From the NCBI RefSeq assembly GCF_023073315.1, contig NZ_JADPJH010000022.1:679917-743916 (forward strand): DNA of 64,000 bases, read 5' to 3'. The position numbers were made by a program, and so were the translations under genes. The notes beneath the pieces are model-generated. The model was not told the DNA's origin, made no database searches, and worked only from the letters and a program-made list of their open reading frames with translations. Shown here piece by piece: positions 1 to 64,000 of the stretch. Each line of letters starts with the position of its first letter. Positions within the stretch are counted from its first letter, which is position 1. Source of the stretch: Bradyrhizobium sp. 1 (GTDB taxonomy: Bacteria; Pseudomonadota; Alphaproteobacteria; Rhizobiales; Xanthobacteraceae).

Positions 1-731
1 TGCTGCGGGATGTTGAGCACCAGCGCGCCCATCAGGAAGCGCACCACGTGGGGGAACTGGCTGGTGGTCCACAGCGTGAAGCGGTCGGTGCCGGGCTCAT
101 ACTCCGCGACCGCCGCGCGCGGCTCCATCGGATTGCCGATCAGGCGGTTGTTGACGAGACTGAGCTTTGCGACATGCGCCGCCTTGCGGAATGCGGTCTC
201 GACCGCGGCCTTGTCGCCAAGCTCCCAGTCGCAGCAGATGTTGTTGGGCACGTCGTCGAACAATTGCGGCGCACCAGGCCGCACAGCTTCGAGCACGCCA
301 ACGACCGAGGGCAGCACCTCATAGTCGACACTCAGCAGCTCGGCCGCAGCATTCGCCTGCTCCGGCGTCTCCGCGATGACGAAAGCGACCATGTCGCCGA
401 CGAAGCGCACCTTGCCCTGCGCCAGCATCGGGAACGGCGGCTCCTTCATCGGCACACCCTGAGCGTCCGAGATGCCCCAGCCGCAAGGCAGCGAGCCAAG
501 CTTGTCGGCCGCAACATCCTCGCCGGTCAGCACCGCGATGACACCGGGTGCAGCCAGCACCGCGCTCTTATCGATGCCGCGCAGCACCGCATGTCCGTGC
601 GGCGAGCGCACGAACACGCCCGCCGTCATTCCGGGACGCTTGATGTCCGAAACGTAATTGCCGCGGCCGGTGAGGAAGCGCTGATCTTCCTTGCGTTTCG
701 GTGAGGCGCCGATGCCGATCACATTGCCCAT
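1..731 (-). CDS. xanthine dehydrogenase family, molybdopterin-binding (large) subunit, partial
   Basis: This is the N-terminal 243 codons of a CoxL/XdhB-type molybdenum hydroxylase; the rest lies off the left edge. The protein opens MGNVIGIGASPKRKEDQRFL and continues with TGRGNYVSDIKRPG, the usual start of the aldehyde oxidase/xanthine dehydrogenase a/b hammerhead domain, with FVRSPHGHAVL and GKVRFVGDMVAFVIAET further on. The active-site and cofactor loops would be in the missing part, so substrate cannot be read. The ATG lies 2 nt after the stop of the 2Fe-2S subunit and has a GGGAGA ribosome site, so the two are co-transcribed. In this family the large subunit holds Mo-pterin and hydroxylates the substrate, passing electrons through the small subunit. 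Confidence 0.88.
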   Translation of the reverse strand, partial: MGNVIGIGASPKRKEDQRFLTGRGNYVSDIKRPGMTAGVFVRSPHGHAVLRGIDKSAVLAAPGVIAVLTGEDVAADKLGSLPCGWGISDAQGVPMKEPPFPMLAQGKVRFVGDMVAFVIAETPEQANAAAELLSVDYEVLPSVVGVLEAVRPGAPQLFDDVPNNICCDWELGDKAAVETAFRKAAHVAKLSLVNNRLIGNPMEPRAAVAEYEPGTDRFTLWTTSQFPHVVRFLMGALVLNIPQ

Positions 732-733
732 GG

Positions 734-1225
<492 letters not shown>

Positions 1226-1246
1226 GCTCCTGTGCGCGACGGGTCT

Positions 1247-2361
<1,115 letters not shown>

Positions 2362-2365
<4 letters not shown>

Positions 2366-3252
2366 CCTCTTACCCGGCTGCCGCGCTTCTTCTGGATCAG
2401 CACGATGCTGCCGAGGCTGGCGCCGATGACGATGAAGGAAACGATGGTGGTCACCGTACCCAGCGCGTAGAGCGAGGGCGAGGTGACGTTCAGCGTCATG
2501 CTCCAGATTTCCAGCGGCAGCGTATTGAGGGAGCCTGCGGTCTGGAGACTGCGCGCGAACTCGTCATACGACAGCGTGAAGCCGAACAGCGCGACGGCGA
2601 CGAGGCCGGGCGCGAGCACCGTAATCATCACCAGCCGGATCGACTGCCAGCGGCTGGCGCCGAGATCGTAGGCCGCTTCCTCCCAGACGTGGTCGAAGCG
2701 CGACATCACCGCGAACATCACGAGCACGCCAAACGGCAGTGTCCAGGACAGCTGCGCGCCCAGCGCCGAGGTGTACCAGCTCGCGTTGAGGCCCAGCGCC
2801 TGGAACAGGAGCCCGGTGCCGAGGCCGAGCACGAGACCGGGCGCGACCAGACTGCCGATCATCATGTAGAAAACAAACGTGTCGCCGCAAAAGCGCTTCC
2901 GAAAGCCGAGCCCGGCGAGGAACGAGACCGCCACCGTGATGATGGTGACGATGACGGCCAGCTTGATCGAGCGGTCGAATGAGCCCTTGACGTCGCCGGT
3001 CCGCACCTGGGTGAAGAGGTCGACGAACCAGTGCAGCGAGTGGCCCTTCATCGGGAAAACGAGGCCGCCGCGGATGTCCTGGAACGACAGGATGTAGATG
3101 CAGAACATCGGACCGTAGAGCGCGATCACGTAAAGCGAAAACAGCGTCGCCAGCACGTAGAACGTCCAGGGACGTCCGCCTTTGCTCGGCGCGATCGCCT
3201 TGGTCGTCTCGGGCGCGACACTGTCGGGCATGTCGGCGAGAACCGCGCTCAT
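2362..3252 (-). CDS. ABC transporter permease, PotC-like
   Basis: This is a 296-residue inner-membrane permease with about six hydrophobic segments and a binding-protein-dependent permease EAA loop (EEAAYDLGASRWQSIRLVMI). The start MSAVLADMPDSVAP was chosen because its ATG overlaps the stop of the preceding permease as ATGA, a typical translational-coupling arrangement. A longer reading frame extends upstream but runs through the other permease in the wrong frame. It pairs with the PotB-like permease to form the channel of this importer. Confidence 0.92.
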
Positions 3253-4139
3253 CGCGTGATCTCCTGCCGGATGTCGACGGTGCGCAGGATCAACGAGACG
3301 ATGGCCACCAGCACCAGGGTCAGCAGCACGGCGCTCGCGGCTGCGGTCGGATATTGCAACACGCCGACGTCCTCGTAGAACGCGCTGACCACCGAGGCCG
3401 AGCCGCCGCCGGACATCACCTTGACCACGAAGAAGTCGCCCATCACGATCGAGACCACGAAAATGGTGCCGAGCGCGATGCCGCTCTTGGACATCGGCAC
3501 CACGATCAGGCGCATGATGTCGAATCGGCTGGCACCGGCATCGATCGCGGCTTCGATCAGCTTCTTGTCGATCCGCGCCATGGAGTTGAAGATCGGCACG
3601 ATCATGAAGATCGTGAGCTGGTGGACATAGGCGATGACCACCGCGAGATCGGAGAACAGCAGCACCTCCAGCGGCTGGCGGATCACGCCGAGTGCCAGCA
3701 GCGCCTGATTGATCAGGCCTTCCTTGCCGAGCAGTGGAATCCAGGAAATCATCCGGATGATGTTCGAGGTCCAGAACGGCACCGTGCAAAGCAGGAACAG
3801 GCCGATCGCAAGCAGCTGGTTGCGGACGTGGAAGACGAGGAAATAGGCGACGAAGAAGCCGATGATCAGCGTGAAGACCCAGGTTAGCGCCGTGAACTTG
3901 ATGGTCGCCAGATACAGTTTTAGCGTCAGCGCCGAATGCAGCACATCGATGTAGCTCGCCAGCGTGAAATCGGGCGTGAGCCCGCCAAAACCGTCGGTGG
4001 CGAAGAAGCTCGCGGCAAGCACCACCAGGATCGGCGCCACGAAGAACGGCACCAGCACCAGAACCAGCGGCGACACGTAAAGCCAACCGGCGAGATTTGC
4101 GCGTGGTGGAGTTTGAGCTGAACTTGGACTTGGCTGCAT
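3249..4139 (-). CDS. ABC transporter permease, PotB-like
   Basis: This 296-residue permease starts MQPSPSSAQTPPRANLAGWL and has a long first hydrophobic segment (LYVSPLVLVLVPFFVAPILV) and an EAA-type loop (EAAIDAGASRFDIMRLIVVP), as in PotB/CysT-type subunits. A longer GTG start at 4184 is possible, but the extra residues are charged and would lie in the hairpin that follows the binding-protein gene. The 83-nt gap to the binding protein with its stem-loop suggests lower expression of the membrane parts than of the binding protein. Confidence 0.92.
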   Translation of the reverse strand: MQPSPSSAQTPPRANLAGWLYVSPLVLVLVPFFVAPILVVLAASFFATDGFGGLTPDFTLASYIDVLHSALTLKLYLATIKFTALTWVFTLIIGFFVAYFLVFHVRNQLLAIGLFLLCTVPFWTSNIIRMISWIPLLGKEGLINQALLALGVIRQPLEVLLFSDLAVVIAYVHQLTIFMIVPIFNSMARIDKKLIEAAIDAGASRFDIMRLIVVPMSKSGIALGTIFVVSIVMGDFFVVKVMSGGGSASVVSAFYEDVGVLQYPTAAASAVLLTLVLVAIVSLILRTVDIRQEITR

Positions 4140-4170
4140 GTCAGCGAACGCCTCGAAGTCTATCTTGTCG

Positions 4171-4194
4171 CACCGGCGCGTCACGGCGCCGGTG
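4171..4194 (-). terminator. stem-loop between binding-protein and permease genes
   Basis: CACCGGCGC and GCGCCGGTG form a perfect 9-bp stem around a 6-nt loop. It lies 28 nt after the binding-protein stop (4222) and before the permease ATG (4139). There is no T run, so it looks more like an mRNA-stabilising or attenuating hairpin than a strong terminator. Such hairpins commonly raise the amount of binding protein relative to permease in ABC operons. Confidence 0.6.
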
Positions 4195-4221
4195 CATCGT
4201 TCAAATCAGGCAAAGCAGGTT

Positions 4222-5571
4222 TCACGCCACCTTGAAGTCGTTCCAGCGCTTGTTCATGTAGGCGGCCTCGTCCATCAGCGTGTTCCAGCACGAGATGTTC
4301 TTGACGCGGTCGAGGAACGAGCCGCCGTCACGCTTGGTGCCGGCCTTCTCCATCGGCACGCCATAGGGATCGTTGATGACTTCAGGCGCGGGCTTGCCGT
4401 CGTACCAGAAGTCCCATTCGGCCGCGGTCAGGAATTTCTTCGCGGTCGACGGCACCGGGCTGTAATAGCCGTAGCGTCCGACAAAGCCGCCCTGCCAGCC
4501 CGACAGATACCAGTTGAGATATTCGTAGGCGGCATCGAGCTTCTTGCCGGAGAGATGTTTCATCAGGCCCATGCCGTTGCACCAACCGCGATAGCCTTCC
4601 TTGCCGTTCTTGACGTTGACAGGCGCGTAGACGCAGGGGATTTCCTTGACGCGGACGGCGGCGACCGCCGGCGACCACATCGACTGGATCACCACTTCGC
4701 CTGCGGCCATCAGCTGCACCGACTGGTCGAAGGTGGTCCAGGTCGCGCGGAACTGGCCCTGCTTCTTCAGCTCGATCAGCTTGTTGCAGGTGAAGTCGAT
4801 TTCCTCCTTGGTCATGTTGCCCTTGTTGCCGTACTTGATCAGCCCGGCGCTTTCGAAGCAGAGCGCGGCATCCATGATGCCGATCGCGGGCACGTCGAGG
4901 ATCGCGGCCTTGCCCTTGAATTTTGGATCGATCAAATCCTTCCACTCGGTCACTTCATGACCGACGAGATCGGGGCGATAGCCGATGGAGTCGGCGTTGT
5001 AGACCTGCGGCAGGAAGGTCGCCCATTCCGTGACGCCGTCATTCAAATCGGTTGAATCCGGCTTCGCGATATACATCGCCTCATAGGGCGAGATGCCCTG
5101 GCGCGGGATCTTGTGGCCGTCGATCTCGCCCTTGGTGAAGATCGGCAGGATGTTGTCGAACTCCTTGATCTTCTTGACCTCGATACCCTGGATCACAGAA
5201 CGCTTGGCGGCGAGCTTGGCCTGCCAACCCTCGAGATCGGCGATGTCGACCGTATTTGGCTGGCTTATGAAGCGATTGATGGCGGCGGAGGTGTCGAGAT
5301 TCTGCATCGTCACCTTGAAGCCAAGGTCCTTGGCCGCCTGATCGCCGATGGCCTTCACCACCGAATAGGACACGCCGACATGGCGCAGCTCGATGTCCTT
5401 GATTTCCTGCGCCCAGATGGTCGGGAATCCGCGGATCGCGTCCGACCCAGCGGCGGCGCCCGCAACGGCGGCCGCCCCCTTCAACAGTGTGCGCCGGCTC
5501 AGTTTTTTCGTCGACTTCGCTGACGTTCCCGCCGGATCGGAAATGAATGTCCTCTTAGCCCCATCAGACAT
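4222..5571 (-). CDS. ABC transporter substrate-binding protein, PotD/extracellular family 1, Tat-exported
   Basis: This 449-residue periplasmic binding protein has a long N-terminus with a twin-arginine motif (SRRTLLKG) followed by an alanine-rich hydrophobic stretch and an AxA-like end before DAIRGFPTIWAQE, so it is probably exported folded through Tat. The mature part resembles family-1 solute-binding proteins of the spermidine/putrescine group. The gene leads an operon with two permeases, the ATPase and a molybdenum hydroxylase. The ligand is unknown; polyamine is the family default, but the hydroxylase suggests an N-heterocycle or aldehyde-like compound. Confidence 0.92.
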   Translation of the reverse strand: MSDGAKRTFISDPAGTSAKSTKKLSRRTLLKGAAAVAGAAAGSDAIRGFPTIWAQEIKDIELRHVGVSYSVVKAIGDQAAKDLGFKVTMQNLDTSAAINRFISQPNTVDIADLEGWQAKLAAKRSVIQGIEVKKIKEFDNILPIFTKGEIDGHKIPRQGISPYEAMYIAKPDSTDLNDGVTEWATFLPQVYNADSIGYRPDLVGHEVTEWKDLIDPKFKGKAAILDVPAIGIMDAALCFESAGLIKYGNKGNMTKEEIDFTCNKLIELKKQGQFRATWTTFDQSVQLMAAGEVVIQSMWSPAVAAVRVKEIPCVYAPVNVKNGKEGYRGWCNGMGLMKHLSGKKLDAAYEYLNWYLSGWQGGFVGRYGYYSPVPSTAKKFLTAAEWDFWYDGKPAPEVINDPYGVPMEKAGTKRDGGSFLDRVKNISCWNTLMDEAAYMNKRWNDFKVA

Positions 5572-5898
5572 GGCAACCCTCGTTGGCTACGATGAACGCT
5601 CGCACCGGTCGCCATTGACCGGCTGCTTATGTGATCAGTTGCGCGCGAAGCTAGGGGCAGGATTTTGCGAAGTAAAATTGGAAGTAAAAATCCGCCGCAT
5701 AAACGCGGCTAATGGATCAGGCCGCTGCATCGGCTTTTGGCAACCCGCATAAGAAGACGTCAGGACGTGCATACAAGGCTGTGCGAACGACCGTGCGGGC
5801 CCGTTCACGCGGCAAGAGTGGTCGGATTTGCGACACGGATTGCCGCAACGTTGTGCGCGGCGGGCGCCTGCGACGAAGCCGCGCGCCGCCGACCGATG
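5572..5898. other. intergenic region upstream of the ABC/hydroxylase operon
   Basis: About 330 nt lie between the MFS gene stop and the binding-protein start. No gene was recognised. It contains an AT-richer patch with two copies of GAAGTAAAA (5669-5677 and 5681-5689, 12-nt period), which could be an operator for the operon that starts at 5571. The rest shows nothing definite. Confidence 0.4.
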
Positions 5899-7200
5899 TC
5901 AGGACTTCAGCGCATCCTTCGCCGTTTCCGGCGCCATCAATGTCGCGATGATCGTGATAATCGACAGTGCGATGATGTAGACCGACACCGGCCAGTACGA
6001 GCCGGCCCATGCCAGCAATGCGGTTGCGATCAACGGCGAGAAGCCGCCGCTCAGCGCAGCCGCGACGTTGGCACCGAGCGATGCGCCGCTGTAGCGCACC
6101 TGGGTGCGGAACAGCTCCGGCATGAACGCGGCCTTCGGCCCGAACAGCAGCGCGTGCGTCAGCGTCATCGTGACGACGAGAGCGAAAGTGATCAGCGCCG
6201 GCTCTTTGGTGTCGAGGAACCAGAATAGCGGAAACGCCAGCGCCACCGAGAACACGCCGCCGGCGAGATACAGCGCCTTGCGGCCAAAAATGTCGGAGAG
6301 CCAGCCGGCGAGCGGCAGTGTCGCGAACTCGACGATCGCGGCATAGACCACGGCATTCAGGATCACCTGCCGTGGCAGGCCGAGTTTTGTGGTGGCGTAG
6401 ACCACGGTGAAGACGGTGAGGAGATAAGCGAGCCCGACCTCCGACACCGTGATGCCGACCGCGAGCAGAAAACTGCGCCAGTCGCGGCGCAGCACTTCCA
6501 TCACCGGCTGCGCCAGCACTTCCTTGCGCTCGACCACGTCCTTGAAGTGCGGCGTCTCGGCGAGCCTCAGCCGCACGATGAAGCCGACGCCGACCAGCAG
6601 AATGCTGATCCAGAACGGCACGCGCCAGCCCCAGCTCATGAAGTCGGCCTCGGGCAATTGCGTCATCAGGGCAAAGATGCCGGTGGAGGCGGCAACGCCG
6701 ACGGGAAAGCCGATCTGCACCAGGCTGCCGTAGAAGCCGCGGCGGTTTCCCGCATGCTCGATCACCATCACGACGGCGCCGCTCCATTCGCCGCCGAGCC
6801 CGATGCCCTGGATGAACCGCAGCATGATGAGGAAAATCGGCGCCCAGACGCCGATCTGGCCGTAGGTCGGGAGGCAGCCGATCAGGAAGGTGCCGAGCCC
6901 CATCGCGATCATGGTCGCAACCAGCATCTTCTTGCGACCGAGCCGGTCGCCGTAATGCCCAATGATCGCACCGCCGATCGGCCGCGCCACGAAGCCGACC
7001 GCATAGGTCGAGAACGCCGCCAGCGTCCCGACGAAGGGATCGAAAGTCGGGAAGAACAGCTTGTTCAGCACCAGCGCGGCGGCCGTGCCGTAGATCAGGA
7101 AATCGTACCACTCGATCGCAGTACCGAGCGCGCTCGCCCACACCACATGCGCCGTCGTCGATTTCTCCGCCGAAGCAGAGACCCCCGTTGCTGCCGTCAT
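5899..7200 (-). CDS. MFS transporter, metabolite:H+ symporter (ProP/ShiA-like) family
   Basis: This 433-residue protein has the MHS-family fingerprint: ASALGTAIEWYDFLIYGTAA at the first membrane helix, then GHYGDRLGRKKMLV in the 2-3 loop, and GLGGEWSGAVVM in helix 5. About twelve hydrophobic segments are visible. The family imports organic acids, betaines, shikimate and similar compounds with protons. The ATG at 7200 was preferred to a GTG at 7212 because GGGG lies 6 nt upstream of it. The gene stands alone or is the first gene before the ABC operon (327-nt gap). Substrate cannot be told. Confidence 0.92.
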   Translation of the reverse strand: MTAATGVSASAEKSTTAHVVWASALGTAIEWYDFLIYGTAAALVLNKLFFPTFDPFVGTLAAFSTYAVGFVARPIGGAIIGHYGDRLGRKKMLVATMIAMGLGTFLIGCLPTYGQIGVWAPIFLIMLRFIQGIGLGGEWSGAVVMVIEHAGNRRGFYGSLVQIGFPVGVAASTGIFALMTQLPEADFMSWGWRVPFWISILLVGVGFIVRLRLAETPHFKDVVERKEVLAQPVMEVLRRDWRSFLLAVGITVSEVGLAYLLTVFTVVYATTKLGLPRQVILNAVVYAAIVEFATLPLAGWLSDIFGRKALYLAGGVFSVALAFPLFWFLDTKEPALITFALVVTMTLTHALLFGPKAAFMPELFRTQVRYSGASLGANVAAALSGGFSPLIATALLAWAGSYWPVSVYIIALSIITIIATLMAPETAKDALKS

Positions 7201-7322
7201 GCCACGCCCCACAGATTCCAGCGGGCATCATGGCCAATCGGGATGCTGGTTGCAACCTGCGGAGGTGTTTGCTCTGACCAGGATCACAGCGCGATGCTTT
7301 TGCACCCCACTGCTCCCACACC

Positions 7323-7410
7323 CGTCATTGCGAGGAGCCCTTGCGACGAAGCAATCCAGACTCTCCGCGGAAAAAGTCTGGATTGCTCCGCTGCGCTCTT
7401 GAAGCAGTCG
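7323..7410. repeat. palindromic intergenic repeat (REP/BIME-like)
   Basis: The core is a perfect 12-bp inverted repeat, GCAATCCAGACT (7351-7362) and AGTCTGGATTGC (7375-7386), with a 12-nt spacer containing CCGCGG. It is flanked by CGTCATTGCGAGGAG on the left and GCTCCGCTGCGCTCTTG on the right. I recognise this style of sequence from Bradyrhizobium and Rhodopseudomonas intergenic DNA, where it is dispersed in many copies. Only one copy is in this window. Confidence 0.75.
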
Positions 7411-7473
7411 CGCGCATTTTTCCGCGACGTTGTCCCGGCGACCGTGGAACCCAGCCGAATCCACAATTCGCCA

Positions 7474-7503
7474 TTGACAAACTAATTCGCTAATATCTAA
7501 TCA
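7474..7503 (+). promoter_or_regulatory. candidate sigma-70 promoter for the LIV-type binding protein
   Basis: TTGACA (7474-7479) is followed after 18 nt by TAATCA (7498-7503) in an AT-rich stretch unusual for this DNA. It lies 52 nt before the start codon at 7556. Other -10 choices within TAATATCTAATC are possible. Confidence 0.45.
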
Positions 7504-7555
7504 CAGTCAGAATAACCGGCCGCGCCAAGCGGCCCATAAAAGAGAGGGAACGACG

Positions 7556-8770
7556 ATGAGAGGGTTTTTGGCCTGCGCCATGCTCGCGGCCATGACTTCG
7601 GCTGCCATGACCACAGTCGCGAACGCGCAAGTCTCCGACGACGCGGTGCGGATCGGCGTGCTGACGGACCTGTCGAGCTGGGGCCGCGACAACAGCGGGC
7701 CGGGCTCGGTCGAAGCCGCAAAAATGGCGGTGGAGGAATTCGGGCCGACCGTGCTCGGCAAGCCGATCGAGATCATCAGCGCCGACCACCAGATGAAGAC
7801 CGACGTCGGCGTGCAGATCGTGCGCGGCTGGTTCGACAACGGCAAGGTCGACGCCGTTGTCGACATCCCCAATTCCGGCATCGCGATCGCCGTGCACAAC
7901 ATGGTGCGCGAGCGCAACAAGATCGCGCTGCTCTCCGGGCCCGGCGCAAGCTCGCTCACCGACGAGCTGTGCAGCCCGAACACAGTGCACTTCACCTACG
8001 ACACCTACGCGCTGTCCAAGGTGACGGCCTCTGCCGTGATCAAGGAAGGCGGAAAGTCCTGGTACTTCATCACCGCCGACTACGCCTTCGGCCAGCAGCT
8101 CGAAAAGGACGCGACCCGCTTCATCAACGAGATGGGCGGCAAGGTGCTCGGCGGCGTCAAGCATCCGACCAACACCGCTGACTTCTCCTCGTTCGCGCTG
8201 CAGGCGCAGAGCTCGAAGGCCGACGTGGTCGCCTTCGCCAATGCCGGCCAGGACACCGACAACGCCATCAAGCAGTCCGGCGAGTTCGGCCTGGTTCAGG
8301 GCGGCCAGAAGCTCGTTGGCCTCCTGATGTTCGACACCGACGTGCATGCGGTCGGCCTCAAGGCTGCGCAGGGCACCTACATGACCACGGCTTCCTACTG
8401 GAACATGGACGAGGCAACCCGCGCATGGTCCAAGAAGTTCTACGAGCGGACCAAGGTGATGCCGACCATGATCCACACTGGCGTTTACGGCTCGGTGCTG
8501 CATTATCTCAAGGGCATCAAGGCTGCCGGCACCGATGATCCCGCCAAGGTGATGGCCAAGATGCGCGAGCTGCCGATCGAGGATACCTTCGTCCATGGCG
8601 GCAAGCTGCGCGAGGACGGCCGCGTCATCCGCGACATGTATCTGGCCAAGGTGAAGTCGCCCGAGCAGTCCAAAGAACCCTGGGATTATCTGGAGATCGT
8701 CAAGACTGTGAAGGGCGAGGACGCCTTCCGCCCGGTCTCCGAATCCAAATGTCCGCTCTTGAAGAAGTGA
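7556..8770 (+). CDS. ABC transporter substrate-binding protein, branched-chain amino acid (LivJ) family
   Basis: This 404-residue protein has a Sec signal peptide (MRGFLACAMLAAMTSAAMTT, cleavage probably after ANA) and the family-6 periplasmic fold seen in VRIGVLTDLSSWGRDNSGPG and SWYFITADYAFGQQLEKDA. In Bradyrhizobium such proteins bind amino acids, aromatic acids and many other small molecules. GAGGGA precedes the ATG. No LIV permease or ATPase gene is nearby, so it must use a transporter encoded elsewhere or act as a sensor. It is 7 nt from the flavoprotein gene and shares its transcript, so its ligand is probably that enzyme's substrate. Confidence 0.93.
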   Translation: MRGFLACAMLAAMTSAAMTTVANAQVSDDAVRIGVLTDLSSWGRDNSGPGSVEAAKMAVEEFGPTVLGKPIEIISADHQMKTDVGVQIVRGWFDNGKVDAVVDIPNSGIAIAVHNMVRERNKIALLSGPGASSLTDELCSPNTVHFTYDTYALSKVTASAVIKEGGKSWYFITADYAFGQQLEKDATRFINEMGGKVLGGVKHPTNTADFSSFALQAQSSKADVVAFANAGQDTDNAIKQSGEFGLVQGGQKLVGLLMFDTDVHAVGLKAAQGTYMTTASYWNMDEATRAWSKKFYERTKVMPTMIHTGVYGSVLHYLKGIKAAGTDDPAKVMAKMRELPIEDTFVHGGKLREDGRVIRDMYLAKVKSPEQSKEPWDYLEIVKTVKGEDAFRPVSESKCPLLKK

Positions 8771-8777
8771 GGCCCGC

Positions 8778-10511
8778 ATGACCAGCAACGAGCGCAACGC
8801 AAGCGACACATACGAGTGCGATGTGCTCGTGGCCGGATCGGGCTGCTCCGGCATGTCGGCCGCGATCACCGCGCGTTATCGCGGCCTCGACGTGCTGATC
8901 GTCGAGAAGGAGCCGCGCTTCGGCGGCACCACCGCCCGCTCCGGCGGCTGGCTGTGGATCCCCGGCACCTCGCTCGCAAAAGCTTATGGCATCGAGGAGA
9001 CACCCGAACAGGCGCGCACCTATCTGCGGCACGAGGCCGGCAACAATTTTGACGCTGCGCGCGTCGATGCTTTCTTAAGCGCCGGCCCGGAGGCAGTCGA
9101 TTTCTTCACGACCAGGACGGCGCTGCAGTTCGACATGCCGCTGGTGTTTCCGGACTATGACGCCGAAGCGCCGGGCGGCGCACAGGGCGGCCGCTCCATG
9201 GTGACGCGGCCGTTCGACGGCCGCGAGCTCGGCGACCAGATCAAGACGCTCGGCATGCCGCTGCCCGAGCTCACCGTATTCGGTATGATGCTGGGCTCCG
9301 GCAAGGAGATCATTCATTTCATGCGCGTGACGAAGTCGCTGAATTCGGCGGTTTACGTTGCCAAACGGCTGTCGCGCCACTTCATGGACGTGCTGCGCTA
9401 TGGCCGCGGCATGACGCTCACCAACGGCAATGCACTCGCCGGGCGTCTCGCCAAATCCGCGCAGGACCTCAAGATTCCGATGTGGCTGTCCGCGCCGGTG
9501 CGCGAGCTGACTGTCGAGAACGGCACTGTCACCGGCGCCATCGTTTCGCGCGAAGGACGCGACGTTCGTATCCGTGCAAGGCAAGGCGTCGTGCTCGCCT
9601 GCGGGGGCTTCCCGCATGATGTGGAACGCCGGAAAAAAATGTTTCCGCACGCGCCGACCGGCAACGAGCATTATTCGCCGGGACCGACCGGCAACACCGG
9701 CGATGGCCTGCGCCTCGCCGAAAGCGCCGGCGGACATGTCGAGGATCGCCTGCCGAATGCGGCGGCATGGGTGCCGGTGTCGCTCACCACGCGCAAGGAC
9801 GGCTCGAAGGGCGTGATGCCGCATTTCATCGATCGCGCCAAACCCGGCGTGATCGCGGTGATGCGCGACGGCAAGCGCTTTGCCAATGAGGGCAACTCCT
9901 ATCACCACTTCGTCCAGGCCATGGTCAAGGCGGCCAAGCCCGGCGAGGAGATCGCCGCGTTTCTCGTCTGCGACCACCAGGCGCTGCGAAAGTACGGCCT
10001 CGGCTGCGTGCCTCCGTTCCCGATGCCGCTGGGTCATCACCTCAAGACCGGCTACCTCATGCGCGGCGACACGCTGGAGGCGCTGGCGGCGAAGGCAGGC
10101 ATTGATGCCAAGGCCTTCACCGAGACCGTCAAGCAGTTCAATGCGACCGCACCGCAAGGCCATGACGCCGCTTTCGGCAAAGGTTCAAGAGCCTATAACC
10201 GCTACCAGGGCGACGCGATGCACGGCCCGAACCCCTGCGTCGCGCCGATCGAGAACGGTCCGTTCTACGCCATCAAAATGGTGATCGGCGATCTCGGCAC
10301 CTATGCCGGCATCGTCACCGACGAGAACGCGCGCGCGCTCGACGCCGAGGGACGGGTGATTCCCGGGCTCTACGCCGCCGGCAACGACATGGCGAGCATC
10401 ATGGGCGGCAATTATCCCGGCGCCGGCATCACGCTTGGGCCAGCGCTGACCTTCGGCTACATTGCCGGCCGACATCTCGCCGACAGCGCCGCCAAGCGCG
10501 ACGCGGCGTAA
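8778..10511 (+). CDS. FAD-dependent oxidoreductase, fumarate reductase/3-ketosteroid dehydrogenase family
   Basis: This 577-residue flavoprotein begins with a Rossmann FAD site (CDVLVAGSGCSGMSAAITAR, glycines near residues 20-25) and has the GGTTARSGGWLWIPG loop of the FAD_binding_2 family. It ends with the second FAD-contact region (PGLYAAGNDMASIMGGNYPG, then GAGITLGPALTFGYIAG). Members reduce or dehydrogenate C-C bonds next to carbonyl groups (ketosteroids, tricarballylate, fumarate). It lies in a three-gene set with a binding protein and an IclR regulator, which fits degradation of an imported small acid. The exact reaction is not known. Confidence 0.9.
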   Translation: MTSNERNASDTYECDVLVAGSGCSGMSAAITARYRGLDVLIVEKEPRFGGTTARSGGWLWIPGTSLAKAYGIEETPEQARTYLRHEAGNNFDAARVDAFLSAGPEAVDFFTTRTALQFDMPLVFPDYDAEAPGGAQGGRSMVTRPFDGRELGDQIKTLGMPLPELTVFGMMLGSGKEIIHFMRVTKSLNSAVYVAKRLSRHFMDVLRYGRGMTLTNGNALAGRLAKSAQDLKIPMWLSAPVRELTVENGTVTGAIVSREGRDVRIRARQGVVLACGGFPHDVERRKKMFPHAPTGNEHYSPGPTGNTGDGLRLAESAGGHVEDRLPNAAAWVPVSLTTRKDGSKGVMPHFIDRAKPGVIAVMRDGKRFANEGNSYHHFVQAMVKAAKPGEEIAAFLVCDHQALRKYGLGCVPPFPMPLGHHLKTGYLMRGDTLEALAAKAGIDAKAFTETVKQFNATAPQGHDAAFGKGSRAYNRYQGDAMHGPNPCVAPIENGPFYAIKMVIGDLGTYAGIVTDENARALDAEGRVIPGLYAAGNDMASIMGGNYPGAGITLGPALTFGYIAGRHLADSAAKRDAA

Positions 10512-10532
10512 GCGAGCCACGCCAGGAGGCGC

Positions 10533-11327
10533 ATGAAGAGAGAGAGTCGCGGCATCCAGTCGATCGAGGTCGGCGGAGAACTGCTCCGGGCGCTTGCCCG
10601 CAGCGGCGAGCCGATGATGCTGCGCGATCTCGCGCGGGAAGCCGGCATGACGCCGGCCAAGGCGCATCCTTATCTCGCCAGCTTCTCCCGCATCGGACTG
10701 ATCGAGCAGGACGAGACCACCGGCCGCTACGAGATCGGCGCACTCGCGCTGGAGCTCGGGCTGATCAGCCTGCGCCGTCTCTCCGGCGTCCGCATCGCGC
10801 AGCCGAAGATCGCCGCGCTCGCGAGCCAGATCGGACACGCGGTCTCGCTGGCGGTCTGGGGCACGCATGGCCCGACCGTGGTGCAGCTGGAAGAGCCCGG
10901 CCAGCCCATGCACATCGTGATGCGCGCGGGCTCGGTGATGGCGCTGCTGGAGACCGCTACCGGCCGCGCCTTTGCGGCCTTCTTGCCGGAGAAGACGATC
11001 AACGCGGCGCTCGAAAGCGGCCTCGACCGCCATGGCGTCGGCTACAATCCGAAGCGTGCCGTGAAAGGTGCGAAGGTCACCGAGATGCTCACCGAGGTGC
11101 GCAAGCACGGCCTCGCCCGTGCACTCGGCGATCCTCTGCCCGGCGTCAATGCGTTCTCAGCACCCGTGTTCGACCATTCCGGCCATGTCGCGCTGGTCAT
11201 CACCGCGATGGGACCGGAGGGCACTTTTGATGCGCGCTGGGACAGCCCGATCGCGCATGCGCTGCGCGACTGCGCCGGCGGCATTTCGAAGCGGCTGGGC
11301 TACGGAATGACGGTGGCAGCGGAGTGA
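10533..11327 (+). CDS. IclR-family transcriptional regulator
   Basis: This 264-residue regulator has an N-terminal winged helix (EPMMLRDLAREAGMTPAKAH, recognition helix region around residues 30-50) and a C-terminal IclR effector domain with GVGYNPKRAVKGAKV and FSAPVFDHSGHVALVIT. It starts 21 nt after the flavoprotein with a strong AGGAGG site. IclR proteins usually control the neighbouring catabolic genes in response to the substrate, so it probably regulates the binding-protein/flavoprotein pair. Confidence 0.93.
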   Translation: MKRESRGIQSIEVGGELLRALARSGEPMMLRDLAREAGMTPAKAHPYLASFSRIGLIEQDETTGRYEIGALALELGLISLRRLSGVRIAQPKIAALASQIGHAVSLAVWGTHGPTVVQLEEPGQPMHIVMRAGSVMALLETATGRAFAAFLPEKTINAALESGLDRHGVGYNPKRAVKGAKVTEMLTEVRKHGLARALGDPLPGVNAFSAPVFDHSGHVALVITAMGPEGTFDARWDSPIAHALRDCAGGISKRLGYGMTVAAE

Positions 11328-11352
11328 AGGGCAAACCGCCCGCACCACTACC

Positions 11353-11459
11353 GCTGTCATGCTCCGCGAAAGCGGGGCATCCAGTACGCCGCGGCCCATC
11401 GGCTCTATCACTGCTGTCACGGCGTACTGGATCGCCCGGTCAAGCCGGGCGATGACAGC
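11353..11459. repeat. long imperfect inverted repeat in intergenic DNA
   Basis: The outer arms GCTGTCAT and GATGACAGC and an inner perfect 13-bp pair, ATCCAGTACGCCG (11379-11391) and CGGCGTACTGGAT (11420-11432), can fold the whole 107 nt into one long stem with side hairpins (CCCGGTCAAGCCGGG). It sits between the convergent IclR and SDR genes and may serve as a two-way terminator. It has the look of the dispersed repeats common in Bradyrhizobium intergenic regions. Confidence 0.75.
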
Positions 11460-11486
11460 GAGTGTGGGGCGACCTTCCGCGTCCCC

Positions 11487-12266
11487 CTACTTATCCTTCA
11501 CCGGTACCGTGTAATTCAGGATCAGCCGGCCACCATCCGGATAGATCGTCTGCCCGGTGATGTAGGACGCATCATCACTCGCGAGGAATGCAACAACCGA
11601 AGCAACTTCGCTTGGTTCGCCGCCACGACCGGCCGGCGTGCGCGACATGACCGTCTTGCGGGCATCCTCCGAGGTGTAGATCGACGACGCCACCATGTCG
11701 GTCAAAATCGTGCCCGGCCCGACCGCGACGACGCGAATGTTGTGCGGGGCGAGCGCGACGGCGGCGACCGAAGTCAGCTGCTTCATGCCCCCCTTGGACA
11801 TCGCGTAGGTCGCAAGCGCCGGGATCGCCAGCAATGCGTTCACCGAGGACATGTTGATGATGACCCCGCCGCCGCCTTGCGCGATCATCTGCTTCGCCGC
11901 TGCCTGCACGCCGAAGAATGCACCCTTCAAATTGATACCGATGATTTCGTCGAATTCCTCTTCGGAAATCTCCAGGATGTCCCGGTTGCGGGCAACGCCG
12001 GCATTGTTGACCATGATGTCGAGCCGGCCGAACTCCTTCACGGCAGTTGCGACGAGCCCATCGACATCGGTGCGCTTGGCAACATTGCCAACGACGGTGC
12101 GCAAGGCATCCGGCCGTCCCAGCTCGGCGGCAGTGGCGGCGAGGCCCCCGGCATCGACATCCGAGATGACGACCTTGACGCCGTCGTCCAAAAATCTCTT
12201 TGCGCAGGCCTTGCCGATGCCGCGCGCCGCGCCGGTGATGGCGGCGACCTTGCCGGATAATTTCAT
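11487..12266 (-). CDS. SDR-family NAD(P)-dependent oxidoreductase
   Basis: This is a 259-residue classical short-chain dehydrogenase. It shows the cofactor site TGAARGIGKACA, the NNAG motif (MVNNAGVARN), the catalytic Ser region (INMSSVNALL), the YAMSK active-site tyrosine/lysine (ATYAMSKGGM) and the C-terminal GQTIYPDGG. GGAG lies before the ATG. It is the last gene of the minus-strand island and follows the two TPP-decarboxylase-type subunits, so it may reduce or oxidise the aldehyde or hydroxy-acid they make. Substrate is inferred only from context. Confidence 0.93.
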   Translation of the reverse strand: MKLSGKVAAITGAARGIGKACAKRFLDDGVKVVISDVDAGGLAATAAELGRPDALRTVVGNVAKRTDVDGLVATAVKEFGRLDIMVNNAGVARNRDILEISEEEFDEIIGINLKGAFFGVQAAAKQMIAQGGGGVIINMSSVNALLAIPALATYAMSKGGMKQLTSVAAVALAPHNIRVVAVGPGTILTDMVASSIYTSEDARKTVMSRTPAGRGGEPSEVASVVAFLASDDASYITGQTIYPDGGRLILNYTVPVKDK

Positions 12267-12323
12267 AGTCTCACTCCAGGGATAGCTGCTTGGGCAGCGA
12301 ACTATCCCGGAGAGGACCCCGGT

Positions 12324-12914
12324 TCAAGCCGCCGCGAAGCCGAGATGAGCACGGAACCGGTTCTTGATAAAGACGGCATCGCGCGAGGGCAGCGAACGCG
12401 GCGGATTTTCCGCCAAAACCTTGATGACGAAGAGCCGCGGGCCTTCCGCCGGTTCGGCGATTTGCGCAGCAAGACGCTCCACCTCGCCCGTCGTCCGCAC
12501 GGTTCCAGTCGCGGCGAAACCGCAGGCGGCGGCGATCGCGGTGAGATCGACGCCGCGCCCCGTGTGGCTCGCCTGCATGCCGGTCTCGCCAAAATGCTGA
12601 TTGTCGATCACGACAATGTCGAGATTGCGCGGCCGCGCGACGCCGATGGTGGCGAGACCGCCAAGGCCCATCAGTTGTTCGCCGTCGCCGGTCAAGGCGA
12701 GGACGCGCTTGCCCGGCTGTGCCTGAGCCAGCCCAAGGCCGATCAGCGCGGCGCCGCCCATGGCGCCCCAGAGATAGAAATTTCCGTCGTGGTCGCCGAC
12801 CGAATGCAAATCGTAGGTGGGCGAGCCGAGGCCGGAGACAACCAGCGTGTCCTTGCGATTCTTCAGGAGAACGGCGACAGCGGCGCGGCGGTCGAGTTGA
12901 GCTTGCATGGACAT
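12324..12914 (-). CDS. TPP-dependent decarboxylase-like protein, beta (TPP-binding) subunit
   Basis: This 196-residue protein carries the thiamine-diphosphate site: LTGDGEQLMGLGGLATIG and NLDIVVIDNQHFGETG, the GDG-(about 25)-N signature. Size and split organisation resemble ComE of sulfopyruvate decarboxylase or the C-terminal half of phosphonopyruvate decarboxylase. The ATG at 12914 overlaps the stop of the alpha subunit as TGATG. The pair probably removes CO2 from a 2-oxo acid. Neither sulfonate nor phosphonate genes lie nearby, so the true substrate is open. Confidence 0.8.
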   Translation of the reverse strand: MSMQAQLDRRAAVAVLLKNRKDTLVVSGLGSPTYDLHSVGDHDGNFYLWGAMGGAALIGLGLAQAQPGKRVLALTGDGEQLMGLGGLATIGVARPRNLDIVVIDNQHFGETGMQASHTGRGVDLTAIAAACGFAATGTVRTTGEVERLAAQIAEPAEGPRLFVIKVLAENPPRSLPSRDAVFIKNRFRAHLGFAAA

Positions 12915-13456
12915 CACCACTTCTTCTTGCCGATCAGGCGTTGCCCGATCAGGACCGCGATCTGCTGGTCAGACTCGTAGGCGAGCGACGCCGCGGATTC
13001 GACGGTCTCGACCAGATCGTCCGGCGTCTCCGCGCGCATCACCTTCAGGCCGATCGCCTCCAGCGACGGCTGCGTCGCCCGGCTCATCGGCACCTGCCAG
13101 GGATTGAACTCGGCCCATTCGCCGCGCATCGTCACCAGCATCAGCAGCGGAAATCTTCCAATCGCCGACAGCGACAGCATGTTGATGCAATTGCCGACCC
13201 CGCTCGACTGCATCAGCAGCACGCTGCGCTGGCCGCCGAGCCAGGCGCCTGCGGCGATGGCAATGCCCTCCTCTTCCGTCGTCAGCACGTTGGTGGTGAC
13301 GTCGGGGTCTGCGGAGAACATGCGGATGAGCTGGCTGTGGCCGGCATCCGGCACGTACGACATCTGCCGCACGTCGGCGGCTTTCAGGATGCGATGGAGC
13401 TCGGACGGCCAGTCGTCGCTGGTACGTGTATCAGGATTCGGTTGAGGGCTGTGCAC
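12914..13456 (-). CDS. TPP-dependent decarboxylase-like protein, alpha (pyrimidine) subunit
   Basis: This 180-residue partner subunit has the pyrimidine-domain pattern with the likely catalytic glutamate in TTEEEGIAIAAGAWLGG, followed by SVLLMQSSGVGNCINML. It resembles ComD-type sulfopyruvate decarboxylase alpha subunits (about 170-180 residues). A GTG start at 13456 was chosen because GGAG lies 7 nt before it and the resulting length fits the family; an ATG at 13525 would add 23 residues lacking any conserved pattern. Translationally coupled to the beta subunit. Confidence 0.78.
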   Translation of the reverse strand: MHSPQPNPDTRTSDDWPSELHRILKAADVRQMSYVPDAGHSQLIRMFSADPDVTTNVLTTEEEGIAIAAGAWLGGQRSVLLMQSSGVGNCINMLSLSAIGRFPLLMLVTMRGEWAEFNPWQVPMSRATQPSLEAIGLKVMRAETPDDLVETVESAASLAYESDQQIAVLIGQRLIGKKKW

Positions 13457-13761
13457 CGCTTGTCTCCGTGAATTTCGAGGGCACACTAGCGATGCTCGCG
13501 TGTGAAAGCTCTGACCGTCTGGCATGAGCAGATATCGAGGGATTGTATAGCTGCGGGAAGGGCGCGCTGCGCATTGCGGCGCCCTCGCCCCTTGCGGGAG
13601 AGGGCATCACCGCAGGTGGACACATACTCACTGGGGTGAGGGGTATCTCTCCGCGTACTCGGATGCATCGATACACGCCGAGAGATACCCCTCATCCGGC
13701 GCTTCGCGCCACCTTCTCCCGCAAGGGGAGAAGGGAAGGACAGCGTCACTGCGGCTCGAAG
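13457..13761. other. intergenic region, GntR gene to decarboxylase pair
   Basis: A 305-nt gap between two minus-strand genes. Most of it is the palindromic repeat listed separately (13588-13728). The remaining stretch next to the alpha-subunit gene (13457-13560) is AT-richer and probably holds its promoter, but no clear -35/-10 pair was found. Confidence 0.5.
13588..13728. repeat. palindromic intergenic repeat, nested stems
   Basis: Two nested perfect inverted repeats are present: CCCCTTGCGGGAG (13588-13600) with CTCCCGCAAGGGG (13716-13728), and TGAGGGGTATCTCT (13637-13650) with AGAGATACCCCTCA (13681-13694). The element can form one long cruciform about 140 nt in length. It differs in sequence from the repeats at 7323, 11353, 27755 and 40292. 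It is non-coding and resembles dispersed rhizobial intergenic repeats. Confidence 0.75.
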
Positions 13762-14475
13762 CTAGTTCGCCGCCGACCTCGCCGCAGCCGGCATATAGAT
13801 CTGCGCGTAGCCTTCCTTGATCGCCGACGTGATGCGATCGAGGCGACGGTCGATGTGCTTTTCCAGCACAGAGACGCAAGCCTCTTCGTCGCGTGCCTTC
13901 AAGCCCTCGACCACGGCACGATGCTCGGCCTGGGTGTTGGAGCGGTTGATGCTGTCCATATCGATCCAGCGCACGAAGCGGATGCGGGCGTTGACGTTGC
14001 GCAGGACGCGCAGCATCTCGGCATTGTTCGACATCCCCATCAGCCGCTCGTGAAAAGTCTCATCGAGCTCGACCAGCTCGACTGAGGAACGCTCGCCGGG
14101 ATCGGGGCCGGTGGCTTCGAGGAATTTCAAGAGCGCATCGATGTCCTCGTCCTTGGCGCGCTTGATAGCGAGACGGACCGAGGCGACCTCGATCGACTTG
14201 CGCAGCTCGTAGAGATCGAAGATCTCGTGGGCGTCGAGCTCGCGGCAGAAAAAACCCTTGCCCGGCGTGAAGCGCAGAAAGCCTTCGGTGTTGAGACGGT
14301 TGAGCGCTTCGCGCAGCGGCGTGCGACTGACGCCGAGGCGCTTGGCCAGCTCACCTTCGTTGAGTCGCTCGCCCGGCTTGAACTCGTAGCTCACGGCCAT
14401 CGCCTTGAGCTGTTCATAGACGCGATCGACGATACTATCGGAAACCAGTTCTACGTTGCTCATCATCAGCTGCAT
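13762..14475 (-). CDS. GntR-family transcriptional regulator with FCD effector domain
   Basis: This 237-residue regulator has an N-terminal winged helix (GERLNEGELAKRLGVSRTPL, then REALNRLNTEGFL) and an all-helical FCD domain (ELRKSIEVASVRLAI, ETFHERLMGMSNNAEML, EHRAVVEGLKARDEEACVSV) with the Asp/His/His metal-ligand pattern of the family. It sits inside a minus-strand catabolic island, directly after the racemase-like gene, and is the likely local repressor. Several in-frame ATGs (14475, 14466, 14463) are possible starts and none has a strong ribosome site. Confidence 0.92.
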   Translation of the reverse strand: MQLMMSNVELVSDSIVDRVYEQLKAMAVSYEFKPGERLNEGELAKRLGVSRTPLREALNRLNTEGFLRFTPGKGFFCRELDAHEIFDLYELRKSIEVASVRLAIKRAKDEDIDALLKFLEATGPDPGERSSVELVELDETFHERLMGMSNNAEMLRVLRNVNARIRFVRWIDMDSINRSNTQAEHRAVVEGLKARDEEACVSVLEKHIDRRLDRITSAIKEGYAQIYMPAAARSAAN

Positions 14476-14575
14476 TCATGCCCGAACACAGCCCAATATA
14501 CCGGGGCTGTGGGAGTGATTGCAATGCAAACGACAGTTTAGCGCAGCTTGTGCAGAGCTTTACGACAGCCGGACT

Positions 14576-15319
14576 TCAGGCGAAGGCGCGCGGGCGCAGT
14601 CCAGCATGAAACCAGGTGATCATGGAATAGATGTCATAGACCGGCAATCCCACTTCGGCCTGCAAAGCTGCTGCATAAGGAGGCATGTTGGTGCATTCGA
14701 GCACGATGGCGCCGATATCAGGGTTTTTGGCGACAAGCTGCTTGCCAGCCTCGACCACGTCACGCTCCGCCTGCGCAACGTCCATATCGTCCTTCTCGGC
14801 CTTGATCAGGACGCGAAAAAACTCCTTGCCGTTCTCGGTGCCGACCAGCGGCGTATCGAGCGGCACGCCGGCGCCTTCGAGATGGGCTGGCGTCAAGGTC
14901 GAGCCCGACACCGTGACGAGGCCGACACGCTTGCCTGGCGGCAAGGTCGCCTGCACCCACGGCACCTGCATCAGCGACGAGGTCGCAACGGGAACGCCAA
15001 CAGCCGCGGCGATCTCCTTCTGGAACAGCGAGAGGAATCCGCAATTGGTGGTGATGGCTTCGGCCCCGAGCCGCACCAGATCCTTGGCCGCATCAATGAA
15101 ATCAGGCAGCAAGCCGGCCGCGCCCTTCAGCACCACCTTCTCCGGCGAAGCACCGCTCACCACGCGATAGAGCACGGGGAAAGGCCAGGTCGTGCCATTG
15201 CCCATGTCGCCGGGAATGCGGGGGAAGCGCGCTTCCAGCATCAGGATGCCGAGCGGCGCGCCATAGATGGCCTTGCCGCCGCGGGCGATACGAGAAGGCG
15301 AGCTGGCTGGAGTGGTCAT
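14576..15319 (-). CDS. aspartate/glutamate racemase-family protein
   Basis: This 247-residue protein has the paired active-site cysteines of the Asp/Glu/hydantoin racemase family: Cys93 in ITTNCGFLS and Cys209 in VLECTNMPPYA. Such enzymes racemise amino acids or hydantoins, or isomerise maleate, without a cofactor. It follows the D-amino-acid dehydrogenase gene by 10 nt. Together they could turn an L-amino acid into its D-form and then into a 2-oxo acid. The exact amino acid is unknown. Confidence 0.85.
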   Translation of the reverse strand: MTTPASSPSRIARGGKAIYGAPLGILMLEARFPRIPGDMGNGTTWPFPVLYRVVSGASPEKVVLKGAAGLLPDFIDAAKDLVRLGAEAITTNCGFLSLFQKEIAAAVGVPVATSSLMQVPWVQATLPPGKRVGLVTVSGSTLTPAHLEGAGVPLDTPLVGTENGKEFFRVLIKAEKDDMDVAQAERDVVEAGKQLVAKNPDIGAIVLECTNMPPYAAALQAEVGLPVYDIYSMITWFHAGLRPRAFA

Positions 15320-15328
15320 GATGCGATC

Positions 15329-16594
15329 TCAGAGAAAGCGAGTGGGCGCGAACGGCGCAAGCGGAATTTCCGGCTGCTTGCCGCTCAGAAGCTGCGCGAC
15401 GAGACGGCCGGTGCGGGCCGAGCCGACCAGGCCGACATGGCCGTGGCCGAAGGCGTAGACGATATCACGCGAGGCCCGCGAATGGCCGATGCAGGGAAGC
15501 CCATCGGGCATGCTCGGCCGATGGCCGAACCATGTCTTGATGCGCGAGGCCGGAATGTCCTTCGGCAGCTTTGGAAACATGCTGAGGAGGTTGTTGCGCA
15601 AAATCTCGGCGCGTTTCCAGTTCGGCGCGGCTTCGAGGCCGGCGATCTCGACCGTGCCGGCGGCGCGCAGGCCCTTGTCGGTCCAGTTCACCACCATCTT
15701 GGCATCGGACGCCATCATCGAGCTGCGCGGACCTGATTCCGGGTTCTCGATCATGACGTGGTAGCCGCGCTCGGTTTCGAGCGGCAAGGAATCGCCGACC
15801 GATGCGGTCAGCCGCTTCGAATGCGCGCCGGCGGCGACGACCGCGGCATCGCAGGGAATCTCGCCGGTCTCGGTAACGACGGCAACGAGCTTGTTGCCGG
15901 AAAGCTTGAGGCCGGTCGCCTTGGCGCGCACCAGCGTCACGCCGCTGGCGAGCGCATGCTGGGCAAGGGCGGCAATGTAAGCACCGGGATCGCGGCAGCG
16001 GCCGGCCTCCTCCACCACCACGCCAAAGGTGTAGCGCGGATGTAGCTCCGGCTCGCGCTGACGCATCTCGTCGGCATTCAGCTCCAGCCATTCCACGCCG
16101 ACCTTCTTGCGCAGGCGCCAGCCGAGATCGTTGTCAAAATTGCCGCGCGACGGGAAGACATGCATCACGCCGTTGCGCTCCACCAATTCGGGGACGCCGG
16201 CTTCTTCCGCAAGCTTCCGGTGCAGCAGCGGCGCGTCCTTCAGAAGGTCACGCAGCGCAAACGCCGTCTGCTCGACCCGCGCCTCGGTCCAGCCCGAGAG
16301 CAGATATTTGATCAGCCAAGGCAGCGCCTTTGGCAGATACGACCAGCGGATCGCGAGCGGGCCGAGCGGGTCCATCAGATAGCCCGGCACCTTCTTCCAG
16401 ATACCCGGCTCGGCCGGCGGGATCACCGAATGCGAGGAGAGCCAGCCGGCATTGCCGTAGCTCGCCGCCTGTTCGCCACCGGGCTCGCCCGCATCGATCA
16501 GCGTGACGCGATGACCCTCGCGCAGCGCCTCGATGGCGCTGATCACGCCGACCGCACCGGCTCCGATGATGGCAACATGGCGGCCTTCGGGCAT
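15329..16594 (-). CDS. D-amino-acid dehydrogenase-like FAD oxidoreductase (DadA family)
   Basis: This 421-residue DAO-superfamily flavoprotein starts with HVAIIGAGAVGVISAIEALR (FAD site, glycines near residues 11-16), then ASYGNAGWLSSHSVIPP, a DadA hallmark, and ends with PCIGHSRASRDIVYAFGHGH and GLVGSARTGRLVAQLLSG. DadA deaminates D-amino acids to 2-oxo acids, feeding electrons to the respiratory chain. It is 3 nt from the upstream TPP enzyme stop and 9 nt from the racemase, so the three form a tight operon. Substrate range not readable. Confidence 0.9.
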   Translation of the reverse strand: MPEGRHVAIIGAGAVGVISAIEALREGHRVTLIDAGEPGGEQAASYGNAGWLSSHSVIPPAEPGIWKKVPGYLMDPLGPLAIRWSYLPKALPWLIKYLLSGWTEARVEQTAFALRDLLKDAPLLHRKLAEEAGVPELVERNGVMHVFPSRGNFDNDLGWRLRKKVGVEWLELNADEMRQREPELHPRYTFGVVVEEAGRCRDPGAYIAALAQHALASGVTLVRAKATGLKLSGNKLVAVVTETGEIPCDAAVVAAGAHSKRLTASVGDSLPLETERGYHVMIENPESGPRSSMMASDAKMVVNWTDKGLRAAGTVEIAGLEAAPNWKRAEILRNNLLSMFPKLPKDIPASRIKTWFGHRPSMPDGLPCIGHSRASRDIVYAFGHGHVGLVGSARTGRLVAQLLSGKQPEIPLAPFAPTRFL

Positions 16595-16597
16595 CGC

Positions 16598-18259
16598 TTA
16601 CGCTTTCACCGCAGGCGCAAAATCCTTGCCGACCGACATCGCACGGGGATCAATGATGCAGTGGAGAATCGACGGCTTGCCCGAGGCGAGCGCGCGCTCG
16701 AACGCCGGCGCGAACTCTTCGGTGCGCTCGACGCGCTCGCCATGACCGCCGAACGCTTTTGCGTACATCGCGAAGTCAGGGTTCTTGAGCTGGGTGCCGA
16801 CGACGCGACCGGGATAGTCGCGTTCCTGGTGCATGCGGATGGTACCGTATTGCGAATTGTCGACGACGATCACGACCAGCGGAACGTCGTACTGCACGGC
16901 GGTCGCGAACTCCTGGCCGTTCATCAGGAAGCAGCCATCGCCGGCGAAGGCAACGACGGTGCGATCCGGATATTGCCGCTTGGCGAGCACCGCCGCCGGC
17001 ACGCCATAGCCCATCGAGCCCGAGGTCGGTGCGAGCTGGGTTGCAAAGCTGTGAAAGCGGTGGTGGCGATGGATCCAGCCGGCATAATTGCCGGCGCCGT
17101 TACAGACGATCGCGTCCTTGGGCAGACGGTCGCGCAGCCAGGTCATGACCTGGCCATACTGGAAATTGCCCGGCAGCTCGCGCGCCTTGTCGGTCCAGGC
17201 GAGGTAATCGGCATGCGCCTTGGGGGCCTCGCCCTTCCAGGCAACCGTGCCTGAAGGCTTCAGCGTCTCGACGGCGGCAGCGAACGCGGCGGGTGTTGCC
17301 TGAATCGCAAGCTCGGGCTGATAGACGCGGCCGAGCTCTTCCGAGCCGGGATGCACATGAATCAGCTTCTGCTTCGGCGTCGGAATGTCGAACAGCGTGT
17401 AGGACGAGGACGGCATCTCCGACATGCGGCCGCCGATGAGGAGAATGACATCGGCATTGTCGATGCGCGCCTTCAGGCCGGGGGCCGGTCCGATGCCGAG
17501 ATCACCGGCATAATGCGAATGATCGGCGTCGATCAGCGACGCGCGGCGGAACGAGGTCGCAACCGGCAGGTCGAAGCGTTCGGCAAACCGCGCGATGCTC
17601 TTGGTGGCCTCATCGCTCCAGCGCGAGCCACCGAGAATGACCAGCGGCGCCTTGGCGCTCGCGAGCATCGCACCGACACGCTCAATGTCAGCAGGCGCCG
17701 GCCAGCTCACCGCCGGCTCGATGCGCATGGCGTCGGCAACAGCGGCGGTCTCGGTCAGCATGTTCTCGGGCAGCGAAATCACAACCGGGCCCGGGCGGCC
17801 CTGCATGGCGACGCGGAAGGCGCGCGCGACCAACTCCGGAATGCGGTCGGGGCGATCGATCTCGACGGCCCACTTCGCCATGGTGCCGAATACCGCCTTG
17901 TAGTCGAGCTCCTGGAACGCCTCGCGCTCGAGCATGCCGGTGTCGACCTGGCCGACGAACAGGATCATCGGGGTCGAGTCCTGCATCGCGATGTGGACGC
18001 CGTGGCTGGCATTGGTGGCGCCGGGGCCGCGGGTCACGAAACAGATTCCGGGGCGCCCGGTCAGCTTGCCATAGGCTTCCGCCATCATCGCGGCGCCGCC
18101 TTCGGCGCGGCAGATCACGACGTCGATCGGGCTGTCATGCAGCGCGTCGAGGGCCGCCAGATAGCTCTCGCCCGGCACGCAGGTGACGCGGTCGACGCCC
18201 TGGGCAACCAGCTGGTCGATCAGGATCTGGCCCCCGGTGCGGGTGTTGCGAATGGTCAT
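16598..18259 (-). CDS. thiamine-pyrophosphate enzyme, acetolactate synthase/benzoylformate decarboxylase-like
   Basis: This is a three-domain TPP enzyme of 553 residues. The catalytic glutamate is Glu53 in CRAEGGAAMMAEAYG. The cofactor site near residues 440-470 reads AFAGDGCFLMNGQEFATAV and IVVDNSQYGTIR. The start MTIRNTRTGG was selected because GGGAG is 7 nt upstream; an ATG 30 nt further out would add ten residues. It is too divergent to assign as IlvB. With DadA and a racemase immediately downstream it probably decarboxylates, or condenses, the 2-oxo acid made by DadA. Confidence 0.88.
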   Translation of the reverse strand: MTIRNTRTGGQILIDQLVAQGVDRVTCVPGESYLAALDALHDSPIDVVICRAEGGAAMMAEAYGKLTGRPGICFVTRGPGATNASHGVHIAMQDSTPMILFVGQVDTGMLEREAFQELDYKAVFGTMAKWAVEIDRPDRIPELVARAFRVAMQGRPGPVVISLPENMLTETAAVADAMRIEPAVSWPAPADIERVGAMLASAKAPLVILGGSRWSDEATKSIARFAERFDLPVATSFRRASLIDADHSHYAGDLGIGPAPGLKARIDNADVILLIGGRMSEMPSSSYTLFDIPTPKQKLIHVHPGSEELGRVYQPELAIQATPAAFAAAVETLKPSGTVAWKGEAPKAHADYLAWTDKARELPGNFQYGQVMTWLRDRLPKDAIVCNGAGNYAGWIHRHHRFHSFATQLAPTSGSMGYGVPAAVLAKRQYPDRTVVAFAGDGCFLMNGQEFATAVQYDVPLVVIVVDNSQYGTIRMHQERDYPGRVVGTQLKNPDFAMYAKAFGGHGERVERTEEFAPAFERALASGKPSILHCIIDPRAMSVGKDFAPAVKA

Positions 18260-18406
18260 GACGGCTCCCTGCAGGCTTTGGCGATGCACATCACGGCTCC
18301 GCGCAGATTTTGTTCCGAGGTGGCGTAGGACAGGCGGACAGGGCGCGCAAGATCGAAAGGCTTCTCGGACCCTGCGCAGGCATCATGCCCGCCCCTGTTG
18401 TTTGCA

Positions 18407-19339
18407 CTACCGTCCATTCGCGATGATGCGGCGGCAATGATTGAGCGCGGCGCCGATGAGGTTGTCGCTCGCCTCCGGGGTGCGGAACGCCGAATGCGCC
18501 GACAGCGTCACGTTCGGCAGTTTTGTGAGCGGATGGCCCGCCGGCAGCGGCTCGACGGTGAAGACGTCGAGGCCAGCATGCGCGATGTGACCGGAGCGCA
18601 GCGCATCACACATCGCGTCCTCGTCGACGACGGCGCCGCGTGCCGTGTTGATCAGGATGCTGCCGGGACGCATCAGCGCGATGCGCTCGCGCGATAGAAA
18701 ACCTTTGGTCTCGTCGTTGAGCAGCAGGTGCAGCGAGACGACATGGCTTTCCGCGAGCAGCTTCTCCAGCGAAACGAATTCGACGCCCGGATGCGTCTTC
18801 GGCGACCGGTTCCAGGCGATCACCTTCATGCCGCAGCCCGCCGCCATGCGCGCGGCTTCGGCGGCGATGCCGCCAAAGCCAATCAGCCCCAGCGTCTTAC
18901 CGGTGAGCTGGAGCGCATCGCGACGCAGCCAGTTGCCGTCGCGCATGCCTCGGTCCATCTCGCCAAAACTCTTGGCGGAGGCCCACATCAGAGCGATCGC
19001 ACATTCGGCCACCGCCGTGTCGCCATAGCCCTTGATGGTGTGAACGGCGATGCCGCGTTCAGCCAACTCATCCGGATTCATGTAGCTGCGCGCGCCGGTA
19101 CCGAGAAAGACCACATGTTTGAGCGCCGCGCACTGCGCGGCGACCGCCGTCGGCACCGCGGTGTGATCGACGATCATGATCTCGACGCCTTCCATGAGAC
19201 GTGGCAGGTCGTCGGACGTGATGGACGGATTGCGGTTGATGCCGACCGGAAGCTCGTCGCCGCGGAGCAGCTTTTCAGTCACGGCAGCAAGGGTTTCGTT
19301 GGCGTCGACGAACAGGGCGCGCACGGGCTTCTCTTTCAT
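18407..19339 (-). CDS. D-2-hydroxyacid dehydrogenase (NAD-binding)
   Basis: This 310-residue protein has the Rossmann motif GLIGFGGIAAEAARMA near the middle, the catalytic Arg region NTARGAVVDEDAM and the catalytic His in TLSAHSAFRTPEA. These belong to the phosphoglycerate dehydrogenase-like 2-hydroxyacid dehydrogenases, which interconvert 2-oxo and D-2-hydroxy acids. The start MKEKPVRALFVDANE was chosen because earlier in-frame codons run into the divergent promoter region. It is 147 nt upstream of the TPP enzyme and may begin the same transcript. Confidence 0.9.
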   Translation of the reverse strand: MKEKPVRALFVDANETLAAVTEKLLRGDELPVGINRNPSITSDDLPRLMEGVEIMIVDHTAVPTAVAAQCAALKHVVFLGTGARSYMNPDELAERGIAVHTIKGYGDTAVAECAIALMWASAKSFGEMDRGMRDGNWLRRDALQLTGKTLGLIGFGGIAAEAARMAAGCGMKVIAWNRSPKTHPGVEFVSLEKLLAESHVVSLHLLLNDETKGFLSRERIALMRPGSILINTARGAVVDEDAMCDALRSGHIAHAGLDVFTVEPLPAGHPLTKLPNVTLSAHSAFRTPEASDNLIGAALNHCRRIIANGR

Positions 19340-19361
19340 ACTCGGAAGAAGAAATACTACC

Positions 19362-19390
19362 TTGCATTTAGTCCTGAATACAAGAATAGT
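19362..19390 (+). promoter_or_regulatory. possible promoter of the family-3 binding protein
   Basis: TTGCAT (19362-19367) and AATAGT (19385-19390) are separated by 17 nt in the 89-nt divergent gap. The -10 match is weak. AGGAG follows 9 nt before the ATG at 19429. Confidence 0.3.
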
Positions 19391-19428
19391 CCAGAAGCCG
19401 GCTGAACTCTCTTCAGGAGCAACTGCCC

Positions 19429-20265
19429 ATGAATCGCAGGGACGCACTCACCACCGTCGCTCTCGCCGGCGCCGCGATGGCCGCGGCCGGTTCGGCGAAG
19501 GCCGACACCGCGCCGACGTCCACGCTCGACCGCATCAAGAAAAGCGGCCTGCTGCGGATCGCCGTCATCGCCGGCCAGGATCCCTATTTCCACAAGGACC
19601 TCACGACAAATCAATGGTCGGGCGCCTGCATCGACATGGCGAACGACATTGCCGGCAAGCTCGGCGCCAAGGTTGAGACGCTGGAATCGACCTGGGGCAA
19701 CCAGATCCTGGATCTTCAGGCCGAGAAGATCGATCTTGCCTTTGCGGTAAATCCAACGCCCGAGCGTTCGCTGGTCATCGACTTCTCCTCGCCCATTCTG
19801 GTGCACTCCTTCACCGTCATCACCAAGAAGGGTTTTGCCAAGCCACAGACCTGGGCGGAGATCAACAAGCCCGAGGTCAAGATCGCCGTCGACATCGGCT
19901 CCACGCATGAGACCATCGCGCGGCGCTATTGCCCGAAGGCGACGATCCTCGGCTTCAAAGAGCGAAACGAGGCGATCCTTGCCGTCTCCACCGGGCGCGC
20001 GGACTGCAATATATCGCTCGCCGTGCTTTCAGTCGCGACCTTGAAGAAGAATCCGACGCTCGGCGAGCTCGCGGTGCCCCGGCCGCTGCTCACGCTGCCG
20101 ACCAATCTCGGCATCCGTGCCGAAGGCGATCGCCGCTACAAGGATTTCCTCAGCGCCTGGGCCGACTACAACCGCGCGCTGGGCCAGACCCGCGAATGGA
20201 TGCTCAAGGCTTTTGAAACCATCGGCCTCAGCGCGGATGACATTCCGCCGGAGATCCAGTTCTGA
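19429..20265 (+). CDS. transporter substrate-binding protein, family 3 (amino-acid type)
   Basis: This 278-residue periplasmic protein has an N-terminal MNRRDALTTVALAGAAMAAA signal with an RR pair, possibly Tat, and an AKA-type cleavage site. The family-3 pattern is clear: LDRIKKSGLLRIAV, then DMANDIAGKLGAKVE, QAEKIDLAFAVNPTPERS and FSSPILVHSFTV. It usually binds polar amino acids or organic acids. There is no adjacent permease or ATPase, so it is an orphan. It is divergent from the 2-hydroxyacid dehydrogenase and could supply the amino-acid pathway in the neighbouring island. Confidence 0.92.
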   Translation: MNRRDALTTVALAGAAMAAAGSAKADTAPTSTLDRIKKSGLLRIAVIAGQDPYFHKDLTTNQWSGACIDMANDIAGKLGAKVETLESTWGNQILDLQAEKIDLAFAVNPTPERSLVIDFSSPILVHSFTVITKKGFAKPQTWAEINKPEVKIAVDIGSTHETIARRYCPKATILGFKERNEAILAVSTGRADCNISLAVLSVATLKKNPTLGELAVPRPLLTLPTNLGIRAEGDRRYKDFLSAWADYNRALGQTREWMLKAFETIGLSADDIPPEIQF

Positions 20266-20276
20266 CGGCCAGCCGG

Positions 20277-20359
20277 TGCAGCCATCATCCCCAACTCCGA
20301 GGAAGGCTGCGCGATTGCGCGGCCTGACTTCGTCTAGCGTTGTTTGGCGCATTGGCGTC
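20277..20359 (-). repeat. copy 1 of an 83-nt duplicated leader-like element
   Basis: Aligns without gaps to 22188-22270 (I count 69 of 83 identical). Read on the minus strand it has the conserved block ACAACGCTAGACGAAGTCAG, a hairpin (GGCCGCGC AATC GCGCAGCC), then TCGGAG and an ATGATG. In this copy no gene follows: the ATGATG runs antisense into the end of the binding-protein gene at 20265. Confidence 0.75.
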
Positions 20360-20416
20360 TAACACATTACAGATGCCAGCTTCGTATCCCACAGCGGACA
20401 TAGGCCAACGTCCATA

Positions 20417-21022
20417 TCAGACGGCACGTCGGGGAGCGGCGACCGGAAGCAATGGCCACGCCGTCATTGCAAGTTCTACAACGCGGCGAAGCTCGCCGAC
20501 AGTCGCGCCGGCTTGCGGTAAATTCATGATGGCTTGCAACACGCCGAGATAGTGCCACGCCAATCCCTCGATGTCGGTTGCCGCCAATTCTCCGCTTTCG
20601 ACCGCCTCGCGCAAAATCTCGCCGATGATCGCGCGCTGCCGCGTAAGTCCCTGCCGCGCGACCGACTGTCCCGCCAGAGGAAGATCGACCATCTCGGCAC
20701 AAGATCGGGCCAGCATGCACCCAGCGGGTCGTACCGTCTTGCCTCCCCTGGGCAGGAATTCGTGCATCAGCGCTTCGAGCTGTTGGCGCTTCGTGTCGCC
20801 GCGAACGGCGCTCATCCGCCTCACGACGCGCTCGACGTAAGTCGAAAGGACTTCCTGAAATAGCCCGTCCTTGTCTTGAAATCGCTTGTACATGCTGGAC
20901 CGCGACAACCCCATCGCGGTCGTCAATTGATCGATGGACGAGGCCGAATAGCCGTGACGCCAAAACACATCCATCGCGGCATTGATCACGGCATCGTCAT
21001 CGAATTGAGGTTTTCCGCTCAT
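20417..21022 (-). CDS. TetR/AcrR-family transcriptional regulator
   Basis: This 201-residue repressor starts MSGKPQFDDDAVINAAMDVF and has the TetR helix-turn-helix ASSIDQLTTAMGLSRSSMYK followed by RFQDKDGLFQEVL. The C-terminal domain resembles the YcdC/AcuR-type (GCMLARSCAEM, QRAIIGEILREAVESGEL). A longer frame exists upstream but would cross the divergent promoter and the neighbouring gene, so the ATG at 21022 (GGGA 6 nt before) was used; ATGs at 21040/21043 are alternatives. A perfect palindromic operator lies in its 79-nt divergent promoter region. Confidence 0.92.
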   Translation of the reverse strand: MSGKPQFDDDAVINAAMDVFWRHGYSASSIDQLTTAMGLSRSSMYKRFQDKDGLFQEVLSTYVERVVRRMSAVRGDTKRQQLEALMHEFLPRGGKTVRPAGCMLARSCAEMVDLPLAGQSVARQGLTRQRAIIGEILREAVESGELAATDIEGLAWHYLGVLQAIMNLPQAGATVGELRRVVELAMTAWPLLPVAAPRRAV

Positions 21023-21033
21023 GACATTCCCGC

Positions 21034-21063
21034 TTGACATCATGGAACGATCGTTCCAATTAT
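21034..21063 (+). promoter_or_regulatory. promoter of the NmrA-like gene with embedded TetR operator
   Basis: TTGACA (21034-21039) and AATTAT (21058-21063) are 18 nt apart. The perfect 16-bp palindrome TGGAACGATCGTTCCA (21043-21058) fills the spacer, so a bound repressor would block polymerase. A further half site, GATCGTTCCA, lies at 21072-21081. The regulator encoded at 20417-21022 is the obvious ligand. Confidence 0.7.
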
Positions 21064-21101
21064 CCTGAACTGATCGTTCCAAGATACGAAAGGTTGTCCA
21101 G

Positions 21102-21986
21102 ATGTTCAATCCCTCCGAGCCGGGAGCCGCCCGTCCACGCGTTGCGGTCGCCGGAGCCACAGGTCGCGTGGGCTCCGCCTTGATTTCGAAGCTGGTCACC
21201 GAACCGGTTGAGCTTGTGGCGTTGACCCGCGCGCCGGGCGCTGAACGCCTGCCGTCCGGGGTCTCCGTTGCGACGGTGGACTTCGATGCACGGTCAACTC
21301 TGGACGACGCGTTGCGCGGCGCTGACCGTTTGTTCCTCGCCCACGGCACGTCTCCCCGGCAGGTCGCCAATGAAATCGCGCTGATCGACGCAGCCGTGGC
21401 CGCCGGCGTCAGCCATATCGTCAAATTGTCCGTGTTGGGACCGCCGTCTCGGCTACATCCGTTTGACTGGCATATGCAAATCGAGGCGCATCTTGCGACC
21501 CGCGACGTAGGCTTTACGGTTTTGCGACCTTCGAGTTTCGTTGACATCCTGGCGCGGGCTGGCGCTCCAGTTGCCAACGACACATGGGGCGGGGCAGCGG
21601 GCGATGGATTGGTCAATCTGATCGACACACGCGATGTCGCAGATTCCGCGTTCGCCGTCCTTCTCGACGATGCGCACGTGACTTCTCAGCGCGCCTATCA
21701 CCTGACCGGGCCAACCGCGGTGAGCATGCCTGAGATAGCAGATGAACTGTCCGGATTGCTTGGCCGCACCGTCACATATCAGCGCCGAAGCCCTGCAGAG
21801 CAGCGTGAGAAGCTGCTCGCTTCGGGACTCAGCGAGTTTGTCGCCGACCTGCTGCTCGGTCTGGATCGAGCTTTCTACGAATCAGTGCTCGCCGAGACCA
21901 CATCAACCGTCCGCGCGTTGACCGGCCACGCTCCGCGCCCGGTAACCGATTGGCTAGGTGACAACATCTCGCTGTTTCGAAAATAG
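21102..21986 (+). CDS. NAD(P)-binding NmrA/SDR-a5-like protein
   Basis: This 294-residue protein has an N-terminal NAD(P) Rossmann site (VAVAGATGRVGSALISKL) and the atypical-SDR body of NmrA/quinone-oxidoreductase-like proteins (HIVKLSVLGPP, FTVLRPSSFVDIL, YHLTGPTAVSMPEIAD). It lacks the classical YxxxK pair in the usual place. Some relatives are NAD(P)H:quinone reductases (QOR2-type), others redox sensors. It is divergent from a TetR gene and has that regulator's likely operator in its promoter, so it is probably induced by a small electrophile or quinone. Confidence 0.85.
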   Translation: MFNPSEPGAARPRVAVAGATGRVGSALISKLVTEPVELVALTRAPGAERLPSGVSVATVDFDARSTLDDALRGADRLFLAHGTSPRQVANEIALIDAAVAAGVSHIVKLSVLGPPSRLHPFDWHMQIEAHLATRDVGFTVLRPSSFVDILARAGAPVANDTWGGAAGDGLVNLIDTRDVADSAFAVLLDDAHVTSQRAYHLTGPTAVSMPEIADELSGLLGRTVTYQRRSPAEQREKLLASGLSEFVADLLLGLDRAFYESVLAETTSTVRALTGHAPRPVTDWLGDNISLFRK

Positions 21987-22040
21987 CTCAAGCTCGGGCA
22001 GTGCATCATGGACTTCGAAGTGCGGTGAAACCGCCCGATT

Positions 22041-22199
22041 TCAGAACAAGGCGGTGTTGAAGGCCTGTCCGTAGATCATTGCGGCCACAAGTGAGACCAG
22101 CAGGCCCGCTCCCGAGAAGATCAACAGTACTTTCAGAGTTTCGACGTCAACGTCGATTCTCGTCGCGCGGGATATTGCCTTTGCCAATGCAACCATCAT
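22041..22199 (-). CDS. small single-pass membrane protein (52 residues), function unknown
   Basis: The protein starts MMVALAKAISRATRIDVDVE and ends with one clear transmembrane helix (VLLIFSGAGLLVSLVAAMIY) and a short tail. The ATG at 22199 was chosen because GGAG lies 6 nt upstream and both the ribosome site and the ATGATG are inside the duplicated 83-nt leader. A longer start at 22244 would add 15 residues translated from the leader. I do not recognise a family. The basic, amphipathic N-terminus and single helix suggest an inner-membrane small protein, perhaps stress-related. Confidence 0.6.
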   Translation of the reverse strand: MMVALAKAISRATRIDVDVETLKVLLIFSGAGLLVSLVAAMIYGQAFNTALF

Positions 22200-22270
22200 C
22201 GCCAGCTCCGAAGCAGGCCGCGCGGAGGCGCGACCTGACTTCATCTAGCGTTGTCTGGCGTATTCGCGTG
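22188..22270 (-). repeat. copy 2 of the 83-nt duplicated leader-like element
   Basis: Same orientation as the copy at 20277-20359. On the minus strand it has ACAACGCTAGATGAAGTCAG, a hairpin GGTCGCGC CTCC GCGCGGCC, then TCGGAG and ATGATG that starts the small membrane protein. Several differences from copy 1 fall in the loop or keep most base pairs, which supports a selected stem before the ribosome site. Confidence 0.75.
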
Positions 22271-22325
22271 TGAAGCAGGTTACAGGTAATCCTGCAAAAA
22301 CGCTTCATCTTAAGTCAGCCGCGCG

Positions 22326-23989
22326 TTAGTCCCGCGACACCCGCGGCGTCGAGGGCGTGACGTTCGCCGGCGTGTGGAAGTCGAGACGCGCGCGATTCTC
22401 CTCGCGCACGCCGCTATCGTCGCCAAACTCGACAAACTTTTGCGTCCCCTCGGCCCATTGCGGCCACGGCGTCGCCGGCGTACTCGGGTTTCCCGTGCGT
22501 GCGAAGGCGACGAGCGTGTCCATCATGCGCTCGGACAGCGCGCGGTCGAACTCGGTCCAGACCCGCGTGGTCCGGAACTTGTTGAAGGCGTCCTGGGTGC
22601 CGAACCAATAGGGCACGTCGGAGGTGTGATAGGCGCCGATCTTCTGGGGCTATCGAAGAATTCGACGTTGGCTGCGAACGGATGCACACGCGAGAACATG
22701 TACATGTAGAACGGCGCCTTGCCGGTTTTCGCCTGGGCTTCGGCCCAGTTGCGCGTGCCGATCTCCACCAGGCCCTCGCGCGCCGCTGTTAGGCCCATGG
22801 CCTTCGCCTCGCCGTCGGTCTTCGCTGGATAAAGCGCGAGGAAACGGTCGGCCTGGCCGCCATAAAGCTTTCGCGCAGCCGCGACGTAACCTTCCAGATT
22901 GACCGCCGTGCGCAGATCATTCGAGCTTTCGTCGCTGGTAAAACCCGCGACGGTCGCGACATCGTTCTGCTTGCCGGCGGCAAAAATGTTCGGAACGGTG
23001 TCGGGCAGGACGTAACCGTCGATATCGGGCGTGACCGCGATCGTGCCGGCACAGCCGAGCTGGCAATCCTTCTGGATCGCCAAAATCTTGTCGGCCTGGA
23101 TCTGCCGCATCTCGGCAAGCGACGCTGCACCGAGCGCCGATTGCACCTCGAGGCCGATCTTCTCGGCGGCGGGCAGCGCCGGGAATTTGAAGCGATTGTC
23201 GAACATGCTGAGACTCATCGCGAAGCCGCGATGAAACAGGCCCTTCGCCAGCGGGCTCGCCTCCAGCGCCGACACCGACATGGCGCCGGCCGACTGCCCG
23301 GTGATGGTGACGTTGTCGGGGTCGCCGCCGAAGGCCGCGATGTTGCGCTTGACCCATTGCAGCGCCGCGACCTGGTCCATCAGGCCGTAATTGCCGGAGG
23401 CACGGTGCGGCGATTCCGCGGTCAGCTCGGGATGGGCGAGATTGCCCAAAATGCCGACGCGGTAGTTGAAGCTAACGAAGATCGTACCTTTCTTCGCAAC
23501 GTTCTCGCCGTCATACACCGCCATGCCGCTGGAGCCGAGCGTAAAGCCGCCGCCATAGATCCAGACCACGACCGGCAGCTTCGCGCCCGCCTTCGCATCG
23601 GCGCTCGCCCAGATGTTCAGATAGAGGCAGTTCTCGCTAGTCGCCTCCTCACCAAAATAGTGATTGAGATTGTGCCGGCGCAGCACCTGGATGCACTCCG
23701 GTGCCAGCCGGTCAGCATGATAGGTTCCCTTCCACGCCTCGACCCTCTCGGGCGCGCGCCAGCGGAGATCGCCAAGCGGCGGCGCGGCGTAGGGGATGCC
23801 GAAATAGCCCTTTACGCCCGACGTCAATACCTTGCCCGAGACGGCGCCGGTATCGATGCTGACGGGATCTCCGGGAACGGGTGTCGCGACGATCTGCGCC
23901 GGCGCGGGCGAGGCCGCCAGCAAAGAGAAGATTGAGGCTATCGCAAGAACCGCGCGCGAAAGCACGCGCCCACTATCTGAAACGCTCAT
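22326..23989 (-). pseudogene. type-B carboxylesterase with a single-base frameshift
   Basis: The first part (to about residue 447) is a secreted carboxylesterase: signal peptide (VLAIASIFSLLAASPAPAQ), oxyanion loop YGGGF near 145 and the nucleophile Ser233 in TGQSAGAM. At the CCCC run (22646-22649 on the plus strand as GGGG) the frame breaks; adding one C restores DSPQKIGAYHTSDVPYWFG and the remainder to 22326. The catalytic His (GAYH) is after the break, so the protein as written would be inactive. It may be a true pseudogene or a sequencing error in a homopolymer. It lies after a second esterase and an MFS gene on the same strand. Confidence 0.85.
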
Positions 23990-24011
23990 CCGATCTCCCT
24001 TTCTTTTCTTG

Positions 24012-25496
24012 TCAGGCGACGACTTCGGAACGGGACTGTTCGGTCAGCTCCGCCCACATGCGGACGCGCGCGCCTTCATTGAGAGGCACAATATGGAACG
24101 GCTGACCGAAGATTGCGAGCGGCTCCGTGGCCAGCTCGAATCGCGGCCAGGCTTCCGCAACACCCGGAGCACCTGTCGTGACGAACCGCAGCAAATTGTC
24201 TTGAAACCGCGCGGCGACGTCGATGTCGGCAGGCGTCATCGGCCCGCCCTTGCGCTTCAGGATCGGACGATCGACGAAATTTGGCAGATGCGCCCAGAGG
24301 CAGGCATTGTCGGCGCCGTGGGTCGGCCCTTGCGACAGGAACGGCTCCAGCGCCGGCCGATGGTCGAACCGGCTCAGCCACACCGCGCCGCCGGCCGCAG
24401 CATGAAGCCGCGCAAGCTCGGCCATCGGGCGGTGCCAGAACGCATCCGACAGCAGCGCTTCGTAAGCGTCTTCGTCGATGCGCGCCGTGGTGCGGTAGGA
24501 CGCCAGCAGGCGCTCCCAGCCCGCGTCTCCGAACGCGGCACGCAGTTGCCGCTCGGTGGTGCGGATCATCGCGGCTGGCGGCGCGCTCTTCAAAAACATC
24601 ACCATCTCGTCGCGGCAGGAGCCGAGCCAGAGCGGAATGTCGCGCAAGGTCCCATCGGCGAAGACATCGCACGGCTCGCGCGGGATCATTGTGCCATCGA
24701 GCACCGGGCCGAATATGGTGCTTGACTCCGTCTCGTCGCCGAGCTTGCGGCCGACCCGCTCCACCGCCGCAAAGAGTTTCGGCAGCGGCACCGTCGCGAT
24801 CGCGCCTGGCTCGTGCTCGAGTTCGAGCTCGGCCAGTGTGCGGCGCGCGACGTCGTCGGCATGATCGGCGCTCATGATGGCGCGCCCGGGTGCACTGAGC
24901 GCGAGCGCGCGGGCGAACTTGCCCTTGGCTTGCAACAAGGTTGCGAGCGCGATCACCATCGACGCACCGGCCGACTGGCCGGACAGCGTCACCTGATCCG
25001 GATCGCCACTGAAGTTTTCGATGTTGGCATGCACCCAGTCGAGCGCCGCGAGCGCGTCCTGGAGCGCGAGGTTATTGGCCTCGCCCAATCCGTGACGGTG
25101 CAATTGCAGGAAGCCGAGCGGGCCGAGCCGGTAGTTGATGGTGACGATGACGGCCGGGCCGTGCGCGGCGAGGAATGCGCCATCATAGTCGGCGCCGCCA
25201 CCGGTGACGAAGGCGCCGCCATGAATGAAGAACAGCACGGGCAATGGACGATCGACGCGGGTCGGCGTCCAGATGTTCAGGCTAAGACAGGATTGCTCCG
25301 CCTGATCGGGATGTCCGGGCTGCGGCGCATAAGCGCCGTAGTCCGTGCAGCGGCGGGGTTCGGCCCACGCAGGCGGCGGCGTCGCTTTGGCAAAGCGCCG
25401 CGCGATCGCAAAGGGCACACCCTTGAAGGCGCGGACGTGCCCTTGCTCGGCCCCAATGATAGGGCCGTGCGTGGTGGGAACAGCGTTGGTCAGCAT
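24012..25496 (-). CDS. type-B carboxylesterase/lipase family protein
   Basis: This 494-residue alpha/beta hydrolase has the oxyanion loop HGGAF (residues 92-96), nucleophile Ser175 in SGQSAGASM, the conserved SEDCLxLNIW-like block as CLSLNIWTP and a C-terminal His in PTHGADNACLW. No signal peptide is visible, so it is probably cytoplasmic. The start MLTNAVPTTHGPIIG was chosen because GGGGAC lies 8 nt upstream. It hydrolyses carboxylic esters of unknown kind and is 23 nt after the MFS gene, so imported esters are the likely substrate. Confidence 0.9.
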   Translation of the reverse strand: MLTNAVPTTHGPIIGAEQGHVRAFKGVPFAIARRFAKATPPPAWAEPRRCTDYGAYAPQPGHPDQAEQSCLSLNIWTPTRVDRPLPVLFFIHGGAFVTGGGADYDGAFLAAHGPAVIVTINYRLGPLGFLQLHRHGLGEANNLALQDALAALDWVHANIENFSGDPDQVTLSGQSAGASMVIALATLLQAKGKFARALALSAPGRAIMSADHADDVARRTLAELELEHEPGAIATVPLPKLFAAVERVGRKLGDETESSTIFGPVLDGTMIPREPCDVFADGTLRDIPLWLGSCRDEMVMFLKSAPPAAMIRTTERQLRAAFGDAGWERLLASYRTTARIDEDAYEALLSDAFWHRPMAELARLHAAAGGAVWLSRFDHRPALEPFLSQGPTHGADNACLWAHLPNFVDRPILKRKGGPMTPADIDVAARFQDNLLRFVTTGAPGVAEAWPRFELATEPLAIFGQPFHIVPLNEGARVRMWAELTEQSRSEVVA

Positions 25497-25519
25497 GCGA
25501 TAATGTCCCCGTCTTTCGT

Positions 25520-26857
25520 TCACGCGCTCCGCTTGCCGAGATCGGCAATGTCGACCTTGTGGGTTTCGCGCGCGGTCGATGCGGCCGCAGCCGAAGCGAC
25601 ACAGCAACCGGCGACAAAGATCGCAACCGGGATCCAGCCGTTCGGTCCCTCACCGACGAGGCTCGCGCTGATCAGCGGCGTGAAACCGGCGGCCAGGAAG
25701 CCGAGCTGGGTGCCGATCGCAGTGCCGGAATAGCGCACGCGCGCTTCGAACATCTCGGCATAGAACGACGGCCAGATCGCATTTGGCGCGGAATAGACGA
25801 TGTACAGGACCATCGCTGCGGCGAAGATCGCGGTCGTGCTGCCCGACGTCACCAGCATGAAATAGGGGAACAGCAGCACGGCGCAGGCGAGCACGCCGCC
25901 GATGAACACCGGCTTGCGGCCGATCTTGTCGGCGAGCAAGGCCCAGAGCGGCTGCGCGATCAGCGCGGTGACGTTGCCGAGTACGCCGGCCCACAACATG
26001 GTCGGGCGCGCGACGCCGAATTTGCTCGTGGCATAGCCGAGCGCAAACACCGCGGTCAGCGTGCTCACCGTCGCGATCAGCGCACAGGCGATGACGCGCA
26101 GCACGTCCCGCCAGTAGTCGCGCAACAGCGCAACCACGGGGAAGCGCGCCACCTGATCCTTGCCTTTGATGTCTTCGAACACAGGCGTTTCCGGCATGGT
26201 CCGCCGCACCAGATAGGCAACCAGCAGCACCAGCGCCGAGAGCAGGAACGGAATGCGCCAGCCCCAGCTCAGCAGCTGGTCCTCCGGCAGGCTCGACACC
26301 GGAATGAACACCAGCGTCGCCAGGATCGCGCCGGCCTGGGTGCCGCTCAAGGTCCAGCTCGTGAAGAAGGCGCGGTTGGAATTGGCGGAATGCTCCAGCG
26401 TCAGCGAGTTGGCCCCGCTCTGCTCGCCGGCTGCCGACAGACCCTGCAACAATCGGAGCAGCGTGAGTATAACCGGTGCGGCGTTGCCGATCGTCTTGGC
26501 ATCCGGCAACAGGCCGATCGCAAGCGTCGAGCAGCCCATCAGCACCAGCGTGAACAGCAGCACCGTCTTGCGTCCGATGCGGTCGCCGAAATGACCGAGA
26601 ATCACGGCGCCCACGGGCCGCGCGATATAGCCGATGCCGAAGGAGAGCAGCGCGAGCAGCGTTCCGGTCGCCGGGTCGACATTGGCGAAGAACACTTTTG
26701 GAAAGATCAGCGCCGCCGCGGTGCCGTAGATGAAGAAGTCGTAGTATTCGAGCATGCTGCCGACGAAGCTGACGAGCGCGGCGCGCTTGGGCAGCTTGTT
26801 TTGCGTAGCTTCCGCGGCTGATGGCGCGCGCAGTGGTGCGGTTGACGTCAACGTCAT
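25520..26857 (-). CDS. MFS transporter, metabolite:H+ symporter family
   Basis: This 445-residue protein has twelve predicted membrane segments and the MHS hallmarks: GSMLEYYDFFIYGTAAALIF in helix 1, GHFGDRIGRKTVLL in the 2-3 loop and LSAAGEQSGANSLTLEHS in helix 5. It is similar in plan to the symporter at 5899 but clearly not a recent duplicate. It is first in the operon with the two esterases and has a well-formed promoter with a TetR-type operator upstream, so import is probably induced by the substrate. Confidence 0.92.
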   Translation of the reverse strand: MTLTSTAPLRAPSAAEATQNKLPKRAALVSFVGSMLEYYDFFIYGTAAALIFPKVFFANVDPATGTLLALLSFGIGYIARPVGAVILGHFGDRIGRKTVLLFTLVLMGCSTLAIGLLPDAKTIGNAAPVILTLLRLLQGLSAAGEQSGANSLTLEHSANSNRAFFTSWTLSGTQAGAILATLVFIPVSSLPEDQLLSWGWRIPFLLSALVLLVAYLVRRTMPETPVFEDIKGKDQVARFPVVALLRDYWRDVLRVIACALIATVSTLTAVFALGYATSKFGVARPTMLWAGVLGNVTALIAQPLWALLADKIGRKPVFIGGVLACAVLLFPYFMLVTSGSTTAIFAAAMVLYIVYSAPNAIWPSFYAEMFEARVRYSGTAIGTQLGFLAAGFTPLISASLVGEGPNGWIPVAIFVAGCCVASAAAASTARETHKVDIADLGKRSA

Positions 26858-26955
26858 TGAATTCTCCTCCCCCGGTGTCCGTTGCGGCTCGCATCGGGCG
26901 ATCGCGCCTTGCGAGCGTTTTCTGGTTTTTGTTGCCGCAACCTTGGTTTGGATCC

Positions 26956-26984
26956 ATAATGTACGAACTAGTACGTTTATGCAA
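26956..26984 (-). promoter_or_regulatory. promoter of the MFS-esterase operon with TetR-like operator in the spacer
   Basis: On the minus strand TTGCAT (26984-26979), a 17-nt spacer and CATTAT (26961-26956) form a good sigma-70-type promoter. The spacer contains ACGAACTAGTACGT (26963-26976), a 14-bp palindrome with one mismatch, as expected for a TetR operator. The TetR gene begins about 90 nt away on the other strand. Confidence 0.6.
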
Positions 26985-27066
26985 TACTTGTTGGATCAGC
27001 GCCTGAACGTGCGAAATTTGCCTTCACCTTCAAGGCCATCCGTGGAAACTGGCGGGACAAACAGCA

Positions 27067-27714
27067 ATGCTCGAGCGCATGCCGCCCCCATCGAAGCGCA
27101 CCAACGACCCCGAGCGCACCAAGCGCGACATCCTCGAAGTGGCGATGGCCGAATTCGCTTCGGAAGGCTATTCCGGTGCGCGCGTCGACGCGATCGCGGC
27201 GCGGACACGCACGTCGAAGCGCATGATCTACTATTACTTCGGCGGCAAGGAGCAGCTCTACCTCGCGGTGCTCGAAGAGGCCTATCGCAGCATCCGCGCG
27301 CTGGAGGACCAGCTCGACATCGCAAGCTGCGACGCCCGCGAAGGACTGCGCCGGCTGATCGAGGCGACCTTCGACCATGACGAGCGTAATCCGAACTTCA
27401 TCCGCCTTGTCTCAATCGAGAACATCCACCACGGCAAGCACCTGAAACAGAATCTGCAACTGCGCCAGCTCAACGCCAGCGTGATCGCGACGCTCGACGG
27501 CATCCTCAAGCGCGGCCGCGGCGAAGGCGTCTTCCGTGACGACATCGACGCCATCGATTTGCATCTCGCCATCTCCTCCTATTGCTTCTTCCGCGTCGCC
27601 AACCGCCACACATTTGGGGCGCTGTTCGACCGCGACCTCAGCGAGCCGAAGGTGCTGGCGAAGAGCAGGACGCAGATCGTGGAGATGATTTTGGCGTGGC
27701 TGGGGAAGGTGTGA
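27067..27714 (+). CDS. TetR/AcrR-family transcriptional regulator
   Basis: This 215-residue protein has the TetR DNA-binding domain near its N-terminus: RTKRDILEVAMAEFASEGY, ARVDAIAARTRTSKRMIYYY and FGGKEQLYLAVLEEAY. The C-terminal part (NPNFIRLVSIENIHHGKHLK, EGVFRDDIDAIDLHLAIS) resembles the RutR/pyrimidine-type TetR_C_2 domain. The ATG at 27067 or 27079 could be the start. It is divergent from the MFS-esterase operon and is its likely repressor; the ligand may be an ester or its acid. Confidence 0.9.
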   Translation: MLERMPPPSKRTNDPERTKRDILEVAMAEFASEGYSGARVDAIAARTRTSKRMIYYYFGGKEQLYLAVLEEAYRSIRALEDQLDIASCDAREGLRRLIEATFDHDERNPNFIRLVSIENIHHGKHLKQNLQLRQLNASVIATLDGILKRGRGEGVFRDDIDAIDLHLAISSYCFFRVANRHTFGALFDRDLSEPKVLAKSRTQIVEMILAWLGKV

Positions 27715-27754
27715 TGAGCGAAAGAGCGGAGATGGTGGCCGCGCCACGCTCTCT

Positions 27755-27896
27755 CGTGTCCCGGACGCGCTGCAACGCTCTTGGCGTTGCTGCGCAGAGC
27801 CGGGACCCAGATAGCGGCACAGGAACGCTCGGACCAATGGGCCCCGGCTCTGCAGCGCACCGCTGAAGAAGCGCTGCGCTGCGTCCGGGGCACACG
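27755..27896. repeat. palindromic intergenic repeat after the TetR gene
   Basis: Outer arms CGTGTCCCGGACGC (27755-27768) and GCGTCCGGGGCACACG (27881-27896) pair with two bulges. Inner arms CAGAGCCGGGACCC (27795-27808) and GGGCCCCGGCTCTG (27839-27852) match at 13 of 14. It lies between convergent genes and may end transcription from both sides. Non-coding, and similar in style to rhizobial dispersed repeats. Confidence 0.7.
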
Positions 27897-27926
27897 ACAC
27901 CACGAACGGAGTGGAGCTACCTCCCC

Positions 27927-28712
27927 TCACCCGGTCTTCTTCCTCCGAGTGCTCGCCAACAGCACCAGCATGAAGGACGCCGCCGTCATCAGTGTCGAGA
28001 TCGCGGCAATGGTCGGGTCGATCTCGTCCCGGAGCGCGGTGAACATGCGCTTGGTCAGCGGCTGGTACTGCCCGCCCGAGATGAACAGCGCGACGATGGT
28101 CTCGTCCATTGCCGAGATGAACGCGAAGATGCCGCCGGCGATCACGCTGGACTTGATCTGCGGCAGCGTCACCGCGAAGAAGCTGCGCAACCGGTTCATG
28201 CCGAGGCTGCGCGCGACCATTTCCTGCGCGGGGTCGAAGCTCTGCATGCCCGCCAGCACCGAGATCACGACATAGGGCAATCCAAGCATCACGTTCGCCA
28301 GCACCAGGCCCGGCATGGTCGCAACCAGGCCGACCTTTGCATAGACGAAGAAGATGCCGACCGCGGTGATGATGATCGGCACCACCAGCGGCAGCAGCAG
28401 CGCCATGTGGATAACCCGCATGATGCGCAGCTTCGACTGGCTGATGGCATAAGCGGCGGCGACGCCGAGCGGCGTTGCGATCACGACGGTGAGGAATGCA
28501 ACCGTCAACGTCACACGCGTCGCCTGCATCCAGGCGGAGTTGGAAAAATACTGCTGATACCAGCGCGTGGAGAACGACGGCGGCGGGAAGGTCAGGAAGC
28601 GCGCGCTGGAGAACGAGATCGGCGCGATGATCAGCACGGGGAGGATCAGATAGACCAGCACCAGGGTGCTGATCACGTAGAGGGCGATCCGTGCGGGCGA
28701 GATGCGCGTCAT
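27927..28712 (-). CDS. ABC transporter permease, PotC-like
   Basis: This 261-residue permease begins MTRISPARIALYVISTLVLV and contains the EAA-type loop (QEMVARSLGMNRLRSFFAVTLPQ) of binding-protein-dependent permeases. Its ATG overlaps the preceding permease stop as ATGA. A larger open frame upstream is in the wrong frame for the other permease and was ignored. Last gene of a six-gene polyamine-type uptake operon. Confidence 0.92.
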   Translation of the reverse strand: MTRISPARIALYVISTLVLVYLILPVLIIAPISFSSARFLTFPPPSFSTRWYQQYFSNSAWMQATRVTLTVAFLTVVIATPLGVAAAYAISQSKLRIMRVIHMALLLPLVVPIIITAVGIFFVYAKVGLVATMPGLVLANVMLGLPYVVISVLAGMQSFDPAQEMVARSLGMNRLRSFFAVTLPQIKSSVIAGGIFAFISAMDETIVALFISGGQYQPLTKRMFTALRDEIDPTIAAISTLMTAASFMLVLLASTRRKKTG

Positions 28713-29578
28713 TTCTGCCCCAACACGCGTTCGAGCGAGATGAAGCGGCTGACGGCGAAGAAGATCACGAGCACGCTCAGGAGCAGCACGACGGCGACCG
28801 CGCTCGCCGCACCGAACTGGTTGTAGAGCTCGACATTGCGGCTTACCAGCATCGATACCATCACGGTGCGGCCACCGCCGAGCAGTTCCGGCGTGATGTA
28901 GAAGCCGAGGCAGAGCACGAACACCATGGTGCAGCCGGCGAGCACGCCCGGCAGCGACAGCGGCAGGAACACACGAACAAAAGTCAGCGACGGGCTCGCG
29001 CCCAGGCTGGCGCCGGCCTGCATCAGATCGCCGGGGATCTTTTGCATGGTGGCATAGAGCGGCAGCACCATGAAGGGCAGCAGGATATGCACGGTTGCCA
29101 CCACCGTGCCGAAGGTGTTGTGGACTAGCGCGAGCGGCTCGCTGATCACATCCAGATAACGCAAAAACTGGTTGATCACGCCGGTGCGCTGGAGCAGCGC
29201 CAGCCAGGCATAGGCACGGACCAGCACGCTGGTCCAGAACGGCAGCACCACCAGCGACAGGATGAGGATGCTCCACCCTTTCGGCAACGAGTTGGCAAGG
29301 TAGGCCACGGGATAGCCGAGCAGCAGCGCAATGGCTGTCACCGCGAGGCTGATCTCGAAGGTCAGCGCAAAGCTGCGCCAGTAGATGTCTTCGGTAAAGA
29401 CCCGGCGATAGTTTTCCAGCGTGAAACCGTCATGGTAGATCGACTGCCAGGCGAGCCAGCCGACCGGCAGCACGATCAACAGCAAAATCACAAGCAGCGC
29501 CGGCGACACCAATGCCAGCATCAGCCCGTGCTCGCGGCGCTGATGCTTTTGCGATGGATCGGACATTGATGTCGTCAA
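28709..29578 (-). CDS. ABC transporter permease, PotB-like
   Basis: This 289-residue membrane protein has LALVSPALLVILLLIVLPVG as its first helix and the EAA-like loop GDLMQAGASLGASPSLTFVR. Two starts compete: TTG at 29578 with GAGG 5 nt upstream, or ATG at 29566 (MSDPSQKHQRREHG) with no good ribosome site. It follows the binding protein by 15 nt. It forms the channel with the next permease. Confidence 0.92.
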   Translation of the reverse strand: MTTSMSDPSQKHQRREHGLMLALVSPALLVILLLIVLPVGWLAWQSIYHDGFTLENYRRVFTEDIYWRSFALTFEISLAVTAIALLLGYPVAYLANSLPKGWSILILSLVVLPFWTSVLVRAYAWLALLQRTGVINQFLRYLDVISEPLALVHNTFGTVVATVHILLPFMVLPLYATMQKIPGDLMQAGASLGASPSLTFVRVFLPLSLPGVLAGCTMVFVLCLGFYITPELLGGGRTVMVSMLVSRNVELYNQFGAASAVAVVLLLSVLVIFFAVSRFISLERVLGQK

Positions 29579-29593
29579 CGCTGCCTCGCTCGC

Positions 29594-30640
29594 TTACTTC
29601 TGCATGAACGATGCCCAACGCTTCTCGGCGGCTTCGCCCGCGGGCGAGGACCACCAGGCGTAGGACATCAGCGCCTGCTTCGATGCGTTCGCGGGCTCGC
29701 TCGGCAATTGCGCGGCGCGCTCGGGCTTGATCACATTGGTCTCGAACGCTTTCGGGTTGCCCGGGCCGTAATCGATGTTGAGCGGCAGATTAGCCTGGTG
29801 CACGGGATCGACGGCCTCGTTGAGGAATTTCACCGCCGTATCGAGATTCGGCGCGCCCTTGAGGATGCAGAGCGAGGTACTCTGAAGGACGCCCTGGTTG
29901 TAGGTGAAGGCGACTTTTGCGCCTTCCTTGGCGACGGCGCTGACGCGGCCGTTCCACGCCATCTCCATGTCGACCTCGCCGTCATTGAGCAACTGCGCCG
30001 ACTGCGCGCCCGAGGTCCACCACACCGTGATATGCGGCTTGATCTCTTCCAGCTTCTTGAAGGCGCGGTCGACATCGAGCGGATAGAGCTTGTCGGGTGC
30101 GACGCCGTCGGCCATCAGCGCCGCTTCCAGCGTGGCGATCGGGTGATTGCGTAGCGCGCGGCGGCCGGGGAATTTCTTGACGTCCCAGAAATCGACCCAG
30201 CTGTTCGGCACGTCCTTCGGGAAGGTCTTCTGGCTGTAGGCGAGCACGCTGGAATAGAACTCGTACGACACCGAATAGGGACTGCGATACGCCTCCGGCA
30301 TTGCCGCCGCGTTCGGGATTTTCGAGAAGTCGAGCTTCTCCATCAGCCCCTGCTCGCCGCCGCGCAGGCAATAGCCGGTCGGGGTGTCCACGACATCCCA
30401 GATCGGCTTGCCGCTGCCCACTTGCGTCTTGATCGCGGGCCAGGCGTCGGGAATGGAGTCCTGGTTGATGGTGATGCCGAGCTTCTTGGCGGAGGGATCG
30501 AGGATCGCCACCGTCTGCGCCGCCTGATAGGCGCCGCCTTGCGAGACGAAGGTGATCTGCTCGGCGGCGCTGGCCGTCGTGGCAAATCCGATTGCGCCCA
30601 GCAGCGTGCAGCCCAATCCAAAGTGCTGTCTCATCGTCAT
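29594..30640 (-). CDS. ABC transporter substrate-binding protein, PotD-like
   Basis: This 348-residue protein has a Sec signal peptide (MTMRQHFGLGCTLLGAIGFA, cleavage after ASA) and a family-1 binding fold (EQITFVSQGGAYQAAQTVAI, PNSWVDFWDVKKFPGRRALR, VDMEMAWNGRVSAVAKEGAK). GGAGG sits 5 nt before the ATG. Relatives bind putrescine, spermidine and similar cations. It is preceded by a PuuB-like amine oxidase, a HAD hydrolase and the ATPase, so the ligand may be a polyamine or related amine. Confidence 0.92.
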   Translation of the reverse strand: MTMRQHFGLGCTLLGAIGFATTASAAEQITFVSQGGAYQAAQTVAILDPSAKKLGITINQDSIPDAWPAIKTQVGSGKPIWDVVDTPTGYCLRGGEQGLMEKLDFSKIPNAAAMPEAYRSPYSVSYEFYSSVLAYSQKTFPKDVPNSWVDFWDVKKFPGRRALRNHPIATLEAALMADGVAPDKLYPLDVDRAFKKLEEIKPHITVWWTSGAQSAQLLNDGEVDMEMAWNGRVSAVAKEGAKVAFTYNQGVLQSTSLCILKGAPNLDTAVKFLNEAVDPVHQANLPLNIDYGPGNPKAFETNVIKPERAAQLPSEPANASKQALMSYAWWSSPAGEAAEKRWASFMQK

Positions 30641-30660
30641 CCTCGCCTCCTCCAAATAAA

Positions 30661-31968
30661 TCACTGACCGATCGCATCGAGAAACTGGTACCAGCCGGCG
30701 ACCATGCGCACGGCCGGTTCGCGCAACGGATAGAAAGGAATCGCTTTGAGGCGCCGTGCATCGAGCAGCCCGACATCGGGCGTCTCGCCGCGCACGAAGG
30801 CGGCGAGATAGCGGCCCATCAGGCTCGACATCGCAACCCCTGCGCCGTTGTAGCCCATCGAGACCAGCGTGCGGTCGTCGAGCCGGCCGATATGCGGCAC
30901 CGAGTCCAGCGTCATCGCGACCAAGCCCGACCATTTGTAGGCGAGCGGGACATCGGCGAGATCAGGGAAGATGCCGACCATCGCCTTGCGCAATGCATCG
31001 AACGCGGCTTGCGAGTCCTGCTTGCCGAACGCACCGCGGCCCCCGAAGATCACGCGATTGTCGACCATGCGGAACCAGCGCATCATGCGCTTGGTCTCGG
31101 TGTAGGTGCGCCCGGTCGGCATCAGCCTTCCCGCGAGATTGCGCGGCAGCTGGTCGGTGGCGATGATGGCGCTGCGGAACGGGATCAGCGTGCGCTGCAT
31201 CTGCGCGGTTGCATCGGTGAGGTCCGAATAGCTGTTGGTCGCGATGATCGCCTGCTTGGCGCGCACCGCGCCTTGCGGCGTCTCCGCGACGATGCCATCC
31301 TTCTCGCGCCGCAGCCTCAGCACCGGCGATTCCTGGAAGATGGGAACGCCGCGGCGCGCCACGCCATCGGCGAGGCCGCGCAGATAATTCAGCGGATGAA
31401 TGCCGCCGGAGCCCGGATTGAGCACGCCGCCGACGAAAACGTCCGAGCCGGTCTCCTCGCGCACTTGTCCCTTGTCGAGGATACGGACCTCCGCATCGCC
31501 CATTTCCTGCTTCATCCACGCCACTTCGTCGATCGCGGCCTTCAGCGTCGTCTCGTTATGCGCGGCCTTGACCTGGCCGACGCGCGTCAACGCGGCGCTG
31601 GTGATGCCGAATTCGGAGACGAGCTCCTCGACGATATCAGTCGATTCATGCGCGATCTCGTACATGCGCCGCGCCATGGCGCGGCCGTGCACGGCGTCGA
31701 CCTCGCGGAACGACAGGCGGAACTTTGCGGTGATCACGCCGCCATTGCGGCCACTCGCGCCCCAGCCGGGGCGGTTCGCTTCCAGCACGATCGGAGCGAG
31801 CCCGCTCTCGGCGACGTGGTGCGCCGCGGACAGGCCGGTATAGCCCGCGCCGATGATCACCACATCCGCCTGGCTCTCGCCCGACAGCACGGGATAGTCG
31901 CGCGCCGGCTCCGCCGTGGCTTCCCACAGCGAATTGGCCGATGGCAGCGCGCTCCAGTCCCGTGTCAT
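30661..31968 (-). CDS. FAD-dependent oxidoreductase, gamma-glutamylputrescine oxidase (PuuB)-like
   Basis: This 435-residue DAO-family flavoprotein has the FAD site DVVIIGAGYTGLSAAHHVAE (residues 35-54), then the ASGRNGGVITAKFRLS block typical of PuuB/OrdL proteins, and ends with LDSVPHIGRLDDRTLVSMGY and NGAGVAMSSLMGRYLAAF. The MTRDWSALPS start has GGAG 8 nt upstream. PuuB-type enzymes oxidise amines with release of H2O2. No gamma-glutamylputrescine synthetase is in the window, so the actual amine substrate is uncertain. Confidence 0.88.
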   Translation of the reverse strand: MTRDWSALPSANSLWEATAEPARDYPVLSGESQADVVIIGAGYTGLSAAHHVAESGLAPIVLEANRPGWGASGRNGGVITAKFRLSFREVDAVHGRAMARRMYEIAHESTDIVEELVSEFGITSAALTRVGQVKAAHNETTLKAAIDEVAWMKQEMGDAEVRILDKGQVREETGSDVFVGGVLNPGSGGIHPLNYLRGLADGVARRGVPIFQESPVLRLRREKDGIVAETPQGAVRAKQAIIATNSYSDLTDATAQMQRTLIPFRSAIIATDQLPRNLAGRLMPTGRTYTETKRMMRWFRMVDNRVIFGGRGAFGKQDSQAAFDALRKAMVGIFPDLADVPLAYKWSGLVAMTLDSVPHIGRLDDRTLVSMGYNGAGVAMSSLMGRYLAAFVRGETPDVGLLDARRLKAIPFYPLREPAVRMVAGWYQFLDAIGQ

Positions 31969-31984
31969 GCCCGCGCTCCCGGAT

Positions 31985-32701
31985 TTACGCCACAGGTCCA
32001 ATCGCGGCGTCCGCAAGTGCCTTCAGCGTCGGGAAATGGAAGTCCGGTTTTGTCAGCGTCTCCACGGCCGGCGTGCCGCCAAAACCCGCGACGCCCTGAC
32101 GGCGCTCGATCCAGCACACCTTGTAGCCGAGTTTTCGTGCGATCCCGATGTCGTGGTACTGGCTCTGCGCGACGTGCAGGATGTCCGACTGCTTGTAGCC
32201 GAAGGCAGACTGGCGGCCCTTGTTGTAGGCGAAGAACTCCGGATTGGGTTTTGCGACGCCGGTGTCGTCGGCGCAGACAGTATCGTCGAAGGGATTGCCG
32301 AGCGCATGCGCGTAACAGGACAGCGCGACACGGTCGGCATTGGTCATCGCCACCAGCCGGAATTTCGTGCGTAGCCGCTTCAGCGCCTCGGCGGAATCGG
32401 AGAACGGCCCCCAGCGCAGCACCGCGAGCTGGAATATGTCGCAGGATGCATCGTCAGACGCCAGCCCGAGCTCCTTGGCGAGATAGCGATAGACGTGGAA
32501 CATCACCTCGCTCGAGCGCTCATAGTGCGCGTCGCGGCCGCGCTTGTAGGATTCGAATATCTCGTCGTCGCTGAGCTCGGCCGGTGTCTTGCCCGAGATC
32601 CTGCGCACCGCGGAGAGCACGCCGGTCTCGAAATCGATCAAGGTGCCGACGACGTCGAAGGTGAGAACCTTGAAATTGCTGAACGAGGCTGCTGACGACA
32701 T
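31985..32701 (-). CDS. haloacid dehalogenase type II-like HAD hydrolase
   Basis: This 238-residue protein has the HAD motif I FDVVGTLIDFETG (nucleophile Asp16), motif II VAMTNADR, a lysine in VAKPNPEFF and motif IV with DDTG. Its length and layout match L-2-haloacid dehalogenases, although many such proteins act on phosphorylated or other acids. It lies between the ATPase and the oxidase in one operon, a pairing that hints at removal of a side product. The ATG at 32701 was preferred to an upstream TTG. Confidence 0.85.
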   Translation of the reverse strand: MSSAASFSNFKVLTFDVVGTLIDFETGVLSAVRRISGKTPAELSDDEIFESYKRGRDAHYERSSEVMFHVYRYLAKELGLASDDASCDIFQLAVLRWGPFSDSAEALKRLRTKFRLVAMTNADRVALSCYAHALGNPFDDTVCADDTGVAKPNPEFFAYNKGRQSAFGYKQSDILHVAQSQYHDIGIARKLGYKVCWIERRQGVAGFGGTPAVETLTKPDFHFPTLKALADAAIGPVA

Positions 32702-32734
32702 TTTTTCTTCTCTCGGTTTGGACAAGGCTGGAGG

Positions 32735-33817
32735 CTAGTCGCTGCCCCTGGGCACGACGATGGTGTCCTCGGGGTGAAGGGTGACGGTCAAGCTGCCGCC
32801 GAGCGGCGGGATACGCTGGTACGCCTGGTGATAGGCTGGCTGGCGCAGGCTGAGCGCGATGCCGTCGGCAAGCGCCAGGAAAATGCGAAGGCTCTCGCCC
32901 TGATAGACGATGTCGGTGACCGTCCCGGTCAGGCGGTTGCAGGCGGCATCCTGCGCGCCGTCGTCGATCAGGAGTTTTTCGCTGTGCACGGCGAGCATCA
33001 GCGCATCGCCGTCAGGAATGGCGCGGGCGCTGCGCAACAGCGCATTGCCGAGCGCGACGCTGGACGCATCGAGGCGGCGGACCGGCAACATCGTGGCTTC
33101 GCCAATAAAACTCGCGACAAAGGAATCTGCGGGATGATCATGCAGCCGCTCGGGCGCGTCGATCTGGATCAGGCGGCCGTCCTTCATCACGGCGACGCGG
33201 TCGCTCATGGTCAGCGCCTCGCGCTGGTCATGAGTGACGTAGATGATGGTGGCGCCGATGCGCTTGTGCAGCGCGCGCAGCTCGATCTGCATGGATTCGC
33301 GCAGCTGCTTGTCGAGCGCGGAGAGCGGCTCATCCATCAGGATCAGGCGCGGCTCGAAGATCATGGCGCGCGCCAGCGCGACGCGCTGGCGCTGGCCGCC
33401 GGAGAGCTGCGCGATGCCGCGCTCTTCGTAGCCGGCAAGCCCGACCATCGCGAGCGCCGCGCGCACCTTGTCGGGCCAGATCGCTTTCGGCAGACGGCGT
33501 GCGCGCAAGGGAAAGGCGACGTTCTCGCCAACGCTCATATGCGGGAACAGCGCGTAGTTCTGGAACACGACGCCGATGTCGCGCTTGTGCGGCGGCATGT
33601 AAGTGACGTCGCGGCCGCCGAAGAGAATTGTGCCTGAGGTCGGCAGGATGAAGCCGCCCAAAATTCCGAGCAGCGTGGTCTTGCCGGAGCCGGAGGGGCC
33701 GAGCAGCGAGACGAATTCGCCGGCGCCGACATTGAGGGACACGTCGTCGAGGGCGCGTACGGCGCCGTAGGCCTTGCTGGCCGACCTGATCTCGACGCTT
33801 TCCGCTCGTTTGTCCAA
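32735..33817 (-). CDS. ABC transporter ATP-binding protein, polyamine (PotA) family
   Basis: This 360-residue ATPase shows LGPSGSGKTTLLGIL (Walker A), LSGGQRQRVALARAM (signature), LILMDEPLSALDKQLR (Walker B) and a C-terminal TOBE domain (MLAVHSEKLL, GTVTDIVYQGESLRIFL). A TTG at 33817 was taken as the start, with GAGG 7 nt before it, giving MDKRAESVEIRS; a TTG at 33844 is possible. It is the first gene of the six-gene operon, divergent from the LysR gene, an unusual position for the ATPase. Confidence 0.92.
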   Translation of the reverse strand: MDKRAESVEIRSASKAYGAVRALDDVSLNVGAGEFVSLLGPSGSGKTTLLGILGGFILPTSGTILFGGRDVTYMPPHKRDIGVVFQNYALFPHMSVGENVAFPLRARRLPKAIWPDKVRAALAMVGLAGYEERGIAQLSGGQRQRVALARAMIFEPRLILMDEPLSALDKQLRESMQIELRALHKRIGATIIYVTHDQREALTMSDRVAVMKDGRLIQIDAPERLHDHPADSFVASFIGEATMLPVRRLDASSVALGNALLRSARAIPDGDALMLAVHSEKLLIDDGAQDAACNRLTGTVTDIVYQGESLRIFLALADGIALSLRQPAYHQAYQRIPPLGGSLTVTLHPEDTIVVPRGSD

Positions 33818-33977
33818 CGATCGACCTCGCCCGTGTCCCTGCAATGGCGTGCCTCACTGCGCGCCATAAGCCTGCTTTATAGACAGGGCGTTGAAGCAAT
33901 CAGAGGCGCAGCGTGCGCCGCACCAAATCTTCGCTCGCAACCCCTGTGTTTAGGCTGTCATGCCAATGACACCAGAC

Positions 33978-34001
33978 TTGGCAAAGTCCGGCAATTGCCA
34001 A
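33978..34001. promoter_or_regulatory. inverted repeat in the divergent LysR/polyamine-operon promoter region
   Basis: TTGGCAA (33978-33984) and TTGCCAA (33995-34001) form a perfect 7-bp dyad with a 10-nt spacer; GGCAATTGCC (33990-33999) is a second palindrome inside it. It ends 28 nt before the LysR ATG. LysR proteins often bind T-N11-A dyads here, so this is a good operator candidate. Confidence 0.5.
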
Positions 34002-34029
34002 ATTCTCACCGCGCCCATAACATGGCGTT

Positions 34030-34968
34030 ATGCCTGAGCTGCGCCGGATGCTGCCCTCCAGTAACGCCCTGTTCGTCTTTGACGCAGCGGCGCGCAATGG
34101 CAGCTTCACCGCGGCCGCCGCCGAACTGAACGTCACGCAGCCCGCGGTGAGCCGGATGCTCGGCCAGTTCGAGGAGCATCTTGGCGTCCGCCTGTTCGAT
34201 CGCAAAGCTGGCCGCGCGGTGCTCACCGAGGAAGGCGAATTGCTTTATCGCCGCGTGCTCGAAGGCTTTCGCAGCATCGAGAGCGGACTGGTCGAGATCG
34301 AGCGGCGCCGCAAGGGCACCGAGACGGTGACGCTGTCGGTTTCTTCCGCCTTCACCACGCATTGGTTGATGCCGCGCATCGACAAGCTGCAGAAACAATT
34401 TCCGCAAGTCGATTTGCGCTTCCAGCTGATCTCCGGCGCGCTGCGCGGGCCGGTGGAGAATGTCGATCTCGGCATGCGTTTTCGCGATCGCGACGAGCCG
34501 TCGTCCGGCGGCACGCTGGTGATGAAGGAAGTGATGCTGCCGATGTGCAGCCCCGGCTATCTCGGCGCCACCGATCCCACTGAGAGCAACACCATCATCC
34601 GCCTCGCCGAGACGCCCGGCGACTGGGCCGCGGATTACGCATCGCTGCTCACCGGACGCCGCGGCGCGGCCAAGGCGCTGAGCTTCACCGACTATGCCGT
34701 CGTGGTGCAGGCCGCTTTGCTCGGCCAGGGCATCGCGCTCGGCTGGCTGACGGTCGCCTCGCATTGGCTGCTGACCGGCGCGCTGGTGCCGGCCTCCGAC
34801 CGGCTGACCACCACGCGGCGCATCTGCGAATTTCTTCCGCCGCGCAACCGGCCGATGCGCCCGATCGCCACCGAGATCCGCGACTGGATCAGCGCGCAGA
34901 TGCACAGCGAGATCGCGGCGATCGATAAGCTCTATCCAAAACTCGGCGCGATGGCGGCGTGCTACTAA
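34030..34968 (+). CDS. LysR-family transcriptional regulator
   Basis: This 312-residue regulator has an N-terminal winged helix (ALFVFDAAARNGSFTAAAAE, LNVTQPAVSRMLGQFEEHLG, VRLFDRKAGRAVLTEEGE) and a substrate-binding C-terminal half. The shape resembles the GcvA group (CSPGYLGATDP, TGRRGAAKALSFTDYAVVVQ, AALLGQGIALGW). It is divergent from the ATPase-led operon and probably activates it. Its 3' end overlaps the lipase stop by 4 nt. Confidence 0.92.
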   Translation: MPELRRMLPSSNALFVFDAAARNGSFTAAAAELNVTQPAVSRMLGQFEEHLGVRLFDRKAGRAVLTEEGELLYRRVLEGFRSIESGLVEIERRRKGTETVTLSVSSAFTTHWLMPRIDKLQKQFPQVDLRFQLISGALRGPVENVDLGMRFRDRDEPSSGGTLVMKEVMLPMCSPGYLGATDPTESNTIIRLAETPGDWAADYASLLTGRRGAAKALSFTDYAVVVQAALLGQGIALGWLTVASHWLLTGALVPASDRLTTTRRICEFLPPRNRPMRPIATEIRDWISAQMHSEIAAIDKLYPKLGAMAACY

Positions 34969-35867
34969 ACCGGCGTCAGCGCGGCACAGTAACGATCCGG
35001 CAGGTGGTCGCCGATCCCCGGCGGCAGGGCCACGGTAAGCTGGCCGAGCGTATCCCTCCGCGCATTCTGCGAGAAGCCCACGAAGAGACCGCGGAGCTGC
35101 TCTCCCAATCCGGCCTCCGCCATCGGCTCGTCTGAACCGGGAGCCGGCGGTGTGGCAGCGAATTTCGCACCGGAAGCACAGCCCAGATAACCGCCGACGT
35201 GGTGGAAACCAAGGAGTGGCGGCGGCACCGTCGGGACGATGTCGGCGCCGTGCACCAGACGATAGGTCGTCGCTCCGAGCGAGATGTTATAGGGCGCGAC
35301 GAAGTCGGCCCGGCCAACGCGCGGACAACCGAACAGATAAATCTGCGCGTTGCCAAGTTGAAGTTCGCGGCGTGCGACATCCGCGATGACCACCGCGATG
35401 GCGGCTCCGAGACTGTGTCCGGTGATGAAGATCGGCGAGCCGGCATCGAGTGCGGCCTTCAGCGCGTCCTTCACGTCATTCCAGACGGCTGCTGCCGCGT
35501 CGCGGAAACCCTCGTGTACGGCCGACTGCGGCCGGCCGAGCGTGAAGTCACTGACCCAGTTCAGAAGATGAAGCGGATCAGTGCCCGCGAAGGCCACGAT
35601 GGTCGCATCGTCTCGTTTGGCGATGACACCCCGCGTGTCCGTCATCGGCAGCGACGATTTGGCGGGCTTGCTCAACACCGTGACACCGGAGAGCTGGAAA
35701 AACCCGGAAACGTCTTTGATCGTTGCGGGTACATGCGTCTCGTAGGCGAGCTGCGACATCCACATCATCGCGCGCGCAGTGCCGAGGTTGAAGGTACTGG
35801 ATGTGTTGAAACCGGAGAAGGCGGCCCGATCATATTGCTCCGGCGGGCGCTCGACTAGGAAGCTCAT
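34965..35867 (-). CDS. class-3 lipase-family protein
   Basis: This 300-residue alpha/beta hydrolase has the pentapeptide ITGHSLGAA (nucleophile Ser152), the oxyanion region VAFAGTDPLH, a likely catalytic Asp in VHGADIVPTVPP and the C-terminal His in GFHHVGGYLG. The pattern FGCPRVG is a signature of Lipase_3 (triacylglycerol lipase). No signal peptide is seen, so it is cytoplasmic or secreted by another route. It is convergent with the LysR gene and stands alone. Confidence 0.87.
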   Translation of the reverse strand: MSFLVERPPEQYDRAAFSGFNTSSTFNLGTARAMMWMSQLAYETHVPATIKDVSGFFQLSGVTVLSKPAKSSLPMTDTRGVIAKRDDATIVAFAGTDPLHLLNWVSDFTLGRPQSAVHEGFRDAAAAVWNDVKDALKAALDAGSPIFITGHSLGAAIAVVIADVARRELQLGNAQIYLFGCPRVGRADFVAPYNISLGATTYRLVHGADIVPTVPPPLLGFHHVGGYLGCASGAKFAATPPAPGSDEPMAEAGLGEQLRGLFVGFSQNARRDTLGQLTVALPPGIGDHLPDRYCAALTPV

Positions 35868-36000
35868 GTTCAGCTCCTATAAATGGCCTGTGGCTGCAAA
35901 TGTCAGTCAAAATGCAATGCAGCCACTCTGGCACACATGGGAACCGAAGACAATCTCCGCGAGTAACGGGCCGAGCGCGCCTTAGGGAGGCCCTGCTGTC

Positions 36001-37191
36001 CTATCGATGCTCGATCGCGCGGATCGCGCCGCGGAGTTCGGCTAAGCCGCGGAGACGGCCGATTGCGGTGTAGCCGGGATTGATGCGCTTGGTGGCGGCG
36101 AGATCGTCGAGCATGCGGTGGCCGTGATCGGGACGGAACACGATTCTCTTGTCCGGCGCGCGCCGCGCATTCTCCTTCAGCAGCGCCTTGAGCACCGCGA
36201 CCATGTCGACGTCGCCGTCGAGATGATCGGATTCGTAGAATGACAGGCCGTCAGCCTCGCGCTTGGTCGCGCGCAGATGGGCGAAGGCGATGCGCGGGCC
36301 GAAGCGCTCGGCCATGGCGGGCAGATTGTTCTCCGCGCGCGCGCCGAGCGAGCCCGTGCACAGGCAGATGCCGTTCGCCTTCGACGGCACGGCGTCGAAC
36401 AGCGCCTGGTAATCGTCGGCGGACGACGCAATGCGCGGCAGGCCGAACAGCGGACGCGGCGGATCGTCGGGATGCAGCGTCAAGGATACGCCGAGCTGTT
36501 CGGCCACCGGTGCGACGCGACCAAGGAATTCGGCGAGATGCTGCCGCAGGATTTTTGGCGTGATGTCGCGGTAGGATTCCAGCCGGTCGCGGAATTGCGG
36601 GATCGTCATCGGTTCGGTGGTCGAGCCCGGCAGCGCGCTGGCGATGACCATGATGAGATAGTCGATATCGGACTGGCTCATCTGGTCGAACAGCTTTTTC
36701 GCGCGGGCCTGCTGCTCGGGCGAATATTCCTGCACGGCGGCGGGCCGCTTCAGAATATGCAGCTCGAACGCCGCGAACCGATCCTGGTCGAAGCGCATGG
36801 CGCGAGCGCCGTTCGGCAACTCCCATTCCAGATCGGTGCGGCACCAGTCCACGACAGGCATGAAATTGTAGCAGATGATCTTGATGCCTGAGGCGGCGAC
36901 CGTTTCCAGGCTCGCGATCCATGCCTCGATCGACTTGGTCGCCTTTCCGCCGAGACGCTTGACGTCGTCGGGGATCGGGATCGATTCCACCACCGACCAG
37001 GTCAGCTGCGAGCGGCCGGGCTGGCCGTTCTCGATAAAATTCTTGCGCTCCTCGACCGCCTTGCGCGTCCAGGCTTCCCCGATCGGCACCTGATGCAGCG
37101 CCGAGACGATATCGGTCGCCCCGGCCTGCCTGACGTCATCCAAGGACACGGGATCATCGGGCCCGTACCAGCGCCATCCTTCTAACATCAT
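36001..37191 (-). CDS. uxuA: mannonate dehydratase
   Basis: This 396-residue protein has the UxuA pattern: EGWRWYGPDDPVSLDDVRQA, HQVPIGEAWT, CYNFMPVVDWCRTDLEWELP, LHPDDPPRPLFGLPRIASSA and a metal-ligand histidine region FRPDHGHRMLDD. UxuA dehydrates D-mannonate to 2-keto-3-deoxygluconate. It ends an operon that starts with a GntR regulator and TRAP transporter and includes a zinc dehydrogenase 15 nt upstream. UxuB, which makes its substrate, is divergent at 42463. Confidence 0.97.
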   Translation of the reverse strand: MMLEGWRWYGPDDPVSLDDVRQAGATDIVSALHQVPIGEAWTRKAVEERKNFIENGQPGRSQLTWSVVESIPIPDDVKRLGGKATKSIEAWIASLETVAASGIKIICYNFMPVVDWCRTDLEWELPNGARAMRFDQDRFAAFELHILKRPAAVQEYSPEQQARAKKLFDQMSQSDIDYLIMVIASALPGSTTEPMTIPQFRDRLESYRDITPKILRQHLAEFLGRVAPVAEQLGVSLTLHPDDPPRPLFGLPRIASSADDYQALFDAVPSKANGICLCTGSLGARAENNLPAMAERFGPRIAFAHLRATKREADGLSFYESDHLDGDVDMVAVLKALLKENARRAPDKRIVFRPDHGHRMLDDLAATKRINPGYTAIGRLRGLAELRGAIRAIEHR

Positions 37192-37206
37192 GGTCGTACT
37201 CTCCGA

Positions 37207-38256
37207 TCAGTTCGCGGTCAGCACGACCTTGACGCTCTGCGAGCGGTCGAGCGCGAGCCGCAGCGCGTCCGGCGCGGTCGACAGCGGCCGCTCGGCGGTG
37301 ACAAGCGACAGCACGTCGATGCTGCCGGCGCCAATCAACTCCACTGCGGTCATGAACTCGAAGCCGAAGCGGAACGAGCCGCGCAGGTCGATCTCCTTCG
37401 CCATCACGGCGTTCGACGGCGTCGGAATCTGGCCGCCCGGCAGATTGCCAATCTGCACCACCACGCCACCGCGCCGGACGATGCCAATCGCACTGGCAAG
37501 GCCCGCAGCCGTGCCCGAGACTTCAAAAGCGACATCGTAAGGACGCGAAGCAGCCTGCGCCTTCAGTCCTTCCTCGCCGGCCGAGACGTTCTCGACATGC
37601 GATGCGCCGAGTTTGGTCGCGAAAGCCAGCGGCGCCGGCGCGATGTCGGCCACCGTGACATCGGCCATGCCGGCACGATGCGCCGCGAGCATGGTCAGGA
37701 GCCCGATCGGGCCGGCGCCGAAGATAATGCCGCGCTTGCCCTCGATGTTGCCGGCGCGCGCGACCGCGTGCAGGCACACCGCGAGCGGCTCGGCCAGCGC
37801 CGCGGCCTGATAGGAGACATGGTCCGGAATCTTTACGCACTGCGCGGGGATGGCGTCGAAATAATTGGCGAAACCGCCCTGCATGTGCGGCGTCTTCGAC
37901 GCCGAGCCCATGAAGTAGATGTTTTCGCAGAGGTTCGGCCGACCCTCGCGGCAGGCAACGCAATGGCCGCACCAGCGCGACGGGTTGACGGCAACGCGGT
38001 CACCGACCTTCAGGTTCGCCGCCGAGCCCGAGATCTCCACGACCTCGCCCGAGATCTCGTGGCCGAGCACCAGCGGCGATTTCACCACGAAATCGCCGGT
38101 GCGGGCGTGGCGGAAGTAATGCATGTCCGAGCCGCAGATGCCGCCGGCGCCGAAGCGGATGCGCACCATGCCTGACGCGAGCTTGTCGAGCGGATGCTCG
38201 ATCATGCGCAGATCTTCGGGGCCGAACAGGGTTGCGGCGAGAGCAGTCGAGGTCAT
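37207..38256 (-). CDS. zinc alcohol dehydrogenase family; L-idonate/L-gulonate 5-dehydrogenase-like
   Basis: This 349-residue medium-chain dehydrogenase has catalytic Zn ligands in Cys41 (ICGSDMHYF) and His66-Glu67 (LGHEISG), and a structural Zn site at Cys96, 99, 102 and 110 (CGHCVACREGRPNLC). The NAD site is IIFGAGPIGLLTMLAAH. The closest style is IdnD/GulD-type 5-dehydrogenases. Its ATG overlaps the TRAP permease stop. In the L-gulonate route this step makes D-fructuronate, which UxuB then reduces, so the neighbours support L-gulonate rather than plain sorbitol use. Confidence 0.88.
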   Translation of the reverse strand: MTSTALAATLFGPEDLRMIEHPLDKLASGMVRIRFGAGGICGSDMHYFRHARTGDFVVKSPLVLGHEISGEVVEISGSAANLKVGDRVAVNPSRWCGHCVACREGRPNLCENIYFMGSASKTPHMQGGFANYFDAIPAQCVKIPDHVSYQAAALAEPLAVCLHAVARAGNIEGKRGIIFGAGPIGLLTMLAAHRAGMADVTVADIAPAPLAFATKLGASHVENVSAGEEGLKAQAASRPYDVAFEVSGTAAGLASAIGIVRRGGVVVQIGNLPGGQIPTPSNAVMAKEIDLRGSFRFGFEFMTAVELIGAGSIDVLSLVTAERPLSTAPDALRLALDRSQSVKVVLTAN

Positions 38257-39659
38257 TTGGAGAGTCCCATGTATTTTGGCAGCCAGAGGGTGAGTTCGGG
38301 AATGTAGGTGATCGCGATCAGCGCGAGCATCAGTGGCACCAGCCAGGGCAGGATCGCGACCGTCGTGCGCTCGACCGAGAGCTTTGCCACGCGAGCGAGC
38401 ACGAACAGCACCATGCCGAGCGGCGGATGCAGCAGGCCGATCATCAGGTTCAGCGTCATGATCAGGCCGAAATGAATGGGATCTATGCCGAGCTTGAGCA
38501 CGATCGGCAGCAGGATCGGCACCAGGATGGTGATCGCCGCCGTGGTGTCGATGAAGCAGCCGACGAACAGGATCAGCACGTTGGCGAGCGCCAGGAACAC
38601 CCATTTGTTGTGGGTGATGCTGAGCATCCAGTCCGACAGCAACTGGGCGGCCTGCGACACCGTCAACAGCCAGGCGAAGATCGAGGCGGCCGTGACGATG
38701 AACAGCACCGAGGCCGTGGTCTCGATGGTGTCGAAGGTCGCCTTCGCCACCGTCTTCAAGGTCATGGTGCGGTAGCGGACGAGGCCGAGGAACAGCGACC
38801 AGATCACGGCGGCGACCGCGGCTTCCGTCGGCGTGAACCAGCCCAGCGTCATGCCGCCGATCAGGATCACCGGCGCCATCAGCGCCATCACCGCGGAGAA
38901 GTCGAAGTACCAGTCGATCGCGAGCAGCACGCCGAGACCGATGACCACCGCCATGTTGGTCGACATGCCGGCGACGACCATCAGCCAGATCGCGAGCGGA
39001 AACGCGAGCACAATGGCGATCTCGAGGCCGGCCGAGCCGAGCTGCGGCCAGGAGAACGGCGTGTCGCTGCCCCATTTGTTCTTGTGCGCGAAATAGGTGA
39101 CGGTGGCCATCATCAGCAGCGTCAGGACGACGCCGGGAATGATGCCGGCCAAAAACAGCGCGCCGATCGAGACGTTCGCCATCATGCCGTAGATCACGAA
39201 AGGCAGCGACGGCGGAATGATCGGCCCGAGCGTCGCGGAGGCCGCGGTGACGCCGACGGAGAACTCCGTGGTGTAGCCGTGATCCTTCATCGCCTTGATC
39301 TCGATGGTGCCGAGACCGGCGGCATCCGCAATGGCTGTGCCGGACATGCCGGAGAAGATCACCGAGCCGATGATGTTGACGTGGCCGAGGCCGCCGCGCA
39401 TCCAGCCGACCAGCGCGACGGCGAATTTGTAGATGCGGCCGGTGACGCCGGCGATGTTCATGAGGTTGCCGGCCAGGATGAAGAACGGCACGGCGAGCAG
39501 CGGAAAGCTCTCGACGCCGGCGATCATGCGTTGCGCCAGCGTAACATCGGGCGTCACGCCGCTGACCAGGATGTAGAGCAGCGACGACGCAGCCATGGCA
39601 ATCGCCACGGGAACGCCGAGCAGCATCAGGATGAGAAAGCCTCCAAGCAACAGCAGCAT
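38253..39659 (-). CDS. TRAP transporter large permease, DctM type
   Basis: This 468-residue membrane protein has about twelve to fourteen hydrophobic segments and DctM features such as GVPVAIAMAASSLLYI, FFILAGNLMNIAGVTGRIY, FSGMSGTAIADAAGLGTIEI and TAASATLGPIIPPSLPFVIY. The ATG at 39659 with AGGG 7 nt upstream was preferred to a TTG at 39674. It is the sodium- or proton-driven transport subunit for the ligand bound by the DctP protein of the same operon. Confidence 0.94.
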   Translation of the reverse strand: MLLLLGGFLILMLLGVPVAIAMAASSLLYILVSGVTPDVTLAQRMIAGVESFPLLAVPFFILAGNLMNIAGVTGRIYKFAVALVGWMRGGLGHVNIIGSVIFSGMSGTAIADAAGLGTIEIKAMKDHGYTTEFSVGVTAASATLGPIIPPSLPFVIYGMMANVSIGALFLAGIIPGVVLTLLMMATVTYFAHKNKWGSDTPFSWPQLGSAGLEIAIVLAFPLAIWLMVVAGMSTNMAVVIGLGVLLAIDWYFDFSAVMALMAPVILIGGMTLGWFTPTEAAVAAVIWSLFLGLVRYRTMTLKTVAKATFDTIETTASVLFIVTAASIFAWLLTVSQAAQLLSDWMLSITHNKWVFLALANVLILFVGCFIDTTAAITILVPILLPIVLKLGIDPIHFGLIMTLNLMIGLLHPPLGMVLFVLARVAKLSVERTTVAILPWLVPLMLALIAITYIPELTLWLPKYMGLSK

Positions 39660-39663
39660 AACT

Positions 39664-40242
39664 TTACCCTTCAAAACCGTCGTAAGCGCCGGGACGTTCG
39701 AGGATCGAGTAGCCCTGTCGCAAATGTTGTATGGCCACCTGCACCGAGCGCACGAACATCAGCACGAAGCCCGCCAGCACGGCGTAGTAGACGTAGTCCT
39801 TGGGCAGATTGATCGTGGTCATCGACTCGTCGCCGATGATCTGGATGTAGACCCAGACCAGCTTGATGGCGTAGCCGAAGAAGGCGATCCGGATCAGGTC
39901 GATCGCCGTGGACAGCCCGCGCGCCACCAGGTGGGGCAGATAGCGATAGATCAGGTCGACCTGGATATGCCGCGACAGCCGCACGCACATCGAGGAGCCG
40001 ATGAAGACCACGCCGATCAGGCAGTAGGTCGCGATCTCCTCGGTCCAGGCATAGCTGTCATTGAGCACGTAGCGGGTGAAGAACTGGAGGAAGACGGCGA
40101 GCGCCATCACCCAGAAGATCGCCAGCGCGACCCAGTCCTCGAAAGCGTAGACGCCGAGATCGACCTTCGGCACCGCCTCCTCCTCGAAGGTATGGGCGAT
40201 CTCGTCCCCGGTGATTTGCCGGTGCACTTCGACGCTCGACAT
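39664..40242 (-). CDS. TRAP transporter small permease, DctQ type
   Basis: This 192-residue protein has four membrane helices after an acidic cytoplasmic N-terminus (EDWVALAIFWVMALAVFLQF, YAWTEEIATYCLIGVVFIGS, then a conserved CVRLSRHIQVDL). This is the DctQ layout. Its stop is 4 nt before the DctM start. It assembles with DctM at the inner membrane. Confidence 0.92.
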   Translation of the reverse strand: MSSVEVHRQITGDEIAHTFEEEAVPKVDLGVYAFEDWVALAIFWVMALAVFLQFFTRYVLNDSYAWTEEIATYCLIGVVFIGSSMCVRLSRHIQVDLIYRYLPHLVARGLSTAIDLIRIAFFGYAIKLVWVYIQIIGDESMTTINLPKDYVYYAVLAGFVLMFVRSVQVAIQHLRQGYSILERPGAYDGFEG

Positions 40243-40291
40243 GTGGCTACTCCTTCAAACGACTTAGTTCTTCTGCGTCAAACTCGCTTCC

Positions 40292-40437
40292 GCTCCTCAT
40301 GCTGAGGAGCTTGCGAAGCAAGCGCCTCGAAGGACGGCCCCGGGCGACACTTGAGTGGCGCCGGGGCCTTCATGGTTCGCCCGGCGATGCGAAGCATCGT
40401 CCGGAGACGCGCGTTCTGCGCTCCTCACCATGAGGGT
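40292..40437. repeat. multi-hairpin intergenic repeat between DctP and DctQ genes
   Basis: Stems include GCTCCTCA/TGAGGAGC (40292-40310), GGCCCCGG/CCGGGGCC (40336-40343 and 40361-40368) and CCTCA/TGAGG near 40432. The region lies between the DctP stop and DctQ start on the minus strand and would fold in the transcript after the binding-protein gene, which could protect its mRNA or limit the permeases. Style matches dispersed Bradyrhizobium repeats. Confidence 0.65.
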
Positions 40438-40458
40438 CTTGCAGCGAGACTGGCGTCG

Positions 40459-41436
40459 TTACTTCACGTCCTGAATCCGTTCCCAGTCAGCCTTGCGGTA
40501 GCCAAACGTCTCGAACGGAACGTTCTTCAGCACGGTGTCGCGGAACTCGTTCTTGTCGACCTCCGTCACAGTCAGGCCCTTCTCCTTGAAGAAGGCGACC
40601 AGCTTGGCTTCGTTCTGCTTGATCTCCGCGGTCGCCTTGGCGGAAGCTTCCTGCGCCACGTCGGTGAAGATCCTCTTGTCCTCGTCGCTGAGCTTCTTCC
40701 AGAGCGCGCCCGCCACCACCGTGTTGAGATGGTCGACGATGTGGCCGGTCAGCACGATGTGCTTCTGCACCTCGTAGAACTTCTTGGCCTCAATCGTGGT
40801 CAGCGGGTTCTCCTGGGCCTCGACGGTGCCGTTCTGGAGCGCGAGATAGACTTCGGCGAACGCGATCGGCGCGGTGTTGGCGCCGCAGGCGCGCGGCATT
40901 GCGAGATACGCCGGCACATCGGGCACGCGCATCTTCAGGCCCTTGAGGTCAGCGCAGGTCTTGATCGGCTTGTTCGACGAGGTCTGGCGCACGCCGTAAT
41001 AGGTCACCGCGACGATGTGGTGGCCGCTCTTGTCCTCATAGCCCTTGGCGAGCTCCTTGAAGATGTCGCTCTTGGTGTAGGCGAGCAGATGGTCGGCGTC
41101 GCGGAAGGTGTAGGGATAGTAGGTCACGCCGATCGGCGGAAAGCTCTTGGCCGCGAAGCTCGAGCCGGAGATGATGATGTCGACCGAACCGAGCGAGAGG
41201 CCCTGGTTGATGTCGGCTTCCTTGCCGAGCTGCGACGCCGGATAGACGTCGATTGCATAGCGCCCGTTGGTGCGCTTGCCGATCTCCTGCGCGGCCCAGA
41301 CCGAAGCGGTATGGAACGGCTCCGAGGTCTCGTAGACATGCGCCCATTTGAGCTTGGTCTGCGCCATGCCGGGATTGGTCACCGCGAACATTGCCGCGGC
41401 CGAGACCGCCAGCACCATCGTCATTTTCTTCAACAC
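40459..41436 (-). CDS. TRAP transporter substrate-binding protein, DctP family
   Basis: This 325-residue periplasmic protein has a signal peptide (LKKMTMVLAVSAAAMFAVTN, cleavage near GMAQ) and DctP features: LKWAHVYETSEPFHTASVWA, GLSLGSVDIIISGSS, the conserved arginine region LKGLKMRVPDVPAY and QNGTVEAQENPLTTIEAKKF. The GTG at 41436 was chosen because GGAGG stands 8 nt before it; the ATG at 41451 overlaps that ribosome site. Ligand is probably a sugar acid such as L-gulonate, fructuronate or mannonate. Confidence 0.93.
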   Translation of the reverse strand: MLKKMTMVLAVSAAAMFAVTNPGMAQTKLKWAHVYETSEPFHTASVWAAQEIGKRTNGRYAIDVYPASQLGKEADINQGLSLGSVDIIISGSSFAAKSFPPIGVTYYPYTFRDADHLLAYTKSDIFKELAKGYEDKSGHHIVAVTYYGVRQTSSNKPIKTCADLKGLKMRVPDVPAYLAMPRACGANTAPIAFAEVYLALQNGTVEAQENPLTTIEAKKFYEVQKHIVLTGHIVDHLNTVVAGALWKKLSDEDKRIFTDVAQEASAKATAEIKQNEAKLVAFFKEKGLTVTEVDKNEFRDTVLKNVPFETFGYRKADWERIQDVK

Positions 41437-41506
41437 TGACTTTTCCTCCATCTTCTAAGTCTGCTTCTTGTTCGCCCGCCCCTACGCGGATGCGGGCCGC
41501 CCAATC

Positions 41507-42355
41507 TCATCGCCGCCGCGTACTGCCGCTTTTGGCCTGCTTCTTCGGCGCTCTCTTTGGTTTTGCCGGCTTGGCCGCGGCTCGCGCCGGCCGAGCTCGC
41601 CCGTTGGTCGAACCCGGGGCGCCCTCGGCGCCAAAATTCTGCGCAAAGCGTTCCTGCGAGCGCGCCAGATGTTTTCGCATGGCATCGCGGGCGGCATCGG
41701 GATCATGCGCAGCAATCGCGTCGCGCACGGCGCGGTGCTCATCGAGCGCAGTGCGCCAGGTGCCCGGGCTCTCGAAATAATGTGCAAGCTGCGCGAAATA
41801 GGGATTGAGCCGCTGGTCGAACAGCTCGCCGACCACGCGCACCAGAACGGCATTGCCGAGGCTTCCGGCGATCGCGACGTGGAACGCACGGTCGTGCACC
41901 ATCGAGGCTTCGCCGGGATGCTCGACATTCTCCATCGCGACAAGCGACGCGTCGATGCGGGCGATATCGTCGTTAGTCGCCACGCGCGCGGCTTGCTCGG
42001 CGATGGCGCCTTCCAGGAATTCGCGGGCGCGCAACAGCTCGAACGGGCCTTCGATGCCGGCGGCTGGCAGCGCGGGCGCGGCATCCGCGGGCTCGGTCAC
42101 ATAGATGCCTGAACCGACGCGAATGCGGACGCGACCTTCAACCTCGAGCGCGATCAGCGCTTCACGGACTGTCGGCCTGGAGATCTTCAGCTGCTCGGCA
42201 AGCTCGCGCTCGGTCGGCAAGCGGCTGCCGACCGCGTACTCGCCGCTGTCGATCAGGCTTCGCAATTGATCGGCGACCTGGCGATAAAGCCGTCTCGCCT
42301 CCACAGCTTCCAGCGGCACGCTGGTCCTCCCGAAAGGGTCGTACGGGGACTTCAC
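41507..42355 (-). CDS. GntR-family (FadR subfamily) transcriptional regulator
   Basis: This 282-residue regulator has the winged helix GSRLPTERELAEQLKISRPT and VREALIALEVEGRVRIRVGS, then an FCD effector domain (LREFLEGA-like ARVATNDDIARIDASLVAME, HDRAFHVAIAGSLGNAV, DEHRAVRDAIAAHDPDAARD). It has a basic, proline/alanine-rich tail of about 40 residues (AAKPAKPKRAPKKQAKSG), uncommon for the family. It lies first before the TRAP operon and is divergent from UxuB, the usual place for the hexuronate regulator. Start is GTG with a weak ribosome site. Confidence 0.92.
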   Translation of the reverse strand: MKSPYDPFGRTSVPLEAVEARRLYRQVADQLRSLIDSGEYAVGSRLPTERELAEQLKISRPTVREALIALEVEGRVRIRVGSGIYVTEPADAAPALPAAGIEGPFELLRAREFLEGAIAEQAARVATNDDIARIDASLVAMENVEHPGEASMVHDRAFHVAIAGSLGNAVLVRVVGELFDQRLNPYFAQLAHYFESPGTWRTALDEHRAVRDAIAAHDPDAARDAMRKHLARSQERFAQNFGAEGAPGSTNGRARPARAAAKPAKPKRAPKKQAKSGSTRRR

Positions 42356-42380
42356 GCCCGCGGCCCGCCAATTTTTGGAT

Positions 42381-42397
42381 AATTGGCCTTACCAATT
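42381..42397. promoter_or_regulatory. palindrome between GntR and UxuB genes
   Basis: AATTGG CCTTA CCAATT is a perfect 6-bp dyad around 5 nt in the 107-nt divergent gap, next to another palindrome CCAATTTTTGG (42368-42378). GntR/FadR regulators bind short dyads with TGG-type half-sites, so this is the likely operator controlling both transcripts. Confidence 0.6.
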
Positions 42398-42462
42398 GAC
42401 CGGAGCATTGACCTGATACGGGTGCCATGTCAAGCAGCGGCCAAACACAGGGAGAGACGACC

Positions 42463-43947
42463 ATGCGGCTTAATCCAGAGCGCCTTGGCCGCGCCAATCT
42501 CGACCGGCTGGCACCTCGCATCCGCCGCCCGGCCTATGACCGTTCACGCGTCACGCCCGGCATCGTGCATCTTGGTCTCGGCGCCTTTCATCGCGCCCAT
42601 CAGGCCGTCGTCGTCGACGATTGCCTCGCCACTGGGGCCACATCGTGGGGCATCATCGGCGCAAGCCTGCGCAGCCCGGATACGCGCGACGCCCTCGCCC
42701 CGCAGGATCATCTCTATACGGTCGCCGTGCGCGCCGCCGAAGGCACCGAGCACCGCGTGATCGGCGCGCTGCTCGACAGCGTCGTCGCGCGCGAGAAGCC
42801 GGCGGCGCTGGTCGAACGGATGGCCGATCCCGCCATTCGCATCGTTTCCCTGACGGTCACCGAAAAGGGCTATTGCCACACGCCGCAGACCGGCGATCTC
42901 GACGAGCGGCATCCTGATGTCGTGCACGACCTCAACAATTTTGATGCGCCGCGCTCGGCCCCGGGCTTCATCGTGGCTGCGCTGGCGCGCCGGCGGGCGC
43001 AGGGGCTTGCGCCCTTCACCGTGCTCTGCTGCGACAACCTCGCCGCCAACGGCCACACCGTGCAACGGATCGTGACGCAGTTCGCGGCGCTGCGGTCGAA
43101 GGATCTCGGCAAGTGGATCGCGGATGCGGCCGCCTTCCCTTGCACCATGGTCGATCGCATCGTGCCGGAAACGACTGATGCCGACCGCGATGCGGTCGCC
43201 TCGGCGCTCGGCATGCGCGACGCATGGCCGGTCATGACCGAACCGTTCACGCAATGGGTGGTCGAGGATCGCTTTGCCGCAGGCCGGCCCGATCTTGCCG
43301 CAGCCGGCGTCGAGCTCGTCACCGACGTCAAGCCGTTCGAGCTGATGAAGCTGCGCCTCCTCAACGCCAGCCATTCCGCGCTGGCCTATCTCGGCTATCT
43401 CGCCGGCTATGAGACCATCGCCGACACCATGCAGGATCCGCATTTCGCGCGCCTTGCCGCGCAGGTGATGGAAGAAGCCGCGGTGACGCTGACGATGCCA
43501 TCCGGCACGGATCTCGCAGCCTATCGCGCCTCGCTGCTCAAGCGCTTTGCCAATCCGGCGCTGCATCACCGCACCTGGCAGATCGCGATGGACGGCTCGC
43601 AAAAGCTGCCGCAACGCCTGCTCGGCGCGATGCAGGACCGCCTCGCAAAAGGCCTGCCGATCGCAACGCATGCGCTCGCGGTCGCCGGCTGGATGCGCTA
43701 CGTCACCGCGCTTGACGAGCAAGGCCGCGCCATCGACGTGCGCGATCCGCTAGCCGCCGAGTTCGCCGCGCTGGCGCGTGAGGCGGGCCCCGTCGCGGAA
43801 AAGCTCGCGCCCGCATTGCTCGGCGTCGGAAAAGTGTTCGGACCGCTGGGCACTGAACCGCGCCTGCGCGAGGCCGTGACCTCGGCGCTCGGCCGTCTTT
43901 ATAAGGATGGCGCGCGGCGGGCGGTGGAGACGTCAGTCTCGGCGTGA
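42463..43947 (+). CDS. uxuB: mannitol dehydrogenase family; D-mannonate oxidoreductase (fructuronate reductase)
   Basis: This 494-residue polyol dehydrogenase has a Rossmann site near the start (GIVHLGLGAFHRAHQAVVVD), FTVLCCDNLAANGHTVQRIV, the DRIVPETT block and the catalytic Lys region LVTDVKPFELMKLRLLNASH, all standard for UxuB/MtlD. The ATG at 42463 with GGGAG upstream was used rather than an earlier ATG. It reduces D-fructuronate to D-mannonate for UxuA. It is divergent from the regulator and TRAP operon and shares the operator region. Confidence 0.9.
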   Translation: MRLNPERLGRANLDRLAPRIRRPAYDRSRVTPGIVHLGLGAFHRAHQAVVVDDCLATGATSWGIIGASLRSPDTRDALAPQDHLYTVAVRAAEGTEHRVIGALLDSVVAREKPAALVERMADPAIRIVSLTVTEKGYCHTPQTGDLDERHPDVVHDLNNFDAPRSAPGFIVAALARRRAQGLAPFTVLCCDNLAANGHTVQRIVTQFAALRSKDLGKWIADAAAFPCTMVDRIVPETTDADRDAVASALGMRDAWPVMTEPFTQWVVEDRFAAGRPDLAAAGVELVTDVKPFELMKLRLLNASHSALAYLGYLAGYETIADTMQDPHFARLAAQVMEEAAVTLTMPSGTDLAAYRASLLKRFANPALHHRTWQIAMDGSQKLPQRLLGAMQDRLAKGLPIATHALAVAGWMRYVTALDEQGRAIDVRDPLAAEFAALAREAGPVAEKLAPALLGVGKVFGPLGTEPRLREAVTSALGRLYKDGARRAVETSVSA

Positions 43948-44048
43948 CTACAAAGCGGGCAGCAATGCTGCACTGCGGTCAAAATCGAACGCAAAATCGA
44001 TCGGAAGTCGCGCTTGATTTTTGCCTGCCATTGCCGCACCCGAGAGGC

Positions 44049-44456
44049 ATGGCAAAGGACAGCAAGATCATCGCCGCAAACGCGGCTTTCTACGACGCCT
44101 TCTCGACCGGCGACTTCGACGGAATGGAGCGGATGTGGGCGGATGACGACGCCATTTCCTGCATCCATCCGGGCTGGCCTGCGATCATCGGACGTGCCAC
44201 CGTGATCGGAAGCTGGCGCGACATCCTGCAAAACCCTGAAAGGCCGCAGATCACCTGCGCCGAACCGCAAGCGATCGTCGATGGCGACAGTGCCCGCGTG
44301 CTCTGCATCGAGATCGTCGACGGCACCGCTTTGGCCGCCGCCAACCATTTTCGCCGCGTCGGCGACGGCTGGCGCCTGGTGCATCACCAGTCGAGCCCAA
44401 TCGCGCAGATTGTCGAGCAGGCCGAGGACGATAGAGCGAGCCACCGGGTGCACTAA
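44049..44456 (+). CDS. SnoaL/NTF2-like small protein
   Basis: This 135-residue protein fits the SnoaL_3/DUF4440 fold: an N-terminal helix (IIAANAAFYDAFSTGDFDGM), ERMWADDDAISCIHPGWPAI, GRATVIGSWRDIL and a C-terminal DGWRLVHHQSSP. Such proteins bind small ligands or act as light isomerases, but most are not characterised. The ATG at 44049 was chosen because the conserved fold starts there; a longer frame begins at 43944 overlapping the uxuB stop. It may be co-transcribed with uxuB, but no functional link is known. Confidence 0.8.
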   Translation: MAKDSKIIAANAAFYDAFSTGDFDGMERMWADDDAISCIHPGWPAIIGRATVIGSWRDILQNPERPQITCAEPQAIVDGDSARVLCIEIVDGTALAAANHFRRVGDGWRLVHHQSSPIAQIVEQAEDDRASHRVH

Positions 44457-44480
44457 CCACAGCCCTCACGCGGGCGTGAT

Positions 44481-45230
44481 CTACTGTGCATGGGGTTGTT
44501 TTTCACTTTTTTGTTTTGAGCCCCCGAGTTCCGACAGATCATCCAGCACCGCTCGCGCTTCGCTGAAGTCATCGTCCCGGAAAAACATGCTTTTGGTAAT
44601 GAGGACGGGGATGCCAGCACGCGAGGCCGCGATCAGTCCATTGCCGGAATCCTCGATCGCGACACACTCGGAGCCGTGCAGCCGCAGTCGGGCCAGGACT
44701 TCGAGATAAACATCCGGCGCCGGCTTCTTGTGCCTGACTTCATCACCAGCGACCACCGCATCGAAGTCCGCGGCCCAGCGCTTGCCGAGCGCCGGTGACA
44801 GCAGCGCATCGATATTCCCGTGCGAGGTCGTGGTCGCGATTGCGCGCCGCTGGCCGCGCGTCCTGGCCGCAGTGAGCAGGTCCGATACGCCGGGCCTTAA
44901 GGGACAGCAGCCGGTTTCGATCAGCTCCCCATAATGCGCGGTCTTGATGCGGTGAAGCTCGGCGATATCAGCATCCGGCAAAGGCGGAGCGCCCCCCAGC
45001 CTTGCGTGGTAGGCGCGCATGCGCTCCTTGCCGCCGGTCACCCGCAGCAGGTCCTTGTAGACGGCGCGGTCCCATTGCCAGCCGAGGCCGGCCCGGGCAA
45101 AGGCGTGGTTGAAGGCCTGCCGGTGCAGCTCCTCGGTCTCGGCCAGGGTGCCGTCGACGTCGAAGATCAGCGCGGCCGCATGGCGGATCAGTCCGGCGGC
45201 GCCGGATGGCGCGATCGCTTCTGCCTGCAT
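44481..45230 (-). CDS. HAD-family hydrolase, CbbY/phosphoglycolate-phosphatase type
   Basis: This 249-residue protein has motif I ALIFDVDGTLAETEELHRQA (Asp24 and Asp26), motif II (AIATTTSHGN), a lysine in RHKKPAPDVYLE and motif IV (VAIEDSGNGLIAASRAG). CbbY-like proteins dephosphorylate sugar phosphates such as xylulose-1,5-bisphosphate. GGAGG lies 8 nt before the ATG. It is a monocistronic-looking gene convergent with the SnoaL-like gene. Substrate not readable. Confidence 0.88.
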   Translation of the reverse strand: MQAEAIAPSGAAGLIRHAAALIFDVDGTLAETEELHRQAFNHAFARAGLGWQWDRAVYKDLLRVTGGKERMRAYHARLGGAPPLPDADIAELHRIKTAHYGELIETGCCPLRPGVSDLLTAARTRGQRRAIATTTSHGNIDALLSPALGKRWAADFDAVVAGDEVRHKKPAPDVYLEVLARLRLHGSECVAIEDSGNGLIAASRAGIPVLITKSMFFRDDDFSEARAVLDDLSELGGSKQKSEKQPHAQ

Positions 45231-45372
45231 GATCGGCACCTCCTCCCGATACGCGACCATCGCCCGCACTGGCAGGCGAGTAAAATCGCAATATCTTTTG
45301 CCGGACCCAAAAATCTCTTATGAGCGGGGTGCGCACGGCGCGAACGGGAACTCCGACCTGCACGGGAAATTC

Positions 45373-46221
45373 ATGCGGCTCTTCGTCCTTGGCCTCGGCT
45401 ACAGTGCCCAGCATTTCGTCCGTCAGTTCGGCGGCAGCTTCTCGCAAATCGCCGGCACCGTGCGCGATCCCGGGCAGCGCAACGACCTCGCAGATATCGA
45501 GATGCATGCCTTTGCCGGCGGCAGTCCAGCTGACGAGACGATCAAGCGTATCAGCGAGGCCGATGTCCTTCTGGTGTCGATCCCGCCCGGCAACGCTGGC
45601 GATCCCGCGCTCACGGCCTTCGCCGACGTGCTGGCAGCGGGCCATCGCAGGATCATCTATCTCTCCACCATCGGGGTATATGGCGATCACGCCGGCAGCT
45701 GGGTGGACGAGAGCACGCCGCCGCAGGCCATGTTCGAGCGCACTCGCATGCGGCTCGCGGCGGAACAGGCCTGGACAGAGACGGGAAGCGGCGATGTCGC
45801 GATCCTGCGGCTTGCAGGCATCTACGGCCCCGGTCGCAACGCGCTGGTGACGCTGCGGGCGGGCACGGCACGGCGCATCATCAAGCCCGGACAGGTCTTC
45901 AACCGCATCCACGTCGATGACATCGCAAGTGCGATCATGGCCGCGCTTCGTCATCAGGGAAGCGGCATCTTCAACGTCTGCGACGACGAGCCCGCGCCGC
46001 CGCAGGACGTGATCGCCTATGCCGCGGAACTGATGGGCGTGGCACCGCCGTCGGAAGAAGCCTTCGCGACGGCCGAGATGTCGGCGATGGCGCGCAGCTT
46101 CTATGCCAGCAGCGTCCGTGTCTCCAATGCGAAACTGAAGCGCGAGCTCGGCGTCACGCTGGCGTGGCCGACCTACCGCCATGCCCTTGATGCACTGTGG
46201 CGCGCGGGCGAAGGACGATAG
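45373..46221 (+). CDS. SDR-family NAD(P)-dependent epimerase/dehydratase-like protein (YeeZ-like)
   Basis: This 282-residue protein starts MRLFVLGLGYSAQHFVRQFG with a nucleotide-binding site, then IIYLSTIGVYGDHAGSWVDE, VAILRLAGIYGPGRNAL and NRIHVDDIASAIMAAL. This is an extended SDR fold like YeeZ, but no clear YxxxK pair is visible, so catalytic activity is doubtful. The ATG at 45373 has GGGAA upstream. Divergent from the HAD gene. Function unknown. Confidence 0.82.
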   Translation: MRLFVLGLGYSAQHFVRQFGGSFSQIAGTVRDPGQRNDLADIEMHAFAGGSPADETIKRISEADVLLVSIPPGNAGDPALTAFADVLAAGHRRIIYLSTIGVYGDHAGSWVDESTPPQAMFERTRMRLAAEQAWTETGSGDVAILRLAGIYGPGRNALVTLRAGTARRIIKPGQVFNRIHVDDIASAIMAALRHQGSGIFNVCDDEPAPPQDVIAYAAELMGVAPPSEEAFATAEMSAMARSFYASSVRVSNAKLKRELGVTLAWPTYRHALDALWRAGEGR

Positions 46222-46333
46222 GATTCCGGCGCCTCCCTGACATGCCCTGCCCGCGCTTGACTTCGATCGGGCGCGGTCGTGATCTAGGCACGAGCGAGCC
46301 ACTCTTACAATGAGCTCGCCCTGGGAGGATATA

Positions 46334-47601
46334 ATGAACAAGACGATCGCCATGATCGCGGCGGTGGCTGCCGCTGTCACATTCGGTGCAGCCAGCGCCG
46401 CACCGCTGCCCGAAGCCAACCCTGACGATACCGGCTTCTCGAAACAGGGTCTTGCGCGGCTTGACAGCTTCTTCGCGCGCGAGATCGCCGCCAAGCGTGT
46501 CCCCGGCGCGGTCGTTGCGGTGGCACGGGACGGCAAGCTCGTCCACTACAAGGCCTATGGCATGCTCGATCCGGACAAGGGCACGCCGATCTCGGTCGAC
46601 GCGATCTTCGCGCTGGCCTCGATGACCAAGCCGATGGCCGCGGTCGCGGGCCTGACGCTGATGGAACAGGGCAAGCTGCCGCTCCAGGCCAAGCTCTCCG
46701 ACTATTACCCCGGCTTGCCGACATGAAGGTCGGCGTAACCGAGGCCGACGGTTCGCTGAAGCTCGATCCGCAGGCCTCGCCGATCTTCATCCACGATCTC
46801 TACCGGCACACGTCGGGATTGATGTATGGCGGCCGGCCGGACAGTTCGAGCCCGGTGGCACGGCAATACCCTGACGGCGTCGCACCGGCCATTGAAGGCG
46901 ACACGCAGGCTTTCGTCGATCGCATGACGAAACTGCCGCTGGCGCACCAGCCTTCGACCGAATTCGAGTACGGCTTTTCGATCGACGTGCTCGGCGCCGT
47001 GGTCGAGAAGGTGAGCGAGCAGCGGCTCGGCGACTATCTCGCCGCCAATGTCTGGCAGCCGCTCGGTATGAAGGACGCGACCTTCCACCCGACCGACGCG
47101 CAGCGCCCTCGCCTCGCCCGGCCGTTTGCCAATGATCCGCTGACGGGGAAGCCGCAGGCCATCAAGCTGCTCGATACCCCAACCAAATTCGATTGCGGCG
47201 GCGCCTGCTCGTTTGCGACGGTCGGCGACTACATCCGCTTCGGGCAGATGCTGCTCAACGGCGGCGAGCTCGACGGCCAGCGCATCCTTTCGCCTAAGAC
47301 CGTGCACCACATGACGACCAATCACCTCGGCCCGGAGATCAAGAACAACGTGGCGAACATCGAGCCGCATCGCGCCGGCTTCGGCTTTGGCCTTGCGGTC
47401 GCGGTCCGCACCAGCGAAGGGCTGTCCTCAGTCCCCGGAAATCCCGGTGAGTTTACCTGGAACGGCGCGTTCGGGACGCAGTTCTTCTGCGATCCCAAGG
47501 AGCGTCTCGTCGTGGTGGTGGGAACGGCCGCGCCTGGCGAACTGCGCAAATACTATCGCGAGCAGGTCCAGGACATCGTCTATGGCGCGATGACGAAGTG
47601 A
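46334..47601 (+). pseudogene. serine hydrolase (beta-lactamase/EstB family) with a single-base frameshift
   Basis: The gene begins with a signal peptide (MNKTIAMIAAVAAAVTFGAA) after GGGAGG and has the active-site SxxK as SMTK (residues 96-99, FALASMTKPMAAVAG). At about 46713 the frame is lost: YYPG LPT then stop. One extra C would give YYPGFADMKVGV and read on to 47601 with the YxN-like tyrosine (EYGFSIDVLG) and the C-terminal WNGAFGTQFFCDP block. The second half has its own ATG but lacks SxxK. Pseudogene or sequencing error; otherwise a 420-residue class-C-like esterase. Confidence 0.85.
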
Positions 47602-47618
47602 GACCGCACCTTGATACA

Positions 47619-47647
47619 AAGAGGGCGGCTGCTTGGGCCGCCCTCTT
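47619..47647. terminator. bidirectional rho-independent-type terminator
   Basis: AAGAGGGCGGC (47619-47629) and GCCGCCCTCTT (47637-47647) form a perfect 11-bp stem with a 7-nt loop. It is flanked by an A-rich run on the left and TTAAATT on the right. It lies between the convergent serine hydrolase and dienelactone hydrolase genes, so it would end both. Confidence 0.8.
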
Positions 47648-47658
47648 AAATTCCCGCG

Positions 47659-48546
47659 TCAGCTCAGCACGCCGTACTTCTTGAACCAGGCCTCGGCCTG
47701 CTTCCAGGCATCCTCCGCCGCATCCTTGCGGTAGCTACCGCGATAGTCGGCATGGAAGCCGTGCGGCGCGTCCGGATAGATCTTGAATTCGGCCGTCTTC
47801 TTGTTCTCCGCGAGCGCAGCCTTCATCTGCTCGACCTGGGCGACGGAGATGCCGGTATCGGCGCCGCCGTAGAGGCCGAGCACCGGCGCCTTCATCTCGG
47901 GGGCGAGTTGCATCGGGCTCTTCGGCCACAGCGGATTGGCGGGGTCGACCACCGTGCCGTAGAAGGCAACGCCGGCCTTGAGCGCGCCGCTATGAGCGGC
48001 ATATTCCCAGACCGTGCGTCCGCCGCGGCAGAAGCCGATGATGCCGAGCTTGGCGGTGTCGCCGCCCTGCGATCCCGCCCATGCCACCACCGCGTCGAGA
48101 TCGGACAGCAGCTCGGCGTCCGGCTTGGAATTGACGATCGGCAGCAGGTCCTTGATCTCGGTGATCTTGGTCAGGTCAGTGCCCTTGCGGAAGTAATAGT
48201 CGGGCGCGATCGCGAAGGCGCCGAGCTTGGCGAGGCGCCGCGTCACGTCCTTGATGTATTCGTGCAGGCCAAAAATCTCCATCGCCACGATGATCACCGG
48301 CGCCTTGGTGTTACCGGCAGGGCGGGCGAAATACGCTGGCATCTCCTCCGAACCAACCTTGATCTTGGCCTCGCCGACCTGGAGGCCGCTGGTGTCGGTC
48401 GTGATGGCCTCGGCACGGACTGGACCGGCCGCGAGCGTGTAGCCGGCGGCGACGGCGGCCGTGGCGCTCATGAATCCGCGGCGCGAGACTGGGGCAACCT
48501 TGGTCAGCCCAACGACGTCGGATGTCATGGTGGTTTCGAAGCTCAT
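47659..48546 (-). CDS. dienelactone hydrolase family protein, exported
   Basis: This 295-residue alpha/beta hydrolase has Cys173 in the nucleophile elbow IIGFCRGGRTVW, as in dienelactone hydrolases that use Cys in place of Ser, and the C-terminal His in DAPHGFHADYRG. A twin-arginine-type signal (VSRRGFMSATAAVAAGYTLA) lies at residues 20-39 with an AEA-like cleavage, so it is probably periplasmic via Tat. MSFETTM was used as start (GGAAGGA upstream). Its natural substrate is unknown; the CMP/DLH group often takes lactones or esters. Confidence 0.88.
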   Translation of the reverse strand: MSFETTMTSDVVGLTKVAPVSRRGFMSATAAVAAGYTLAAGPVRAEAITTDTSGLQVGEAKIKVGSEEMPAYFARPAGNTKAPVIIVAMEIFGLHEYIKDVTRRLAKLGAFAIAPDYYFRKGTDLTKITEIKDLLPIVNSKPDAELLSDLDAVVAWAGSQGGDTAKLGIIGFCRGGRTVWEYAAHSGALKAGVAFYGTVVDPANPLWPKSPMQLAPEMKAPVLGLYGGADTGISVAQVEQMKAALAENKKTAEFKIYPDAPHGFHADYRGSYRKDAAEDAWKQAEAWFKKYGVLS

Positions 48547-49159
48547 CGGTCTATTCCTTCCTGCTGCCTGTACCCCCGGGGGGCGACGCATTCGCCATGA
48601 GTTGCCGGGGAAACGCAAATCACCAGCCTGCGAGCATGCTGCTGTCAGTCTCATCCCTTCGTCGGCGCGAACGGATCAGCCCGCGCCAGTTGCCCGGATT
48701 TGATCGTGTGTTGGATTTAACCGCGTAGCCGCGCTGCGACGCAACATCCATTAACTGAAAATTGCGGTTCTCCCGCCGCGCGCCAGGCGGTCAGAAGTTG
48801 CAGACACGTCGCCTCTTCGCGCAATTCGAAACGTTTGCCGCAACAAATAGGTTGCGCAGTGACCGCAACGACACATCATGTTGCAGGGATGCTTCGCGCT
48901 ATCGGAATCTTGCACCCGAACCGCAGTCATTTGACTGAAATTTTCGGAAGAGTTGAGCCGTGCAGTTTACTCGAACTTTCTTTGTGAAGCTCTAGTTCCA
49001 CATCCGGAAGTTCCATCTCCGGACACGGAAGAGGCATCTTCCCACGCGCGCTCCGCCGTCCGTCTCGGACGAAGGATCGCCCGAGAGCATCATTGTCGTC
49101 CACCAGATTGCGCTACCCAAGGCTCAATTGAATAAAGCTTTATCCGACCCGGAATTAAA
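48547..49159. other. 613-nt divergent intergenic region with a GCAAC/GTTGC cluster and a palindrome
   Basis: No convincing gene. Part of it is AT-richer than its neighbours. It holds six GCAAC or GTTGC pentamers between 48741 and 48884 and, next to the MarR gene, the palindrome ATAAAGCTTTAT (49132-49143). It is likely a regulatory region for the dienelactone hydrolase and/or the MarR gene. A short frame at 48953-49135 has no coding look. Confidence 0.5.
49132..49143. promoter_or_regulatory. perfect 12-bp palindrome before the MarR gene
   Basis: ATAAAGCTTTAT ends 16 nt before the MarR ATG. Many MarR proteins bind short AT-rich dyads over their own promoter, so this could be an autoregulatory site. 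It is a candidate only, since short AT palindromes occur by chance. Confidence 0.35.
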
Positions 49160-49738
49160 ATGAATTTGGCTCGCGAATCGATTGAACTCATGGAGCAGGT
49201 CGCGCGAATCCTTTGGTTCGAAGGCACCAAGCACGGCTTGCGCGACCGCGAGTGGATGGCGCTGCGTTTTCTCTCTCGCGCCAACCGGTTTTCCCGCACG
49301 CCCTCGGCGCTCGCCAGTTACGTCGGCACCACGCGGGGCACGGCTTCGTTCATCATCAGCGAGCTTGAGCGGCTCGGCTATATCGAGCGAAAGCGTTCAG
49401 CCAAGGACAAGCGGTCGGTGATGCTCAGCGTCACGCAGCAGGGCAAGAAGTTCCTGGCACGCGATCCCGTCAACGTTCTCGTCGAGGCGATTGCCGTTCT
49501 CGACGACGAGGCCAAGATTCATTTCCGTGACGCGCTCCGCCACGTGCTCGATCAGTCGGATGCCGCCGAGCAGCGGCACCATACCGACGTCTGCAAGCGC
49601 TGCATCTTCCTCCGGGAGGATCGTACCACCGCGGACGGCAAGACGACGCTCGAGTTCAGCTGCCGCCTGTTCCGCGCGCCGATCGCGGAGCCGGAGGTCG
49701 AGCTGCTATGCACCAGCTTCGAGCATCACCGCCAATAG
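49160..49738 (+). CDS. MarR-family regulator with a four-cysteine C-terminal extension
   Basis: This 192-residue regulator has the MarR winged helix (TPSALASYVGTTRGTASFII, SELERLGYIERKRSAKDKRS, VMLSVTQQGKKFLARDP). The family usually ends near residue 150, but here about 45 more residues follow with Cys145, 148, 168 and 184 (CKRCIFLRED, EFSCRLF, ELLCTSFEHH), a CxxC plus two singles with nearby His. This could bind zinc or an Fe-S cluster, or sense redox state. It is convergent with the membrane coiled-coil gene and has a long regulatory region upstream. Confidence 0.9.
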   Translation: MNLARESIELMEQVARILWFEGTKHGLRDREWMALRFLSRANRFSRTPSALASYVGTTRGTASFIISELERLGYIERKRSAKDKRSVMLSVTQQGKKFLARDPVNVLVEAIAVLDDEAKIHFRDALRHVLDQSDAAEQRHHTDVCKRCIFLREDRTTADGKTTLEFSCRLFRAPIAEPEVELLCTSFEHHRQ

Positions 49739-49751
49739 AAGGGTGGGTCGA

Positions 49752-50678
49752 TCAGGGCGTCGCCTTGCGTGACGAATAGATGACACCGCCGCTGGACTCC
49801 ACCACCAGCCGCCCGTTCTCGTTCCTGATCTCCTCGATGCGGCCAAGTCCGGGCACCTGCTGTCCCAGCACCACCTCGATGACGCCGTTCGGGCTCTGCA
49901 GGATCGCAATTCCCTCATAGGCTTGGCGGACCGACCAGCCCTTGACCAATTTTCGCGGTGCTGACGGAGGCACCGAGCCCGTGACCTCGGGCGATGCGAG
50001 CGACGCCATCATCGGCGCAGCCTGTGTCGGCTGCGATTGCACCGCTGCCGGCGCCGGAACCTGCGCGAGGGCAAGCTTGTCGAGTTTCGCGGTCGAGGAC
50101 GAACTGACCCGCTCGATCCGGTCGAGATTCTCGCCGAACCTGCCGAAACGATCATTGGTCGCCTTGCTCGATTGATCGACCGCGGTGCGCAGGCCATCGA
50201 GATTTTCGGACACGCCGGACACCTGCTTGCGCAGCTGCGCGACCGTCTCGCGCAAATTCCTGATCTCCGTATTGGCCGCGACGCTGTTCTGGGCGGGCTG
50301 CGTGGTGGTGAGATATGCGATCACGCCCGTGCAGGCGCACACCACCGTAATCGCGGCGACCGCCAATGTCGCGAGCGGCGCCACCCATGTCGGGCGTGGC
50401 GGCGGCGGCTTGGCCACGATCACGGCCGGCTTCATCACGACCGGCGCAGGCTTGGGTATCGCCATCTTGTCGAGGCGCGCCTTGGCGCGAATGCGCTTCA
50501 ACCCCTCGAGCGCTTCTTTCGCGAGAGTTTCGTCGTTCGACGCAGCCGACATACGTTTTGCACTTGCCGCGGGCTGCGCCGCTTGCGTCGTGTTTGTATT
50601 GCGCACTTCCGGAGCCGGCTTCGCCGCCGCGGAAATATCGGCGGTCGCGCCGGGACGAGCTTGTCCATCGGACAACAT
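49752..50678 (-). CDS. membrane-anchored coiled-coil protein of unknown function
   Basis: This 308-residue protein has a polar, Ala/Pro-rich N-terminus (basic near 60-75, PAPVVMKPAVIVAKPPPPRP at 77-96), one transmembrane helix at about 98-124, a likely coiled coil at 135-205 (EIRNLRETVAQLRKQVSGVS, DRFGRFGENLDRIERVSS) and a compact C-terminal domain (GWSVRQAYEGIAILQSPNGV, IEVVLGQQVPGLGRIEEIRN). The tail resembles domains in Bradyrhizobium proteins of unknown role in which a GWxVxxxYDGxA motif precedes VxPGxxLPGxGRIExI. The tail would be periplasmic. No function is proposed. Confidence 0.75.
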   Translation of the reverse strand: MLSDGQARPGATADISAAAKPAPEVRNTNTTQAAQPAASAKRMSAASNDETLAKEALEGLKRIRAKARLDKMAIPKPAPVVMKPAVIVAKPPPPRPTWVAPLATLAVAAITVVCACTGVIAYLTTTQPAQNSVAANTEIRNLRETVAQLRKQVSGVSENLDGLRTAVDQSSKATNDRFGRFGENLDRIERVSSSSTAKLDKLALAQVPAPAAVQSQPTQAAPMMASLASPEVTGSVPPSAPRKLVKGWSVRQAYEGIAILQSPNGVIEVVLGQQVPGLGRIEEIRNENGRLVVESSGGVIYSSRKATP

Positions 50679-51501
50679 GTGAAAATGCTCCGTTCGCTTC
50701 GATCTTTCGAGCGACGAATTTATTCGTCGAAGCTTGCCTGAAACGTGCGCATCGAAAACTTTTCATCGCGCGCGATGCGACGTCACATGACTCAAACGCG
50801 TCACGCACGTGGCGAGAGTGCGACTCGAAAGACACACCCTCGCCAAGATTTCGCCAAGCTGGAGTCTCTTCGCCATACATGAGTCGAATTGTCGCAGGCG
50901 GTGACGCGATGGAGAGAGTCAATCCGGGGTTGAAAAACCCGTCCTGCGCATGCCTTGCAGCACTACCCAAAATAGCTGTGATTATACGGGGATGCGGAAC
51001 TATAGGACCGTCACGGTGCAAAACTAGTTCGAAATCCAAATCAACTGATGCGATTGGATATATCAAGAAACAACTGGAAACAAACAAACAGCAACAAGAA
51101 CACATAGCAATCGCTTCGTTGCGCACGCTTGATCGGAAAACGGCAATTGTTACGGTCCTACTCAAGTGATTCTCGCCCGTTGGCGAGGAGATCGACAAGG
51201 TTCAGTAGCGTTCGGACGCGATAAGCAACTTGGCGCAACTGTTCTAGGTCGCTGTCTCAATCCGCTCCGCGAGGTGATCCGTAAGACACCCGCCGAGCCT
51301 CACGCAGTAAGCGTTCAGTATCGAGTCGAAGTAACAGGCCCGCGGAAAACGCAGGCACTGAATGCGTAAGGCTGCCCGCGAAAATCGGACCCATAACAAC
51401 GGTTCGCGGGATGGGAAATATCGTCAAACAGCATGGTTGCCGAGCCGGGCATCACAACAACCACCGGCCGCGACAAATGCGAAACAGGGGCGAAAAGACT
51501 G
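50679..51501. other. 823-nt low-coding, AT-richer region before the FtcR-like gene
   Basis: No protein-coding frame here looks real. The base composition is lower in GC than the neighbours, especially 51040-51170. It contains an 8-bp dyad just before the regulator (51375-51410) and a small hairpin CTCGCC/GGCGAG (51173-51188). It probably holds the regulator's promoter and control sites and could encode a small RNA, but no terminator run was seen. Confidence 0.45.
51375..51410 (+). promoter_or_regulatory. 8-bp inverted repeat in the FtcR-like leader
   Basis: CCCGCGAA (51375-51382) and TTCGCGGG (51403-51410) are perfect complements with a 20-nt spacer, ending about 90 nt before the ATG at 51502. 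It may be an operator or an mRNA hairpin of the leader. No family is assigned. Confidence 0.45.
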
Positions 51502-52272
51502 ATGTATATTATCGTTGATGATCGCGAGAGCGTCACGAACAGCTACGTTGGAGGGCTCGTTCGCGAAGGCGTGTCGTCGATCGGCTTCTCCTCCGGAGAA
51601 TTCTGGGAATGGCTGCAATCTGCGAGTGAATCGGATCTGGCGGCGGTCGACGCCTTCCTTCTCGGGGATTGCGATGCCCGCGGAAGCCTGCCGCGGGCAA
51701 TGCGCAAGCGCTCCGCGGCACCCATCATCGCCATGAGCGGCCAGAAGATGCTCAAGAACACGCTGGAGCTGTTCGAATCGGGCGTCGACGACGTCGTGCA
51801 TGTACCGATCCACCTGCGCGAGATCCTCGCCCGAACGGCCGCGATCGCGCGCCGCCGGGTGGGCGACCTGCCGAAACCCTGTGAGACCAGGATCCAGGTC
51901 TTCTTCAACGGGCGAGACCCCGAGATCGCAGGCCACGCCCTCACCCTGCCCCGCCGCGAACTGCGCATTCTCGAATATATGGTCAGCAATCACGGCAAGT
52001 GGGTCACCAAAACGCAGATCTTCAACGCGGTCTACGGCATCTTCGAGTCGACCTTCGACGAGAGCGTGATCGAGAGCCACGTCAGCAAACTGCGCAAGAA
52101 GCTCCGCGACCGTCTCGGCTTCGATGCGGTCGTGGCAAGGCGCTACGTCGGATACCGCCTCAACATCCCGGCCGGCGAGACCATCGACGTGCCGATGCAG
52201 GAGCTGGACGAGGTCGGTATCCTCCTCAACAGGGCGCACGCCGCCCAGGCAGCATATCCGGCCGGAAACTGA
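51502..52272 (+). CDS. lafR: FtcR/LafR-like flagellar master regulator, OmpR-type with degenerate receiver
   Basis: This 256-residue protein begins MYIIVDDRESVTNSYVGGLV, close in style to Brucella FtcR and rhizobial Rem. The receiver is odd: the usual acceptor lies at G55/D56 (DAFLLGD) and the conserved KP motif is VP (Val101-Pro102), so phosphorylation may not occur. The C-terminal winged helix (LTLPRRELRILEYMVSNHGK, WVTKTQIFNAVYG, SHVSKLRKKLRDRLG) is intact. ATG at 51502 was chosen over 51433 from the FtcR start. In Bradyrhizobium the FtcR homologue LafR controls lateral flagella. It is convergent with the flagellar operon end. Confidence 0.85.
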   Translation: MYIIVDDRESVTNSYVGGLVREGVSSIGFSSGEFWEWLQSASESDLAAVDAFLLGDCDARGSLPRAMRKRSAAPIIAMSGQKMLKNTLELFESGVDDVVHVPIHLREILARTAAIARRRVGDLPKPCETRIQVFFNGRDPEIAGHALTLPRRELRILEYMVSNHGKWVTKTQIFNAVYGIFESTFDESVIESHVSKLRKKLRDRLGFDAVVARRYVGYRLNIPAGETIDVPMQELDEVGILLNRAHAAQAAYPAGN

Positions 52273-52303
52273 CGCGGCGGTACGCCGCCACGCCACCGAC
52301 CAC

Positions 52304-52332
52304 GGCCTCTGCGGATCACCTTCGCAGAGGCC
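52304..52332. terminator. stem-loop after the FtcR/LafR-like gene
   Basis: GGCCTCTGCG (52304-52313) and CGCAGAGGCC (52323-52332) form a perfect 10-bp stem with a 9-nt loop, 31 nt after the regulator stop. A smaller hairpin GCGGCG GTA CGCCGC (52274-52288) comes first. The T-content after the stem is modest. It separates the regulator from the flagellar run and could serve both strands. Confidence 0.65.
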
Positions 52333-52481
52333 GTTGCACTTTCTGGGGCTGGAACCGCGGAATGCAGGCCTCGCGGCACGCGTGCAGCCGCGGCAAGGCG
52401 CGACCGGACGAGGATCGCGCCTCAGAGCTTCATTCGGACATGATCATTCCGGACAGTCGCGTCACGCTTGCGCGGTGATGC

Positions 52482-52940
52482 CTACGGCTTCGACTGGAAT
52501 TCTTCCTTCGAGACGTAGTTGAAGTCCTCAACCAGGACGTCCTGGACGACGTCGGCCTGCATCCGCTCGTTGACACGCTGCTTGATGGCCGTGGTGAGGA
52601 TGGAGAGGTCGTAACGAGCGAGCTTCCTGAAATCGAGGCGATCGTCGGCATAGATCCTGCGGAAGGCCTCGTCGACGACGAACGGCTCCGGCGGCACGTT
52701 GAGCTGGTGCAAGGTCCGCGCCTCCACGGTGTAGACGAAGCGCGCGACGATGTAGCCCTGCACACCGCCGTTCTCGACCATGGGCACGCTCAGCGCCCGC
52801 GTCTTCTGGTATTGCAGCCCGTCGAGATACGCGTCCTTGGCCGGCAGCAGGCTGCCGTTCTCCTTCCAATAGGCCACCGCGTAGCTCGTGCCTGCCGTAA
52901 GGATGCAGACCCAGAGCCCGGCCAGAACGAGTCTGATCAT
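52482..52940 (-). CDS. small membrane-anchored protein, possibly FliL-like
   Basis: This 152-residue protein has one N-terminal helix (IRLVLAGLWVCILTAGTSYA) and a periplasmic part with GYIVARFVYTVEARTLHQLN, KLARYDLSILTTAIKQRVNE and a terminal DVLVEDFNYVSKEEF. This resembles the layout of FliL (single helix, small periplasmic domain ending in a V..DF element), but the match is weak. It overlaps the FlgN-like gene by 4 nt, so it belongs to the flagellar transcript and is the last gene of the run. Confidence 0.6.
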   Translation of the reverse strand: MIRLVLAGLWVCILTAGTSYAVAYWKENGSLLPAKDAYLDGLQYQKTRALSVPMVENGGVQGYIVARFVYTVEARTLHQLNVPPEPFVVDEAFRRIYADDRLDFRKLARYDLSILTTAIKQRVNERMQADVVQDVLVEDFNYVSKEEFQSKP

Positions 52941-53449
52941 TTTCCGTCCTGCGTTGTGCGACCGGTATAGGTGCCGTCCGACTCGGCATCCTTGATCGCC
53001 TTGACGATGATGGACGCGACCTCGCGCACCGCGTCGTAATGCATCTCCAGGAGGGAACGATTGCGCTCGAGCTTCTCGCGCAGGCGCTGGATCTCCTCGG
53101 TGACCTCGACCTCGGCGCCGAGATGCATCCGCGCCCGCATCAGGCGGACGAATTCGAGCATGCTTCGGCTCTTCCGGGCGCTGAAATCGTCGAAATCGAT
53201 CTTCTGGCCCGTCGCGAGCGCGGCCGTCTCCTCCTCGACGATGTTCTCGAGCCGGCGGATCGCCGCCAGCAGGCCACGCACCTCCTCCGACTTCTCCGCC
53301 TCCGTGGCGTTAACCACCGCCTCGCCACCGGCATTCGGCAGCAGCACCGGCAACAGCGCATCGCCCGATGCCGCTTCGATCGTCATCGCCTCGGTGTCCA
53401 ACTCCGGCTGCTCCATCACCAGGGCCATCGCGCCTTCTTGTGCCTGCAT
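52937..53449 (-). CDS. FlgN-like flagellar export chaperone candidate
   Basis: This 170-residue helical protein has a disordered N-terminus and a long helical region: LLAAIRRLENIVEEETAALA, DFDDFSARKSRSMLEFVRLM, and the C-terminal LERNRSLLEMHYDAVREVAS plus a DGTYT tail. The pattern (leading Leu-rich helix, K-x3-L segment, N-terminal Asn of the last helix, Tyr-containing tail) resembles FlgN, the chaperone of FlgK and FlgL. The ATG at 53449 was preferred to TTG at 53467. Inference only; FlgK and FlgL are in the same cluster. Confidence 0.6.
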   Translation of the reverse strand: MQAQEGAMALVMEQPELDTEAMTIEAASGDALLPVLLPNAGGEAVVNATEAEKSEEVRGLLAAIRRLENIVEEETAALATGQKIDFDDFSARKSRSMLEFVRLMRARMHLGAEVEVTEEIQRLREKLERNRSLLEMHYDAVREVASIIVKAIKDAESDGTYTGRTTQDGK

Positions 53450-53488
53450 AGGAAATTCACCCCTCAACGTCTGTCACCCATTCCCTGA

Positions 53489-53971
53489 TCATGATCCGGC
53501 CTTCGCCGTAACGTCCGGCCCCGCCGGATGTGCGGCAGCAAGCTGCTTGGCAATGCCAATGCCCTTGCCCTTTGCCAGTTGGCTACCGAGCTGCTCGGCC
53601 AGCATCGACTTCCAGACGCCGCCGGCAGTTCCCTTGCCGAACACTTGCTCCGAGTCCTTCGGCAGCATCGTCTCCACGAAGGTCTGGAGGATGAAAGCCT
53701 CGAACTTCCGGTAGACCTCGCCGGATGCCGGCGCCTTGATCACATGCACCGGCGGCCCGTTCACGGCAGTCGACTGCGTTTCCGCTAGCCTCGCCGCGGG
53801 CTGATCGGCAGTTGCGGCCCTCGCCTTGCCGACCTCCGCATCCATTGTGGCGGCAAAATCGGCATCCGATGATTTCAGCGCATCGAGCTTCGCGGTCGCG
53901 GCGCGCTGGGTTACGGGGTCTGCGGCATCGAGGACGTCGAGAACGAGGTCGGTGGTCGCTGTCACAATCAT
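53489..53971 (-). CDS. flgJ: rod-binding protein, FlgJ N-terminal-domain type
   Basis: This 160-residue protein has a polar N-terminal half and a C-terminal rod-binding domain: SGEVYRKFEAFILQTFVETM, LPKDSEQVFGKGTAGGVWKS, MLAEQLGSQLAKGKGIGIAK, QLAA. The FEA.FL/LAEQLA/GIA pattern is the FlgJ/Flg_rod_bind signature. It lacks a muramidase domain, as usual in alphaproteobacteria. Its ATG (53971) overlaps the upstream stop as ATGA. It should help assemble the flagellar rod in the periplasm; a separate lytic transglycosylase is encoded at the other end of this cluster. Confidence 0.78.
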   Translation of the reverse strand: MIVTATTDLVLDVLDAADPVTQRAATAKLDALKSSDADFAATMDAEVGKARAATADQPAARLAETQSTAVNGPPVHVIKAPASGEVYRKFEAFILQTFVETMLPKDSEQVFGKGTAGGVWKSMLAEQLGSQLAKGKGIGIAKQLAAAHPAGPDVTAKAGS

Positions 53972-54396
53972 GTCTTGTTCCGGCTGGCTGGCCGTGGCGT
54001 CCACTCGCGCACGGTAAGGCTTGTTCCCGTCATCTCCTCGAGCGACCGCTTTTCCGCATCGCGAAGCTTGTCCGCGAGCGCCGCCTTGGCGACTTCCTGG
54101 AGCTGCTTCACGCGGCGGGTCTCCGAACGAACCTGGTCGAGCTGCCGCGAAGCCTGCTCCTTCACCGCGCGCGCGCCGACGCTCGTCCTGTTGAGACGCC
54201 GCGCGATCGATTCGCTCGACGAGCCCGCCGGCGGCTTGCCCTCGTTCAGGGTTCCGACCAACCATTCCTGCTCGTCCTGCAAGCTTCGCTCCTGCTGCCG
54301 CAAATGTGCGAGCTGCCATTCGGCCAGCCGGAGTTGGAGCTTCACCAGCGAGACCATCCGACCGAGCTTGTCCGCGCGCGCTTTCATGGCCGTCAT
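53968..54396 (-). CDS. coiled-coil flagellar protein, FliJ-like
   Basis: This 142-residue protein starts [20 protein letters not shown] and is mainly charged coiled coil (LRLAEWQLAHLRQQERSLQD, EQASRQLDQVRSETRRVKQL, AALADKLRDAEKRSLEEMTG). FliJ is a coiled-coil export chaperone of similar size, and this gene occupies a flagellar operon, so FliJ-like is the best guess. The ATG overlaps the fliR stop as ATGA. No invariant motif is available to prove it. Confidence 0.62.
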   Translation of the reverse strand: MTAMKARADKLGRMVSLVKLQLRLAEWQLAHLRQQERSLQDEQEWLVGTLNEGKPPAGSSSESIARRLNRTSVGARAVKEQASRQLDQVRSETRRVKQLQEVAKAALADKLRDAEKRSLEEMTGTSLTVREWTPRPASRNKT

Positions 54397-55145
54397 TCCA
54401 CCAGCCACGACGAGACGCCGAGCATGAATTGCGTCAGCAGCTCGTCGCTGGTGAGATAGAGCAGCAGGAAGCCTCCGAATAGCACGAAGGGTACCGAGAC
54501 GAAGTAGACGGGAATCGCCGGCGTCAGCTTGTTGATCAGGCCGACTGCCAGGTTGACGATGACGGAATAGACGATGAAGGGGCTCGCGATCCGCAGCGTC
54601 AGCACGAATGCCTGCGTGAGGCGGCCGACGAGCTGGTCGAGCGCCATGCTGTCGCCGAGCCTGGTGCCGGGCTGCCAGACGTCGTAGGAGTTCATCAGCC
54701 CGCGCAGCACTTGCCAGTGCTGGTCAGTCACGAAGAACAGCGTGGTGACCGACGCCATGATCAGCGGCACCAGGGCGGGCGCCGGATCGGTGTCGGCAAT
54801 CGGTACGCCCGGGATGTTGCTGAGCCCGATCGCACTCGCCATCACGGTCACCATGGTCTGGAGTGCCAGGAAGAACACGCGCCCGCCGAGGCCGATGACG
54901 CTGCCGACGAGGATTTCCGAGCCGATCAGGAGTGCCAGCGTCAGCGGCGCTGCGTTCTCCGTCAGAGGTTTCAGGACCGCGATCAGGATCGGCGTCAGCG
55001 CAAACGTCGTAACGAGCGCGACGAACAGACGGATCTGGACCGGGACAATGGCGCTGGAATAGCCGGGCACGAACATCAGGCAGCCGCCGATGCGGCAGAA
55101 CACGATGAACGTCACCAGCACACTGTCGGTGAGGCTGCTGATCAC
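54393..55145 (-). CDS. fliR: flagellar export gate protein FliR
   Basis: This 250-residue inner-membrane protein shows the FliR pattern: [58 protein letters not shown], and the C-terminal hydrophobic segment [24 protein letters not shown] start overlaps the flhA stop as GTGA. A longer frame continues upstream through flhA but is a wrong-frame read. FliR is part of the type III export gate with FliP, FliQ, FlhA and FlhB; FliP and FlhB are not in the window. Confidence 0.93.
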
Positions 55146-57223
55146 GAGATGGCTCCGAGCGCCCTGATCTCGGTACTGCGCGCGACCTCGACATGCGACA
55201 GGATCGGCAATGTCGGGAACACCCGCTCCAGGATCATGCGGACATAGGGACGGGCTTCCGGGGTCACCGCCAGCACCACATTGGTGCCGTTCTCGGTGAA
55301 CTTGCGGATCGCCGCGCTGGCTTCCGTCGCAAACTGCTCGATCAGGCGTGGATCGGCGTCGAACTCGACGACGTCGCCCTTGGCGTCGCGCTTCAGGCTC
55401 TGGTGGAACGCGAGGTCCCAGCGATTGCCGAGGCGGACCACGTTGAGCACGCCGTTGTCGGAGAGATCGCCGCAGATCTGCTGGGCAAGACGCGTGCGCA
55501 CGTGCTCTGCGACCTGCTCGGACCGCCGCACATGAGGCGCGATCTCGGCGATCGCCTCGAGGATCAGATGGAGATTGCGGATCGACACGCGCTCGGCCAG
55601 CAGGATCTTCAGGATCGCGAGCAGGCCGGAATAGGAGATCTGCGACGGGCAGAGATCCTCGACCAGGCGCTTGTATTCGGGATCGAGCCGGTCGAGCAGT
55701 CCGCGCATGTCCTTGTAGGACAGAAGCTGGGCGAGGTTGGCCCGGATCACTTCGCTCAAATGCGTGAGCAGCACCGACAAATTGTCGACCGGCTTGCAGC
55801 CCTGCCGCTTGACCTCGTCGGTGAAAGCTTCCGTCACCCACAGCGCCTTCATGCCGAAGGCGGGCTCGATCACCTCTTCGCCGGGCACGTCGGGCTTGCC
55901 ATCCTTGTCGACCAGCACCAGCACCTCGCCGAGCCGTAGCTCGCCATTGGCGACACGCGTGTCGTGAATCCGGATCTGGTATCCCTTCGGATCGATCGAC
56001 AGATTGTCGGTGAGCTTGATCTCGGGAACGACGAAGCCGTACTGCTTGGCGAACTTCTTGCGGATCTTGGCCACGCGGTGGCCAAGCTCGGTGCGCGAAC
56101 CCAGCATATGCACCGACAGGTGGCCGCCGAGCGACAGCTCGATCTCGGCAGTCTTGAGCGATTCCTTGACGGAGTCCTTGGCCTCGACCTGGGCGCGCTC
56201 CTCGGACTTGCGGGCGTCTTCCTTCCGTTGCAAGGCCGCCTGCCGCCTCGGCAGCGAGTAACCGATGAAGGCCATGACGCCGCCGAGCAGCAGGAACGGC
56301 GGCATCGGCAGTCCCGGCATCAGGGCGAGCACGAACATCATCAGCGCGGCGGCCGACACGGCGCGCGGATAGCCGCCGAGCTGCCGCAGCACGGCCTGCT
56401 CCGCCGAGCCCCTGGTGCCGCCCTTGGAGACCAGCAGGCCCGCCGACAGCGACACGATCAGGGCCGGCATCTGCGTGACCAGACCGTCGCCGACGGAGAG
56501 CTTTGTGTAGACGTCGGCGGCGCGCGACAGCGTCAGACCGTGATGGGTGACGCCGATGATGATGCCGCCGAAGATGTTGATCGCGGTGATGATCAGGCCG
56601 GCGATGGCGTCGCCGCGGACGAATTTCGAGGCACCGTCCATCGCACCGAAGAACGCGCTCTCTTCTTCGAGCTCGCGGCGCCGGCGCTGCGCTTCCTTGT
56701 CGTCGATCAGGCCCGCCGACAGATCGGCGTCGATCGCCATCTGCTTGCCGGGGATGGCATCCAGGGTGAAGCGGGCGCCGACTTCCGCGATGCGCGTTGC
56801 ACCCTTGGTGATCACGACGAAATTCACCGTGACCAGGATGGCGAAGATGATCAGACCGATGACGAAGTCGCCGCCCATGACGAACTTCGAGAAGCCGGCA
56901 ACAACGTGGCCGGCGGCTTGCTCGCCTTCCCCGCCGCGCGACAGGATCAGACGGGTGGTGGCGACGTTGAGCGCCAGCCGCAGGATCGTCGCGATCAGCA
57001 GCACGGTCGGAAAGGCGGAGAAGTCGAGCGGCCGCTGGATCCACAGTGAGACCATCAGGATCAGCGCCGACAGCGCGATCGAGAAGGCCAGGCCGAGGTC
57101 GATCAGGATCGGCGGTATCGGCAGGAACAGGATCGTGAGCATGGCCACGATACCGCCGGCGAAGAAGGCATCCGCCCCTAAACGGCGGGGGCTGGGCAGG
57201 CTAGCAGCTAACGTATCGGCCAT
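55142..57223 (-). CDS. flhA: flagellar biosynthesis protein FlhA
   Basis: This 693-residue export-gate component has about eight N-terminal membrane helices ([58 protein letters not shown]) with the FHIPEP-type loop [19 protein letters not shown] and [20 protein letters not shown] long cytoplasmic domain follows, with [20 protein letters not shown] and [19 protein letters not shown]. FlhA binds chaperone-substrate complexes and couples proton flow to export. Its start (57223) is not preceded by a strong ribosome site. Confidence 0.96.
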
Positions 57224-57302
57224 GGGTCACCGGCAGGGGGTCCGCCCCGCAATCTGCCGTGTAAAGCTTACGCGAGGGTGGTGGCTGACAGAGAGCAGCG
57301 GC

Positions 57303-57569
57303 TCAGAAGCCGCGCTCGATATGCGAGTAGACCATCTCGGTGAAGGTGGAGAGATGGGCACCGATGAAGGAGCCGGAGACGGCGACGACCACGAGAATGA
57401 CGAGGATCTTCGGAACGAAGGTCAGCGTCATTTCCTGGACCTGGGTCAGCGCCTGCATCAGCGCGATGAGCGTGCCGACCAGCATTGCCGCACCAACGGC
57501 GGGTCCGCAGGCAACGATGATGGTCCAGATCGCCGCCTGGACGATGTCGAGGGCGTCCCGCTCGTTCAT
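57303..57569 (-). CDS. fliQ: flagellar export gate protein FliQ
   Basis: This 88-residue protein has two membrane helices (AAIWTIIVACGPAVGAAMLV, ILVILVVVAVSGSFIGAHLS) with the conserved loop GTLIALMQALTQVQEMTLTF and VPKIL, the FliQ signature. It starts within the flgD stop (ATGA), so translation is coupled. Lies between flgD and flhA as in other rhizobial lateral-type clusters. Confidence 0.95.
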   Translation of the reverse strand: MNERDALDIVQAAIWTIIVACGPAVGAAMLVGTLIALMQALTQVQEMTLTFVPKILVILVVVAVSGSFIGAHLSTFTEMVYSHIERGF

Positions 57570-57988
57570 GACTGGCTGATCGTGAGGCCGGGTCCGACGG
57601 CAACTTTCGTGCCGTCCTGGAGGGTCGCGACGGAGCCGTCGCTGTTGATCGAGACCGACGTGACCTTGCCGGTGAAGGTCGCTCCGGTCGAGTCGGTGAA
57701 GCTGACGGTCTTCCCGATCAGTCCGTCGGCCTGCGACAGCGACTGGGACGACAGCAGCGAATCCAGCTTGGTATTGGTCTGCATCGCCTGCTCGACCGAC
57801 GACATCTGCGCAAACTGGCTCATGTATTGCGAGGTGTCCATCGGATTGGTCGGGTCCTGGTTCTTCATCTCGGCGATGAGAAGCTTAAGAAACGTGTTGT
57901 AGTCGACGCCGGTGCTCGGCGTGGACGTGGTGTTGGTTGTCGAATTGGTTGACTTGCTGGTGCTGTCGGTCGCGCTGTTAACGTTCAT
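57566..57988 (-). CDS. flgD: flagellar hook capping protein FlgD
   Basis: This 140-residue protein has the FlgD core: VDYNTFLKLLIAEMKNQDPT, NPMDTSQYMSQFAQMSSVEQ, AMQTNTKLDSLLSSQSLSQA, then a beta-rich end. It is short because it lacks the C-terminal extensions of enterobacterial FlgD, normal for rhizobia. GGAGAGG precedes the ATG. FlgD scaffolds hook polymerisation. The N-terminus is rich in Ser/Thr. Confidence 0.94.
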   Translation of the reverse strand: MNVNSATDSTSKSTNSTTNTTSTPSTGVDYNTFLKLLIAEMKNQDPTNPMDTSQYMSQFAQMSSVEQAMQTNTKLDSLLSSQSLSQADGLIGKTVSFTDSTGATFTGKVTSVSINSDGSVATLQDGTKVAVGPGLTISQS

Positions 57989-58004
57989 TTTTGCCTCTCC
58001 GCTG

Positions 58005-58409
58005 TCAGGCAGCCTCGAATGGGGCGGCGGCGCCGGCCAGGATGGCCTGCTCCACCGGGAATAGCGCCCGGATACGCTTGAGCGCCTCGTAATAACGGGT
58101 CGCGCCGACCATCTCGTCGACCGCGGCAAGCCCCGTTAGCATCTCGCGGCTTTCGCACACCGCGACCAGGGCCGAGTGGTGCTGGGCATAGAGCGCCAAG
58201 GCATCCCGGATGTCGGTCGGATTCATCAGCATGAGCTGGACCATGAAATAGAGCTGCCGCAGCGCCGTGGTGGCGTCGGGGGCCTGCATGATCTGCCCTT
58301 CGAGCAGGAACATCACGTCGTTGACGAGTTCCAGCGAGACCTTGCGATCGACACGCAGCACCGCGCCGTTGATGTAGACCCGTTCGCCCGCGCGCAAGGA
58401 GATTTTCAT
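58005..58409 (-). CDS. flbT: flagellar biosynthesis repressor FlbT
   Basis: This 134-residue protein has the FlbT pattern: MKISLRAGERVYINGAVLRV, LELVNDVMFLLEGQIMQAPD, ATTALRQLYFMVQLMLMNPT and ALKRIRALFPVEQAILAG. In Caulobacter and rhizobia FlbT binds flagellin mRNA and adjusts its stability or translation. ATG overlaps the flaF stop (TGATG). The two are always paired in this group. Which flagellin it controls here is not known. Confidence 0.94.
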   Translation of the reverse strand: MKISLRAGERVYINGAVLRVDRKVSLELVNDVMFLLEGQIMQAPDATTALRQLYFMVQLMLMNPTDIRDALALYAQHHSALVAVCESREMLTGLAAVDEMVGATRYYEALKRIRALFPVEQAILAGAAAPFEAA

Positions 58410-58753
58410 CAGAGAGCATCTCGGATCAGGCGGTTGATTTCGATCAGCTGCATCACGTCGCTCGACCGTTCTTCGCGAAGGCGATCGGCTTCCTTGACCA
58501 CCCACAGGCCGATCGAGATGATGTCGGCCCGAAGTTTCTCGGGAAGCCCGTTGTCCGGATGCGCGAGATCCTCGATGAAGATGGTCCACAGCCGCCGGAC
58601 GTAGAGCAGGCTCTGGATCTGATCCTCCGTGCTGAAGCGTCCGTTCTGGAGCCGCTCCAGCCGGTCGATGCCGAGGCTGAGCGCTTGGCGCTCGCGCCCC
58701 CGCGCCTCGTGGCCGCTATCTTCAACGACCGTTTCGTAGGCTTCAAAAGTCAT
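58409..58753 (-). CDS. flaF: flagellar biosynthesis regulator FlaF
   Basis: This 114-residue helical protein matches FlaF: EAYETVVEDSGHEARGRERQ, ALSLGIDRLERLQNGRFSTE, DQIQSLLYVRRLWTIFIEDL, AHPDNGLPEKLRADIISIGL and LIEINRLIRDAL at the end. It works with FlbT on flagellin production and secretion. It follows flgL by 52 nt on the same strand. Confidence 0.94.
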   Translation of the reverse strand: MTFEAYETVVEDSGHEARGRERQALSLGIDRLERLQNGRFSTEDQIQSLLYVRRLWTIFIEDLAHPDNGLPEKLRADIISIGLWVVKEADRLREERSSDVMQLIEINRLIRDAL

Positions 58754-58805
58754 CCGAACAAACTCTGCGCAGAATTTTCAATGAGAAAGCGACGGCCGCC
58801 CGGAC

Positions 58806-59852
58806 TTAGAGATAGTTGATCAGGCTGATCTTCTGGAGCTGCGACGTCAGCGAGAGCGCCGTCTGGATCTGGGTCTGCAGCACATTGACGCGCACCGACG
58901 CTTCCGCCGGATCGACCTTTTCGATACCGACGATCTGATTGTTCAGAATGTCCTGCTGCGCCTTCAGCTTGTCGGTTGCGTTGGTCATCCGCTGCTGGAC
59001 CGTGCCGACGTTGCCGCCGAGCGTAGCGAGGTCAGTGATGGCGTTCCCGACGAGGCCGATGGCCTTGTCCACGACGACCTGGAAAGTTGCCTGGTCCAGG
59101 TTCGTATTCCCGAGATCGGCCATCATGGTGTAGGCCTCGGCGAGCTTGCGGAAGCCGGTCTGGTTGGCGCTGACAGATGTGTCGGCGATCTCGGTCGTGG
59201 AGATACGGCTCTGCATGACCTGGTCGGTAGCCGACGACCAGTTGGTGTTCCAGGCCGGGCTCGCGAACTCGGCGTCGAAGCTGGTGTTGAGGAAGCTCTG
59301 CATTTGGGCCGGAGTAATGCTGCTCACGCTGGGCGAGGATTGCGAGAAGCCGAAGGCCGCAAGGAAATCGGCATCGACCTGGTTCTTGCTGGCCGAGCCA
59401 GCGGCGTAAGCCGTAACCGGTGTATTCTGCGTGTTGATGCCCGAGAAGAGGTATGAGCCGTTATAGGAGACGTTCAGCGCGCCGATCAGGTCCTGGAGGT
59501 TGGAGGACGCAGGCGGCAGGATGATCCGCCCACCGCCGTCGGTGCTGCGGGCCGCGATCAAATCCTTGAGGAAGTCCGTTGCGGTCGTGCCGAGCTGGGT
59601 GATCCGGCTCTGCGTTATGTCCAGGCGTCCCGAGACGAGGCCGTTGGTATCGACGAGCTGATCGGCGAAGCTCCAGTCCGCCCGCAGGGTGAGGTCGCTT
59701 CCCGTCGTGGCACCGAGTTCGAGGCCGACATCGGCGAAACGGCCGGTGGTCGCCTCCGTCGACGCTTTGCTCAGCAGAGCCTGGTTGTTCGTAATCGAGG
59801 ACCTCAACGACGAGGACAGCATCAAGGTCGAGATGTAGTTCGCGCTCATCAT
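58806..59852 (-). CDS. flgL: flagellar hook-associated protein 3 (FlgL)
   Basis: This 348-residue protein has flagellin-like helices at both ends: MMSANYISTLMLSSSLRSSI at the start and DILNNQIVGIEKVDPAEASV, LTSQLQKISLINYL at the end, as expected of FlgL. The mid-region is variable. It joins the filament to the FlgK ring at the hook tip. Two adjacent ATGs (59852, 59849) are possible, with GGGG 9 nt upstream of the first. It is 3 nt after flgK. Confidence 0.92.
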   Translation of the reverse strand: MMSANYISTLMLSSSLRSSITNNQALLSKASTEATTGRFADVGLELGATTGSDLTLRADWSFADQLVDTNGLVSGRLDITQSRITQLGTTATDFLKDLIAARSTDGGGRIILPPASSNLQDLIGALNVSYNGSYLFSGINTQNTPVTAYAAGSASKNQVDADFLAAFGFSQSSPSVSSITPAQMQSFLNTSFDAEFASPAWNTNWSSATDQVMQSRISTTEIADTSVSANQTGFRKLAEAYTMMADLGNTNLDQATFQVVVDKAIGLVGNAITDLATLGGNVGTVQQRMTNATDKLKAQQDILNNQIVGIEKVDPAEASVRVNVLQTQIQTALSLTSQLQKISLINYL

Positions 59853-59855
59853 GGC

Positions 59856-61331
59856 TTAATTCCCCACGGCAGCCAGCAGGCTCTGCAGCATTTGGTCGAC
59901 GGTCGAGATGATCTTCGACGACGCCGAATAGGTGCGCTCGACCTGGAGCATCAGCGACATCTCGTCGTCCATGTTGACGCCGCTGACATTGGACAGCGCC
60001 GCCGTGCTGCGGTCGAGCAGCGTTTTCTGGTAGGTGACGTTGGAGTCCGCGGTCTTGCGCTGGTTTTCGATCCAGCTCGTCGAGGACGACGCGAAGTCGA
60101 TCAGGCTGCCGTTCGGCTTGCCTTGCGTGGTCGCATCGAACGGCTGCGACGCATCCATGCCGCCGATGAGCTGCTGCAGCCGGGCCGAGAAGCCGCCGTT
60201 GCCGGCGGTGTTGTATCGGTATGCGACGTTGCCGCTGATCGCGCCGTCGCGCAGCAGATCTGGATTTCCGCCCTGGGCCGGATCGACCGACGCAGCGACA
60301 CTGATCAGGCCGGCGAGGCCCACCGAGACAGTGGCGCTCGCGGGTATCGCCGGCGCGCCGGGATAGGTGAAGAGGCCGGGAACATCGGGAAGCGCTGCGC
60401 CCGATTGATCGCTTTCCCTGAAAGTATTGATCAGACCTCGCGCGACTTCGTCGAGCTGGCTCTGATAGGTGACGGTGTCCTGGTCGCGCAGTTGAGCGAG
60501 GCCCGCGAGCTTGCCCGACTTCAGCGGCATCACCGAATTGGCGCCGGTCACGGGCACGCCGTCGACATAGACCGCATTGCCCGTGGTGCCGGCCGTATAA
60601 GAGTTGGTGGGTACGAAACTCACCGCACGGGCTGACTTGTCGAACAGGACGGCGCCGCTGTCGGTATAGAGCGCCGCGTCGCCGTTGGGACGAAGCGACA
60701 TCGTGACGCCGAGCTCCTGCGACATCTGGGAGACGATGCTGTCGCGCTGGTCGAGGTAGTCGGTGATGTCGTCACCGGAGATCGTGCCCTTCACGATCGC
60801 GGTGTTCACGGTCTGGAATTGGGAGAGCAGCCGGTTGATGTTCTGAACCGACGTCTTCATGTCGGCATCCGCAGTCGCACGGACCGACTGCACGGTCTGG
60901 GTCGCCTCGTTGAGCCCGGTCGCCATGTCCTTGGCGGACGTGACGGCCGCCTGCGCCAGCGTCGCGTTGTCCGGCGCGTTGGCGTATTGCTGGAGCGCCT
61001 TCTTGAGCGCATTGAGTTGCGCCGTCGGCGATTGGTCGAGCTCCGGATCGTCCACCGTGGCAGCTGCGATCTTCTGGAGGCCGTCATAGATCGCGGTCTG
61101 CTGGGCCGACGAGGAGGTCGCGATCAGGACGTTGTTGTAGAGGCCCGAGCTGGCGGCGCGCTGGATCGCCGCCACATAGACGCCGGTCCCGGGCAAATTG
61201 TCCAGCACGGCAATCTTGCGCGAATAGCCGGCGGCGCTGGCCCCGGCTATGTTGCGCGAGACCACCGACGACTGGATGCCCGACGCCATGAGCGAGGAGC
61301 GGGCGGATTCGAGAGCGGCGGTAAGGTTCAT
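59856..61331 (-). CDS. flgK: flagellar hook-associated protein 1 (FlgK)
   Basis: This 491-residue protein opens with MNLTAALESARSSLMASGIQ and SSVVSRNIAGASAAGYSRKI, the rod/hook N-terminal motif, and ends with SGVNMDDEMSLMLQVERTYS, ASSKIISTVDQMLQSLL, the FlgK C-terminal helix. FlgK caps the hook before the filament starts. It follows flgE by 34 nt. Start codon has only a weak ribosome site. Confidence 0.94.
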   Translation of the reverse strand: MNLTAALESARSSLMASGIQSSVVSRNIAGASAAGYSRKIAVLDNLPGTGVYVAAIQRAASSGLYNNVLIATSSSAQQTAIYDGLQKIAAATVDDPELDQSPTAQLNALKKALQQYANAPDNATLAQAAVTSAKDMATGLNEATQTVQSVRATADADMKTSVQNINRLLSQFQTVNTAIVKGTISGDDITDYLDQRDSIVSQMSQELGVTMSLRPNGDAALYTDSGAVLFDKSARAVSFVPTNSYTAGTTGNAVYVDGVPVTGANSVMPLKSGKLAGLAQLRDQDTVTYQSQLDEVARGLINTFRESDQSGAALPDVPGLFTYPGAPAIPASATVSVGLAGLISVAASVDPAQGGNPDLLRDGAISGNVAYRYNTAGNGGFSARLQQLIGGMDASQPFDATTQGKPNGSLIDFASSSTSWIENQRKTADSNVTYQKTLLDRSTAALSNVSGVNMDDEMSLMLQVERTYSASSKIISTVDQMLQSLLAAVGN

Positions 61332-61365
61332 GATCTGCTCTTGCCGGGGACGAGCGCTGTGGAAA

Positions 61366-62595
61366 TCAGCGCTTCAGGTTGACGACCACGTCCAGCAAGT
61401 CGGCGCCGGTCTGGAACGATTTCGAGTTTGCGGTGAAGCCGCGCTGCGCCTCGATCATCGAGGTCAGCTCGTCGGCGAGATCGACGTTCGAGTCTTCCAG
61501 TGCACCCGACTTGATGGTGCCGAGGCCGCCCTGGCCGGCGAGACCGACCTGCACGTTGCCGGAATCCAGGTTCGGCGAATAGACGTTGCCGACTTCGGGC
61601 GTCAGATGGTCCGGGCTAGGCACGGTGGCCAGCGCGATCTGGAAGCTCGGAAGCTCGGTGCCGTTCTTGAGAACCGCGGTGACCACGCCCTTGTCGTCGA
61701 TGTTCACCTTCTCCACGGCGGACGGAGCATTGCCGTCGACCGTCGCCTTGAAGTCGAAGGCCGAGGCGACCTGCGTCATCGCCGCCAGATCGATGTTGAA
61801 GGTGGCAGAGCCGCCGGGGATCGCGACCGAGAGCGCCTTCGGGCTAGCCACGGCCAACGCACCCTTGCCCACCGCGGTCACGTCGAAGGTGAACGTGGTC
61901 GTGGGGCCGCTCGTCGTCAGCGCGGTTGCGCCGTTGTAAACCTCGACATCCCAGGTATTCGCGCCCGTCTTCGAAGCGTAGACGTCGAGCGTCACGGCAT
62001 TGCCGATGTTGTCGTAGGTCACCATCGACGTCTTCGACGTGTAACTGCCCGGACCCGCCGGTCCGGCGATCGCGGTCGCACTCGGATCGAGATTGGCGGC
62101 CACGGTCGCCTTGGTTGACGGCGCCGCCTGCAGCGCCAACTGGTTGACGTTGATGACCTGGAGGCCGCCGAAGCCGTTGGCGGCGACGGTCGGCGTCGCA
62201 CCGTTCGCGATGTTGTAGCCCATCAACTGGAAGCCGGCGGTATTGACGAGATTGCCCGTGTTGTCCGGCACGAACGCGCCGGCGCGCGTCAGGAAGCTGT
62301 TGCCGTTCGCATCCTGCACGACGAAAAAGCCGTTGCCCTGGACCGCGAGATCCGTTGCCGAGGTCGTGAATTGGTAGTTGCCGGCATCCGAAATGGCGTA
62401 GCGAACCGTGGTCTCGACGGCGCCGGAGTCGTAATTTCCGGAGCCGCTCTTCAGGATCAGCGACGAGAATTCCGTCGAAGCCCGCTTGTAGCCGGTCGTG
62501 TTGACGTTCGCGATGTTGTCCGAAACGGTCGACAGCTTGTTCGACTGCGCGTTCATTCCGGAAACGCCGGTGCGCATAACACCATACAGGCTCAT
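61366..62595 (-). CDS. flgE: flagellar hook protein FlgE
   Basis: This 409-residue hook protein starts MSLYGVMRTGVSGMNAQSNK and LSTVSDNIANVNTTGYKRAS, contains GNGFFVVQDANGNSFLTRAG and ends DLADELTSMIEAQRGFTANS, KSFQTGADLLDVVVNLKR. These are the FlgE rod-domain signatures. AAAGGAG lies 8 nt before the ATG. A dyad ACAAC/GTTGT (62672-62687) stands about 77 nt upstream and could belong to its promoter. Probably the lateral-flagellum hook. Confidence 0.95.
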   Translation of the reverse strand: MSLYGVMRTGVSGMNAQSNKLSTVSDNIANVNTTGYKRASTEFSSLILKSGSGNYDSGAVETTVRYAISDAGNYQFTTSATDLAVQGNGFFVVQDANGNSFLTRAGAFVPDNTGNLVNTAGFQLMGYNIANGATPTVAANGFGGLQVINVNQLALQAAPSTKATVAANLDPSATAIAGPAGPGSYTSKTSMVTYDNIGNAVTLDVYASKTGANTWDVEVYNGATALTTSGPTTTFTFDVTAVGKGALAVASPKALSVAIPGGSATFNIDLAAMTQVASAFDFKATVDGNAPSAVEKVNIDDKGVVTAVLKNGTELPSFQIALATVPSPDHLTPEVGNVYSPNLDSGNVQVGLAGQGGLGTIKSGALEDSNVDLADELTSMIEAQRGFTANSKSFQTGADLLDVVVNLKR

Positions 62596-62671
62596 GAATT
62601 AGACTCCTTTGGCAGGTTGTAACTACATTGCGGGTTCTTGCTTGCGCGGGGCTGATGGTAGGGAACCATGC

Positions 62672-62687
62672 ACAACTTTCGGGTTGT
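62672..62687. promoter_or_regulatory. short dyad upstream of flgE
   Basis: ACAAC TTTCGG GTTGT (5-bp arms) lies in the 111-nt gap between the transglycosylase gene and flgE. It is a possible binding site for the cluster's regulator, but the arms are short and the same dyad was not found before other genes in the window. Confidence 0.25.
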
Positions 62688-62706
62688 CCGGGTCATGTCG
62701 TCTTGC

Positions 62707-63288
62707 TCATGTCGTCCTGGGTTGACAGAGCGAGCGCGCCTTGTCGGTCCACGCGCCGAAGCCGCTGGAGACGAGGTGAGCGACGATGTGGCAGACGTAG
62801 CGCTTTTGCGCCGGCTGATTATTGGGGCCAGCATTGTAGCGGGCGACCGCCATGGTCCAGCTGCCCTCGCGCTGCTTCAACTCTTTGAGGAAGCGCGCGG
62901 CATATTCGACGTTCTTCGCGGGATCGAACATCGCCTGCACCGAGGCGAACTTGTCGCCGTGATAGTAATGATTGATCTGCATGCAGCCGAGATCGATCAA
63001 CTTGATGCCCTTGGCTCGCATCGCCTCGAAATTCGCGATCGCATCATTCATGTCCTTGGCGAACACGGTCTGGCCGTCGGCACCGAGCGCGTAAGGATAG
63101 AGCGCGCCGCGCCTCCCGGTTTCGGTGAGCCCGACGGCGTAGAGGATGCCAAGCGGAATGCCGTGCTGCTGGGACGCACGCGCCATCTCGCGCTCGCAGG
63201 GGCGCGCATTGTCGGTCGCCGCTGCCGCAGCGCCCGCATTACAGATAAACAGGGCCGCGACGAGTCTGCGGGCCCACGTCCTGATCAT
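62707..63288 (-). CDS. lytic transglycosylase (SLT) domain protein, flagellar cluster
   Basis: This 193-residue protein has a signal peptide (MIRTWARRLVAALFICNAGA, cleavage near AAA-AT) and an SLT domain: catalytic Glu in GILYAVGLTETGRRG, LIDLGCMQINHYYHG, VQAMFDPAKNVEYAARFLKE and AVARYNAGPNN. It cuts peptidoglycan so the rod can pass, doing the job of the missing FlgJ muramidase domain. Its ATG lies 50 nt inside the end of the fliK frame. Rhizobial clusters have the same gene near rem and flgE. Confidence 0.92.
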   Translation of the reverse strand: MIRTWARRLVAALFICNAGAAAAATDNARPCEREMARASQQHGIPLGILYAVGLTETGRRGALYPYALGADGQTVFAKDMNDAIANFEAMRAKGIKLIDLGCMQINHYYHGDKFASVQAMFDPAKNVEYAARFLKELKQREGSWTMAVARYNAGPNNQPAQKRYVCHIVAHLVSSGFGAWTDKARSLCQPRTT

Positions 63289-64000
63289 GACGTGTCTCCT
63301 GGTTGGACTGGCGCTCCTGGCGAGCCTGCTTGGCGCCGCCGTCCGATTGCCCCGACGAATTGCTGGTGCCGTCGAACGTGCCTTGCTGCGACTGGGACGA
63401 TGGCTGTTGCTGGCCCGCAAGCTGCGATTGTGACTGGCCGGAGCCACTCTGGAATCCGTCCAGCGAGCCATGCTGAACCGGCGCCACGTCGGCGACGTAG
63501 CCCGCCGACTGCATCAAATCGCGGATCGAGTCGCGCTGCTGGTCCAGCATCTGGCTCGTATCCTTGCGTTGGGCGGCAAGCTGCACCGACACTTCGGTGC
63601 CGACGAGACGAAGGCGAACGGTGACGTTGCCGAGCTGCGGCGGCTCGAGATTGATGGTCAGGATCCTGAGCGGCTGGTCCGACGCGTTGCCCTGCGACGT
63701 TGCGAGATCGGCGGCGGCAGACGCCGTCGACGCCGGCGTCTCCTTTAACTCGGCGACGACCGCATTGGCGACCTGCTGCGGCGCGCTGAATTGCATGGGC
63801 GGCAGATGGGTCTCCTGCTGGACCACGGTGACCTTGGTCGCCTCGGGCAATGCATCCCGGGCCGAGGCCTTGACCACACGTTCAACATTGGCCGCGACGG
63901 CCTCGAAACCGGATGACGCGGGCATTGTTTTTGACGCAGCTTCATCGCCTTGTAGCGAAATTGCCTGCGGCGATGCCGCCGCTTGCGAAGCCGGGCCCTG
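63239..64000 (-). CDS. fliK: flagellar hook-length control protein FliK (MotD-like), partial
   Basis: The C-terminal 253 residues are visible; the start is off the right edge. The conserved Flg_hook core is ILTINLEPPQLGNVTVRLRL, VGTEVSVQLAAQRKDTSQML, DQQRDSIRDLMQSAGYVADV. A Gln/Ser-rich tail follows (GSGQSQSQLAGQQQPSSQSQ) and the last 17 codons overlap the transglycosylase gene. FliK-type proteins set hook length and switch export specificity. In Sinorhizobium the equivalent gene was named motD before being called FliK. Confidence 0.85.
   Translation of the reverse strand, partial: QGPASQAAASPQAISLQGDEAASKTMPASSGFEAVAANVERVVKASARDALPEATKVTVVQQETHLPPMQFSAPQQVANAVVAELKETPASTASAAADLATSQGNASDQPLRILTINLEPPQLGNVTVRLRLVGTEVSVQLAAQRKDTSQMLDQQRDSIRDLMQSAGYVADVAPVQHGSLDGFQSGSGQSQSQLAGQQQPSSQSQQGTFDGTSNSSGQSDGGAKQARQERQSNQETRHDQDVGPQTRRGPVYL

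Follow-up and report, generated by a model that had tools for sequence, protein, structure and literature searches.

Class II CRP-dependent promoters of the Escherichia coli type combine a palindromic operator, with TGTGA as its left half, with a –10 element at a fixed distance and do without a good –35. Among alphaproteobacteria, CgrA of Rhodospirillum centenum, a CRP homologue that responds to cGMP, has been footprinted on TGTGA-N6-TCACA (PMC4681086). Clr of Sinorhizobium meliloti is a rhizobial CRP-like activator working from class I and class II positions, with a different core motif, GTNNCNNNNGNNAC (PMC10127613). Another type of control is represented by the ROSE and fourU thermometers, in which a hairpin in the 5' UTR, near the ribosome site, pairs the Shine–Dalgarno sequence at low temperature.

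We analyzed a locus in a 64,000-nt stretch of the Bradyrhizobium sp. 1 genome (contig NZ_JADPJH010000022.1; hereafter the window, with positions counted from its first letter), for which a sequence-only reading had described a duplicated leader with a hairpin ahead of a ribosome site and proposed an RNA thermometer or other cis-regulatory RNA. We found that the leader repeat belongs to a small membrane-protein gene whose family is found across Bradyrhizobium, supplying its promoter and 5' untranslated region, and that the most conserved part of the repeat looks like a DNA promoter and, judged from the sequence, like a switch of transcription. The best explanation, to which we assign a probability of roughly 0.8, is that a CRP-driven class II promoter serves the small-gene family and that one of the two copies is a deletion scar. 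The box, its spacing, the ORF family and the deletion are read from the sequence itself, while the activator, the start site, the part played by the hairpin and the function of the protein are predictions. The repeat would then consist of an ordinary promoter type and a pseudogene remnant, attached to an uncharacterized small-protein family and, likely, to a CRP regulon, and the guess of a regulatory RNA gives way to a promoter model that can be tested.

When the copies were compared with each other, the repeat covered 87 nt with 82% identity, at 20272–20358 and 22183–22269, both on the minus strand, in agreement with the earlier claim of two same-orientation copies of about 83% identity. A search of the whole 8-Mb genome returned these two copies only (E = 1.1e-17 for the second copy and 0.06 for the next best match). 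The parts said to be shared were indeed present in both, namely a CTAGA-GAAGTCAG block, a stem rich in G+C and closed by a four-nucleotide loop, CGGAG and ATGATG. The homology ran beyond the 83 nt originally delimited, to around 20375 in copy 1, where the operator is degenerate, and to 22284 in copy 2, where it is intact. Read on the minus strand from 22284 to 22041, copy 2 consists of TGTAACCTGCTTCACA, N20, CTAGATG, the hairpin, GGAG, 6 nt and the ATG of a 52-aa ORF; copy 1 (from around 20375 to 20272, minus strand) follows the same layout with a degenerate operator and ends at codon 5 and part of codon 6. Between the copies lie the genes of a TetR-family regulator (20417–21022, minus strand), the C-terminal part of an open frame at 20417–21628 for which we chose the start ATG at 21022, and of an NmrA/NAD(P)-binding protein (21102–21986, plus strand). 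On the far side of copy 2, a carboxylesterase frame (22523–23989, minus strand) seems to run on in another frame at 22326–22616, pointing either to a frameshift close to 22640 or to an error in the sequence.

The putative CRP-type operator of copy 2, TGTAACCTGCTTCACA (22269–22284, minus strand), follows the consensus TGTGA-N6-TCACA with a perfect right half and with TGTAA, one letter off TGTGA, as its left half. The –10 element TAGATG (22242–22247, minus strand) has its first T 21 nt past the operator and carries a GC extension (GCTAGATG). With the T of the –10 placed at –12, the center of the palindrome falls at –41.5 from a predicted start, the class II position of CRP, and the geometry of operator and –10 puts this predicted transcription start (+1) at 22235 (minus strand). 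This predicted arrangement is that of galP1. The Shine–Dalgarno sequence GGAG (22206–22209, minus strand), located 6 nt ahead of the ATG, is conserved in the leader alignment. A scan for consensus sigma-70 promoters gave none at this site because no fitting –35 is present, and copy 2 resembles the class II promoters in this respect as well. As a candidate, a FixK2/FNR box, which has half-sites of the form TTGA-N6-TCAA, was rejected, as TGTAA and TCACA do not fit. For a promoter examined in B. japonicum, with a –10 of the GCTATA type, the GC extension has been shown to be important (PMC4842269).

In a leader alignment anchored at the ATG, the strongest conserved block among close orthologues was TGTAATCTGCTTCACA-N20-CTAGATG. 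Distant family members kept a palindrome (GGTGAGCCAGCTCACA, TGAGAGCTGGTTCACA, TGTGACTTGGTTCACA and similar) and a CTA at equal distance, while the remaining leader differed. Among 99 distinct members, taken from loci that we chose out of the searches rather than from all matches, the box was found upstream of 56 in its strict form and at a comparable position of 89 in its loose form, against 0 and 1 in reversed sequences and 1 and 1 in a control stretch 300–430 nt upstream of the same 99; a TGTAA-type operator together with a –10 was present in 65. In the genome of the window itself, TGTRA-N6-TCACA-N20-CTA matched seven times and its reversal never, and perfect palindromes numbered 19, with none in reverse. 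Across 25 genomes of the genus, own genome included, the strict pattern with N20 produced 142 matches and no reversed ones, compared with 8 matches and 1 reversed when the spacer was N24, the single alternative spacing used as a control. Sixteen genomes of other families contained 4 matches and 1 reversed.

Some observations count against a CRP-driven promoter, the empty sigma-70 scan among them. The left half-site in this clade is TGTAA, where class II CRP promoters have TGTGA, and both the regulator and its inducer stand at the level of candidates; several distant members have halves of the TGTGA type. The loose box was absent from 10 of the 99 members, among them L040, which is the best-scoring of the 99 and 56% identical to the window protein, yet lacks it. 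On the CRP-driven promoter model, an activator dimer of CRP type would most likely bind TGTAACCTGCTTCACA, centered at –41.5, and the bound activator would drive transcription from the adjacent –10 by the class II route. The 5' end of the mRNA would then lie near the hairpin, which probably shields that end or sets the ribosome site at a distance while leaving it exposed.

A candidate for the activator was sought among the 32 genomic matches to PF13545, 24 of them above the cut-off. We extracted the recognition helices of the matches above this Pfam cut-off, L161 yielding none, and among those obtained only two were of the R-E type: AARESVNRQL in L159 and MTRESINKQL in L153, the latter with K in the last place of the R-E-x-x-x-R pattern. 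L159 contains cNMP_binding and HTH_Crp_2 domains, and its nearest solved structure is 7PZA, that of Clr from S. meliloti (E = 9e-28). The main Crp cluster has the helix motif RE(T/M)VGR (PMC10127613), and Clr has RPKVNR where L159 has RESVNR. We infer that the best activator candidate in the genome is the cNMP-binding protein L159, with recognition helix RESVNR, and that it may pair with the operator. The operator type is that of the CgrA regulon (PMC4681086), whose target genes differ from those here.

The genes next to perfect palindromes likely form a candidate CRP regulon in Bradyrhizobium. Those palindromes that we inspected lie near two genes for caspase-domain (PF00656) proteins, a DUF2147 gene, a relative of haemolysin III and genes for small membrane or exported proteins. 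The two caspase-domain proteins, whose N-termini look exported, are located behind perfect TGTGA-N6-TCACA palindromes at L197 (from around 1764, plus strand) and L198 (minus strand). At L191 (minus strand), another ORF, of 58 aa and with a hydrophobic stretch, follows a CRP-type box with N20-CTA spacing.

The gene headed by copy 2 (22041–22199, minus strand; ATG at 22199–22197) encodes a 52-aa protein, MMVALAKAISRATRIDVDVETLKVLLIFSGAGLLVSLVAAMIYGQAFNTALF, with homologues and a hydrophobic span, so the sequence-only reading was correct in placing a small membrane protein there. Its proposal that the leader belongs to a small-gene family held as well, as the ORF was present in 9 of the 10 genomes matching the leader. 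A protein search found relatives of the window protein in 17 of 60 genomes, own included, and gave no match in the 24 genomes taken from other families within the order; an orthologue used as query found homologues (E up to 0.01) in 113 of 265 same-genus genomes. A 19-residue stretch with a mean hydropathy of at least 1.6 was present in all 99 members, and the sequences suggest an N-terminal amphipathic part with Lys and Arg, followed by one membrane span. No Pfam or NCBIfam model matched the window protein or a close orthologue, and a distant member had two such matches, both below the curated cut-off. The members thus appear to form a genus-wide family of uncharacterized single-span inner-membrane proteins of about 50 aa. 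Among the literature matches listed, the titles and abstract openings, a partial coverage that is no proof of absence, describe neither the family nor a TGTGA-N6-TCACA regulon of Bradyrhizobium. This draws attention to a protein family present in 113 of the 265 Bradyrhizobium genomes searched, and the small protein and its CRP link merit bench work. As a candidate, a mobile or phage gene was set aside, a sequence search having found no relative of the small gene in viral contigs or plasmids. Two further loci deserve mention: L029 (G013) has TGTAATCTGCTTCACA-N20-CTA and leader remains near 1501–1545 with no small ORF found in that genome, probably another orphan promoter, and L175, from a record titled Frankia sp. 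RB7, is 85% identical to the window over 2.5 kb and likely mislabelled or contaminated.

The hairpin of copy 2 (22210–22242, minus strand) has an inner stem joining 22228–22235 with 22216–22223 around a loop at 22224–22227 and a basal stem GAAG/CUUC. The stem had been said to keep pairing although its bases change, and the two copies contradict this: they show no compensated change, and one pair is broken in copy 1. In copy 2, GGTCGCGC and GCGCGGCC form all eight pairs, one of them U–G, and in copy 1, GGCCGCGC and GCGCAGCC form seven, with a C–A mismatch in place of the U–G. Folded as 83 nt each, copy 2 differed from shuffles at z = –4.05 and copy 1, at z = –0.67, was no better than they were. 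Across the family, a hairpin of at least seven pairs stood ahead of the ribosome site in the best fold of all 60 aligned close leaders and, among 34 other, distant members, in 21 of the 24 with a box, where the sequence is unrelated and the mean z is –0.71; both are lenient counts with no shuffle control. The 5' UTR from the predicted +1 is 36 nt in the close clade versus a median of 25.5 in distant members, and the hairpin sequence and the longer 5' UTR are special to the close clade.

These recurrent hairpins, the fold of copy 2 and the basal-stem covariation and arm pairing described below favor a regulatory RNA (thermometer, riboswitch or protein-binding hairpin) controlling translation of the small gene, possibly on top of the promoter, a reading that we nevertheless consider unlikely. 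Of the proposed cis-regulatory RNA of a small-gene family, the link to the family and the recurrence of the hairpin stood, but the most widely conserved element proved to be the CRP-type operator with its –10, shared even with distant members whose leaders otherwise differ. Folded from the predicted +1, the 60 close leaders behaved like shuffles (mean z 0.07), and starting 7 nt further upstream gave a mean z of –0.90. RNAalifold did not recover the hairpin from the leaders (covariation term 0.02). Rfam gave no match at gathering scores and none at E up to 1 for 20200–22400. The thermometer in particular was not borne out by the folding model: in the 59 of 60 leaders that have a GGAG, folded from the predicted +1, this motif had an average probability of being unpaired of 0.46 at 20 °C against 0.48 at 45 °C, whereas ROSE and fourU elements, which likewise place a hairpin near the ribosome site, pair the Shine–Dalgarno sequence in the cold. 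The unpaired probability of the AUG rose from 0.30 to 0.41 over the same range in the model. An attenuator was rejected as a candidate, the terminator scan having none at the hairpin.

For covariation, we used 60 of 65 leaders (58 distinct), leaving out L108, L110 and L057 by choice and dropping two exact duplicates. Under a 12-pair model, 86.9% of 685 cells were paired, against at most 50.8% when the model was slid; double changes were confined to three pairs, and pair 26–39 was unpaired in 40 of 57 leaders, which speaks against the regulatory RNA. Pair 18–47 was G–C in 25 leaders, C–G in 12, U–G in 3 and A–U in 2, and its switch required at least three changes on the tree. As a null, we ran 300 simulations with composition and rate set column by column, on the tree, which was built from 201 columns and in which 6 of the 57 inner branches are starred. 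The basal stem exceeded this null in pairing (90.5% versus 78.9%, reached in 7 of 300) and in double changes (19 cells versus 3.9, reached in 3 of 300), while the inner stem did not (pairing reached in 94 and double changes in 55 of the 300). Own arms paired better than swapped arms (–4.56 versus –3.78 kcal/mol, P = 0.00015), in a test that ignores relatedness and in which L086 and L070 were dropped and L028 and L039 kept with a wrongly cut 3' arm; 18 nonredundant leaders gave P = 0.00085, and a paired test based on the tree yielded few independent contrasts, namely four. On this modest evidence, the stem is probably kept in the close clade, in a role other than that of a thermometer.

Significant covariation is largely limited to a single basal pair. 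Its position, upstream of the predicted +1, counts against the class II model and favors either an earlier start or a DNA role of the inverted repeat. We see a rather slim chance that, in the close clade, a stem has arisen right at the CRP-driven start and that its inverted repeat serves two purposes, as a DNA element from the –10 to the start and as an RNA element in the 5' end of the transcript; if true, such a repeat would couple the choice of start site to translation of the small protein. Slimmer still are the prospects of the inverted repeat over the –10 and start region being the DNA site of a second transcription factor. The covarying basal arm does overlap the DNA that separates the –10 from the predicted +1, but lineages differ in their half-site letters and still mostly preserve the pairing, an uncommon pattern for a protein operator, and leader lengths vary. 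That the leader encodes an N-terminal extension is hardly credible: although the frame upstream, of 67 aa from 22244, is open in many orthologues, the distance from CTA to ATG ignores the frame (39, 15 and 11 of 65 in the three phases) and the upstream ATG sits inside the –10.

Returning to the CRP-driven promoter with a deletion scar, copy 1 (20272–20375, minus strand) appears to be what is left of another copy of the small gene, now in decay. It has lost the TCACA of its operator and one stem pair, and it retains the –10 CTAGACG (20331–20337), the hairpin (20305–20324), ATGATG, and codons 1–5 with part of codon 6. The rest of the coding sequence has been deleted, and this copy was rightly said to have lost its gene. 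The description of this copy as antisense to the binding-protein gene was right in its convergent orientation; the copy is not inside that gene, however, and begins 6 nt past its stop codon. The gene, encoding an SBP_bac_3 solute-binding protein (19429–20265, plus strand), stands without the permease and ATPase genes found behind it in G158 (L084), where the gene order runs from the binding protein through an ABC permease, an ABC ATPase and the small gene (minus strand) to TetR/NmrA. In the window, the stop at 20263–20265 is followed by 6 nt and then by sequence matching L084 from 2140, so that around 1.6 kb present in L084 is missing, comprising the permease, the ATPase and the bulk of the small gene. 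Set beside L084 and L129, the window has its junction at 20263–20271 (plus strand), where 6 nt separate the stop from what remains of codon 6. G158 and G137 both have a whole family ORF at this place, and in L174 and L181 the distance between the small gene and the binding-protein gene is likewise around 1.6 kb. The permease orthologue seems gone, since the nearest relative found for it in the rest of the genome is just 53% identical.

A deletion of around 1.6 kb has removed the ABC permease and ATPase genes and nearly all of the second small-gene copy, and the decaying promoter and first codons have stayed just behind the binding-protein gene. The transporter to which this gene belonged is probably dead here, and the visible deletion explains the orphan binding-protein gene. 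The direct orientation of the copies around the 1.9-kb TetR/NmrA segment might suggest that TetR and NmrA form a mobile cassette with the copies as its terminal or target-site repeats, but this is scarcely plausible, as both copies head a small gene, G137 has a family ORF at both places, G158 has one at the place of copy 1 beside the same TetR/NmrA block, and L174 and L181 carry the gene near the binding-protein gene with no TetR/NmrA match in their flanks. In G137 (L129), the two family ORFs are 1.9 kb apart with TetR/NmrA between them, and an MFS gene replaces the permease and ATPase genes. The ORF at the copy 1 place of L129 has ATA at its start codon (2154–2156, minus strand), where its relatives have ATG.
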